Shown here: piece after piece, positions 1-64,000 of the stretch
Numbering within the stretch: position 1 is the stretch's first letter
How the letters are laid out: the number at the start of each line of letters is the position of its first letter
Position numbers and translations under genes: made by a program
The notes under the pieces: generated by a model
Database searches by the model: none
The model's input: the letters and a program-made list of their open reading frames with translations, nothing else
Told to the model about the DNA's origin: nothing
NCBI GenBank assembly: GCA_020055645.1
Contig: CM034550.1
Location: 6,877,501 to 6,941,500 of the forward strand
DNA from: Tomocerus qinae
Lineage: Eukaryota; Arthropoda; Collembola; Entomobryomorpha; Tomoceridae
Direction: 5' to 3'
Length of the DNA stretch: 64,000 nucleotides

Positions 1-3000
1 CCTCTACTACTCAGTACACAAACGATTTGATAAAATATTCTGTATTAGCCAGAAAGATTCCTCCTTCTTTGCAAATGCAATGCATACACTAGCTACTGGT
101 GTCTACTATATTTACCAAATGTTATTACATTCCGTACATTCTGTAAAAGCATGCATGCCATTGCTATCACTCTACTACACTTACACTTCATGCATCATCT
201 ACACACTACAACATTATTTACGAACTATTTTACGGAGACCAGTGCTTTTCTTCCCATGACATCCAAAAAGCTTTTGTCAGGCACAACTTTTCTATCTTCT
301 TATGCAGATTTACTATAGCATATTACAAAATGTATAGGATAGACTTATTTTTGGCTTGGACTTCATATGGTAACATTTTAAGTTAGCGTCAGTTTGGTGG
401 ACACGATTTCTGACAGCATCCTTTTACCTGCTTGTATATACAATGTTACCAAATTCTTAGTAATTCTTGTAACTTGCTTCTAAAATAGGAGAAAGTGTAA
501 GGGAAAGTGATTGACGTATTTTATGCGGAAAGCCATATTCATCAAAATAACTGTAACATTTTATATACCAAAGTCTAAAATGGCCAAATAGCTAGTAGAA
601 AGTATAGAAAGTAGGCTTATGCATAGTATTATAATAAGAAAAGCATAAAGTGAGTCTTACTTTAACAAACTTGACACAGGAGATGTTTCTGTTGAGAGAG
701 GGAGGAGTAATATTACATTACATGTTCAGTATTTCTTAGTTTGGGAAGATTGAGTGAGTGAAAGCGTAGTGGGGTATATTTTACACTGTGAAATGTACTC
801 TCTTCATCTTGACTTTGATTTCGTTTCTTTTAGACTGACGAAGATGCCGAACTGTAGGAAGTGTACAGTCATGGTGTCTAGTATTTTAGGAATCAACGAC
901 TTAAGAGTGCAACCTTACTGTATTACATATTACATCACACTTTACACCATTAGAGTCTTTTAGACCACGAGAAGAGACACAGTTCAGTCAGTCAGAGGAT
1001 GTGAAACATCTTCTAGAAGAAAATTCACGGTGTCTGCTCTCACGACAATGCTCCGGCTTAAATTGCTGTCCTGAGAGTACACCAAGGCTTCCATGTAAAT
1101 TATATCCTATTTTATGTCATGCACTATATGGCCAAATAAGAAGCCACACGGATGAAAGTCTATTTCTACAGGATTTAGTTTATACTATGCTTATGAACCA
1201 CACGGCGTGGAACACTATTCAAAATTACTCTGTTCTGAGTGAGTGACTTGACCTGAACTTAGACTTTGGCAATTGCTTTTCATTTTTTCCCTTTCACTTC
1301 TCAGACCTGAACCTCTCATTCTTCTTCCCAGGGTGAAATGTCTGATGCAGGCGCTGATATTTATGTATTTTATTGTATGTATATAAATTTTCCATTATAT
1401 GTGCATTTATATGTATTATATTATGCAATCATACAGAGAAATATTTTTAAGTGGACTTACCCTGCGTGACTACTTTCTCTTTGTTGTGCTTTCACTACAA
1501 TGTTGCTCCTTTTTCATTGACAATAGAAAAGCATGCTACTTACAATAAGCAGGATAAAATAAGTAGATTTTTTTGTAATAAATATGAAAAGATTCTTTGA
1601 TATAAATACACTGGGCGCATTAAATTTTATAAAAACGAAAAATGATTTTATTCATAAAGATTACGCTATTGACAGTCCAGGAAATTCAAGAAGATCTTTT
1701 ACTTGAGCGAGAACTCGAGAAAACGTGAAGAAATTCCAACTTTTCCTACACACAACCCAGATGCCATCTTATGACTAGAATTTAAAACTTTCTCTTTGTA
1801 AGAAAGCTACTTTCACCAAGTAGCTTTACCAAATGCAAATGAAGAAGGACATATTTAAGTATTGCTTAGCGTTGTTTAATAGGTATTTTAAGTGAGACAG
1901 TTAATAGTCATTATTTTACCATTTCCGAATATTTACTGTTTATTTTAGTTTTGCTAACTCAATTGAAAATTCCTGGAAATTAATGTTTAATCTGGTTAGT
2001 AAATTCGTGGATTTCTCTTGAGTTTTGGAGTAGACGAAGTCTTTTAATTCATTGCATCCTGTCCTGTCGTTTTCATAATTTAATGCAATTACTTCTGAAA
2101 TTAGAAAATTTAGTCCAATAATTCTATCTCCGTGTGTGTGGAGTGAATGTATATGTATTTTTGATATAGAACAAGGTTCCCTTTAGCGTTGTGTGGATGT
2201 TGTTCCTTTCCGATGTGCGTGCAACTGAAAACAGAATTAGTCTTGCTTAGGAATTGGAAGTATCTTAATATAATCACGTAATGGAATTCCTGTCTAGCCA
2301 GCCGCAACCAATTGGTTTTAGGGGAAGAAAAGCAATATGGTCAGTCATATTAGATTGTTGAATGTCGTCATGAAAAGCATCTATGCTGTGGTATGTTCCG
2401 TGTTGGTGATCAAATGAAAAGAGAGAATAAAAGTTGACAACTCTGATAGCTATTAAGCGAAAGAAGATAAATAGAAGTGACTTCCTTTAGTTTACCGACG
2501 ATTGGGTGATGATTTGTAGATTGGAGTGGCTAAGGTATATACTACAAATACAATAAGGCCTAAAAGGTAACACTAATAAATTTTACTACAGGGTGGATTG
2601 AGAAAGCCTTCGAGAAAATAAAATACTACATCAAGAATTAAGGTGAAATATGAAATTCTTCTTCAGAAAATCTTCGGATATTCCCACAAAACATATTTTT
2701 CAATTTTCCGGTTTCGCATTTGAGTTACAACTCCGATTTTCTTGCCTCTTTTTGATCCTGATGCTTGATAATTTCACCCTGTACATGAAAACATGTTTTA
2801 TCTATAGTAGATTCTGATATTTTGAGTTTGAAGGTATACCTTTTGAGAAAAGAAGATAAAGACAAAGGAAAGGACAGGTAAATCTAAAAATAAAATAGAT
2901 TTGGAGTTTCGGAATAGCGGCAACCTAGTTAAGAGCAAAGAAAGAACGGGAGTAAATTGCTTCGATCTTATAACAAGCATTCTATTTCCACTGAAATTCT

Positions 3001-5447
3001 CTCGAATAGAGATGGAAGTATTTGTAATACCTATATCCTTAATGTAATAACGATAACAGAGCAATAAAATAGACTGCTTCTGTTCAAATCGAATTACAGT
3101 GTGCTATAACTAGGTATACATTTTTGAACTCAGGCCAGTTGCTAAAGAGGTTTCCGAGAGAAACATTCCATCTCCTGTCAATTTCCATTATTTTAATAAG
3201 AGCTATAATTTCATTTCTCTCATACTTATACTTTTGAAATGTTTCTGGTTTGGATCCAGTTGGAATGACATACTCAGCAAGGCTATACCTTTGTATCTGA
3301 TCATCTGTGTAATGCCATATTAAACACTAAAGTGGAAAATAACAATTTTCTTCCTACTGCATGGTTGGTTGGTGCATATTACTTTCACTTCACTTTCACT
3401 TTACGAAAACTATTCGATTATGGGCTTGCAATTTCAAGTATGTGAGTAGGTAACTGCTGGATAATCTGTATTATTTAATGCAGTTATTTATCTACCAAAA
3501 AATAATATCTGCCAAAAATCTTACTCAAACTATTTTCTCCAGAGAGCGATCCGCCTTAAAATATCCTACAGCTACTTACAAACTAGTATAATATAATCAT
3601 CCTCGCAATGCCTTAATGATATTCCTTGAGTGGAACTGATGTAATATTTCATTCAAATTATGTGCATTCTTGCGTCAATGATTTTCATATACATTGGATG
3701 CCAATTTGTCAATAATAATATTATTGAAATTGAATATTAAATGAATATGAAAAATACCAATCATGTTTAATTTAAGGATGAAATATTTTCCAATATTAAT
3801 ATATATTAGATTCAACTCTCTGGTAATCATATTGGTTAACGATAATGTGAGTGAAAGTCCATGAACCAGCCAAGTAGTTACATTATCTAACCGAAGAAGC
3901 CTAATTTCATTATTAGTTGTCATTTCTAGCAAATCTTAGTGGCAAGATCAGTTGACAATCTATCTAATAAATTGTTGTATGCATTGTATGCCAATTTAAT
4001 CACTTAAATTAAGAGGAACGGAGAATGAAACTTCATTGACTCTAGATAATTTGTAAAAATGGTAAAATGCTATGCTGGTGCTATTATGATTTTTAAAACA
4101 CGTGTGTTCCCAACAGACATGTGTCTTAAGCAAAGCCTCAAATATTTAATTTAGGTCCCATGGGAAATTTCTGAAAGGCTTTATGTATACTTTCTGTATT
4201 CTGTTCAATTATCTTATATTTTACTCGCGTATTTATCATCCTACACTGGATCTAAACCTCCGTAATGTTTACTAATGTTCATTCAGCGTAATTTGTGGAA
4301 GTCAGTTGCATAACATCCATATATTTCAACAACAAAATTTTAAAACTAAAAGTTTTAGATACATATCTTTAGTATCAGATTGTTCAGACTAACAAACTAA
4401 AATAAACCTTGAGTCAGTCGAGTATTTTATCTCACTTACAATTTATGGGTTCAATATACAATTTTCAGTTGCAAAATAATACTTTAACTAAAATGTGGAA
4501 TTATACTACAGTTTATAATATCATGGCATTTTCCACTTAACTACTTCTGCACAAGAATTTAAGCTTATAGATAATGTAGGTACTTAATTGAAGATTACAT
4601 ACAGGTAGTTGTACAAGCAAGGGTGATATTATAGTTATTATATTACACCTATGATATTACATCTCATTGGTTTAACATTTTGTACTATTTAAACATTTTC
4701 TATACACATTTTTAAGAAACATTTCAGATATGACTTTAGGTAACGGTTGGATTCACCAGTATTTCAGTAAACAGGTATTTGGTTCGGTACAGAGCAATAG
4801 TTTTCACACCTACTAAACAAATGGGCATTATAACATTATAGGGTTTCACATTTAGCATCGTATTTTTGTTACAAAGCTGTAATGACATCAATCGCCTATG
4901 ACATAAACTACTTATTAAACACGTTAATACTCATTAGCATCATTAAAATACGATACAGCACCGGCATTATTGCATTTATATGGAATGACACTTAATTTTA
5001 ATACATTTGCGTGCGTTTTTTTTAATTGCTAATACATTACATCTAGATTCTAGATCTATTACATCTAGTACAGTATAAATGATTTGAATTGATACAATTG
5101 CACAATTTCTAATTCTAGAAACCTAAAGTTATTTTCTTAATTTTTATTACCGCTCCACAGCTTAAGGAAACAATTTATTTGTTATTGCCTATATTATAGT
5201 GTATAGATTATTATCAATATGTAAACTATATGCTATGCTAAATATAATGTAATAAATATCTGGAACACATTATTAAAGTTGTAATAAATGGTAATTGGCC
5301 ATTGAATACAGAAAGTATACTGTTTCGATTAGCATGTATTTAGCTATGCTACGAACAATTTCCGTTTATCTGTGAATACGGTAGAAAAATATGAGAATAT
5401 TAAAATAAGGTATACATAAATAAATAATTGACATTTAGAGTAGATCA
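1..5447. other. Gene-free stretch downstream of the DH44 receptor
   Basis: I see no convincing coding region here. The few open frames are short, lack recognisable motifs and have no splice context. The part nearest the receptor should hold its 3' UTR. A minus-strand AATAAA at 5174-5179, about 270 nt past the stop codon, is a plausible polyadenylation signal. No tandem array or inverted-repeat element stood out. Confidence 0.6.
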
Positions 5448-8400
5448 TTAAACATCGACAATGCTTTCATTTTCTTCTTTGGTAGCTACACTTGTGTAGT
5501 ATCTTTGAGAACTAGGGACGTAGGTTGTCGATAAACGCCTACCCAACAAGCCACTTCCATTTCCGGCAGTTCCATTATTGGTGTGCAGTGGAGTCAGAGT
5601 AGTTTCACAGACAGAAGAATCTCTTTTTCGGTAACTTCTGCTCGTGTCGTATAACCTGAAAAACAAAATCATTCATTCATTCACTGCGAAGCTCATTTAT
5701 AATTCATGGAGGTGAATTTTAAGCAATGAATTCTAAGAAAATGACATTAGCAGAAAGGTTAATAATGATATAGTGAAGTAGAGTCCATAAATACAGAGCT
5801 GGATCAATTTGTTTTGTTTGCCAGACTTTTCCTTTCCCCATCTATTGTTTAGTTTCAATTAATGTGTTTCGAGAAAGTTCAACCATGCATTTATTTTGTA
5901 ATCGTCTATATAGACATAGACTCACTTAAGTTGCCAATTACTTTTTTTCTACTTGTTTTTCTCTGAATAGAATTTCATATAAATAACGTTGAACATTCTC
6001 AGAGGATGGCAAAAGTTTAGGTCGAGACAGAAAGAAATGAGAAAATAGTTAGGGTCGACAACAGGAAAAGGTTTAAGGTCTAAATATTTTATGAGTACCG
6101 GAGACTTTCAGTGCGAGAACGCCAATCCCTTGTGTGCTGTATTTGCTCTCGGCGGTCACTGTCACAACAACTAAATTCAGGTCCCAGAGTCCGGATGCGA
6201 TTCCAACGATGACGCAAAGCAATTCGAACTTCACCGTTGAGGAAACAGTACAGAAGTGCCACAAGGAAACCCTGTCATGCATATTCATTTTAAATAACTA
6301 TCATTTACATAAATAAACTATCGCTAAAGTTGAATTTTAACGAATTTCATAACAGATTTAATAATTAAGTTAATAAGGGTCTGTTTACAATCTGGAGTTC
6401 AACTCGCAGATAATCACTTACTTGAGTTGAAATTAGTAGAGCCCGAAGATATTCATAAACGGCTGTCTTTGACCCAGTTAATACGAGAACGTATGTGATT
6501 CCCAATAACGGCATAAGCACTACTAAAGCTTTGGCTGCTTTTCTTGATTGTTGTGTCTCCGGATTTGTAGCTGAACGCAATTTAGTAATGAGAACCTAAA
6601 TATTTGAAAACAAAAATACTATTTAATGAGTCAGATAATGTGCTCTTGCATTATCGATAAATGTTTCACTCAATCAATGACGTTTTGTCAATATTGCAAG
6701 TATATATAAATATTGTATAGATACACAGAAAATATTTAGGAGATACTTACCCACATAATTTGTAGGAGGAATATGATATTAGACGCCAGAACAAGAATAG
6801 CTGGGGCTTTGTAAATCCAATCGTACAAGTTGACTGTGAGCCAAAGACACGTAGACACATTGAACTCTGGATCTGTCGCCTATTTACATCACGAAATAAT
6901 ATTTACAATACTTTTAACTTTATAGTTGGAAATTCATTTTTAATTTTTTGGCGGTAATTTTTGATTAAGTACCTGAATGTCTATTGTTGCACTTTGAGTG
7001 AGCCATTTCGCTATCGACCATGCAATAACAACCTGAAAATTACAAAATGTTTATCATTCATTTATTCAGAATTAGTAAAGCACATAGAGAATTCTGTAGA
7101 GAAAAGTGTTGAAAAGTACCAGCAACGGAACACCTGAAAATTACAGAAATGTACATTAGACACTCAGGGGACTTATGTTATTACGTAGTTCATAATCGCA
7201 TTAACATTGGCATTTTAAACGAATTAGAATAATAAAGGGAAATGTTTAAACTTACCCCATCCTACACTAGCGTATATTCTTAACTTGATATTTGTTACGA
7301 ATGTGAGAACGACCAGAACATAAAGGTAGAGACCTAAACAAAGCAAAAGAGATTCAAATACCTTCATTCACATAATTCTGGTCTTACTATTAATACTTTC
7401 GTGTGGTCAGCTATAATATATCTATATCCATCACATCAAGATATATAAGTCAAGTGGAATAATGATGAGTAATGTTTGGTCAATGATACAACTCACGGGA
7501 TACTGACTACCACTTCAATTCTGTTGTACCTACTTCTAGATTCACGCTCCGAAAAGCTTCAGCAAGGTATACAATTATTCCACTTGCTGATTTTCTCGGT
7601 TTGCTTTCAAAATTATTTTCAAAAGGATGCTTCACATTTCAATCTTCTTCTCTAGAGATTAATTTAGACCTATGCCTAACCACGTATACTTATAGTTTCA
7701 TAAGCACACGTAATTAGGAACAATATACCAATATACCTACCAGCACGGTATTGTCCAATATTTCGTAGATCTAGTGACAATCATAGTGACGGTGAAAGCC
7801 ATTTAATATTTAGAATCTTCAAATTACATTCGACTTTGGAATGTTAATTGAATCCAAGAAATCCTGACATTAGGAGTCAGTAAATGAACGAATGACGACA
7901 TAAATTAATATTTTAGTAGTTCAATTTGTGCAGTAAGAATGCATTTACTATCAACTGTCAGCATTTCAGATTAAAAGATATATAACATGCAAATTGCAAT
8001 AAATTATAGACAAATCAGACTAGCAACTTTAATAAACACAAATCCACACTTAGCAATCAAATTGAGTTCGTATTTAATATTTAAGTGTGTCCATGAACAC
8101 TCGTGAATATCAATTTCACTTCGGTTGAAGAATACTTAGCATCAAATAAACCCAATTCAGTAATGTAGACTTATGAATTGAAACATTGCCAGAATAAAAT
8201 AATTTCTGCGTTATTAAAACACATTCGTGTATGTAAATTGGGGAAATATTATGTATCTTATTTTCTACAAAACTGGAATAAGGGTAATTACTTTACGTTG
8301 AATAAGTTTCTATGAATAGTTGCTTTAAAGTTTATAATTTCAGCTAAATTCAGGAGATACACGATATCCGCTTGTGTGAATAGGAGTATAAAAGGAAATA

Positions 8401-11400
8401 TCCTGAGAAATAGGACATTGAAAGAGTACAGTGTAGTGGAAACTATTATATGGAGATGTAAAAGGTTGTAGTTATTATAGTTTACATCAAAGTTGGATAG
8501 CAGTGATGAAGGGGGGAGAACAATACCAAGTTTTCCATAGTTTCTCAAAATAAGGCAAGTGACTTTCACTCATACTTTCACCCACAATGTTAACTCTTTC
8601 GGCCTTTTGTTCCGTTTTCACTGAAATTCTCTATTCTACTCCATTGTCGCATATTTCAACAATAAGTACTCAAACTACATGAGTAAGTGAAGCGAAATGA
8701 GGGTCTACCGCGTTTTATGTTCTACAATACATTAAAATAGTTATTTCTGCAACAATGCAGGTATTTATAAACCTGCTATTTATTAACTACTCAACAAATA
8801 TAGTATTCTCGTATTTCCCCTATACGTACTACTACCATTCTGAAATTAACACAGAAGCTAAGCCATTCTGACTAGTGAACAATTCCATTGTGTTCATTTG
8901 ATGTAAATTAACTATATTTGCTACACTTTATACGACTTTAGCAGATATCTCTTATTAGGTGAAAGTAGGACAGTTGGCGATATCAAGATATTAATATTTT
9001 CATAAAGTAGCTTATCATTGAATATAAAATAGGGTGAGTTAGAACACAAATAGGTATACTTATTCATACCACAGAATAGAAAGCGTATTCCTTAATTATT
9101 AATGCATGCAGTAGAGTGAAAGCAATACTAATAAGTTCCATAAGGACATGACACCACGATGGTTAACACTCGGCAAGATATACCTACCTACGCTAATGCA
9201 TCATATTAGCGGTAATAGGCATCATCCCACATTTCGGAAAATTATTTGGTACTAAGACTATTTAGCCAAGTCGCCAGAAAATTTGCCATTTATTGTGTTG
9301 GCACCCCTCTGAAAATTAACAGCCTATTGAAATTGAAAAGTCAATTAAAAAGTAATTGTAAAAGTAAAAGCAATGTTATTGTTGATTTTAAATGAATTTT
9401 GCTTTGTTCCAGATGGCGAAATATAATTTGGCTATAATTTCAAACAATTTTGATTCCCTGGAGGAAACTTTCAAAATTGGTATCTAAATGTAATTTGGCA
9501 TATTGTAGATGGCTGATTAAGAGTATCACCGCTAACACGGGGATACTAAGTTTGAATGAGTGGACACAGTGCTATGTAAATGTAGAGCTTTGAAGTGTCG
9601 AAGAAATAGTAAGTATTACAGGTCTGAAAATGCATTCGCAGAGCAGCACTAACACTTACGAATACAAAGAGTCTTGAAATTGAATGTTGATTTAGAATGA
9701 ACATGGTAGGTGGGTGTAGGACAACTTTAGGCACTTAACCTTTGAGCTTTATGCTATAGGTGGTTCTTTAAATTCAATTAGGATAATTAAGTTAGTGTAA
9801 ATGGGAAGGAGGATGTAGACTGGCATTTTGGATGGTCGAATAGCATAGTTTATCTTCTACTTCGTAGTCCACATAATTCAAATATGTCTAGACTCAGACA
9901 CATAAAAAGATATCTTTCTATCCATTGAAAATGAGGAGCTGAGTTAATGCAAGAGTTTGGTGTATGATTGAATGATCGTCGCTTGGCTGTGGCCTTCTCT
10001 TACAAGATTTAAGAACAAGCTTCCGCTTTCAATATTGACTGTTGACGTTTCCGTGCGACAGGAAAGGGAAATCAACAAAAAGCTTTTACTTCTAAAGGTG
10101 ACATAATAAGAATTGGTTAGTATACGGAGGAAGAATCCTTTTCCGCACTTATAAAATATGCTTCTTACAAGTAATACGGATGTGTCTTATCTTCAAAGTC
10201 TGCACGTTGGCGTATTGTTGCTCATTCATTACATTATAGTACATAAGTGTGTTACGACGAAATGCGCAGTCTACTGAGACGAATTCAGGAAATCTAGAGT
10301 AGGATATTGTGTACGTAGATTACTTTACTACATTACTGATATATACCAAAATGCCAAGATTTCTGATATAAATTTTTTTTTCATCAGAATACTGACGAAT
10401 GACGTATTAGGTTTTACAGACGGCGAGAAAAGCCTGTGAGTGAAAGTTCTGAGAACAGCTCTATCACTTTATACATTTATAAAATATATCTAGATAGATA
10501 GCGACTGAATGCTTTCTACTTACCTTCAACAAACATCCAGAAGAAATTTGTCAAATGGAAGTAATGTAGGAGGATGAATGTAACACAGGAGACTTGATTA
10601 CCACTATGTCCTTTCTGTTCGTGGATATTTCAGTCAAGTTAGAACCGTAGCCACATCACATCCACAGATCGACAAAAAATAAGATATACAGTCCGGAAAA
10701 ATCAAGACAAGTAATTAATTAGCAATGGTACATGGTTAGACATCCATTTGGTAGTAGCTTTACATTTAAACCATCTTAAAAACTTTCCTGCTATTACTTT
10801 TTAGTGTGTACATAAATATTCTACTTGATTTAGTGTTTTTGCTTTAGTCACATGCACTTCTAATCTCGCATATGATAATTGCTATTATCAATCTACATCC
10901 ACTTCATTAAAAACTAGGGAGACTCATTCTCTACGTAGATTACATGATGGTACCACATTTACGAAATTCTAAAAAAGATAATTAAGTTTTATTACGTCAC
11001 AAAAGGCTTTTCTATTACATCAGAGTCTGCTATTTCTGCAATTCTAAAATTCCATTTACTAATCTTGGATATTTAGGATGTGTACTAACTTGTCTTATAA
11101 CGTTTTGTTGTCTTGAAATATTTCTCTAGTTGAATTAACAAAATCCGACATTTTTACCTGAGTATTTTCAGAAGCGCCAATCAATGTTGTCGAGCTGGTT
11201 ACAATCCACATGGCATCAGATAGAATATAAGTTATGATAAGATTGGTATGAATTGTGTTCCGCAGACATCTCAGCTCCCTATAGGTATTTACACCAAGAA
11301 AAAATTAGTTCTTAACTCGTGAACAACAATAGGATGGGTAATTATGATTTACGGATGAAGAAATAGTGGTAGCGCTTATATTATTATGTCATTAGATATT

Positions 11401-14400
11401 ACCTAGTGCAGAAAAGTAATTAGAAAGTGGAGAATATTAATGGAAAATTTTAATTAAATGTAATAATAGAAAGTTAAGACCATTTGACCTCTGAAGAATA
11501 ATTAAAGCAGACTTTTGCTGATGAGTAGTATATCAGCTGGTTGTACGGGCATTATATAATGAATTGCTGATATAATTTGAAATGGACAGTAGAGAGAATC
11601 AGAATGGTTCAAAACTAGCATAAAAGGAATCCTTAGAAAGCCATTGATGCATAACTTTGTTTTATACATGACTATAAAAGCTACGTGTAGGAAAGTAATG
11701 TGAACTGGAAAGGGATGGCAGTAAAGAGTGGAGGATTGAGTTAAAGTTTGTGAATTTACTTGAAAACGAGGAATATGGCCATAGCGATTGTGAGAGCACA
11801 GAGAGACAGGCAATAGCCGTAAAAGTAAACTCGGGTCGTAATTTCCAAGTTGTCTCCATCACCTATCGGTGGTGCTTCTTTTAGAGGTAGGCAACTGCTG
11901 TAATCTGATCGATTTTGCCAAGAACCGTTTTCTCCACAGTAGCGAGTTGCATTTCCTAAAAATGAATCAAAGAATTGCAATTAAAGAGACGCAAACCTTA
12001 TTAGGTATTCTATAATAATTTATTAATGCCAAAACTAAATTGGTAAATGGTTCATTCTATTTTATCGAACTATTATAAAGCTTATCACACAACAACTTGC
12101 TAAGTAATTGGATTATTGTTGGTGTAATTTAGTGGTTCGTATTGTATTGTGTCCTTCGCTGTGTCTATAAGTGAAAACATTTCGTGATTGTGAACTTTCA
12201 CCGTAAGAGAAAGTAATACTGGTACAATAATTAATCTTCTGTAGTAACTACTTCACAATAAACTGCATAGCAGGTAGTTAACCGGTATGAGTTGCTTTAT
12301 TAGTGTAGCGAAGGCAAGCAAAAAATTAAGACGACCATTTCATTGTCAAATCAATTAAGCTTAAACCATAAATCCTCAGCGGGGAAGCAGAACACAATCA
12401 ATTTCGCGTGTTTCCGCTCCTTCGACTGGAGTTAAAAACAAAATCCCTGTTAAGTACAAAATAAACTTTTTATATAGCCACTCCTATAAATAGAATAGAG
12501 GTCTAGATTATTCCATACTACTAGAAAAAGTATCTTGTGAATATAAAACTACGTATATTGTATATAGAGGGTCATGTACTACACAGTACTACTACACAAA
12601 ACAAAAGTTGTCACAATTAATTGGTTTATTCCTCTTGAAAATAAATCCAGATAGCCATTTTGAGCTTTGCATTTCTTAAATGTACATTATCATTGTAATT
12701 CTGAACATTTATATATTTGTAAGTCATCGAAGTGATAGAAAAGCATATTAATTTTACAAACATCGGTTGTTTTGCCGTAGAAGTAATGGAAATGGAGGAA
12801 TGGAGGATAAAGCTACATAGGACCAGTGATGGGCGTGAATTCATCTTGAGTCCCCCGCTAGCCGCTAGTCCATTGAACTCGTAACCCGGTGAAAAAGACT
12901 GGTCCCAATTTTTATCACACGCCGTTAAAATAAAGTAAAATCCTCACTAATTCCATCCATAGGTGAAAAATTAAATCCTATAGATATGCATCGACTGCCG
13001 ATCAGCCAGCAAAACTAGCTAGTAAATCGCAAGAAATGAGTTTTGAAAAAGAGATCTTGGATTGGACGAGATGCTCCGTCTACATGTTTGACCACTCAAT
13101 CAACGTAACAGAAATACAGCTTCCTAGAAAATACCCGGGAAGAGCCTTATAGAAAAAGTCGGTTTGGGTATTAACGACCAGCATAAAGACCTCAGATCCC
13201 TTAAGTCGCAGAAAGAATGGGCACAAATTTTTAGAGATTTTGAAGCTCGATGTCAAAGGAGTAGAATTTAGTATACTAAATATACCTTTAAGGAGCAGTT
13301 TCCCTCCGGGTTACCATTTGGCCAATTGGCGGTCGAGCTCCATTTATTGGATAACCCTAATGCAAACTTCTACCCTGCGTACAGCAGCTGGATGGATAAC
13401 ATGGAAGATATGGGTCTCCGAGCTTTTCGAAACGAACTCAACTTCCTGGGTCTTAAACGGACACCTAGTCATTATTCTATTTACGTCGAGTATTCCTTCA
13501 TTAACGTAAAGGGTGACCATAATTTACTTCATTCTTGAAAGAATTGCTTATAATAAAAATTAAAAAAATTGTAAAACGATAATTTTCGTCAAATGATTTA
13601 AAGCGCATTGTAAGTAAGTAATCATGTAATATGCAAAATAAAGTCCTCTCAGTCACGTGACCGTTAGTAAAGTCCTCCCAAAATCCATAGGTGATCATTA
13701 AGTCCCTTCAATAGTCTTCTGCAAAAAAGACGAACCCGGGACTCATCCCACGTCCTACACGTGAGTACTTATCCCATCCTACAAGTCCTCGTTTGCCCAT
13801 CACTGCTTAGGATAGAACATAACTAAGCTGAGCCACAATATGCACCTTTGAGATTTAGCTAAACAGCCTTTTAACGATGTACGAAATGTCAGAACAGACA
13901 TCAATTACAAAAAGGAAGAAATTTTCCATAGGGAACCTGTTGTGTGTCGAACAGTGCACCCACATCACCGTTTTATCCACAAAACTTTGCAATTACCTTA
14001 AATATAAAGATTACCCTTAAGAGGATTAACTTCCTTCTAGTCTTAAGATTACTTTTATTTCCTTAGTGAAATAAATCCTAGCAGCAGGATTCTTTTTATT
14101 ACTCGTCTCGCAAGATATTACTTCCCCTAGTCGGCTGTTTCAAAGAAATTACAGTTACACCGATTTCAGTATGTTTTAATTTTGTCGGAACTCTTTAATG
14201 GAAAAGGATTTACTGAAACTTTAGGCACTAGCTAGGTACAGTTTCAGAGGAAGACGGAATTGTGGAGATACATTTTGACGAGATGAGAATTATGCGAATG
14301 TGAACATGGTTGGTGAAACCAGCGAAAGCATAAAATAATCTCGTCTTTCCATCAATAAATTGGTTGTTGGTCTATGTCACAATGTCACAACTTGATTAAT

Positions 14401-17400
14401 TATAGGACTGATAGATTTCTAAGCACAAGAATTTCGAGAATAAGTATATTTTCTTTAATTTCGTAATACGATGCCCATTTAAGGATTTGGAAAGCCAGCA
14501 ACCTCCAATGCACAATGCACAGCATAAGTCGCAATCATAGATACTTATATTATACAGGTTCATTTGTCAACACTTTTTTGTCTACATATTAGATATTTTC
14601 TTGTTTCTAACCTGTCCTAACCAATCTATGAGTATAAAGTAATAATTTTAAAATTAACGTTACCGGAAAAATCCACAGTCACCACATTCACACAAATTGA
14701 AATAATATTATTTATCTTTTACAACTTCATGTTGTACTTCGAAACAAATATCTATCAAGACTTTTGGACAAGATCATTAAAAAAGCTGGCGGTCTGGGTC
14801 TGCACTTACTTTACATTGAACCATACAAAGACTATCCTAGGCTTAGGTAAATTAGCTAGGTAGCCAATTTTGAATAAGTTTTGGCAGCAAATATCTCATT
14901 TTGGGAAACGTGTCTTTGAATAACGACACAAAACTACATGGTACGGTACCCAAACCTATGATACTGAACTTTCATTTGAAGAAGTTCTCAAGAAGGAAAT
15001 TAAGTTCGGAAGAACATTGAACACCGGAATTAGCAATGTATTTAAATATGTACCTTAAGTTTCGCTAGCAGCATTCATTATTAAAAGTTTTTCATTCAAC
15101 TGCAAAACTGTTATTACTTTTAAAGTGCACATTTAAAACTTTTCTTCTTTGCCCCAGCTTTCTTTTAATTTAAAATTCTAAATGTTTACAGGGGGTGCAT
15201 AGTATTTTTATGGCACGTGCCTAATTAATAAACATCATGTAAATCTTAGAAAGTTGAGGCTGATTCTTGTCAACGATTGTCTCTTCAGTCAATAATTTTT
15301 TGTAAATTGGAAGAAATTCAAAAAAACATTTTGCAAATTAATTGATGAACGTAATATTGTGTGCAGTTTTGCATGATGCATGCATTTGCTTTTAACTACA
15401 TAAAGCATAATGATTCGCCCTGTAAAATGAAGAAGAGATCCATGCTTAATATTTGTTACACATTTACAAATGGTAAGATTACGTGATAACTTTTCTCAAG
15501 GTTCTTTCTCATAAAATTGTCAATTAATGCATGATATTATGTCTTCGCAATGGAAATTACTAAAAATCAAGAAACTTTTTCCCAGCGTTCATGATTACAT
15601 GACATTTTTCACAGAATTCTTATATAGTCCTCAAGAATACTGAAGTTAGTTTTATCCAGAAAGTATTCGCTACATGAGTGAAAAGATCAAAAAACATTTT
15701 ATGGGTTGTCCTGTGTTTGTGTCAGTATCGTCTCTACCTCAAGGTTTTCTACCACGTATGCTTTTCAAGGCAATATCTTAACGCAGAAAGCTTTTTGCAT
15801 GCGAAAAAATAAATCAAAATCACAATATAATAGAACACAATAGATAAGACAGAATCACAATGTCCTTCTACACTTCAGTTGACAACAGAGAAAGGATTTG
15901 CATTCCCAATCTCCCACTGTGCTTCTAAGTAACTTCAGGTGAATAGGAATTGGAACACACAAAGAATAGCAAATTTGCAAAAGGGCTCAATACCAACTTA
16001 GTCAAGGAAGAGTTGAGAATAGTTGAGAGGGGTAAGTAGACTGCACGAATAAGACACCATAGCCGATTGTGGTCTTGCAGAATGCTAGAATTCGCTCTAG
16101 TTATTAAAATGTTGATTACAATTATAATTAGTGGACCAACCACTAATACGACAGACTGAAGATTGTCCAAATATATCTTCCACTGGGTGACAAGTGGTAG
16201 CATGGGACACATACAGGTTTCTTGTGCAAAAAACACCTGGCACCTGTACGGGTATCGTTAATTAAGATCTGCCGTTCTCAAGTTAGGTAATTAGGTAATG
16301 CGTGAGGTATAGTACAATCTTGTAGTCTCGCCAGGTCTGGAGGCACTACCGTGATAAAAAGACGCAGTATTACAATTTATTACATATTTAATGATATTTT
16401 ACACTAAACCAACTAATCATATGAATTTTAATGAGTAAGCTTTAAGGCTGATAAGAAAAGAACTATCACCTAATCACACATGATTTGTAAGTAGCAGAAT
16501 CAGCTCTAGAATTATGATACACACGCGTGTACACGTAGGCTACAAATTAAGAATTTGTTTCCCGTCAAATTCTGAAGTCCAAACCAAAGTCCAATAGCAT
16601 TGTAATGAGTTACAATACCCAATAAACTAGATTTTGTTCCCTGACCTAATTCATTTTTGTTGCATGTTGCATCTGAAAATGAAGTTAATGGGACATCATC
16701 AGCAACTATAGAAAATATTATCAAAAATGAAATATGAAAGTAGAGACAGGTTACTGGTTACGTGCCCTGCCTCACTTATTTCCACCATGTCCTTTCATTT
16801 AATCTTCCTGAGGGATAGTCTCTATACTAATACATAACATTATATATTATACTAGGGAACTATTGAATCTTTCACCAGTTATCTCAACTTCTGTGTATTC
16901 CAACTTTTAACTTACGACTGTACTTGAAGAGAGTACCGCTGGGTTAGGATTGTTCATATCGGATAGATAGTATAATGGTTTTGTATTTTTTCCATACTAC
17001 CTACATTTATTATATCCACTCTAAATCTTCATATACGCTGTTCCTTGACATTTATTACGAACTACAATCTAACATTTTATGAAGGACATCTTTTACTTAG
17101 AGTGCACTCTGGGATTCTGATTGCAAGAATGAGAATTGATGCCAAGAACCCGTGGGCTTTTTGCACCTCATAATAACAAAGTTGTAACAAAAGGCAAAAA
17201 GAGAAAATTAACTACTTACATTCTCTTTCTCTACCTATTTAAATAACCCAAGCCGATCTCTTCTCAAAAGGCCAATTAAACGAAAACTCAAACAAATTAT
17301 TTAATTAAAGCACCACTTATTTCACATTCTCACATTAAGTTTAATTTCAAGCAAATAAAACATTTTCGAACTTACATATTAAACAACAACAAAGCAAATA

Positions 17401-20400
17401 TAAATTTTTTAACTATTTATTTCTACATCTGACATCTTGAGAAAATACAATACGCAATTTTAATCATTTCTCTATCCACTAATTTTATGCTGATGGAAAC
17501 TGAATATTGATCATTGACCTAACCCGTAATAGTTGTAACTGGTAACAAATAATTTTAGAGATAAATTCCTACCCACAAAAACAAAAACACTACCCCGAAT
17601 CCCAAGAAAGCAGCTGCGTTAATCGTAATGAACAGTTCTTGGACGAGCTGACGGGTCTTATCTGTCTTCGTAACTTCATAAATGATCAACAATCCAGTGA
17701 ACAAAATTCCAGTACCCAAAAGAATTAAGGCTAAATATGGAAATATTCCCGGATGAATGGGGGACACGTGAGGATCGCTTCCAAGGAACATTGTCGAATT
17801 ATGTTCTTATTTTGAAAATTGATAGAAATTTGATGATAATCTGTCTGCGGTCACCTGTAAAACGGTTAATTCTCTTTCTTTTAGACGCCCTTGTCAACCT
17901 GACACATACCTAAACGTGTATATTTCTATCTATTAGATTTATGGGGTTGACTAAATAAATTGATAATCTTTTTAAAAAACTTACTGTTTAGTGTCACAGA
18001 CAATTAAAAGCTGAACCGGTTGATTTACAATGATTCAAAATGCCAATCAATCCAAATTCCAAATTCTACAGACAGTTTGTTTCTGAAGACTTGTAGAGTA
18101 AGCTGAAGCTCAAACAGGTAGAGATAGTGTAAATAGGAAAAGTAGGAACAAAGGAATTCTCCAAACGTAAAACAGTAAAAGGAAAATTGAGAAATCTATA
18201 TCGAGCGAGTTTGACTATCTGTCAATTTTTCCTCAATAATAATCTAGAGATAATCTTCAATTATGAAGTGGAATTGGACTTATCAGAAATTGGAGTTCCT
18301 GTGTCCTAACCACAGACAGTTTCATTTTCATTGCACCACATTGGCATTGTCGACTGTCGTATACCCAAGCTGTGAACAGCAAGCTGACATTTTGTTTTGC
18401 TAAGCTAATATTAAACTAATTGTGATTTAATAATATATTATTTAATTTCAAATATTTTTATTGCCTTTCAGCTTTATAGTGCACAGTTCCTGTGTGTCAT
18501 TTGACCTTACCAACAAAATTATTATTATTTTAGTGCTGTAATGTAATTGCATTTACTTACGCTTGCTTTGTCTGTTCACTGTCTTAGTCTTGTGCTATTG
18601 TGTAGGTCGTAGTCGTAAAAGGTACTAACTACGGGTACCTCCTGTACATACTCTGGGGCATTGTGATTGTAATGCAATTACACTTGCAATATGTAGGCTT
18701 ATGAGGTGAATGTTATTACCGAGGCCAGAGAGAGAGGTATACCCTGTAGTACTCTACTCGGGCTCAGAAAAGACTCGACTCAGGTACATTATAGTAGTAC
18801 GTAGTATGTACATTGTACGTCTTAAAAAGACAAACATTATTAGTGCACTAATAATGTTCGGTTTACACATACATATACGTATGTCCTGCCCTAGAGTTCT
18901 AATAATATATTTGTACCAGTAATAATATAGGTCAGTTAAGATTAATACAATAAATAGTTGAGTATGTATAGGTAGTCTGTGCTTATATTTATAGCAACTC
19001 TATTATCGAAGACGTCATTGTATTTTGTATTCCTATGTGTTAGGTAGCAAACATTTTTGTGAGGCAATAAGAGCATAAGTGAAAGTACATAGAGAGATAT
19101 TTCGAAAGGCAGGAGAAAGTAAACAAAGCAACAATCGAGGCAATCACTGTCCCTGAGAGACAGAAAAAAGTCATCATGATGTGGCTGTTTGGGTCGAAAG
19201 TCGCGTTGACGGTTTGTTTGGTTATTTCTGTTTTCACAGCTTAACTGCATTGCAATGCTCTAGATCGGTTTGTTTCCAGTTTGTCTGTGTTTGGTTTACT
19301 TTAATGATCACTTTCCTTTTGCTTTCGTGGTGGCTATTGCATTCATCCACACTACCATTTCGTTTTAACGGTTCTCCGAGGCGTACTTTCCTTCGTTTCC
19401 TATTTTCGTTTGTACGGCCCTGTCGTGTTGTTGCACAGACACACTCACTTTAATGTACTAAACACAAGTATATTACTACTATAGAGAAAACGATTACAAA
19501 AAGTTACTACATAAGAACTGTTTACAATGGGCAATGTACACAAATAGGAATTTTATTCATTCACTAACTCATTGTCAGTACCAGCCTTTCCCATCAACTC
19601 TATACATATACAATATATGTAATTCACTATATAGAAATACTTTTACACAAATTCCACCAAATCTTGCATGGAAATTGCATGTCTACGACTTTTCTATTGT
19701 ATCATTCAGATGTTGTATCTGTGATGGGTTACAACTTTACAAAATATGCGCGGTAGGTAATTTGGTACATTTCAATGAACGCACGTTGGTGGATTATCTA
19801 TTTCCACATTTATGGATAATTGGAAACAATACAATAAAATGCTTAACGCTCGAATTTGCTCCCTATTCATTTAGGTATTGATGTCCTCGCAAATAATGAT
19901 AGCAGATGCTGTCAAGCGCTACTTGTATGTTTGGAAACAAAGTTTTTGGCCTACAGTGGAGAAATAGAAAAGGTCGCTTTGCTTGGTTTGTGATTGTGAA
20001 AGAGAATACTTTTGGTTTGGATAATGATAAATTCCTATCCAAAGTTATATAATGCCCCCATGTTCGCTACACTACCCATACCCACAGGAAATTACGATAT
20101 TTATAATATTACGATACACAAACAGCAATATATCCGATTGCTAACTACATTTAGGTAGTTAGTAATTTTCAGCACACAAATATACAAGAACCCTGAATGA
20201 AAACTATTTACTTTTCATGATTATTGCGCATTGAAATTTTTCCTCTGTCCGTATTAGTACTACACGAACTACGAAGGAGTGAAAGTAGGATAAAAATAAC
20301 ATTGTAGAAAGTTAGTAGGCTAACTGTCACACGGAAACTACGTATTACGGGCATATGTAGCTATTTTACTTCTTTCTAGAAGAAAAGAGATCGAAAAGGT

Positions 20401-23400
20401 TAGAGGCGGTTGCAAGGGGCACGTACCGACGTACCCCTTCACATCTTTTTTCGAAAATAAGGAGAAAATGGAATGTTTTGCAATTTATTCCATTTAATTG
20501 ACAAAATGAAACAGCTTTTGTTTTAATGATGTGAAATACACGAAAATATTTTAGACATTTTCTCTAGGTGGCTATCTTCTCAAGTATTTCCAGGTAGTGT
20601 TATTGTATTTTTCTTACAAAATTGGAAAAAAGTAATTTCAAAGTTGCTTCCTCTCAGGATTTTTTCTGGCTACGACAGATCAAATAAGTATCGTTTATTA
20701 GCATCATTTACTTTATGCACTATGTTGTCTCTTCCAGCGCTCCTTGTTATCGTCTCCTGCGAATGGTAGTCGTTTCCGCCCAATTTCTCTTTAGTATTTC
20801 TATAACTATGATATTCGTCACAGTCATCTCACATGGAAAACTTTATGAAATTTTTGTTGATGCGTCAATAATAGGGTTCAGTTTAGATTGTATATGCCCA
20901 TCTCAACACAAAAGTATTGGTTGTTACTACCCTTAAAATTCTTGATATACTTAGTTCACTTGCATTGTCCTTACAAAAAAGCAGTGGAATTGATTAATAA
21001 GTCAGCTTCTAAGCAGCTTCTAAGTTTTTCTGGTCTCCTACTCCCTAAAAGGATGAGGGCATGAATAGAGTTTTCAGTTTTAATTTATTTGCGTGCATTC
21101 ACCTGCTACTAATTTGCATAAACATAGTTGGAGATATCTTAATGGTAGTATAAAAAATCCAGACATATAAAGCAAAAAACGTGATCTTTTCATACGAGGC
21201 TTATCCCAAATAAAAGGTCGAGACTTTCTCTTCTCTTTATCGTCACAGCCAGCCAAAGACAAGAGATGGAAAATTAGTCCCAAATCAGGCGGACAGAAAT
21301 CAGGCGGGAATCAAGTAATTATTAAAGAAGCTTCGTTATAATTTCTTTAGTAAAACTGATTTGAAATGACGTAGCTACAAATAATTGAATTCAGTATACT
21401 ACTAGCTGTTCATAATCAATCGATAGGAAGAATAATAATTTTGACTATAATGTACTGAAAAAGGACCATATCCGATTCATGTATACCACTTGCAGTATAT
21501 AGGCATTAGAATTAGAATATACTAAAATTAATTTGCGAGAAATACGTTTTAGATAATCTTAGTCCCAACGAGTAATATTACTTCCAGTGATAAGCTACTT
21601 AGTATGCGAATTGACTTGGGGAATGAATCAAGGGAAAGTCTACATACACTTTGTTAATGGACTTTGAAAGCAACTTCAATTTGAAGCAGCCAATAAAATT
21701 TTAATGCATTATCATTTATTCCATCAATACAACCCTATAGGTTTTATTGGTGCTTTCTATTCGCAATTTACGGTATTATAAATAGTGTATGTACAACCAG
21801 GTAGTGAATTATCTATCTCAGTCAGAGTGGAAGTAATCTAAAATCTAGTAATTGATTTGTGCTATCTTATTAATTTTGTGATAATCTTATGCATAATCAA
21901 GACTTCCGTAATAGGTTCATGTTTTGTAATATGGAAAATACCCTAAGGAAATCTAGATCAATGGAAATTAACTGGAACTACAAAGTTAGACTAGACCCCG
22001 GAATAAAATTGCCAAAAGATATTTGCATTCTTCTAGAGTATTTTTCAACAAAGAGAATATCACATTTGAAATGACGTGCGTGTGGTTTCAAGTCTCGAGT
22101 GATGTAGAATAAATTCTGAGTCTGTCAGTGTCACCAACTGTTCCAATGCTTTTAATAAAGCTTTTAAAATCTATGATAAAATTAATTTATCCCAAATAGA
22201 TGCCACAGATTCTAATTATAGCAGTGCAAAAGGGCAAAAGCATTTCATGTGTGATGGTGGCAATCATAATAATTGCGACTTCCCTTGTGTAATAATTTCG
22301 TGGGAAGAGATGCATGATGTGGCAATTTCCGGTAGTTTCTCTTTCTCTGTATTCACCAAGTAAAAATGTAATACACTTTGGAACAATTCTGTGGTGAAAT
22401 TATACTCAGTAGATTGATATCAAAGTTGCTGTAGCTATAGTGATTTGAGTATCAGGTTACCTCTTCAGAATGTTTGAAAAATGAAAATTCACTTTTTTCA
22501 TTTGTGGATCTAAATTGGACGATTTAGATCCACAGCCAAATCAGCTCTCAGTTTTGACCAAGGAATATAGAATATAATATTTTAGAAAAGGAATGGCAGA
22601 TTGTTCGATTTATTGGGGGTTCGGAACAAGTGAAAATAAGTGGAAAATTTACATGACAACAGCCGATCCCTAATTCCCCCCACTTGGGGATCCCTATTTA
22701 AATACACACTCGCCAATTGACGTCATTGGCGAGCTTTCCCACCCACTTTTAATTTTTTCATTTTTCCATAGGGATCTGCCTCGGGTTGGTTTTGACTTAT
22801 GAATACTATGACCCAAAGGTTGGTTGCCATTGGATACATACAGCTATATGGCTTTGAGTGCAGATTTGGCTGTGGATCTAAATCGTCCAATTTAGATCCA
22901 CAAATGAAAAAAGTGAATTTTCATTTCTCAAACATCCTGAAGAGGTAACCTGATACACAAATACACTGCATACTAGCTAATACTACAGGAACTTTGGATT
23001 GATATATATTTAAATAGTGTACTATGATATCTGAAAACTGAACCGTAACAATTTAAAAAGGAACAGAAGAGCTTCCTGTATAAATTCCATTGGTAAAGTA
23101 TAAAGTAAGTCTTTCCAGTTGTCACAGAGCAATTAAAACACTTTGATGCACATTCCCTTTAAAGTTTACTTTAAAGTTTAGTTTCATAGGCAGAAAGTAA
23201 GATCAAACGTAAATCTATTAAACTTTGAAAATAAAGTATCGCCTATGAACAAAAAGCCTCCCATTTGGGATTAATATGTGTGAGAGGATTTGTTGCAATT
23301 ATAGTGATAAAGATAAAGGATGAGTATTAATAGAAATAATAATGAACTTACTTGAAGTGTCATAAGCAATGTCGTTGAATTTATCGAAGCATGGAAGAGT

Positions 23401-24006
23401 TGCCGTAAAGCCAGCTGGAGTGTCCGGCCAGCAAAGAGCTCCATCCCAGTTTCTCAAACAGATCAATGAATCATTGAGATTCTCGTGGTGTAGGTGATCT
23501 AGTTGTTTTTCTTCAGAATTAAATGGAACTAGACGATGAGAAGAGAACAAACGAGGGATTTCATTGCTAAGATCTTCGTTGGAATTAGTGGGAGTAGCAT
23601 CAGTCCTCGAAAGAACATCTTCTAGCCACTGATGATTAGTCGGGTGGGATTGTTCATTGAGAGAGCTGTAGCCGTAGCACTGTAATATACGCTCATCGAA
23701 AACCGTTTCATTTCCTTCCAGTCCAAACTGCTCATCATTATGAGACATTTGCAATTGCTCTGTTGACGAAGGATCTGGAATCAGATGATTAGTTGCGGGA
23801 GATGAGGACTGAAGACTTATGGTGCTACTAATTACTCTTCTACTGTTATTATCTATGCTAGGGCTACCAAACGAGGAATCTGTATTCACCCAACTGCTTA
23901 TACTACTACCATATTTGTAACTACTTCGCAAGTAATCGAATATTCCTGGGAAACGCTGCTCTTCTCTGTCCTCGAACGTTTCCTCTTCCGTTTCCATTTT
24001 GTTCAT
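5448..24006 (-). CDS. CRF-like diuretic hormone (DH44) receptor, class B GPCR
   Basis: This is a secretin-family receptor. Insect relatives bind the CRF-like peptide DH44, couple to cAMP and control diuresis and circadian output. Eleven exons read in phase (minus strand, 5' to 3'): 24006-23352, 11955-11760, 11278-11158, 10614-10524, 7333-7256, 7133-7120, 7032-6973, 6879-6751, 6595-6422, 6271-6099 and 5655-5448. Together they give 1,899 nt, or 632 aa. The hormone-binding domain has CWPDTPAG (about residue 192), YDTSRNATRYC and NGSW, with Cys at 110, 183, 192, 206, 225 and 240. Seven membrane segments span about residues 258-520. Hallmarks are [28 protein letters not shown] (381-385), YDWIYKAP and FLNGEVR (517-522). 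C334 and C416 probably form the loop disulfide. The N-terminus is long and acidic and shows no signal peptide. An in-frame stop lies just upstream of ATG 24006, but an upstream exon could still splice in at CAG|CAG|TGG. The intron at 11956-23351 hosts TMEM258. Confidence 0.93.
7120..7133 (-). other. 14-nt microexon of the DH44 receptor
   Basis: The minus strand reads TTTTCAG, then GTGTTCCGTTGCTG, then GTACTT. The 14 nt complete the glycine of the TM4 GWG motif and add VPLL. The upstream exon ends ...GGA TGG G and the downstream exon starts GTT GTT ATT GCA TGG, so the joined protein reads VGWGVPLLVVIAW, the conserved class B TM4 motif. Leaving the microexon out would shift the frame, so it looks constitutive. 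Confidence 0.88.
12824..13805 (+). mobile_element. Non-autonomous hAT-like DNA transposon (982 bp)
   Basis: The ends are an 11-bp perfect terminal inverted repeat: CAGTGATGGGC at 12824-12834 and GCCCATCACTG at 13795-13805. Eight-base flanks match at six positions (CATAGGAC at 12816-12823, CTTAGGAT at 13806-13813), and the right copy fits the hAT target preference nTnnnnAn. Near the right end AAGTCC occurs four times (13641, 13670, 13700, 13783), and GAGTCCCC and TAGTCC occur near the left end, like subterminal transposase-binding repeats. No transposase is encoded. The interior carries a decayed host methyltransferase fragment. The assignment to hAT rests on TIR sequence, TSD length and subterminal repeats, and the two TSD mismatches suggest an old insertion. 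Confidence 0.75.
13031..13538 (+). pseudogene. Decayed METTL24-like (Methyltransf_22) methyltransferase fragment inside the hAT-like element
   Basis: Translations in two alternating plus frames keep methyltransferase landmarks in the right order: EMSFEKEI and CSVYMFDHS (about 13034-13100), then [18 protein letters not shown] (13158-13210), [18 protein letters not shown] (13225-13275), [20 protein letters not shown] (from about 13287), and EYSFINVKG near the stop at 13536-13538. The LKLDVKG and VELHL motifs are typical of the FkbM/METTL24-like family of SAM-dependent methyltransferases. The fragment covers roughly the C-terminal two thirds of such a domain. The reading frame changes at least three times (near 13145, 13213 and 13280), so it is not functional. 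No intron signals interrupt it, so it came either from a single exon or from a processed copy. It lies wholly within the transposon ends. Confidence 0.72.
15925..16236 (-). other. Unassigned hydrophobic ORF in the receptor intron
   Basis: An open minus-strand frame of 103 codons contains two strongly hydrophobic stretches (around [17 protein letters not shown] and near its end). A possible acceptor (TGCCAG) sits just upstream. I recognise no family. It may be chance in AT-rich sequence, an exon of an undetected gene, or a remnant. Confidence 0.15.
17555..17791 (-). CDS. TMEM258: TMEM258, oligosaccharyltransferase subunit
   Basis: This is a small two-pass ER membrane protein of the OST complex (the Ost5/TMEM258 family) that supports N-glycosylation. 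The 78-aa frame aligns end to end without gaps to the family pattern: [13 protein letters not shown], a first membrane segment at about 17-39, [19 protein letters not shown], a second at about 54-76 containing [16 protein letters not shown], and the terminal WVGIY motif. The usual N-terminal acidic/Ala start is replaced by FLGSDPH, and several first-helix residues differ from the animal consensus as I remember it. The start is fixed by an in-frame TAA just upstream. A minus-strand AATAAA lies at 17416-17421. The coding part has no intron and sits on the same strand inside the DH44 receptor's first coding intron. A plausible 5'-UTR intron (17855-17984) argues against a recent retrocopy. Confidence 0.9.
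   Translation of the reverse strand: MFLGSDPHVSPIHPGIFPYLALILLGTGILFTGLLIIYEVTKTDKTRQLVQELFITINAAAFLGFGVVFLFLWVGIYL
17855..17984 (-). other. Possible 5'-UTR intron of TMEM258
   Basis: On the minus strand a strong donor GTAAGT (17979-17984) follows CACTAAACA, and an acceptor TTTTACAG ends at 17855, 63 nt upstream of the TMEM258 ATG. The splice signals are good, but there is no coding phase to test them. Confidence 0.35.
22449..22956. mobile_element. Foldback/MITE-like element with ~100-bp inverted repeats
   Basis: The left arm (22449-22537) and the reverse complement of the right arm (22868-22956) are both 89 nt and differ at only two positions. Homology extends inward another 10-12 nt and, more weakly with indels, outward. 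Each arm contains its own hairpin, GGATCTAAAT-TGGACG-ATTTAGATCC. The ends read TATCAGGTTACC/GGTAACCTGATA, which fits a TA target duplication, but the exact target site is not resolved. No coding capacity is visible. It lies in the first coding intron of the DH44 receptor. The high arm identity suggests moderate age or a strong foldback. Confidence 0.72.
22709..22733. promoter_or_regulatory. CRE-centred dyad inside the foldback element
   Basis: CTCGCCAA and TTGGCGAG flank T-TGACGTCA, a full palindromic cAMP-response element (CREB/ATF site). The dyad is close to the middle of the element. Binding or activity is not shown by sequence alone. Confidence 0.35.
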
Positions 24007-24410
24007 TCTCCACTGCTGGAACTAAGTTTTCCTTTTTAATACAACCACATAGAGATACAATCTATCTCAGAGTCAAAGTTCAAAACAGCTGACAGCACTT
24101 AGAGTTATGCTCCCAATTATTTATCTTGTCTTCCCTGGATATTTTAATTTATACAATTACTTTCTTCAAAGGCTTTATCTTCCTTAGAGTTTGTAGCTAA
24201 TGAATATGTTTCGGGTTTATATCTATTGTAACACTACACAATTTGTTTTGCTGTAATCCCTCCTGAAAGTCAATGACATGCCAAGGTCCTTGATATATTG
24301 CATTCTATTCTCGATATTATACTTACGCAGGGATATTAATAGCTAGAGGTTATCTTCATTTTATTCCACAGCAATATACATTTGCATAGTCACGGAACTA
24401 TTTATGTTAT

Positions 24411-24632
24411 TCACCAAAGAGTTAATCCCTGCATGCAACTCCGGATCTCCCGTTTATTTGATTCCAGTAGTAGTATTACTACTACACATGATTCTACTCC
24501 TTGTGGTTTCATTAATTGTTCATCTCTCGCATAAATGGCATAATGATGATTGTAATGAAATCCTTGGTATTTATCAACAGGAACATTTCCTTTGAAGCCA
24601 TAAACGGGAGGAGGTGAGATTTCAACTCTGGA
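24411..24632 (-). other. Unassigned exon-like open frame upstream of the DH44 receptor
   Basis: After a plausible acceptor (GTCATTCCAG) the minus strand reads VEISPPPVYGFKG, then NVPVDKYQGFHYNHHYAIY and ARDEQLMKPQGVESC, and stays open to a TGA at 24411. The composition is coding-like, and no family is recognised. A donor-like GTAGTA after GAATCATGT would leave phase 0. That would be compatible with joining to CAG-TGG-AGA-ATG at the start of the receptor exon (24006), so it could be an upstream receptor exon. It could equally belong to another gene or be chance. Confidence 0.3.
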
Positions 24633-24644
24633 ATGACAAATCAT

Positions 24645-27600
24645 ACTTATTTAGTCCATTCATTATTAAATTTTCGGAGAAAATCAATAAATTGACCATA
24701 TTAAAACTGTGCTTCTGGTGAAAACCTTGATTTCATTAGGAATGTTAACCAATTAATACAGTAATGCGATTTGGTAACCTAGATTTACTTTGCATACAAG
24801 ATATTTTGACAATAGTACACTGATAAACACTCGAAGAACGAAGGTAGACATCTTTTCTAATGGGTAACATCTTGGAAAATGAAATCAAAACTTAATTACA
24901 TTTCAATTTGCATCTGATTTCACCTAAAATTAATTATAACACTTGTGTAAGACCAAGAAATGCGTAATTAGAGCTGAAACATAGTTTGTGATATTATTTT
25001 CAAGAGTGGAGATGTTTTGTTGAACAATTGTTGAGTAGCAAGAAGGAAAAGTTAAACGGAGACGGAAAATGTTATTCCTGAGCAGAGAAAAGTTTGTGAT
25101 ATTATTATGAATACATTATACCATGACTGCTTTTACTCATTTTTGTTTTCGCTTGTCTTGATTCTGTCATCAAGTTCCTTGCATTAAATTTTCCAGAAGA
25201 GTATTCAAGGGAAAAGCAGCAGAAAAAGTGAAGCTAGAAATGAAGTTTATATCCAAGATGAGATTGGATGCGGACGGATTGAATTACTTACGGCTTAAAG
25301 CAAGAAGCAATCTGGAGGTCACATTAATATTTCAGAGTCTTCATTCGACAAGAGCATAAACTACGACCGTAACGATGTCATGCCATGCCACGCCATCGTT
25401 TTCCTTATTATGCGCTATGAAAGCCAATTCAACCGAAAAAGGACACATTTATAAACTGATATGCATTATCAACTTGGAAAAGGAGACTCATATTGAAAAG
25501 TTTAGATTATTACTCCCATCCCACGATGTCTCATGTATGGATTCATTCAAATTCAATTCATACATTCCACATTCAAGATTCATAGAAGCCACAATATTCT
25601 TTTCGTGTTCTTCCGTACCACTGATACTGATATTCTAGTGGTGCTAATATTTATTGATTAAAACATCATCCCCTCCCATTCCTTACGCTCTCTAATTCCA
25701 ATTTTTATCATCGCAGAATAAGATAAACCTAAATATTACTGTCTAATAATATTGTTATTGAGTATTTTATATTCGCTATCTATTTAATGTAATTTAAACA
25801 AAGTAGATGGTGCTTCAACTTTTTTAAATGTTCATTTCTTTTTTTATCTTATTATTTAGTTTATATTATTTTATTATTTATCTTCATCTTATTAAATGCT
25901 TTCATTGTAATTTAGTTAGGTATCTATTCCATGTCATACCGCTAGTAATTAATTAGTACAGACTTCAAAGACAGATTTTTCAAATGGTCAGCATTTTTTG
26001 GTAGTATGAAAAGTAGGATATAGGTATGTATGGAATAATGACATCAATTTAGTTCCTAAGTACGTATTTACAAAGTGTCAGTGCTTGTTACTACATAAAT
26101 ATTGCATCACTCTATGTAATGAGTAGCACATGTTTCTAAAGTATGCATAAAGTGAAAGGTAACCAAAAAAGTTAGATGAAAAATTGTTGAGAAGTAGAGG
26201 TATAGTTTAGACAAGGGAAGGTATTTGAAATAGTGAGTTAATATTTACTCTAGTTACGTTGGAAGAAACTTGTTTTAGTATGTGTAGCTGGTTAGAGTAG
26301 GTTTAAAAGGTTTTAGTGTATGGGAAGTGAGTAGAAATTGCATTAAGGTATGTAAAAATAGTGTTATGTCAAAAATACTTGTAAAATTGAGTATCTATAG
26401 AGTTTTGAGAGAGTTAGAGTTGTGTAACGTGAATGTATATCTTTGTAGAGATAATGCACCTTTGCTGTCACATAAAATCATATCCTGAAAAGTTATTTGA
26501 TGTGAAGCAAACGTGATATGACAAACTGGTGTAGCAAAGAAAATTGTCATTCTTTACATTGCATTATTTATACTAGATTCCTGTCCGGTGTTGTCCTGTC
26601 TGTATACAAACATCTTTAAGGGAGAGTTCACTATGGCACTTAATGGGAATCTATACAGACAGAACAATCAGACAACAGAGTCACCGTCTCAACGACGATT
26701 CTATGTTAATATTTACCAGGAGACCCAACTCACGACTGATGGTTTCCTTATTATCTTATAATGGTACAATATTTGCGAACTATATAGTACTATAGTATAT
26801 ATAAAATTATATTGGTATAGTATCAGCTTACACACAATAATAATGTAAATACAAGGTTTGTATGTATGTCACATATGTACAAACACTTTTTTCTTGTTCT
26901 TTACTTATTTGAAGATAAAGTTGTATGTAGTAAATCAAAGCAATAATGATTGCTTGTTACTATTGAAGTGTCTTAAGTCATACGTGAATCCATTATGCAT
27001 AGCGTTCTTGCATAAGAACAAGAAAGATGTCTGTCGACTATTAATAATTCCAATTTTTAATGCTACAAAACCTTTTCCTGAATTTTTCTCAAACGTTGCA
27101 TTCTTCCTACTTTAAGAGAACTTTACTGAACAAGCAAGAAAGTTACACGCGTCCACAATATTTCTATTTTCATAACTTCCATACATATCTAGGCACTTTA
27201 TTTTTCTTTGAAACCATTCACCTAGGGAAGAAACTCACTAAAGACATTTCCTCCATAAATTTTCATATCATTTTCCCTTACACAAGAGAACGAGAATAGG
27301 GAAATATTCAATCCAAAGTAAAAGCCTTCTTACCTTTTGATAAAACGACACTAGGCGACAGATGTATACTCTGGTTGCAGGAATAATCTAGAATCACTCC
27401 AAGAAAATAATTTCGACGAAATCGGTTTTTTGGGTTTAGTTTTCAAAATACGACAGTCATTTATCAATTATTACAGGGGAAAAATAGAAATGAAAAGGAC
27501 AAATAATGTGTATTTAATTAATTTTAACGATTTTCTACATTCAAAAATATAAAATTAAATGTTATTACAGCTCGAATGCAAATGTGTAGGAGTATAGGTA

Positions 27601-28642
27601 ATGTTTGGTAACAATATTATTGCAATTCTATTCCCTACAGGGTTATGCTATTCAAACTGCATTTCTTGTCAGGAAAATATAGATTTTTATATTTACATCT
27701 ACCACTTGTATGATCTACGAAGTGTTGCATGAACAAGATAGCTGAAATGTGAGATTTGTATTTTTCTCGAGTCTACAAAGTAAGAAGATATCTCTTGGAG
27801 CCACTAGAAAATATGGAAGGAGAAAGATTTGAGCAATAAGATAGAAACTCCTCAAAATGAAACAGTCATGGGAAATAAAGAAAACATTAATATGTACCTT
27901 TGTGTTAGTCCTTAGTATTGTTATTGTTTCTCAACTCATATTTTGCAGAAATAACAAAATTCTGAGAGAAGAAGAACATCAAGGAAAAGTTATATATACC
28001 CATCTATTTAAAGTGTAGAAGAAAGTTTTCTTTATAATTTATTAACTACTGAAATGGAATGTCTTAACGAGATATGATATGAAAATGAAATGTCATTTGG
28101 GCGCTTGTAACTAATGCATTTAGTAGCTTCGTATCTACAGAAATATGAAATGAGTGCACCTTTTTCTTTGGAAGGGGGACTGATGATTCTCAGAGTAGGA
28201 GGAAAGTTGGTAATTGTAAGTCTCGCAGTGTGTCTGAGTCCCAGTATAATTTAAAAGGGCAATTCAGTCTTTTTTACGTGAAAAGAAACGTAGGAGGACT
28301 ATTATGCTCATCACATACCATTTTAAAATGAGTTTCCATTCAAAGTTTTTTGGCATACGGAAGGAATCACTATTGAATACTGACACAAATAAACGTGTGG
28401 AAAAGGAGACTTTCCCTTGAATAGAAAGTCATATGAATGCAATGTAACAACTCTGGCTCAATCTTATTTAAGCTTGTTCTCCGTCATTGTTTAAAATGAC
28501 TTTCTCCCATGTTTGGATCTTGGTACATAATTCTTTACCATATACGACCATAAAAGATTCACATCTGTTATAATATGTTATTAATATCTATAAAAGACGT
28601 TATTTTGAAAGAAGGTATAAACCATATCAAATGCATTTAAAA
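24645..28642. other. AT-rich stretch without a recognised gene
   Basis: Only short, motif-free open frames were seen. There is no clear repeat structure beyond simple AT-rich tracts, such as the TA-rich run near 26770-26820. Confidence 0.5.
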
Positions 28643-28891
28643 AAGTAGCGGAGAAATAGTTATGTTTTTGAAAGCTAAATTACGTTTTGCGACGTATTTT
28701 CCTATAACCTTTAACGTTTTGATCATGTACGCCTTGACCTGACCTAACGAATAAACTTTCAAACGAGATATCTCATAACATTCAAAGTTTGAGTTGATTC
28801 TGTGTTACCGTTCTTGAGTTATCTTTCTTATACAGACAGACATTGCGGACAGACAGACAGCGGGCATTTCTATAAACCAGCTCCGCTACTT
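28643..28891. mobile_element. Small MITE-like repeat with 11-bp terminal inverted repeats
   Basis: AAGTAGCGGAG at 28643-28653 and CTCCGCTACTT at 28881-28891 are perfect inverted repeats bounding 249 bp. The interior holds a (GACA)n-like tract (about 28834-28860) and phrases of the kind seen in dispersed arthropod repeats. The target duplication is unresolved, and no coding capacity is visible. Confidence 0.5.
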
Positions 28892-31800
28892 AATAAAGTG
28901 TACATTTGTATATAGATCACGACCAGGTCGTTAGAAGAAAAAGAATTAACATGAGTTCTTGTTCTAGTAGCGAATACCTGACTTTTCCCCACAAGATCTA
29001 TTCATGATCATCAATTATGTTATCCTATTCTGGTCTTTACTCTTTACTTAAAAAGTGAATGAAGAAAGTCCTCACGGTTTCCTTTAACATTCTAGGCATT
29101 TTTCTCTTGTATTTCGAGGAAGGAAGGTTCATTGTATACAAGGATCAAAAGGGGGAAAACGGAAGGCATCAGATTAGTTATGCAAATTAGTCTTCAACAA
29201 TTCCTCCCATACACTTTATATTTCATCTTTTTATAGCACATTACCTTTGCATAATATTCACAGGATTTCTCCATAAATGATCCGCTTTTATTCCTACATA
29301 CTTACACAAGTTAGGCAGTGCATTAAAGTTCAAGTAATCCCATACAAGATTCAATAAACCATTTCTGCGTTGTTCACCTATAATCTTCACAGGAAACGGA
29401 TTCTTTTATTTCTGTGATGCACAAATGCAAAAAATATACCAATGTCCTATTATGAAGTTTCTTTCAACCAAAAAGAATAGAATTTCAAAAGAATGAAAAA
29501 AGAACTACGTACGTGAGCTGCTACTGTAACTTCATTCATATCTCCTGACATACATACAAAAAATGAAGACAACAACATCTTCTTAGTTTCTCACGCTCGA
29601 TAAAAGACAATGTAACGCATTAAATCTACAAAATGGGACGATTTAACTTAAAGTTTGCATTTCTTCTATTCTAACGGCGAAGGTTGATGGTGGATTTCAT
29701 GTCGGAGGATTACCTAGCATTTTAGTTATTATTTGCAGCCTTAATTAGGAGTTACGACGTGGCCGTGGGTGTGAACTACTTAGCCCAAGAATATAAATGG
29801 CACTTCTTACGCTAACCTTTTGGTTACACTGGAAAATAGTAGAAGCTGTCATTCTGTATTGTAGTTAAGTAGCATTCTAGATGAATGTACTTAATGCATT
29901 TTTGTACAAATGTTCATTTATCTTTTTGCTATAAAGCCTATGGAATGTTTTACGGATACTACAGATGGACTCGAAAAAGGTCTATTTTGTACGTTGCTGG
30001 AATGTTATGTGTGCCCTAGGTTTGGCTTGACAAGAGGAAATTGGATTTCTTTATACAACTTCATAATGAGTTTCCATTAACTGTAGTAACTCAAGCAAAC
30101 GCTAAATTCTGTGGGCACATTTATCTAAACTTGTTACGCCTTATGTGCGTATTCTTGCTACCAGTCAATGTTAATTAACAATTTATCTCCCCCAGAGAAC
30201 CCGTAGACAATAATCTTCAATAAGAACTCACCAATGTTAACTTGTAGTACACCTTAAATTGCAAAGCTATAAAAATATTAGCTTTTTTCTTTGCTTTTTA
30301 TGGACATTACAACAGTATCGTATTTAGAAGTCGATTTTGGAGGGGGAATGACGTCAAAAAGCAATATTTATTAAGCATGCGCGAAAACTTTAGCCTCTTT
30401 TTGTGCAAAATGGGTAGAAAATGGCCTAGAAATCGCGCGAAAAGCAAATCTTTTTGGCATTATGTTAATTTTTCTTGGATTTCGAGGATACTTTCTCTAA
30501 ACCTCCCCTCAATACTGATTTAGCATGTATCCAAAATTCGAAATTGTTTAAGCAAAGGTATTTTGCAAATGATTCTAATTGATCGGAAAGAATAGTGTGT
30601 CGTAGTAAAAAGAAGTGTAAATATTTGTTTTTTTTCTTTGTTCTTGATACGGCTGCTTACCAGTTTCGCTGTCTAGATTTATCCTGATTCTGTGTTCGAT
30701 ATTTATCTGCGACAAGTAAGGAAGTGGAGGAATTGGGAAAACAGATTATAAGTGAGGTACGTAAAACTTGTAAAATGAAGATGGTATTATTATCTGTCTA
30801 TCTCTAAATCCTTACGTAATCCCAGCACCATTAACTTCCTTCCCTCACCAAGTAAAAACTAAAGTGGAAAAGCAGAACGAGACTTACGGGGAAAAAGAAA
30901 CTTTTTCGTTTCTAATGCGAATGTCTCCGGTTTGGTATGGAGCCTAGTCACTGCTACAATAAGTTTCTCCATCAGAAAAATTGTCTATGAAGTTTTTTTA
31001 TACTACAACTAGAAATATATCATGTGTATTAAATGCCACAGGAAACCACAGTGAAGATAAAATAGAGAAATATCATATTCACTAGCAGTAGTCCTCTCAA
31101 CTTTGTCTACATTATGTATTTATGTCTACTGTATATTTACACCACATCTGTACAACTGCTACGTGAAATCGGCTTTCACTACTACTTCTAGAATGATGTA
31201 TAGCAAATACAACTGTCAAACACGTAGTTTTCCCTTGTCTTGTAAATAATTGTAAAAGATTCCTTTTCGTAGAAACTTAAATTATGTACAAGTATCAATT
31301 CTCTTTATTTTCCTTGAAAACTGCCTTTAGTAACTACTAATGTAGTTACAAAACATTTACTAGTCGATGAAAGTGTACAAGAGTAGTCATTAAAACATTT
31401 TAGTGGGGATTTTATAGGAACACTTGATAAAATGTTTGTCAAAAGACCATTTATTGTCATCTTATAGTACTTCCTCTATACCTTTAATATCAATATGTAT
31501 TATGTATTGTTAAGCTTATCATTCAACAACAAGGAAATAAAATGATTTCGTTTGCGAGAGTGGCTTCAGAGGAAAGAAGGTCAAAAAGGCATTTCGTTCA
31601 ATAGAAGACTCAGTATAATTTGATATACCTAATAACAAACTATAATGTATTGTTGTAATTCAATTGGGATGCTCCAAATCCGAAGGTCGTTACCATTTCG
31701 AGTACCTGGAAATGTTTTAACCATCAGTATATCTAAAATCCTGTTTCCTATGCTATCAAACGATCAAAGTATAAAATTAATTGCTTGATTGCTATATAGA

Positions 31801-33242
31801 ATGACATACGGATAGAATAAAACCGGACGAACACAAAAAAATCACGCAAAGTCACATCGGGTCTTTTTTTGTGTTCACTCTCAGAAGCAGTAAATATGCA
31901 CATGGATTTAAGTAGAAAGGCTTTACAGAAGACTGAAGGTATGCTAAAGACAACGGAAGAAGGATTACTTACAGCTCTTAATAAAAATGCCTTTTCTTAA
32001 GATACGTGGTTGGATAAATGTGTTTTCTCAGATCGATTCTGTTTGGAAATGTAATAATAGCACCTGAGGTGAAAGCAAAAGTTACACAGGAGAAATTCTA
32101 AGGCTATTACATGCTTTCAACGACGCAATACAATACAAACGGGTACTTTCTCAGGATTCGTCTCTAAATCGTCAGATTGAACATTCGGCTTTAAGCGCAT
32201 AAGTTACCAGTAAAGAATTCTACTACTTGCCCTACCTAGATTACAAATATATCTCCTTATACGCTTCACTTTTCATTTGATTGAAACTTATGTATCCTTT
32301 CCTAACAACACATAGCAAATCAGGAGCAGTAGAATCAATAAACTTCCGTTCGTATACTTAGCAAAACAAGAAAAGGTGAAAGCTGAAGACAAGACGTATG
32401 AGCTTTGATTTATTCGTGATACATCTACTTTCTCTCTCCGACTTCTAATAGTTACCTACTAACTTTTCTCCACTTCGACTAACTATCCTTTTACACTTTG
32501 TCCAAACGAGAATTCCATCCATTGAATTTAGAGTCTATTGCTTGTACGAGTTCAGACTAAATTACCTAATTGCTATTGTTTTAAACAGAAGTGTTATCAT
32601 CGATCTACATTCTACACAAAGTAAGTTGATAATTATGACAAATGTTTCTTGTTTCTTGCAGAAACTATTTGTTTTCTCCAAAACCGCTTAGTAGGATTTC
32701 ACTGTAAAATCAGGTGTATCTAAATTACAATCTTGGGATTAACTGTAATTTCCTCCTAAGTGATTTCGTGTGGATTTTGACCCGAATTCCACTTCTACGG
32801 TAAGGTTTCAGCTTACAAAACAAATATTTTGGAGTGAATGAGGTGGCCACAAAAATGAAAACCACAATTTTGAATTTATTGCCTGTAACTTAATATTCCC
32901 TCTATTTACCGTCACAAAATCAACACTTGAGTTAAATAGGCTAATTAGATGCGGGCGTACTGCAATTGAAATTAGAGACATACCATTTTGTATAGCTGCA
33001 TTAGTATGGATACTTCTAAACCTTGGTTGATGTTAACAAGCACAGGATCAATGCTTGAAGTGGCTGAACTCATTATTTGTACGCTTAAAGGGCAGGAAAT
33101 AATTATATTATATGCAAATGAAGGAAATCCATCATCAGTAAATGATTTCACCTTCTATGATAAACAACATGCATAAACCAGAATATCAGTCGTACATATT
33201 CACATATGGTTAATACTATAAAGAGGTGCTTAATATTTACAG

Positions 33243-33333
33243 GCAGCTGCCAAGAAGCATGAATTATACCATCAATATGTTAAATTGTCGTATGCAGGAT
33301 CAGATCACACGTTGGGGTCTAGCTTCCTGTGAG
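33243..33333 (+). other. Possible isolated exon (91 nt)
   Basis: An acceptor AATATTTACAG and a donor GAG|GTATGC bound 91 nt that are open in one frame (QLPRSMNYTINMLNCRMQDQ, then ITRWGLASCE). There is no family match and no identified partner exon, so this could be chance. Confidence 0.18.
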
Positions 33334-34735
33334 GTATGCCAAAATGGCATGTTCATGCACTGCATATAAAATATTTCTTGACTAATGTACTTCCTGACCT
33401 AACCTGCCATAACCTAATTAAAAACTTTCCATATCGAACTAATGTTTATGGTATTACATATGTAGTCGTATTTTGCACACCAATTCCCTGCTCAGGAATA
33501 ATCTCTCGTCATTTTTTAACCGTAACGAATTTAATGGATGAGTACAATGAAGCTGTACGTGAAAGAAAAAATCCATAAAACTTGTACAGACATCTGAATA
33601 CAGATAATACACCATTTTCGTCTGATCTAATAAGGCTAAAAAGCCTTTGTGTGTCTGTATATGACATTTTAAAAATTAAGCTTATTTTGTAAGTGCTCTA
33701 AATTATATAAATGGTGTATAAAAAGTCTAAAAAATAAAATGGAGAATATAGAAAGAAAGCAGAAAATGGAGTACCTACCTTAATTGTCTGAATGTTGGAC
33801 AGAGTTAAGTGAATAGGCGAACTAATGAGACATGAAGAGTATACGATGGTTTGGGAAGCAATCCGTGTAATTTAAGAAGTCCGTAGTGTTCTAGATAGAC
33901 ATGACACGAGCAAGTCTAAGACCAAACTAAACTCACGATCAGTCTCACTCACATACACATACACAGCAGACAAATCCATCCATTCCCTCACAGTTACTCT
34001 TCGTCGAACTATGTCCTAGTCATTCTGCCTCTAGTTCTGCACACACATTCAGTCCTAACTAGCAATAGCAACTGGTAAGTAAAGTGATAGCAGAATGAAA
34101 CCAGAAGAGTCTCACCATCATCCTCTCCCTCCTTTAAACTCTAACTAGATCTCTCCGTATGTACAACTACGTCCTGCTTTTTTTCAATTTAAACATCAAA
34201 ATCCCTAGTTTTTTAAGACTGGACACAACAAAAAGCGTCCATTTGGCTTCTTTTGTATAGGTACTTAAACTGTCTGTACAAGTTCATAAACTGATGTACA
34301 ACTGTGGCTACTAGAGTCAAATCAGAGCAGAAAAACAAATTGAAAAGATAGAAGCATACCTTTATGCTTTGACAAAACTTGCTTTTATCTTCCTTCCTCC
34401 TCCTCCTCATGTTTCCCTTTGAGAGAAAACTATCTTTAAGCACAAGAAAACTCTTCATTTATGCCACTTTATCTTCATCTCTCATTTGAAAGAAAACTAG
34501 GAACGTCAGCGTAAGCACATTCGCTTTCTTTACTTGTCATAACCCATGTCCTCTTATTGCTTTCTCCAATGAATACTACATAATGAACGAGTTGGACTAT
34601 CGCATACTTACCTCTACTGCAATTCCGAATTTCATTCCATGTCACAACATCACGTTCGTTAACACATTTATCATTAACATCACATGCTATCTTTTCTATC
34701 GACTTTCTCCAGAAAAATCAGAATTCAGAATCAGA

Positions 34736-34845
34736 AAATTCTTTACCTATTAAATGTTTACTAATAAATTGCATACCTTTCTAGATTGAAAAATTCTTTA
34801 TCTATTAAATGTTCACTAATCATTTGCACACCTTTCTAAATTGAA
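34736..34845 (+). repeat. Two-copy 55-bp tandem duplication
   Basis: Two adjacent copies of a 55-bp unit (TTCTTTACCTATTAAATG... and TTCTTTATCTATTAAATG...) differ at several positions. It is an old local duplication. Confidence 0.7.
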
Positions 34846-36428
34846 TTTTTAGTGATGTTTTGTAAAACCTGATAGATTTAGAGCGGTATGAATTTGTATC
34901 GCAGATTCTTTACTTTATAACGAAATAATTCATTTTGCGTGTAAATGTAATATCCCGAGGGGGCAGAAAGTCCTGATAAATAAATGCTAAAAGTTTTCAC
35001 TTACGCCAAATATGCCTGAAAGGAATATTCATATTATTATTATGTCTGGCATTTGTTGTTGCCTTCTTTCTCCATAAAAAGATACCAGAACTGTCTATCA
35101 ACATCATTCGCGTTCTCCAGCACATTTTCTCCGCTTGACTTTGCAGAGGCTAATCATTCAAAGATAGGAAAAGCAGGCAATAACAAATTCTATATCTCTC
35201 AGTTTTTGAACTTTTACATTTCAGAATGTACCTTTTCTTTTTTATGGTGCTTACATTTGACTCGATATTGTTTTGAAAGGATTTTGGTACTTGTTTATTA
35301 CGTCTGCTAGGGATTTAGTACCTAAATTACATGTCAGTTTTGGTAATCGAATTTTTGGAGACTGCTTTTCCTGTCTTTGTTAATCATCGACATAGTTTGG
35401 TACGAAAAATGTAACATGTAGCTGAATGCTTCCTTTTTTAGAGGAGAGGAATTCTAAATATAGGAAAATTTGAATCTCGAATATATTAGTAATCTACATA
35501 AGCATGAAATGGTGTGCTTATCGTGAAAATGTATACTAGGCACCTTTAGAGCTGAAGGCATTTTATTCTTAACGTAGCACTTTACTGAGTAAAGTTATAC
35601 TCGCAGTTTGCAAAATGCAAATGGAAAACGACAACGTTAACCAAACTAAACGATATGGCGACACCCCGAATCCATATTATCATGCTTTCTTTGCTATCTC
35701 CATGTTTTCATTGAATATTAAGTTTCTTTGCTTTCCAGTTCAGTTCAAGCCTTGGGTAAAGCAATATTATGCATTGGTTACCTTCTTCTACCTAATTCTG
35801 TAGTAAATATAAGTTGTAATTTTGTTCGGTACAACAACTTCAAACTATACATTACCCTGTCCAACTAAACCTAATGTAGTACATAGACTCTGCATATGTG
35901 AAGGTGTACCAGGCAGGTATATTTATGTGGGAGATATAGCTCTAGACACTTTAGCATCAATATTGAAAACTTGTCTTCCCTTCTCGTAACTTTGACTAGC
36001 AGCGATAAGATTTCCGATTCCTTTGCGGTTTCCAGTTTCCAGCCTTGCTTCTCTCAGCTTTATTTCACATTTGCTACATACATTATTTTCTCTAGACTTG
36101 ACATTCCTTTTTCACATTAAAACCAGTGCATCTGACTACTTATAGCGGTGGACCTTAGTGTAGCCACAAGCTTATTTGATTTTTTAATATTTAATTCCTT
36201 TTGAGTCTATTTACTATGTACAGTAGTGCACGAAATTTTATTTTCATCATTCAGGTAGGTGCTAAATCCTCATAGAAATTTGGGTATGAGGGAGAATCGT
36301 AGATGTATTTATGAGTTGAAATATGGAAATAAAAATTTTATCATTGTAAGTCTTATTGTTGTTACAGGTAAGATTTATAATAGTACAAGTAAATATTGAA
36401 TGCTGGGGTAAGTAGCTCAATTTCCTCA

Positions 36429-36579
36429 CGGAAATGGAAAATGCTAATTTATATTTGAAAACCGACTAAGAGACTCACCTATTAGATTTTCAAAATTTGT
36501 CAAAATCTTATTTTACAAAATTTGCAAAGTTTTCCAGCCTTTCTAAAGTCGGCCTTCAAATATAAATTAACACTTTCCG
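36429..36579. repeat. Small foldback element, ~33-bp inverted arms
   Basis: The left arm around CTAATTTATATTTGAAAACC (36429-36467) is mirrored by GGCCTTCAAATATAAATTAA (36547-36579). The core TTAATTTATATTTGAA is nearly perfect. The ~150-bp unit looks like a short MITE remnant. Confidence 0.5.
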
Positions 36580-38122
36580 CTTAGACTGAGAATTTTGTGC
36601 AGACAAAATGTAAAGAAATAGACCCCAATAACATATTTTCAGTGTCAAAGAAAGTGGATATAATTTTGATTTTCAATGTCCTTATTAGCTGTAGTCTGAG
36701 TTCATGAATATTTGAAAAGTGAGTAGTATATGGTAGTACGCTTATTTCGGCAAAATAGTATAATTTATTTCGTTGTACATAGTCGCTTAGGGCATGCATG
36801 GCTATGTTTATGCAACTGACAGAGTTTCTGTGTAAGCTAGAGTGGAAAAGTAATACAAGAATTTCATTAGATTGTGATTAGAAAGTTATTAACTACGTAA
36901 AGTAATATCACTGTATTCTAATTAATTATATACTTGCGTTTGCTCTGCTACTTATTTTACATTATTTAAATGTCTATGCAGAATACTTTCCATCTTTTAT
37001 GGCTTTCTTACAGTACAGTAATCTCGAATCTCACGTTTTGTATACTCAAGTCTAGTATGCACATGAACAGTATAGTTATATAATTATAATATGCATGATG
37101 ATTCAAGCATAGGATATGTTTACATTTACAAAATGAGTATTCACAGAGATTGACGTAGACTAAAATTCAAAATCAGCCCAAATAAAATGTCTTTTGTTCC
37201 ACATTATGATTAAAATGTAATACAGGGAAATGTCTTTTACAGTATATATCCAGAATATATGATTTGCATCTGGATTTCTGGACGCGTAATAATTTTATGT
37301 TACTTTCTAGTTCCTACTTATTTGTTCAAAATCCATCCTCACAATAGAAAGAGGAGAAAGTCGGAAAGAAGTCGACTTGAAGAAAGCTTATAAGTGACAT
37401 GCAGGCAACTAGAGATTTTCCACAGGCTTACTTCTCATTGTGTCCCACATTGTGTCCCATCACATTACAGCTACATTGTATAATTCATGTGTGAATTGTG
37501 TGATCCAATTCAAGTCCCCGAATTTGGGTTGGTGTTTTTCATCCAGCCCATCCAACTTACCCTTTTGACATCCCAAATCTATACGTGCGATTTATTAAAT
37601 TATTGCTTATTCGAAGCTAATTTAAAAATAGAGTAAGTCCCTCTCCCCAGTTCCTGGTCAAATTAAATACCTATATTTTAAATATCTTTTACATCGTGCA
37701 TAATTCAATCAACATTTCAAAATGCTTTCCTTTGGCTCAGCGTATTTAACGTCTCTACAATAATCGCAGACTTCATAAAGTTCCAGTCAGTTGCCTAATT
37801 TGTATGAAAAGACGGGGAAGCCGGGAAATGTGTCAAACTGACCAAATGATCCAACCAGACAGAGACAAAACAGAAACCGAGAGAAGTACTTGAGACTTTG
37901 AAATTGTTGAAGACTGTAAAACTAATGGTTGGTAAACTTACAATATTTTAACATGTTGCCACAAATATTTTAGAAAAACTAAAATAGTACATAAAAAGTA
38001 GCATTCAAAATACCCCCAAATATATACCAGCTGTAAATGAGCTACACATGTTATCGAAAGCGCTAGCTTCTTGGTTTCCAATTCCAATGCACTAATATAC
38101 TGTAGAAGAACCTATCATGTCA
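36580..38122. other. Stretch without a recognised gene
   Basis: Nothing supported was seen beyond AT-rich unique-looking sequence. Confidence 0.45.
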
Positions 38123-38721
38123 ATTTGTGTATGCACCAAAGTTGTCCGGAGAGCACGAAACTTTGGTACACACACAAAAAACGTAGGTTCGTCCATACTA
38201 TTTGTGTAAGATATGGAAAATTCTGATAGGTTCCAATGCACGGTATCAGTGGTACAAGCAGTACCTGCCTACTCCGTCCGCCACATAACCTCTTATTCTG
38301 AGAGGTTCCGATGCACGGCATCAGCGGTACAAGTAGTACCCGCCTACTCCGTCCGCCACGTAACCTTTTACCTTAAAGTTTCCGATGCATTAGTGGTATG
38401 GAGAAGTAGTAATGTGAATTCCGGAGGACAATTCAGAATTACCATTTGTGTATGCACCAAAGTTGCGTGAAATGTACGCAACTTTGGTGCATACACAAAT
38501 AGTACCTAGGTTCGTTCATACTATTTGTGTAAGATATGGAAAATTCTGATAGGTTCCAATGCACGGCACCAGCGGTACAAGCAGTACCTGCCTACTCCGT
38601 CCGCCACGTAACCTCTTATTCTGATAGGTTCCGATGCACGGCATCAGCGGTACAAGCAGTACCTGCCTACTCCGTCCGCCACGTAACCTCGTACCTTAAA
38701 GTTTCTGATGCATTAGTGGTG
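38123..38721 (+). repeat. Composite repeat: two ~322-bp units, each with a hairpin and tandem 75-bp repeats
   Basis: Each unit has an inverted-repeat hairpin (ATTTGTGTATGCACCAAAGT...), a spacer (ATACTATTTGTGTAAGATAT), two tandem 75-bp repeats and a partial third. The 75-mers lie at 38221-38295 and 38296-38370, and at 38544-38618 and 38619-38693. The corresponding features are offset by 321-323 bp. Because 75 is divisible by three, plus frames stay open and encode a 25-residue repeat (RFQCT...VQAVPAYSVRH). The differences between the first two 75-mers are all transitions and mostly change the amino acid, so I read this as a non-coding satellite or foldback element and not as a gene. Confidence 0.8.
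38444..38500. repeat. Perfect 24-bp inverted repeat with 9-nt loop
   Basis: ATTTGTGTATGCACCAAAGT-TGCG (38444-38467) and its exact reverse complement (38477-38500) flank TGAAATGTA. The equivalent hairpin in the first unit (38123-38178) is imperfect. Confidence 0.9.
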
Positions 38722-38755
38722 TGGAGAAGCAGTAATGTGAAAGACTTGGCTGCAG

Positions 38756-38829
38756 CCTTCACACGTTGTGATTCCGGACACGCCGGACAGCCGGCTGTCC
38801 GGCGTGTCCGGAATCACAACGTGTGAAGG
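38756..38829. repeat. 74-bp perfect palindrome
   Basis: The 37-nt left half begins CCTTCACACGTTGTGATTCC and ends GGACAGCC. The right half is its exact reverse complement with no spacer. It is GC- and CpG-rich in an AT-rich setting. It directly follows the 75-bp repeat cluster. A related imperfect inverted motif (GATTCCGGAC ... TCCGGAATC) occurs at about 38871-38924. Confidence 0.95.
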
Positions 38830-38935
38830 TTGACTATTCTCATCTCATGTCATACCTATCCATGCTTTGGGATTCCGGACGGCCATATCTGCAATCTGCA
38901 TCGTCCGGTCCGGACTCCGGAATCTCGCATTACTT

Positions 38936-41900
38936 ACCTTTCAAAATTGAATCACATCTCAATGATAGTGACAACTGCTAAGAGCCGAGCTCGTATAACA
39001 ATATAATAGCCATTTTATTAGGCCCCCGCCCCAGTACTTTTGCCGAATTTCAAAATGATTAGCCACATAAACATTGTTTAATTACTAGTGTTTTCAATAA
39101 TGTACCCCAACGCATACCTCCATGTACTAAATTTAGCAGATTTCGTTAGCATTAATTTGCAATAATGTAATATTCAATAATCTATACAATAATATACAAT
39201 AATGTAGCATTAATTTCGAAATAAGCTAAAGTTCATTTCACTCATCATCTCTATATTATAATCGTAGACTTGATAAAGCAATAAATTTACCTATCTATAT
39301 ATCTATGTATGTATGTTTGTATGTATGTCTGGTAGGGTGATCGTAAAAGCAAAATGTCATGAAATTTGGAAATGAGTGTTGAAAGTGGAATAAGCTGCTG
39401 CCCTAGCAGCATACCAAAATTCAAATAGAATTGTTTCATAATATGTACATTTGTACAATGCAACTGTAAGAAGCGTCAACTGCGTGAAAAGTGTTTTTTA
39501 CTGTACTATTTACATTTTGCACTTTCAATTCATTTTTTGCTGATTTTTGACGAAAACACGAGTTACCAAATTCTCTTCTGTCTGCTATCAAAAGGAATAC
39601 TCATCTTTCTGATCTGAAAATTAGCAACTGTGAATCTATACCTACACATTGTCCTCAAAACTGAAACTGCTGCTGATTTAAATGAATATAAGGCTCATTC
39701 ATTGTAACTGTAAGTGATTAAACGTATTATGGTAAAATTTTAATTTAATACACTTTTAATAAGATTTGGAAAATGAGGTTTCATGTTGCTTATTTGAAAC
39801 CAATTGTTAATTTTAGCTTATAATAATCTCCTTTGTATTTGAATAATATTTTCTGCATTTAAAAGTCGAAGTGTATTTTCTGTTCAATCAAGAAGTTTCA
39901 ATGTGTTTACCATTGGCTAATGACTTTCCAACAAATGGTCCAATAATTATAAATAATATATAATAATTACATATAATAATTATAATTTTATATATATTGT
40001 CCAACTCCAACATGGTTGGACGATAAATAATGTTACCATATTATTGTAAAACATTGGGTAATAGCAAAAGGAAAAGTCACAATATTACTGATTACCGAGT
40101 AAAAAGCGAAGATCTTATACACATAAATATATTATTATATATAGAGATACCTAACCAATAATTTGTGATTACGGTTACATGTAGGATTTTTAATTTAATA
40201 GTTGTGCTAGATTCATTTCTTTGCTGGGTTCACTAGTAATAAATATTGCACTTTGCTTTTACAGCTTGAGATTTGGGATTCCACGGACTTCCACGCTGAT
40301 AAAGACAAAGCTGTCTCAATTGCCCCCATGAACAATAATTTGAATAGTCGTAGCAAAGAATATTCTGGAGCCTGCTGATTTGCTGTGAGTAGCTCTGCGC
40401 TCCAAACGGATCTCCATTAAACATTTTATGCACTATCATTGTAGCACATAAAGGTATACTGTACTCTCTCTCAGTTCAATGAGTTCAGTGAGTCAGTCTA
40501 CGTTGTTACTCACATAATTTCTGTCTTTATTTACATCTGACCTGACATTGACATTATTGTTTTATCGTCATTCTTCTTCTCTGCAGCTGCAACTTGACGA
40601 TAAGTCATTTAAATAAGGATTTGGCGTTTACGAACAGGAAACATCTTTTATTCTGGTAAGTTTCTTTAATATTTTAGTATATTTATTTGTCATTAGATCT
40701 CGTGAAATAAAAATGCAACTACGAAGTTGTGGGCTTACAAAATTTAAATACAAAAAATGAAACAAAAGACAACTGCGAACTGAATGCAGAACAAAAGAAA
40801 TATGTCTACCACCATCTATTTTTAATTGACTATGATTAAGATAAGAATTAGCATGACGTATATTATAACGTATAATTTTTTAGTTTATATTTATAGCACT
40901 TAGTTCATATAGTGTGGGTGATAGACAGACCAATACGTATTATACGCAGGTAAGCTTTATTATTATTAGCACAAGCATTTTTATGCTAAAGTGCGAGTCA
41001 TTCATATTATAAGAGTCAGCAAAAGTCAGTGTGAGGGAACGAAAAGGTAGTTTATACCTCAATCACTAGAAAAGAAACTTTCAACAAAGTAAGTTAACTT
41101 CTTTAGGTTGTGCAAGGTTTTCCGTGACGTAATCGTTATTCTACACTTTAGCATTGTAAACCAAAACTATATTATTTATTCTAACATCTAAACTGTATTA
41201 AGATTCACTGTCGATTTATCTTCCTAGTTATTAATTCGTAAGGCCTTTATTCCTTTATACCCATTTTGGAATTGTTTGTTGACTTGTCTTCTTTTTGATA
41301 TTTATCTCATTTTATGCTTATTTCTGTCACTACGTATACCGTGTGAAATAGTCCACACAGGTGACAGACATTAAAAATATATTGGCCTTTTTATGTTAGT
41401 TATATATCCTTTGAAGATTTCTAAATTTGTTATCGATAAATTATCATGTAAGCCTTTATCTAAAAGATATTTTTGGCATCCACAGCTGATATTTTCCAAA
41501 AATTGCACATTCCATTGTATTAATTTATGTACAGTACAGTACAGTTTACAAGTTACTCTTCTTTGGGTTTTATTTTACAGTAGTGTAATCGACGAGAAAA
41601 AATAATTTGGCTGTATTTCGTTTTAGTGAATTTATATTCAGTAATAGGAAGGTTTAGGTTGCTATTGTAATGTAAATGTTGTAGTGTTTTAAAATAAAAA
41701 AACATTTTATTGTTCATTGATTTATGACTTCTTTGATAACAAAAAGCATTTTCTTTATTGCAGATAGCATTCACTATTGGAGAAAATTTTTGTGATAGCA
41801 AATAAGCATCCAAAAAATATTATTTGAGCCAATAAGCATTTTCACAGTGTGTAAAATTCGTGGGATTCGGTGACCGTACTTCAACAGAAGGTGAGGATCA

Positions 41901-42019
41901 TTGAAGTATGAATAATTACTGTATTTTCTGTGTTTGAAGCATTATAAAAAAGTCCATTTCAATCAACCAAAGGTTCTAATTTGGATATTTTTTCAACTGT
42001 AGTTTGCATCACTATTACG
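38936..42019. other. Upstream region of PSMC5, no recognised gene
   Basis: It includes a short TATG-type microsatellite (about 39291-39330) followed by a small hairpin (GCTGCTGCCCTAGCAGC near 39393). The promoter and 5' UTR of PSMC5 should lie at the right-hand end, but no core element is clear enough to call. Confidence 0.45.
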
Positions 42020-44007
<1,988 letters not shown>

Positions 44008-44126
44008 TCAATGGGGCAATCTATCTATAATATTACCTGTATTTAAAGGAACACTAACACTACTATTTGATTTCAATGAATTTCAATTTCTTATGTTTAC
44101 TTGTAATGTATTAACTACCTCTAAGT

Positions 44127-44140
44127 AATAAAAAAATAAA
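44127..44140 (+). terminator. Polyadenylation signals of PSMC5
   Basis: Two AATAAA hexamers (44127-44132 and 44135-44140) lie 120-133 nt after the PSMC5 stop codon. Confidence 0.6.
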
Positions 44141-45941
44141 ACATTAAAAAAAACTATCATATAGTTAGCGTACTTATGATGTTCACACATGTACAGAACA
44201 GATTACCGATACAATACAAAACCACATAGTACAGCTATTATTACTACTGTAACTGTATATGTACGTATTAAGGTGATTAATAGACTATAATCTAAGTTAA
44301 GTTCGATGTAGATAATAAAATATATAGGTTTTGCGTTCTATCTGGAAATATAAAGCTTAAAAGTTGCGTTACTACAATATTGGTAAATCTTCGGTATACT
44401 TTACAAAAAGGTTTTTGACTTAACAATTATTTATGTGTATACCTAACTAATTCAAACAAATAATGTGAATCTTATAAAAACGAAAAATATAATAAACATT
44501 GAAGAAATTTTTTGTCACATACAGAAAAATCCTTTGCTGGTTTTAACTTTCTTGGACACTGTAAATATGTTCATCTTTTAGGCAATATATTTATAACATT
44601 TTATTTTCATGCTCAAATACTTTATTATTTGTGAATGTGGAATCTTTAAAAGCAGAATGGTAGACATTATTTTATTGATTTTTTGAAGAGTTAAGCTAGG
44701 TTTTGAGTTTTACTTCCTTTTCACTTTACGCGCAAAGGAACATTCATAAATAAAACATTGCCGTTGCCCCAGGTGAGGGGATTTGGAATTTTTGGCAGAA
44801 TAAGTAACTGAATGGTCCTATTTCCGCGTGAAGTGAAAGGGAAAGTGACACTCAAAACCTAGCTTTACACCTTATGCGTTAAAATAATTTCTTGTTTACT
44901 AAAATGTAGTGTAGTGAAATAATTCAATTAATGGGAGATCAACTATTTTGTTATATTAATAATAGATCATGGGCAAATATTAGATACGACAAAAAATATT
45001 AGTTTTAACCAGCGTATCAGTTTTTTACTTTATTGAGCCAAAGCTGTACAATTAGCTAGATTCCGTCAATTCTACCAACAGCAGTCAAATTTCTTAACTG
45101 TAATACAGCAGTTTGACTATTATCACATTAAGCTACATACAAGAAGAGATTTAATTGTAGTATTATGCTCCAAAACAAACTTACTTCTATTTTTAACTAA
45201 CAGATAATAATTATGAGGCGGTAGTTTTCTGACATTTGGGGGTGTACGTAACTATAAGAATTAAATGTATAGAGTTACTACAAATGACTTAAAAAGAAGT
45301 CGAAGATAAATGATCATCGAAATGAGTACGGGTGAATATAATGTACTATTTACATGAGCATGCAATTATTTGGTTGTAGGAATTAGTAAGTTGCCATTAC
45401 AGTATCCATAATTTGGCAATTTAGTTAATTTGACTATAGAAAGGATATTTTAAGGGACAAAAGTTTACACAAAAGAAAATCAACACAGAAGTACATTTAA
45501 AAGATCAGTATATTTTTACCGAATGAGACAAGCAAAAGAGAAATGCATTAGATACACAGAGTAGGTTACGGTACTGTAAAATATAAATCTGCAATTTAGA
45601 CAAATAAAAATACAAACTATAAATCAAAATCAGACCATGTCTTCTGTAGGAGGGCAAGTATATGTCATGCTTTAGTTACTTTTGTGTTGAAATGTTGAAA
45701 ACAGAAGGATTTACTTCTAACTTTTGAGAAATTCTAACCAACTTGGTGTATAATTTACTGAATTTATTTCTGAATAAATTAAATCGTTTATTTGCCTTCT
45801 GAATCCAAGAAGTACAATAGGGAACCGCACAAAAATGGAAATACTGATTGATTGCTGACATTAATGGACTTGGTAATGTTTCAGTATTTCTTTGGGATTG
45901 GTTAAAACCAATTTAAATTAATTGAGCCCTTTAAATATTTG
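44141..45941. other. Intergenic region between convergent PSMC5 and OCRL
   Basis: No gene is recognised. The right part should hold the OCRL 3' UTR, with a minus-strand AATAAA at 45763-45768, about 175 nt past the stop. The rest is AT-rich. Confidence 0.55.
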
Positions 45942-48900
45942 TCAGCACAAGTCTTCATCGTCATTTACAAGGAATTGATAAATAAATGTAGCCTTTTGTC
46001 TTTCAATCTTGGGATTCGGTTTAGAATTGTGATTTTGATCCCGAAGCATTACTCGACCAAATAATAAAGCTGAAAAAGGGAAAACAATATTAGTTAGCAG
46101 AATTTTTATGGATGTCAGTCAAAGAAATGAATTAAATAAATTAAAATAAAATTTTACCTATTATTTTAGCGTCTAAACCATTCTTATCTGAATGTGTGAG
46201 CAATTCCCTCAAAAACGAACAGAGATATAAGAACACGTTTCGATGTGCGGGTGGCAACTGTTTTACCAGCTGTACAAGAAAATATCTTTCAGTTTTAAGA
46301 AATTCAAATTTTGATATTTAAAAGTAATGCAGGTTGCATACCTGTTTACAAGATATATAATTGGAAGATAAGTCAAGGCACTTTAAGTGCATCGAAAAAG
46401 GGACGACGGGTTCTGGGAAAGATTCTAACAGAAGTAAAATGCACTCCGCGATGGAGTCAACGCTTCCAGGAATAGTTGAGTTAGGAATGCTATCAAGCCA
46501 ATCACGAATCTGTAGAATTTCTTCGGTAAGACCCGATTGAGAAAATAAAGAATCTTTATCCATTCCAATTTTAAGTAACCGATCGACTAGGAACCATAAT
46601 TCTTTTGGAATGTCATAGTGGTTTACGGGCATACGGCCTTTCTCCTGCAAAGAGGTACAAGAATTTCAGAATATTGTTAGTTATTAGTAAAACAGTGTTT
46701 AACTAGTTATAGTGTCTTAACGAACCAGTTCTATCAGTTTTCCAGGTGATATCATCCCAATAGGTTCACTCATGTTGACCAAAGCGGAAATTGAGCAACC
46801 AAAAACACTTCTTTCAAAGTCTCCAGCAACAGTTATAAAAATATCTTTACCATGCTCTAAATGCAGTACTAAAATATCATAGAGTGTATCTTTCCCCACG
46901 TTCAAGTTCCCAGCACTTCTCTTATCTACTAAAACTTGCAATTCTATCTCACAGGTTTCACCTATACAAACAATTAAATAATTAATTACCATAATGTAAA
47001 AAGGATCCCTTACACATTTTTAGCTGTTGAGTATCAAGTATACTTACCAGGGTTTATAAATGCAGTAGTCGGTTCGATACGTAACCAATCCTTACAAATG
47101 TAGCTGTCATTTAATTTTTTGATGAACTCCAGAAGAACCGGAACCTATACATTAAAACAAAATAAAATTCCAAAAAATCTTTCAAAACTACTTATTATTT
47201 CTTAGTTATGAAATCCTGGTGAAAACCTACCTGCCCAGTGTTGGCAGCCGTAAACGTTTTCTTCACTGTCTGCAAAAACTTGACTCTGCCGAAATGAATT
47301 TCATTTCTATTTGAATGAGGAGCTAAATTTGATCCTGGGATATCTATCGTTACTTGCGGCAAGAATTCATTTTCTAATTTGTCCATTCTCTTAAGAGCAT
47401 CTTCGTAGACCCGTCTGTATCGTTGTTGATTTATTACTTTTACCTAAAATAGTACATTACACCTTAAGTAAAATGACACAAGAAACCTGACCTATTTTTG
47501 TCAGAAATATGCTTAATAGATTTCAGACTAACCTTAGTTGTGAATACTGAACAGACTGGTTTGTGATCACTTAATTTGTACTGCGTTAGAGATGAATATT
47601 CAGTTTGAGAAATATTGTCGCCTTTCCAGAGAATTCTGTCGCACCATGCGGGAGAACGATTCTTTTCACTAGAATCCCAATTGTCTGTACCAGGATCATA
47701 TTTGTATGTCGGTCTGAAATTAATAGGACCTTCGGTGAATCCAGGGAATACATGCTTAAGTCCCATTTGTTCTTTAAGCTGATCGTGATCCAAAATTAGG
47801 GAATATTTTTCTTTTTGTATTAGTACTTTGGCTTTCTCCGCGTCAATCTTAGATGGATCAATTCGGTAATTCATATCACCGAACCAAAATATTTGACTGC
47901 AAAAACATACATGAAATTAATTAAAATTGCTTAAAAAGTAATACTATAATGCGATACTAAACCAAACTTCATATTCATAATATAGAAATTATAAGCAGAG
48001 GAAAATAACATACGTACTCATGATCTTTGATATATTTGTTTCCTTCCAATAAAGGGAATATCATTCGGGATGATATTTGCTGAAAGTCTTGATTACGTCT
48101 GTAAAATTCTTCGACGTGGGCAGCTAGATGACAATTTACAAAGCACATAGATGTATCCTCAAGTTCGAACCTTACAGCAACCCCACCTTTGTTGCCCTAT
48201 AAAATCAAATGTCCAATAAATCCACAAAATATAGCATATTGTTAATCAATTGGTATTTACTAACTTACCATCTTCCCAAGAATTCCTGTGCCAACATATT
48301 CAAAAGCAATATTCTTCAATTCTTTACAGATCTCCTCTTTGGCAAAAACGATGAGCATCATTCCAACTAATCTGACTAGCTTCACTTTCTTATACTTTGC
48401 ACCAGCGTGAAGACCGGCTTTTACCGACCGTCTAAAAATACAAAAGTTTAGAATTGATAGACAGTTCAACATTAAAATGCTTATTTTATTCAAATAAACA
48501 TGTAGCACTGTAAAAATTTTAAAATCTCCAATATAATATGGTTTTTAATTTAGATATGCCGTTTTTAACGATAATGTAGTTAATTTGAAATTACTTGGTA
48601 GATAAATAGAAGTATAAGAGTAAAATTAGTTTAGTAGATACTTAAAATAAATCATTAGCTCATTCATAAACGATTTAAGTCGAAATTAATGAATACTAAT
48701 TGAAAAAAGGTAAGTAAAGGTCAAAATTTCACTTACAGCCATTCTGCTTCTTTGGGAGTGTCATTGAATAAAAACGTCTCTTTACTTAGATCGAGTTCTT
48801 GAAAGGCGACTGCATAGAAGTCTGGAGGGTCTGTTGTTTTAGCTAACCACTCCGTGAGACAAATACTTCCCGGACTCTGTCCATTGACATTCCATGTGGC

Positions 48901-50944
48901 GATGTAAACGGTGTAATTTTTTAAATCGGTATACTGATCTTGTTTGGAATCTAATACACATTTTATAACTGATTCTCGTCCTTTCATGGAGCTCATCCCT
49001 TTTGCTATAGATTCCCTTTCTGCTCCCACCACAGCGTCGTCATCGTCGTCTTCTCCTTCACTCTGTGAATAAAGTAAAGCCACAATTAACACCCATTTAT
49101 ATCTCAGTTCACGAAGTAAAAACTGTTCTATAAAACGAAATAAGGTCACAAAGTGTATTGATTTCCTTGATATATAACCTAAAGGTATTTACAGGCTTTT
49201 TAGGAACAGAGCAGACACAAGAAGGCATACTAACGATTAATCAATTTTATCAATATTTTCGGAATGGAATGGAGCTTTAGTGTGAAATCCTGCAATACGC
49301 TGATAATTTTTATATACATGACAAATTCGAAGAATCTTACCAGATCACTATCATTACTAGCATTGTCCGTCCATTCCTCATACACCGAAAACACTTTCTC
49401 TTCCTCCTTTGACATTATTTAATATATAATTACTATGGAAATTCCAGGAAAAAACCGAATCTCCAATTCCAATCACAAACTAAAACAACACCTGCTGGAC
49501 ATAAAGTCCGTCGAACTGTTATGAACTTGTGGAGTGCAAAAGTCTATTATTTCAAAGAAAAAAGCAATGGGTAACAAATTACACTTGTTCTGTGGAACTC
49601 GTCGGTGATAATTGAAGTAGGACCACTTCCTCCAACACCAAACGGGTAAGGATGACTAGAATTTTTCACGAGACTCTCGTAGAAAGGCAACCACGGAAAA
49701 GTCCTTGATGACGTCTTATTTGCAACTGGAGAGATAAGCAAACATACAAATCGACATGAGTAAAATTAACAAGGTCATTCAATCTATTTGCGTAGGCAGT
49801 ACATAAGTATGCTTACGTAATTACGGGGTATATTTGCATTCTACACGTTTAAACCAATTATTACTCAAGTATAGTACACAAACATACATTTTGTTTTATC
49901 TCCTGCCAATTAATTGCATTAGCAATTGAATCGAGTCCATTAGCAGTGTAAAAATAATTTCTTTCAACAATTTGTCACTGTCAATGTGAAATTACGGATA
50001 TAATATTTTTATCACTATCACCGGAAATTTAATCTCATTCCATATCTCACTTTTTATGTGTTTATATTATATAATATCGCTCACTATAATGAACCCGCCT
50101 ATTAAGAGCTGTCAATATGCTTGCCCTGCCCATAAACGATACTGTCACGCACAAGTATACAGTTTATTAGCCTATAATTCACTGATTCTCACTTATATGC
50201 ATAGCAAACAAAAGAATTCTTTACAAAACGATATTACCAATGGATTTGAACAAAACTTATGTAATAAAAAGTTCGACGCAGACTGTCTGTACAGATGGGC
50301 TTCTAAGTTAGAACTAACTACTAGTTAACGTACTGACCATTTAGCTAGTAAACAAAATATACAGGCCAGTACTGACTGCATATTAATAGCTAATTCTGCA
50401 CTATGCAAATCGATGTGATTGAGAAATGAGTTGAGAAATGCTCTTACTTTGAGCAGCACGGAAAACCTCATCTACAAAATTCTGCGTACGGTGACCACTT
50501 GCCATTTTGATAAACATTTGCGGTTCTAGAAGACTCGGGCTGATTTTAACACAAACTTCCGTATCATCCATTCCACTCTCCATATCTGCACAACACAAGT
50601 TACAAGTTAGACACACAGCAAAATGTTAGTTCATCGTATCATATTTATTAGCACGTAATCTGCACAAAACTTGTGCCTTTTCAGTAAAGCATTTATTAAT
50701 TATTAGCAAATAAGTTGAGACAAAAGCTTTCTTACCAATTTCAAAACTAAAGGAACTCCCCATTACAGGGATGACATGTACAACGTCTAGGTCATTGCGA
50801 GCTAAAATGGGGGCACGTCCATCTAAGACTAATATGGCAAATTCTCTAGACTCTGGAGAATCATTTCCAGATCTATTGGAATCGTTGTCCAGTTTCCAGT
50901 TTGGATGTTCCACTAAGGCAAGGATTCGAAAAGAGTCATTCCAG
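45942..50944 (-). CDS. Ocrl: OCRL/INPP5B-type inositol polyphosphate 5-phosphatase (5' end incomplete)
   Basis: This enzyme removes the 5-phosphate of PI(4,5)P2 on endosomes, Golgi and at cytokinesis. Exons (minus): 50944-50736, 50585-50448, 49725-49585, 49415-49341, 49062-48737, 48431-48269, 48196-48018, 47896-47533, 47443-47231, 47144-47048, 46961-46726, 46644-46342, 46269-46158 and 46069-45942. The first two encode the PH domain ([21 protein letters not shown]). From 49415 on, 731 codons stay in phase: [51 protein letters not shown] and SDHKPV (catalytic domain), then an ASH domain (about 440-545) and a C-terminal RhoGAP-like domain (about 565-725, [12 protein letters not shown]). An acidic linker SEGEDDDDD precedes the catalytic domain. 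The first coding exon upstream of 50944 was not found. The join of the PH part to the 49415 exon is uncertain, because ATG 49415 could be an alternative start. Confidence 0.93.
49415..49417 (-). promoter_or_regulatory. Possible internal start exon of OCRL
   Basis: ATG 49415 (AATAATGTC, A at -3) opens [18 protein letters not shown] in frame with all downstream exons. Stops lie just upstream, and the nearest good acceptor (TTTCCATAG) would put these stops in the message. So the exon may begin a PH-less transcript. Alternatively it is joined to the PH part through a weak acceptor inside GGAAG|AGAAA. Confidence 0.35.
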
Positions 50945-52376
50945 CTGCATTCCACCGTGTAATCATTTCATTTAGTTAAGGAAAATATTTTCACACGATA
51001 AAATATAATTTTGCATATTCCTTTGTTTCAAAATAGTACAAGCAGTGATAATTAAATTATGAAGCAGAACAAACAAAATATTAATATGTAAAATATTATT
51101 TGTATTTCAAATAATTTAGACAATTGTATGAGAAGGATATCGAAACGACAGAGTCCCCAGAAGCTACCAGATCTTGAACAATTGTATTATAGGAGTCCAT
51201 GATTTGACAATATTTGATCATCACAGAAGGCCACCTCTTACATCACACAATTTGGTTAATTGTCAGAGTCCAAAGGAAAATCCTAGGGGAAACATTCGAG
51301 TTAATTTTATTATGACATGACACTCAGATTTACACACATTAATTACAAATGCAGAAATTACTAAAACTATACTAAAGCGATAACAATAGATAAACAACTG
51401 AAACAAACAACATCACATTGTCCATTAACATGGGATTCAGTCATTTCATACACTAAACCTTATTGCAAGTAATTACCATACTGTCATTGTGTCATTATTT
51501 ACTACCTATATAGTACCTACAACATTGCGTGTAGAAATGTATACTAAAATCGCTAAAATAAAATATTATACTAGCTAACAAGTATCATAAATTTTTACGT
51601 TCGTGTATTACACGAATAAAATGGGATCTTCATCATAACAACTTTATTAAAGTCTTTCCACCATATGTTTCACCCATCACATTTCATATGATCACACCAT
51701 ATGGAATAGAGATCCTTAAAAATGTACATCTACTTTGGATCCGTATGGTATTCAACACTAGTGATTAATTTAGAAAATATTATTTTGCAAATAGTTAATT
51801 GTTATAAAAGAAATTGTCATTACCACACAATATAATGCACTTTAGATAGCGGTTGACAAAAACTTTGCAAATAACCTATTAGCAGATGCTGCAGTCAATG
51901 ATAGAATGGTAGAAATTGATTACTAAAGTTGATCCCTTGAGGTCTTGAAGTTTATTGCAAATATACAGGGTACAGTACAGAAAATGCAATATAAACAAAT
52001 GCCTTATGGGGAATTATATACTTTGCGAGTATAGACAACTCAAAGCAATAAAATACATATATATGTTTGTATATGCAGTAATGGGATACCAGTATTAATT
52101 ATGTAAAGGCACTTTACACCTTCCATTCGCTAGGGAAATCCATATGTCATCCATATGGCTCCCGAAATTAATTATAAACTAAAAGTAATTTAGAGCACGG
52201 AAACATGTTAACAACGTAAGCACTGACAAAGAAGTATAGGTGAATATGTGCAGGTTTTCAGCCGGGTAACTTGTGTAGTTATATGCAAGCTAATCTAAAA
52301 AGTATGTATTGATTATGGGAAGGAGTGCGCACAAAGGACTACTTTTACGAATGGTTAAATTTTAAGAGGCAATGCA
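50945..52376. other. Region upstream of the OCRL PH exons
   Basis: The missing 5' exon and promoter of OCRL should lie here or a little further right. I could not identify them. The sequence is AT-rich with no repeat of note. Confidence 0.4.
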
Positions 52377-52855
52377 ATGTTTAGTGTATATAGAGCGAGA
52401 ATTTCCCGGATCGGCCAAGTCCGTCCGACTGTCAAGGTGAATTTTCCTCAGAGTCTCTTTTCGCCTATGAATGTTTACGCCAAGAGAAAACATCTAGCCA
52501 TGCACCAAAGTCTGAAGTCTCTGAAGCCCAGCACAATGGAAAAGAAGTCTAGTGTAAGAGGTACGTTTACGTACCTATGTCAAAACAAAACGTAATCCTC
52601 CCGATTCCGACTTTGAACGAATGGAAAACAGAAACTGGACTGGAGAAAGGAAGTCCTACAAGTTTCTCCGTCGCTTTTCCTAATAAGGATGTTGAAGCTT
52701 TGAAGAGAGCGAGAAGCTATATGAAATTGCATGAGAACTACCCGTTTGTCTTCTATTATGTTCATTCCGGAGTATACTGTATGAACGCAATGAGGTCAGG
52801 GTCATTTCCCAAGTTTCCAATATACTCTACAGTCTACACTTCATACCAGATATGA
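52377..52855 (+). other. Unidentified coding-like patch, possibly a decayed gene or unassigned exons
   Basis: GC content rises here and two consecutive plus frames look protein-like: RARISRIGQVRPTVKVNFPQ, SLFSPMNVYAKRKH and AMHQSLKSLKPSTMEKKSS (52395-52552), then, one frame off, NVILPIPTLNEWKTETGLEK, GSPTSFSVAFPNKDVEALKR and ARSYMKLHENYPFVFYY (52592-52760). A donor-like GTAAGAG follows the first part. No matching acceptor separates the two, so either a frameshift has broken one reading frame or they are unrelated exons. No family is recognised. Confidence 0.3.
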
Positions 52856-53317
52856 TTTACTGATATTATTATCCGAGATAGCAGGCAGACTTGTAGAGAA
52901 ATGGAATTTCTCAATTATAATACTTAATAATGTAGTAGGTACGAGTAAATGCAGTGCTTCGTAGTTTTCCAGCATGTACTTTCAACACTACACATCAGAA
53001 ATCCATGAAAATTGCTTTAGAACAGTACACACTGCACTTGCACTCCCCATACACTCTCATTGCTATGTAAAATAAACAATAGAATAGAAAATTACATTCT
53101 TCCACGCTACACAGAAGTGAAAATACTGTTAGTACATATTCAGAATCTCAATGCAACAGTAATTGCATTATTGTTGCAATGAGATTTGCTCAATAACAAC
53201 TATTGACAGAATTCATTAAGCCAATTTTCTAATTTATTATGTAACTTGATTATCTATCTTTTTTACTCTGTACCTTTCTAAACTAGTAGTACCTTTATAA
53301 CCTGCTTTTTATACAAA

Positions 53318-53479
53318 AAAATTACTAGCACGTACTGGCAATTATTATTGTAAAATTACTAGCACGTACTGGCAATTATTATTGCAAAATTACTAGTACG
53401 TACTGGCAATTGCAAAATTACTAGTACGTACTGGCAATTGCAAAATTACTAGTACGTACTGGCAATTGTAAAATTACTA
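53318..53479 (+). repeat. Minisatellite with 34- and 28-bp units
   Basis: Five tandem copies of AAAATTACTAG(C/T)ACGTACTGGCAATT... are present. Two are 34 bp (53318-53351, 53352-53385), carrying an extra ATTATT, and three are 28 bp (53386-53413, 53414-53441, 53442-53469). A partial sixth follows. The C-to-T change that makes AGTACGTACT palindromic is shared by the 28-bp units. Confidence 0.9.
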
Positions 53480-53917
53480 CCACTATGGGCTAGTGATTTT
53501 ACAAGCTATGCCACATAAATAAATCTGAATCTCTCTCTATATCCGAACTTTGTCCTGTTAATTGAGCTTCACATAAAAACACTGAATCCACACAACACTA
53601 TTCATTCCCTGTACACAACACCAACAAATAAAAACATACTATACAATACAACTGGAAATGTTTCTCGCCACTTTCTTCCGAGCAAGTTAAACTGACTGAC
53701 TATTGCGTTTCACTAAGATTTTCACCTTTTTGAGGCTACACGGTTTGGGTACGTCTTGCAGTGTTCTTTAGGGAAATAACGTTGGCGGTGGTGGAACGTG
53801 GAAGTGAAAGGTCGGCTGGAGTGATTTGGGTTCGTTGAATTTTATTTTCTCCTGGAGGAATTAGAGACAGCGCTACGTTCGCCGGATTCTGAATTATTAA
53901 CCAAGCAATTTTGGAAA

Positions 53918-56900
53918 ATGGAAGAAACGGAGAAAGAAGACTTTTTCCCCAATGTAGACCTCAGTGTCTGGTTTCGTTCTTGTCAAAAAGAAGTTGAAAT
54001 CCCTTTGGAAGGGAAAGTTACTTGCGGTAAGTCTATCTCTATCTGTATCTACTACCTTCTTCGGAAATTTACACCCAAACCAAAGGAAATGGACAGGAAA
54101 TGAGAAAGTTACGACCACTTCATAAATATAACTTGCAAGCAGCCGCTGCTAACTTTTCTATTCCGGTCGTTATATCTATCTAAAACCAAAAGTTAACTTG
54201 ACATGCAATGAAATAAACCTTCAACCTTCCTCCAAAATGTTTACCGCCACGAAGGCGTAATTACCATTTTCCGACTCTGTATATCTATCTAAGACACAAA
54301 TAACATATTTTGCTGATTTTAGAGGACCAATTAATAACTTGCCTGATGTGATGTTGTCAGTAGAATTGACAATATCCTTGTTGTTCTATCCTGAAAATTA
54401 TTTCCTAGGGACAAAGAAAACTTGTCCTACTGGCTGGAGAGTGAACTGTTTTTACGTCGGTAGAAAATATCTAGTTGAGAGGAGAAAATTAAATTCCTAC
54501 GGTTTATAGCGTCTATAAATAGGAACACAGCGGAAGCATTGTAGTTTAATGTAGCAGTAAAATGTTATGAGCTCTATTGTTTCAGAGAAAGTAGAAATGT
54601 AAGGTATTAAAGAAAGTTATTTTCTATCTATCACAGGAATAGTACCGCAGTGGCTCAATGGTTCATTAATTCGTAATGGACCAAGCGGCGTGGATGTCTA
54701 CGGCCCTGGTTCCTACAAACACTTATTCGATGCTCCAGGCTTTCTACAGAAATTCGAGATTTCCAATGGAACTGTAAGATACACAAATAGATTTATGAGA
54801 ACAAAGACTTTCAACCGAAATTTCGTAGCGCAGCGATTAGTGCTCAATGAGTTCGGCACAGCAGCTGTACCCGATCCGTGCCAAACTATTTTTCAAAGGT
54901 CAGATTTATTTACAAATTCCAATCAACACATGTTCATGAAAAAGAAAACAATATTCAATGAAAGGAATATTTTTGGAAATATGCAACACCTACAGAATTG
55001 CAGCCGTTTTCCTAGGACCAGTTGATGCAACATTGACCGACAATGCAAATATAAGTATTCACCCTTTTGGAGATGAAATATATTCTTTGGCAGAAACACC
55101 TTTTGCTCACAGAATTGATCTACAAACTCTGGATACTATCAACACGGTATGATTTATAGCGCATAAAACCCATGCTATTTAACATTGGAATTTGGAAACT
55201 ATATTTAACGCTCATTAGTGCAGCGTTAAACCTGTTAAGCCAGGGACACTTAGTCAGAGGTAGAAAATTGAGATTGAACTTTTTATACTTACTGATTTTT
55301 GTCAAGGTTATCGATTGGTATTTTCCTATCTGCAAAAACACAGTCTGATTTATTCGTAGTTTCATGAGACCTCTATAGTGCAATTCCGTCACGCACTAGT
55401 TGATTCTAAATGTCGAACACCGAACATGCAATGAAATAGTTTTTAGATATCCACAAACGAGCAAATCAATTAACCAACACGAAAGTATTCAATTTGCGAT
55501 TATATATTTCAACTAAACCACTCGCATTTAGATATGATATACATATTATTTAAACAGCAATGGTAATTACCTCTATAACAATTTAACAAATGTCTAAAGC
55601 ACTAGTACTTATACTAACACCACAAATAGCAATAGTATAGAATTATACTCATATCTGTGCTTTATCTATACACATCAAAAATGGGCTTAATATGGTAGTT
55701 GGTACCCTTTACATTGGATTAAACACAAAGTTATTCATGTATAACAGAACAGAACTACATTCACGAGCTATAACTGCTGGATGAAAAAATTAGACATACC
55801 TTTTTTTCCTGTTGGTAACTGCGCTTATCTACTTCAAAATAATTCTATCGAGTTTAGTGTCGAGTCTAGTATTTTTTCCCAAATAAATCAGAAGATATAA
55901 ATTAGGTACCTAAGCGTTTTTACACATAAATAGATACCAATTTACCTTAATAGGTACATTCACGGTATCAAGTCAGGTTGTGAGTGATGATGGTGAAAAA
56001 TGTTTAAAAATCACTAGGATTGTGAAAAACGTAGTTGAGGTTTAACCGCAAGCGGTTGGAACAAAGCACAAACTCCTTTTGAATTAACAACTTATAGGAG
56101 AAGATTTATGTGTATGATTTGCACGTGTGCAATAGTGTACAGGTAGGTATTTAATCAGAATTTTGAGATGACAGTTATTGTTATTACAATAAAGCTTAGT
56201 AAAAATGAAGTTTAAGCATTAGGCAGAGGAAAACTCATCTCTGTTGGTTTTATTACGCTATTAATCTTAACGTGAATCATGTTTCAAGAACATAAACCTA
56301 CAAAGAAAGTTTGAACCTCTGCAAATAACCATCGTACTTAGTCTAGCTGTGATATACGTCATACTACTAAATAGATGGTACCAAGTAGTGCTAAGGACTA
56401 GCCTCTAATGTTATGATTATGACACTAGACGAGTCAAGGCAAATGATCTCTATAAAGATCCTTTTTGATCACAGATATAAATTGCATACCATTCTCGTTA
56501 GTATTGTTATTAACTTTAAATGGACTAACACGAAGTACCATGTTTGATCTGTAGACAGATAATAATTACTACCATTAATAATTTGCAACTGGTATGGATA
56601 ATAATGTAAGTGCAATGCCAAACATAATCTAAATTGTAGTAGAAGCAGTGTGTAAGTAAAAGTGTATAAAAGACGTCTAAAAATAAGCAGGACTAGAAGT
56701 ACTATAAGAGATGTAGTCAAACGAGTAAAGATTTTAAACTGGCGAGAAGATACTCTTCTGAGATAACACGTTTAGGTACATACGACATGAATTATAAATC
56801 TCATACACATTTTTATCGCAATAAATCTCAAAATGTACAATTAAACACACTTGTACTATATCGTTCCATTAACTCTCGATAAAACTTTATGTTCCCGAAT

Positions 56901-59900
56901 TACTAAACGTAGCACATTACGATACGAAATACCAATCTATGACTTTCAACACAAAAGCTATGCAATGTAGCGAAGAAGCTCTTTACCTTTCTACTCTTTT
57001 AACTGCTTCTGAATCTGAAAATAATGAGTTGCTAGGTTTAGAAATAACTAATGTTACAAAAGTACAGAGTCTGTACATAAATACACAGTCTGACACTATC
57101 TGTCATTGCTTATCTCCACTGTATAACTTACATGCTTATACATTACACAGAAATACAATATACCTTATTGTTCTGCACACTTATAGATACTATGTAAACA
57201 TGAACACATAAGTTGGGAACATATTGAAAATAGTACCAATAGAATGAACGTACACTTGGAATAAACCCAAAATTCTTTGTTGGAAAGCAGATGTTATGCT
57301 GACGGTGTACTCAATTTAGTCAGGTTTAGTTTTGTTACAGAATTAATGCCCTCGTAATTTAAAGCTGAAATCTTGGTATTTTTTACAAGAAAACTGAAAT
57401 AATAATTTGAGAAGATTTTTCTGAACTTAAACTTGAGAATACTGAATTGAGTATCACTGAGCTTTTATCTGCTAATATTGGAATATAAACAAATACGATG
57501 GGCCCTGAATTACGCAAATGGAGTGGAAATAAATTAAAAAATATAAGATTCTAATTTAGTTTGTACCAATTTTCAGATTGATGTCAACAAAGAATTTGGA
57601 ATAATCAATCATTCTTCCCACCCTCACGTTGCCGGAAGAAAAGTGTACAACATTGGTCAAAAATTAAATCTCTGGCACGGCCCCCACTACATCATTGCGG
57701 AAATGAATGTAGCTGATAAGTCAAACGGAAATAAAAGTAAACCTTACACAATGCCAAAGTAGAAGTTGGAGTACTTTTCTCTGCTTTTCGTTCACCTTAC
57801 AGACGAAGTTCACTGATAATTTTATGTATTAACTAAAATGTTGATGTAAAATGTGTGTTTATCTTATAGTAGACGATGATGACACGAAATCGGGAAGTTA
57901 TCAAGCCAATTCTCCGTGGTCGACTGCTGAGATCCTGGCAACGATCCCATCTCGTTGGCCTCTTAGTCTTTGCTACATGCACTCCTTTGCTCTCACACCA
58001 AACTACTTTATTGTGATTGAACAGCCGTTGTGCATTTTTCTGCCAACCGTTCCCCTATCTCAAATCGTTGGCGATCGAGCTCTCTCTTCCTGTTTAAAGT
58101 TTTATCCTGAGGAAGATACAATTTTCCACGTCGTTCCAAGATTCCACAAGGAACAAAAGGGTAGTTTTGTGGGACCAAGTCGTAGTCACTCCCGAAGAAG
58201 GACATTTAGGGCCCCTAGCCTTTTCTTCTTACACACCATCAATGCTTTTGAAGAAATTGAGAGTGGAGATACTGAAAATTATGACAATGAGAGCGTTAGC
58301 TCCGCTTCAGATAGCCTCATTGGAGATTCTGTAGTCATCGTCGTTGACATTTGTTGCTATAATGATCCATCTATGATTGACTGCATGTTCATTGACGCTT
58401 TAAAGGTCAGGTTACTACCTGCCATTATAATAATGTCAAAGAAACACCTTTAATGTACCCTACTCATAACATGCTCTAGTAATTGATTAATATCAAACTT
58501 CCCTTTTATAGGATGCTCATTCCAATCCAAACTATGCAAACATGTTCCGTGGAAGACCAAAACGATTCAGAATGAGATTGTCGGACTTTGACCGAAATTC
58601 TAGTCTGGGAATTATGCCACCGGCTGAATCTAGTGTGATTGTTGACATTGGTTGTGAGACGCCCAGGATTAATTACGACACTTACGACGGGCAACCCTAC
58701 CGGTATTTTTATGCAATCTCTTCTGATGTCGACTTGGAAAACCCTGGAACGGTAAGTAATAAGAATTTTCTATTTAATTACATCCATTTCTGTATAGCTA
58801 TGTTAAATCTGGTTTCTATAAGCTTAAAATATTCATTAAACTTTGATGTTTGGAAATAATTAGTCTACTGTTTATGTTATGTTATGTTAGCCATTAACTG
58901 CTGTGTATTAATGTACACATCTGTTTACAACATAACATGTATATTTTAGTAGATTATAGCTATACATCCATTTGTATGTGGGGAAATTATATAGTACACA
59001 TGATATTGTACTTAATAATGATAGTAGTGCATTGAAGAGATATTGTTTAATGAGTATAACGAACAGCCACTAGTAGATTACTATTGGAATAGAGGTTAAT
59101 ACTTAGGTGGTTAAGAAATGCCTCAAAGTTACCTTGTTTCTAAATATTAAGCATTGAGGACACTGTTGTCCCATGCAAATTGTACACAAAGAACGTATTA
59201 TGCTTCATGTCTATATACATTCATAGTTATAACACTATTAGAATGTATTATGTATGAAAATGAAAATTCCCTTGAGACTAATATTAATGAACCTTATACA
59301 GATTGCAGAGCTGTGAGAAACATGTGCCCAATGAGCACAAGTTGATAATGTTTATTATTAGCTTTTGCCTTTATGTCCTAAACTTTCTTGTGTTTGCATG
59401 ATTATCGTATATGTTTTATGAGTCATGATCGTAAACTAAATATTATAGGCAATACTAGTACTTATTCTATTTAATTGATAGTTGCACATTGCACTCTCGT
59501 TTTCATTTGTATATGAAGATATGAATAATCTTATAACCCTTAACGCAACACTACATCAAAACACTAAAAGTTCTTAAGAATTATGATGATACATATTTAT
59601 TTATGTTATGATGAAAATGTATTTTGTTATTGACACTGGACAATTAATTTGTCCCCAGTAGTAGTCACCCTTTATTTACTATTCTAATTTGAGACGAAAT
59701 TGTCTTATACAGAATTAAGAAAGGTTGAACTACATACTTTAATGTGGTGTATTATTTTAAATTGATGCCATTGCCTGTTACAATTGCAGCTAATCAAAGT
59801 GGACATAGAAAAGAAAACCTTCAAGACGTGGTGTGAGCCACAAGGCTATCCAAGCGAACCAATATTTGTGCCTCAACCCAATGCTATAGTAAGTTATTAA

Positions 59901-60188
59901 AAATTGCAGTAACTACCTAAGCAATTTATTCTATATCAATTTAATTAACAATGTTGATAATAATGGTAGAAAGAAGACGATGGAATCATTCTTTCTTCTG
60001 TGGTTTATGGAGGAGAGAAATCTTCTGGACCGAATAAAACCAGTCTCATCATTTTGAATGCTACTACGTGGGAATTAATTTCCAAAGTGGAAGTCGACTG
60101 TGAGTCTGCCATTCCAAAATGCTTACATGGATGGTTTTTCCCAAATAAAGCTGAAGAATCGAAATGCTATTCTAATTCCAAAAAGTAA
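53918..60188 (+). CDS. ninaB: Carotenoid oxygenase, ninaB/BCO family
   Basis: This is a non-heme iron enzyme cleaving carotenoids to retinal. In insects one such protein supplies the visual chromophore. Eight exons (53918-54026, 54637-54898, 54996-55146, 57577-57736, 57870-58405, 58512-58751, 59790-59888 and 59970-60188) give 1,776 nt and 591 aa in phase. Motifs in order: VPQWLNGSLIRNGPSG, VLNEFGTAAVPDPC, NHSSHPHV (iron His at about 189), CYMHSFALTPNYF (H265), LFFLHTINAFEE (H349), FRGRPKRF, CETPRINYDTYDGQPYRYFY, EDDGIILSSV and PKCLHGWFF (H572). All four iron ligands are present, so the enzyme is probably active. Oddities: the usual FDG-(M/L)-A-L motif reads FDAPGFLQKF, an Arg/Ser-rich segment (about 331-341) precedes H349, and an acidic/Ser insert (about 357-381) follows HTINAFEE. 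Intron 3 is 2.4 kb. Start ATG 53918 follows non-coding sequence. Confidence 0.94.
57862..57873 (+). other. NAGNAG tandem splice acceptor in the carotenoid oxygenase
   Basis: TTATAGTAG precedes GACGATGATGAC at exon 5. Use of the first or second AG would give IDDDD or NDDD, in the same frame. Confidence 0.6.
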
Positions 60189-61722
60189 CTTTTAAGAAAA
60201 CAAGTACCTAGAAACTACTAAATTATAAAACCAAATCTATGTAAACAGTCTTATAAAAATCACACGAATCGTCATTATTAAGAATCGTAATTAATAATCA
60301 CGGTTGAAGATAATTTAGATGTAAAATCCAAAATACAAACATTACATTGATGTTTGGAACCAGAACCACAATCAAAATAGACGAAATTCGAAATTATAAT
60401 TGATTGAAAACGAAGTACCTAAATGATATTTATATGTATAGTTTTGTGTGAACAAAATTATTGAGATATTATTAAAATGGTTTGTACAAACCTTTCTACT
60501 TATATTACCTTTATGATATAACCAAATTTTACTTAATTAGTTGAGTTAGCTAAAAATATGAGTTAATACACTATATTCTAATCAAAATAATTCCATATAC
60601 CTAGAGTAATACTCTATTCATGTAATTGTTCCTTGAAAATTGAAAATGCTAATTAAAACTGTTGACTTAATCATTGTTGATTCTAGTGGCATTTATTTTT
60701 AATTAAGATTTTTATGGATAGTTTATTTAATGAATAAATAGGTTTTTCAGCTCTTCTTTTGAATTTGGGTAACTCATTGTTTTAAGCAGTTTAGTTGATT
60801 GAGATAGAGAACATTTTTTGTTGATTTGGGTTTCAGTTGTATTTTAGTTTTATTCGGAGTTAACTATTTTAATTAGACAGTTTTGGCAAGAGTGTGATAT
60901 ATTTGGGTAATATATTGTTGGCGGAATTTTGTGTGAAATCCCCGCTATCGAAAGTGTTGTCTTATAAGCCGGAGTAAAAGAAAAATTTACCTTTGGAAGG
61001 GTTTCATTAGGACACAACGTGGCATCCGTGTTCGGATATAGTTGGGAATTCGTAAGAATTCACTTTCGGCTCACTTTACGTTCTCAGAAACACGAAATCC
61101 AAACCACAAAGTGAAGTTGGTCAAACCCAAGAGGAGGATCGGCTGGAATAAAATATTCGGAGATAAGGTATATAGGTTTTCGTGCTTTTATTTCCATCTA
61201 TACAGTCTATTGTTTTCTGGTATTGTATTAATACTCAATTAGAACGAATTACCTTCAGTAGTATTTACCAAACTGTAACAGCTACACACACAGACAGAAC
61301 TGAAGCAGAGACAGACAGAGACACACTTTAGTTGTTTACGTGTGTGTAGCCGTGTGAAAAAGGACTTGGTAGTATGAAAACCATATAGATATAGATTTGT
61401 AAATATTGAGAATAAAAATATATATTATACTTCTAAAGGAATAGTTGTTGAACAACTTGAATGAATCACACAGTCACACAACAAAAACAGTGTACAAGTT
61501 ATTCCACTTCATGGCATACAATAAAACATTATAGTGAAGAACTATACAATGTGGTAGAGTGTATGGAATAGGGAGTACCTACACATTGTACTTCTCTACT
61601 ACACCGTACTCATCAATTACAAAACTGCATTTTACGAAGACAGAACTACACTGCAATCCTCAGAATTTTATCTGGTAATCTACTATAAATTGGGGGAAAT
61701 AAATAGAAGATAATCTGACAGA
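60189..61722. other. Intergenic region between the carotenoid oxygenase and BLOC1S1
   Basis: No gene is recognised. The patch 61042-61170 has an open frame ending in a donor-like GATAAG|GTATAT and might be a BLOC1S1 5'-UTR exon, but nothing supports this firmly. A small inverted repeat (AGCTACACACAC / GTGTGTGTAGC, about 61279-61351) is present. Confidence 0.45.
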
Positions 61723-62949
61723 ATGTTGTCCTCAATGGTCAAGAAACACCAAGAGGACCAGTATAAATTAAAAGAGGAACAAGATCTGAGGAAGAAGGAG
61801 GCACTTTCGGCCGCTGCCAACTTGACAAATGCGATTACAGATCATCTCAATATTGGGTTAGCCAATCAGATTTTCTTCTCTAAGCTACTTCGCCCTTTTG
61901 AGTTTGTCTTCCACGTGAATCTTGCGTGTCTCCTTTAATTTGACACTGTGTCATCTAACATTTTCGGATTTTTAATACTGTCATTCTTTTGCAATTTTTA
62001 TTTGATGCCACTACTGCTATTGCAATATGTAATTTACCACTTAAGATGTACTAGTTTACATTTACATTCAAGTATTTTGATGATTTATTATGATTTTACA
62101 CTTTTATATTCAAATTGCAGAGGAATTTGCACAAGTGTAAATAAAATTCATCTTTCACGATCAAAGGACATTGTCAAAGATCTCCAAATTCTTAAACATT
62201 TTTGCAAATATCGCTTTAAAGATAAAATTATATTGCCTTTTCTCTTACACTGCACATGCTAAATTAATTTGAATTACAGAAAGCTTCAAAGTACATACTT
62301 AAACATTTTTTCAAAATTAGTGCTTTAAAAATTCGCTGCTCTGCTATTTTATCCTACATGCTAAATGAATTTTGTATAAAAATCTCTAAGAATTAATTAT
62401 CGAAAACTCCCAACTAAATGCAAAATTTTTTTTAAACATCTGTTGTATATTTTTTTCCAGTTCTCTTTTAAATCTGGTGAAAATTCCAATTTTTAAAAAT
62501 CGCTGTTTATATTTTTGGAACTTTTGGGGAATTTCGTTAACAATAGGTAATACGTGGTTTTTGGGATGATGCTAATTTCTTTTGTTTGATTTTGTGCAGT
62601 GTGGCTCAAGCTTACTTAAATGAGAAGAAATTAGATGCAGAAATGCGGACGTTGACGACGAATGCTGCTCAATTTGCCAAACAAACTCAACAGTGGCTGT
62701 CACTAATTGAGAACTTTAATACTGCTCTTAAAGAACTAGGTCATGTACAGAGTTGGGCAAAAGCAATAGAATCTGACGTAAAAACGATAACGTCTTCTTT
62801 AGAATATGTGTACAAAGGTAACAATGAGATTATGTAAATAATTTTCACAATTTTTAACACACTTGAAGAATTTTCGACAGTAATTCTCTTTGATTTTTAC
62901 AGCGACTCAAGAATCTTCCATCCCTAGGAGCAGCACTGGCAGCACGTGA
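61723..62949 (+). CDS. BLOC1S1: BLOC-1 subunit 1 (BLOC1S1/GCN5L1)
   Basis: This is a small coiled-coil subunit shared by the BLOC-1 and BORC complexes, which act in lysosome-related organelle formation and lysosome positioning. Mitochondrial acetylation roles are reported for vertebrate GCN5L1. Three exons (61723-61856, 62600-62817 and 62903-62949) give 132 aa, close to the human length. Diagnostic stretches are MLSSMVKKHQ, LTNAITDHLNIG|VAQAYL, NEKKLDAEM, AAQFAKQTQQWLSLIENFN, ALKELGHVQSWAKAIE and SLEYVYKG. The tail ATQESSIPRSSTGST is short and polar. Phases are 2, 1 and closed. The first intron donor is GTTAGC, weaker than the others. The start Met matches the family start. A polyadenylation signal AATAAA lies at 63197-63202. 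Confidence 0.96.
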
Positions 62950-63202
62950 TGAATCAATACTTGAATTATAGGAAAGCGTTCAATATCGAATATAGGAGAG
63001 ACAAAATTACTTATTAACTATGCTAAATTACGTATGTATGTATAATGTATTGTAATGTTATGCAGATAATTCCTACAGAATGATTACCCTGAAAGGACAT
63101 TCGCTTTTCTACGAAATAATTATATGTTTTGAGTTTTAAATCGGAAAAAGCGTGTCTTTACAGAAACTGACTGATGTCAATATTTATCCTTAAAGCAATA
63201 AA

Positions 63203-64000
63203 TATTACTATACTTATTTGCGCAATTAAATATAATGAACGTAAAATATTATTTCGCCTATTCTGTCAGACTGTTAAGCTAATCTAGCTCCAATAACTTC
63301 AAGCCCTGTAATAATTAGAACTGAATCATGTCTTGGTGTTATATCACATAATTTGTAATGTTTATATAAAATGCAATGGTAAATGCTCACTACGAGTGCG
63401 AATTCCGTTGCAATTTGCAAAGAATACTTGTTTATACCATATCCATGCACCTTATACTATAATGAAACTGCGCAATAAATCATGCTAATAATTATTTCTA
63501 AATCTGTGGTGCTCCTTGTGTATATTTTTAATATTTCATCTGTGCAGGTACTAGAGAGTAATGTGTTCCGATTGTTGATATTGGTTTTGATTGTAATAAG
63601 AGAAATTGACTGATCATATTAAACAAGCATAAATGCCAGAGTATTATTACGATATAGATACTATTTACAAGTAATAGATAAATAGGTACTTAGATAATAG
63701 ATAAATAGTAATTTTGCGGTATAGAATTTAATATTCATAAACTTGAAAAGAGAAAATTTCTGATGTGTAATAAAAATCCTAGATCAAGGAGAATTGCAGT
63801 TCTTGTATTTATAAAAATTGTACAAAATCACTGAGTTTTATGCTTTTGTTCGAAATGAAAAAGGATGGAAACTACAGTTTTTCTTCGAAGGAGTCACGAG
63901 AAGAAGTAATTAAACCCATTAGCTATAGTAAAACGTCGGATTTTCAGCAAGTTTTTATTTACATCCAAAACAATAAGAATTATATTTTTGAGTTTCAGGT
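63203..64000. other. Right end of window, no recognised gene
   Basis: The sequence is AT-rich 3'-flanking DNA. The last bases (TTTTTGAGTTTCAG|GT) resemble a plus-strand splice acceptor, so an exon of the next gene could begin at the window edge. Confidence 0.4.

Follow-up and report, generated by a model that had tools for sequence, protein, structure and literature searches.

hAT MITEs are characterized by short inverted ends, 8-bp target-site duplications, and subterminal repeats, and they possess no transposase of their own. In animals, host DNA copied between transposon ends has been described in the form of Pack-TIRs (Tan et al. 2021, Nat Commun 12:4280, PMC8277862). According to the portions of that paper considered here, hAT elements make up the largest Pack-TIR class (208 of 370), 160 of 281 Pack-TIRs lie within 15 kb of their parent, and single-copy animal Pack-TIRs arise mostly by gap filling without transposition. 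The same portions report no Pack-TIRs in insect reference genomes, and the one fly case that they give, Ssk-FB4 from D. melanogaster populations, is not a hAT element.

The element described here occupies 982 bp, at positions 12824-13805 of the window, by which we mean the whole 64-kb stretch of DNA that was analysed (C5:6877501-6941500 of a 334-Mb genome). Like the animal Pack-hAT elements in the portions of PMC8277862 considered here, it has both TIR ends, a target-site duplication, and copied non-TE DNA. Likewise, it resembles the animal Pack-TIRs described there in being single copy, in having relatives of its cargo elsewhere at three loci with no family ends in the DNA read around them, and in carrying that cargo on the same chromosome as the nearest genes. 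The Pack-TIRs in question are young and have a clear parent, whereas the focal element is old and its parent was not found, the best match being 85% identical over the coding part and the nearest intact genes 5.8 Mb away. An unambiguous parental copy, which those portions of the paper give as a criterion for the young set, was not found in this case; the focal element works like a Pack-TIR but falls outside that young, clear-parent set.

The preliminary description had likened the element to plant Pack-type transposons. The likeness holds insofar as a hAT element carries a piece of a host gene, and the plant Pack-TYPE elements, as presented in the part of Gisby and Catoni 2022 (PMC8903248) used here, are also non-autonomous DNA transposons with host coding DNA. 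It does not extend to mobilization: unlike in those elements, the captured piece is seen at one site and no shuffling is evident. Because the cargo matches elsewhere are genes without family ends, single-copy animal Pack-TIRs provide a closer comparison than plant Pack-TYPE elements. With hAT MITEs the focal element shares short inverted ends, 8-bp duplications, AAGTCC subterminal repeats, and the lack of a transposase, but a gene fragment has taken the place of its middle. Captures of this kind have already been described in animals, and the focal element is an old arthropod case that can be added to the animal Pack-hAT elements. We take the genome to be that of an arthropod on the strength of its 114 matches to the cuticle domain Chitin_bind_4. 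The mechanism is ordinary for animal genomes; the full-length relatives that bear an exonuclease gene are the more unusual part.

The focal element and its family

As the preliminary description had claimed, the element is bounded by inverted ends: CAGTGATGGGC occupies 12824-12834 on the plus strand, and its exact inverse (11/11) occupies 13795-13805 on the minus strand. The flanking 8-mers, CATAGGAC (cataggac) at 12816-12823 and CTTAGGAT (cttaggat) at 13806-13813, are identical at 6/8 positions, and "near-duplicate" is an apt term for this target site. By our own arithmetic, which assumes equal base frequencies, two random 8-mers would agree at 6/8 or more positions with p ~0.004. The right copy fits nTnnnnAn, which we take to be the hAT target consensus. 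The left arm (12824-12988, plus strand, right limit approximate) was delimited by blastn against family loci; its first ~92 bp can be aligned to family left ends, and the alignment extends to ~152 bp with L021. It is followed by an unassigned filler of ~40 bp (12989-13029, limits approximate and set by eye) and by the captured 3' part of a Methyltransf_22 gene (13030-13631, plus strand), which was recognized by DNA identity, tblastn, alignments, and Pfam analysis of intact genes. The right arm (13632-13805, plus strand) has many matches genome-wide, and we counted in it four AAGTCC subterminal repeats, also in agreement with the earlier claim.

The ends recur in the genome, as the search suggested in the preliminary description revealed. 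The left end CAGTGATGGGCGKGARCTCATC, with 3 or fewer mismatches allowed, has 49 matches and the right end CAGTGATGGGCAARCGAGAGGACT has 17, and the reversed-pattern control gave 0 for each. Of the 49 matches to the left end, eight come from a related young family that is discussed below. A shorter, 19-base left pattern was less specific, with 42 matches vs 21 in its control. Among the loci read, eight elements, the focal one included, could be paired by both family ends. The target-site duplications are perfect (8/8) for L014 (723 bp; gtatattc), L018 (818 bp; cttcagag), and C4:1233774-1242966 (9,193 bp; gtctacac), and they agree at 7/8 positions for L020 (504 bp) and at 6/8 for the focal element (982 bp), so that agreement is 7/8 or 8/8 in four elements and at least 6/8 in five. 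The remaining three have 5/8 or less: L012 (583 bp, 5/8), L046 (847 bp, 2/8), and L021 (552 bp, 1/8). The expectation of copies with 8-bp duplications is thus borne out by L014, L018, the C4 element, and L020, and not by L012, L021, and L046.

We looked for cargo in other family members among the paired elements only. The short siblings examined are rich in AAGTCCTC-like repeats, and the interiors of L014 and L018 consist of GC-rich inserts that, by eye, resemble other repeats and not genes. The other family loci have one recognizable end only, and no partner end was found in the surrounding DNA examined at the thresholds chosen. When the left 206 bp were used as the query, only the element's own locus was found; one candidate was scored, so this is a weak negative. 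A search with the whole element produced a left-end match at C3:49121612. We also considered, as a second cargo, an ankyrin-repeat frame in L032 (C2:643868), located ~230 bp inward from a left end, and did not count it. No right end was found within the 2 kb examined, and the AG splice-acceptor-like junction suggests an ordinary host exon, so that L032 is probably an element remnant adjoining such an exon.

The C4 element (read in L037 and then in L017 up to 4967) has both family ends, with AGTCC/AAGTCC repeats near each. On its minus strand it encodes a hAT transposase in several frames, including the C-terminal dimerization domain Dimer_Tnp_hAT (E 1.5e-12), and the terminal inverted repeats of the focal element are common to this transposase-encoding element. 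Based on the ends, the 8-bp duplications of the siblings, and the existence of a full-length relative with a hAT transposase, the focal element is a non-autonomous hAT-type element. A transposase like that of the C4 relative, acting in trans, would once have mobilized the family to which it belongs.

The methyltransferase fragment and its relatives

The cargo corresponds to element positions 207-808 and comprises the last ~170 codons of a methyltransferase gene, starting at about codon 106, together with the stop codon and ~93 bp of 3' flank. At the DNA level it is 82% identical to C5:1112865-1113468 and to C5:1134633-1135163, and 77% identical to C1:30417440-30417950. Each of these three loci contains an uninterrupted frame of 276-290 aa that matches Pfam Methyltransf_22 (E 8e-17 to 4e-18), a family that we take to be METTL24-like, and no family ends were found when 9.9 kb around each locus was read. 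In the genome as a whole, Methyltransf_22 was detected at 17 loci, all above the cut-off. When the 276-aa frame of L009 was compared with the whole window by tblastn, two stretches in 13027-13538 were matched in two frames (E 2.9e-61 and 1.6e-29), confirming that a METTL24-like coding fragment lies inside the element as had been claimed; one more match was at chance level (E 0.84). The intact METTL24-like gene that had been expected elsewhere is likewise represented by the three uninterrupted Methyltransf_22 frames, two of which are on the same chromosome as the focal element.

The reading frame of the cargo is broken near 13150, 13213, and 13286 by indels of 1, 5, and 2 bp, respectively, and Pfam gave no match in the four broken frame pieces tested. 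The fragment presumably has no function. A tblastn comparison with the 64-kb window did not find the first ~105 codons of the methyltransferase gene at any other place, and a PDB search with the methyltransferase gave nothing significant (best E 0.072). The nearest intact genes lie on the same chromosome, 5.8 Mb from the focal element. Over the coding part of the cargo the best identity is 85.2%, to L009, and no direct parent gene was found among the genome matches.

An AATAAA motif is present 13 bp after the stop codon of L009, and the homology between the cargo and L009 extends ~93 bp past the stop. The copied piece thus starts in the middle of a gene and passes a likely poly(A) site, which suggests that it was probably copied from DNA rather than from mRNA. 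The intact relatives have no intron across the stretch that matches the cargo. Judged by eye, the donor-like and the family sequence share ~1 bp where they meet on the right, and the filler obscures the left junction.

A genome search with the element and 500 bp on each side gave 35 matches among the best candidates scored. Among those best candidates there was no second copy of the element with its cargo and no match elsewhere to the 500-bp flanks. The preliminary description had proposed that the element may have spread methyltransferase fragments through the genome. This proposal is not supported, because one cargo copy was found at the sensitivity used; the other three matches are the genes without family ends.

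Order of events and capture mechanism

Comparing the coding constraint of the cargo with the decay of the arms offers a way to ask if capture preceded insertion. Relative to the codons common to L009 and L010, the cargo shows, across 126 codons, 29 differences that are synonymous and 15 that are nonsynonymous, and the N/S ratio per site is 0.12 for the cargo, 0.10 for L011, 0.13 for L010, and 0.02 for L009. Its substitutions are distributed unevenly across the three codon positions (10/143, 4/151, and 15/87; p 2e-4). The N/S ratio of the cargo is within the range of the intact genes, suggesting that most of its divergence arose while it was still a gene, and we estimate from these ratios that neutral divergence since capture would be about 0-4%. 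The focal arms depart from the majority sequence of the siblings at 24/148 columns on the right (16%) and at 27/92 columns on the left (29%), the left figure being unreliable owing to gaps. Divergence among the siblings is 3-21% on the left (12 rows) and 3-31% on the right (9 rows; 3-14% once L018, with its insertion, is set aside), and the 16% of the focal right arm is therefore a small excess over most siblings (3-14%). Taken at face value, these figures indicate that the decay of the arms long preceded that of the cargo, which argues that the cargo was placed into a resident, already old element.

We consider it likely that the fragment was captured by gap filling into such an old resident hAT element. 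The order of events and the repair mechanism that we infer are as follows. A hAT element would have inserted long ago and begun to decay, and it is probably immobile now. A break inside it would have been repaired by template switching, with ~600 bp of a METTL24-like gene being copied into the gap and replacing the middle of the element. Gap filling is also favored because no second cargo copy was found among the best candidates and because single-copy Pack-TIRs are tied to this process in the portions of PMC8277862 considered here. Several observations weigh against it. The divergence of the arms may reflect a separate subfamily and not one old copy. The duplications are poor in three of the eight paired elements (L012, 5/8; L021, 1/8; L046, 2/8). 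The nearest intact genes are 5.8 Mb off, as compared with the 15 kb or less for 160 of 281 Pack-TIRs in PMC8277862, and no direct parent was found, identity over the coding part reaching 85% at best. Lastly, microhomology at the right junction amounts to ~1 bp, and the left junction lies behind filler.

The opposite order, in which capture came first, during transposition or replication in a Pack-TYPE or FoSTeST-like manner, and the loaded element then jumped as a unit, would fit flanks that are still 6/8 alike and a cargo that is not adjacent to the nearest intact genes but ~5.8 Mb away; a source of transposase also existed in the family. We nonetheless regard this order as unlikely, in view of the single cargo copy found and of a constraint on the cargo that was apparently lost recently relative to the decay of the arms. 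It is very improbable that the locus is a decayed local methyltransferase paralogue that came to lie between two unrelated hAT ends, with no single insertion and no capture. Such an arrangement would agree with the mostly coding evolution of the cargo and with the many single family ends across the genome, but one proper left end and one proper right end are present in the correct orientation, the flanks match at 6/8 positions, the first ~105 codons were not found elsewhere in the window, and the 500 bp on each side have no match elsewhere among the best candidates. A chance arrangement with no transposon at all, for which one might cite the two flank bases that differ and the broken frames without a Pfam match, has a negligible probability and is refuted by the 66 end matches genome-wide vs 0 in the controls and by the siblings with perfect 8/8 duplications.

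An exonuclease gene in full-length relatives, and other loci

The C4 element encloses a stop-free 386-aa frame (C4:1234706-1235863, minus strand) in which Pfam recognizes a 3'-5' exonuclease domain (E 1.7e-30); an HRDC match falls just under the Pfam cut-off. Among solved structures, the frame is most similar to RRP6 (E 1e-28) and Exosome component 10 (E 1e-18). Eleven loci have the closest transposases, defined as those at least 62% identical to the C4 transposase; nine of them carry such an exonuclease gene, in every case within identified ends. The other two loci, C2:37914965-37915909 and C1:139529490-139530434 (62% identical transposase), have no exonuclease match within 15 kb, and in each a left-end match lies ~3.5 kb away. 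We count these two loci against a fixed partnership between transposase and exonuclease.

The related young family, with ends CAGTGATGGGCGGGAGCTCATC, comprises eight copies of 9.8-12.3 kb, in each of which the right end was located by pattern; this pattern has nine matches, one of them unpaired. The copies form two groups, within each of which identity over the first 3 kb exceeds 99%. For the copy at C1:37758500-37768319 (L044, L052), both ends were read and the duplication is 8/8 (acaggaat). A 23-bp minisatellite was also observed inside this copy. An exonuclease match lies between the ends in 8/8 copies, and the longest ones share 49% identity with the C4 frame. The transposase, measured over a 312-aa stretch, is stop-free in six of the seven copies with a full-length match and matches in two pieces in the eighth copy. 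The exonuclease match has stops in all eight copies, suggesting that the gene was probably dispensable for the recent spread of the family.

A third, distant lineage is represented by L053 (C1:10849400-10855900), in which a stop-free 381-aa frame with an exonuclease match (E 2.7e-27) and a weak HRDC match adjoins a hAT transposase. A TIR/TSD search found no element ends in the 6.5 kb examined at this locus. By eye, the exonucleases of L052 and L053 have a CCHC-like tail, which Pfam did not report.

We observed an exonuclease match within 15 kb at 18 of the 49 loci similar to the C4 transposase, as compared with 0.43 expected. With the general hAT domain this was so at 17 of 117 loci, whereas 300 random placements averaged 1.2 and never exceeded 8. 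Some loci in both tallies are copies belonging to the same family. Seventy-eight of the 95 exonuclease places are not the closest such place, at up to 15 kb, for any of the hAT domains listed, though one of those 78, C2:58526988, is inside a young element.

We tentatively suggest, as a plausible if somewhat doubtful reading of these sequences, that the hAT lineage of the focal element includes members with an Rrp6/EXOSC10-like gene, which nine full-length relatives enclose beside the transposase, and that the gene product may have an accessory enzymatic role, such as trimming DNA ends at excision or degrading transposon-directed small RNAs. Such a gene adjoins hAT transposases in at least three diverged lineages, and its frame is uninterrupted in two of those read. 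An accessory role is opposed by the two further relatives without such a gene nearby and by the stops in the eight young copies. In the open-licence PMC literature, including the available portions of PMC3985635 and PMC3942097, we found no description of a hAT element with such an exonuclease gene. If the suggestion is correct, a cut-and-paste lineage has kept a host-type exonuclease, an unusual kind of accessory gene among hAT elements.

Elsewhere in the window, Pfam identified a proteasomal ATPase (42504-42953), an Exo_endo_phos2 match (47467-47916, minus strand) that is presumably of the inositol phosphatase type, and an RPE65-like match (54603-55022); judging from these domains, all three appear to be ordinary genes. 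Outside the window, at L027:7461-9899 (C1:453000-462900), we observed an uninterrupted 813-aa polyketide-synthase-like frame that has ketoacyl synthase and acyl transferase domains and reaches the end of the locus.
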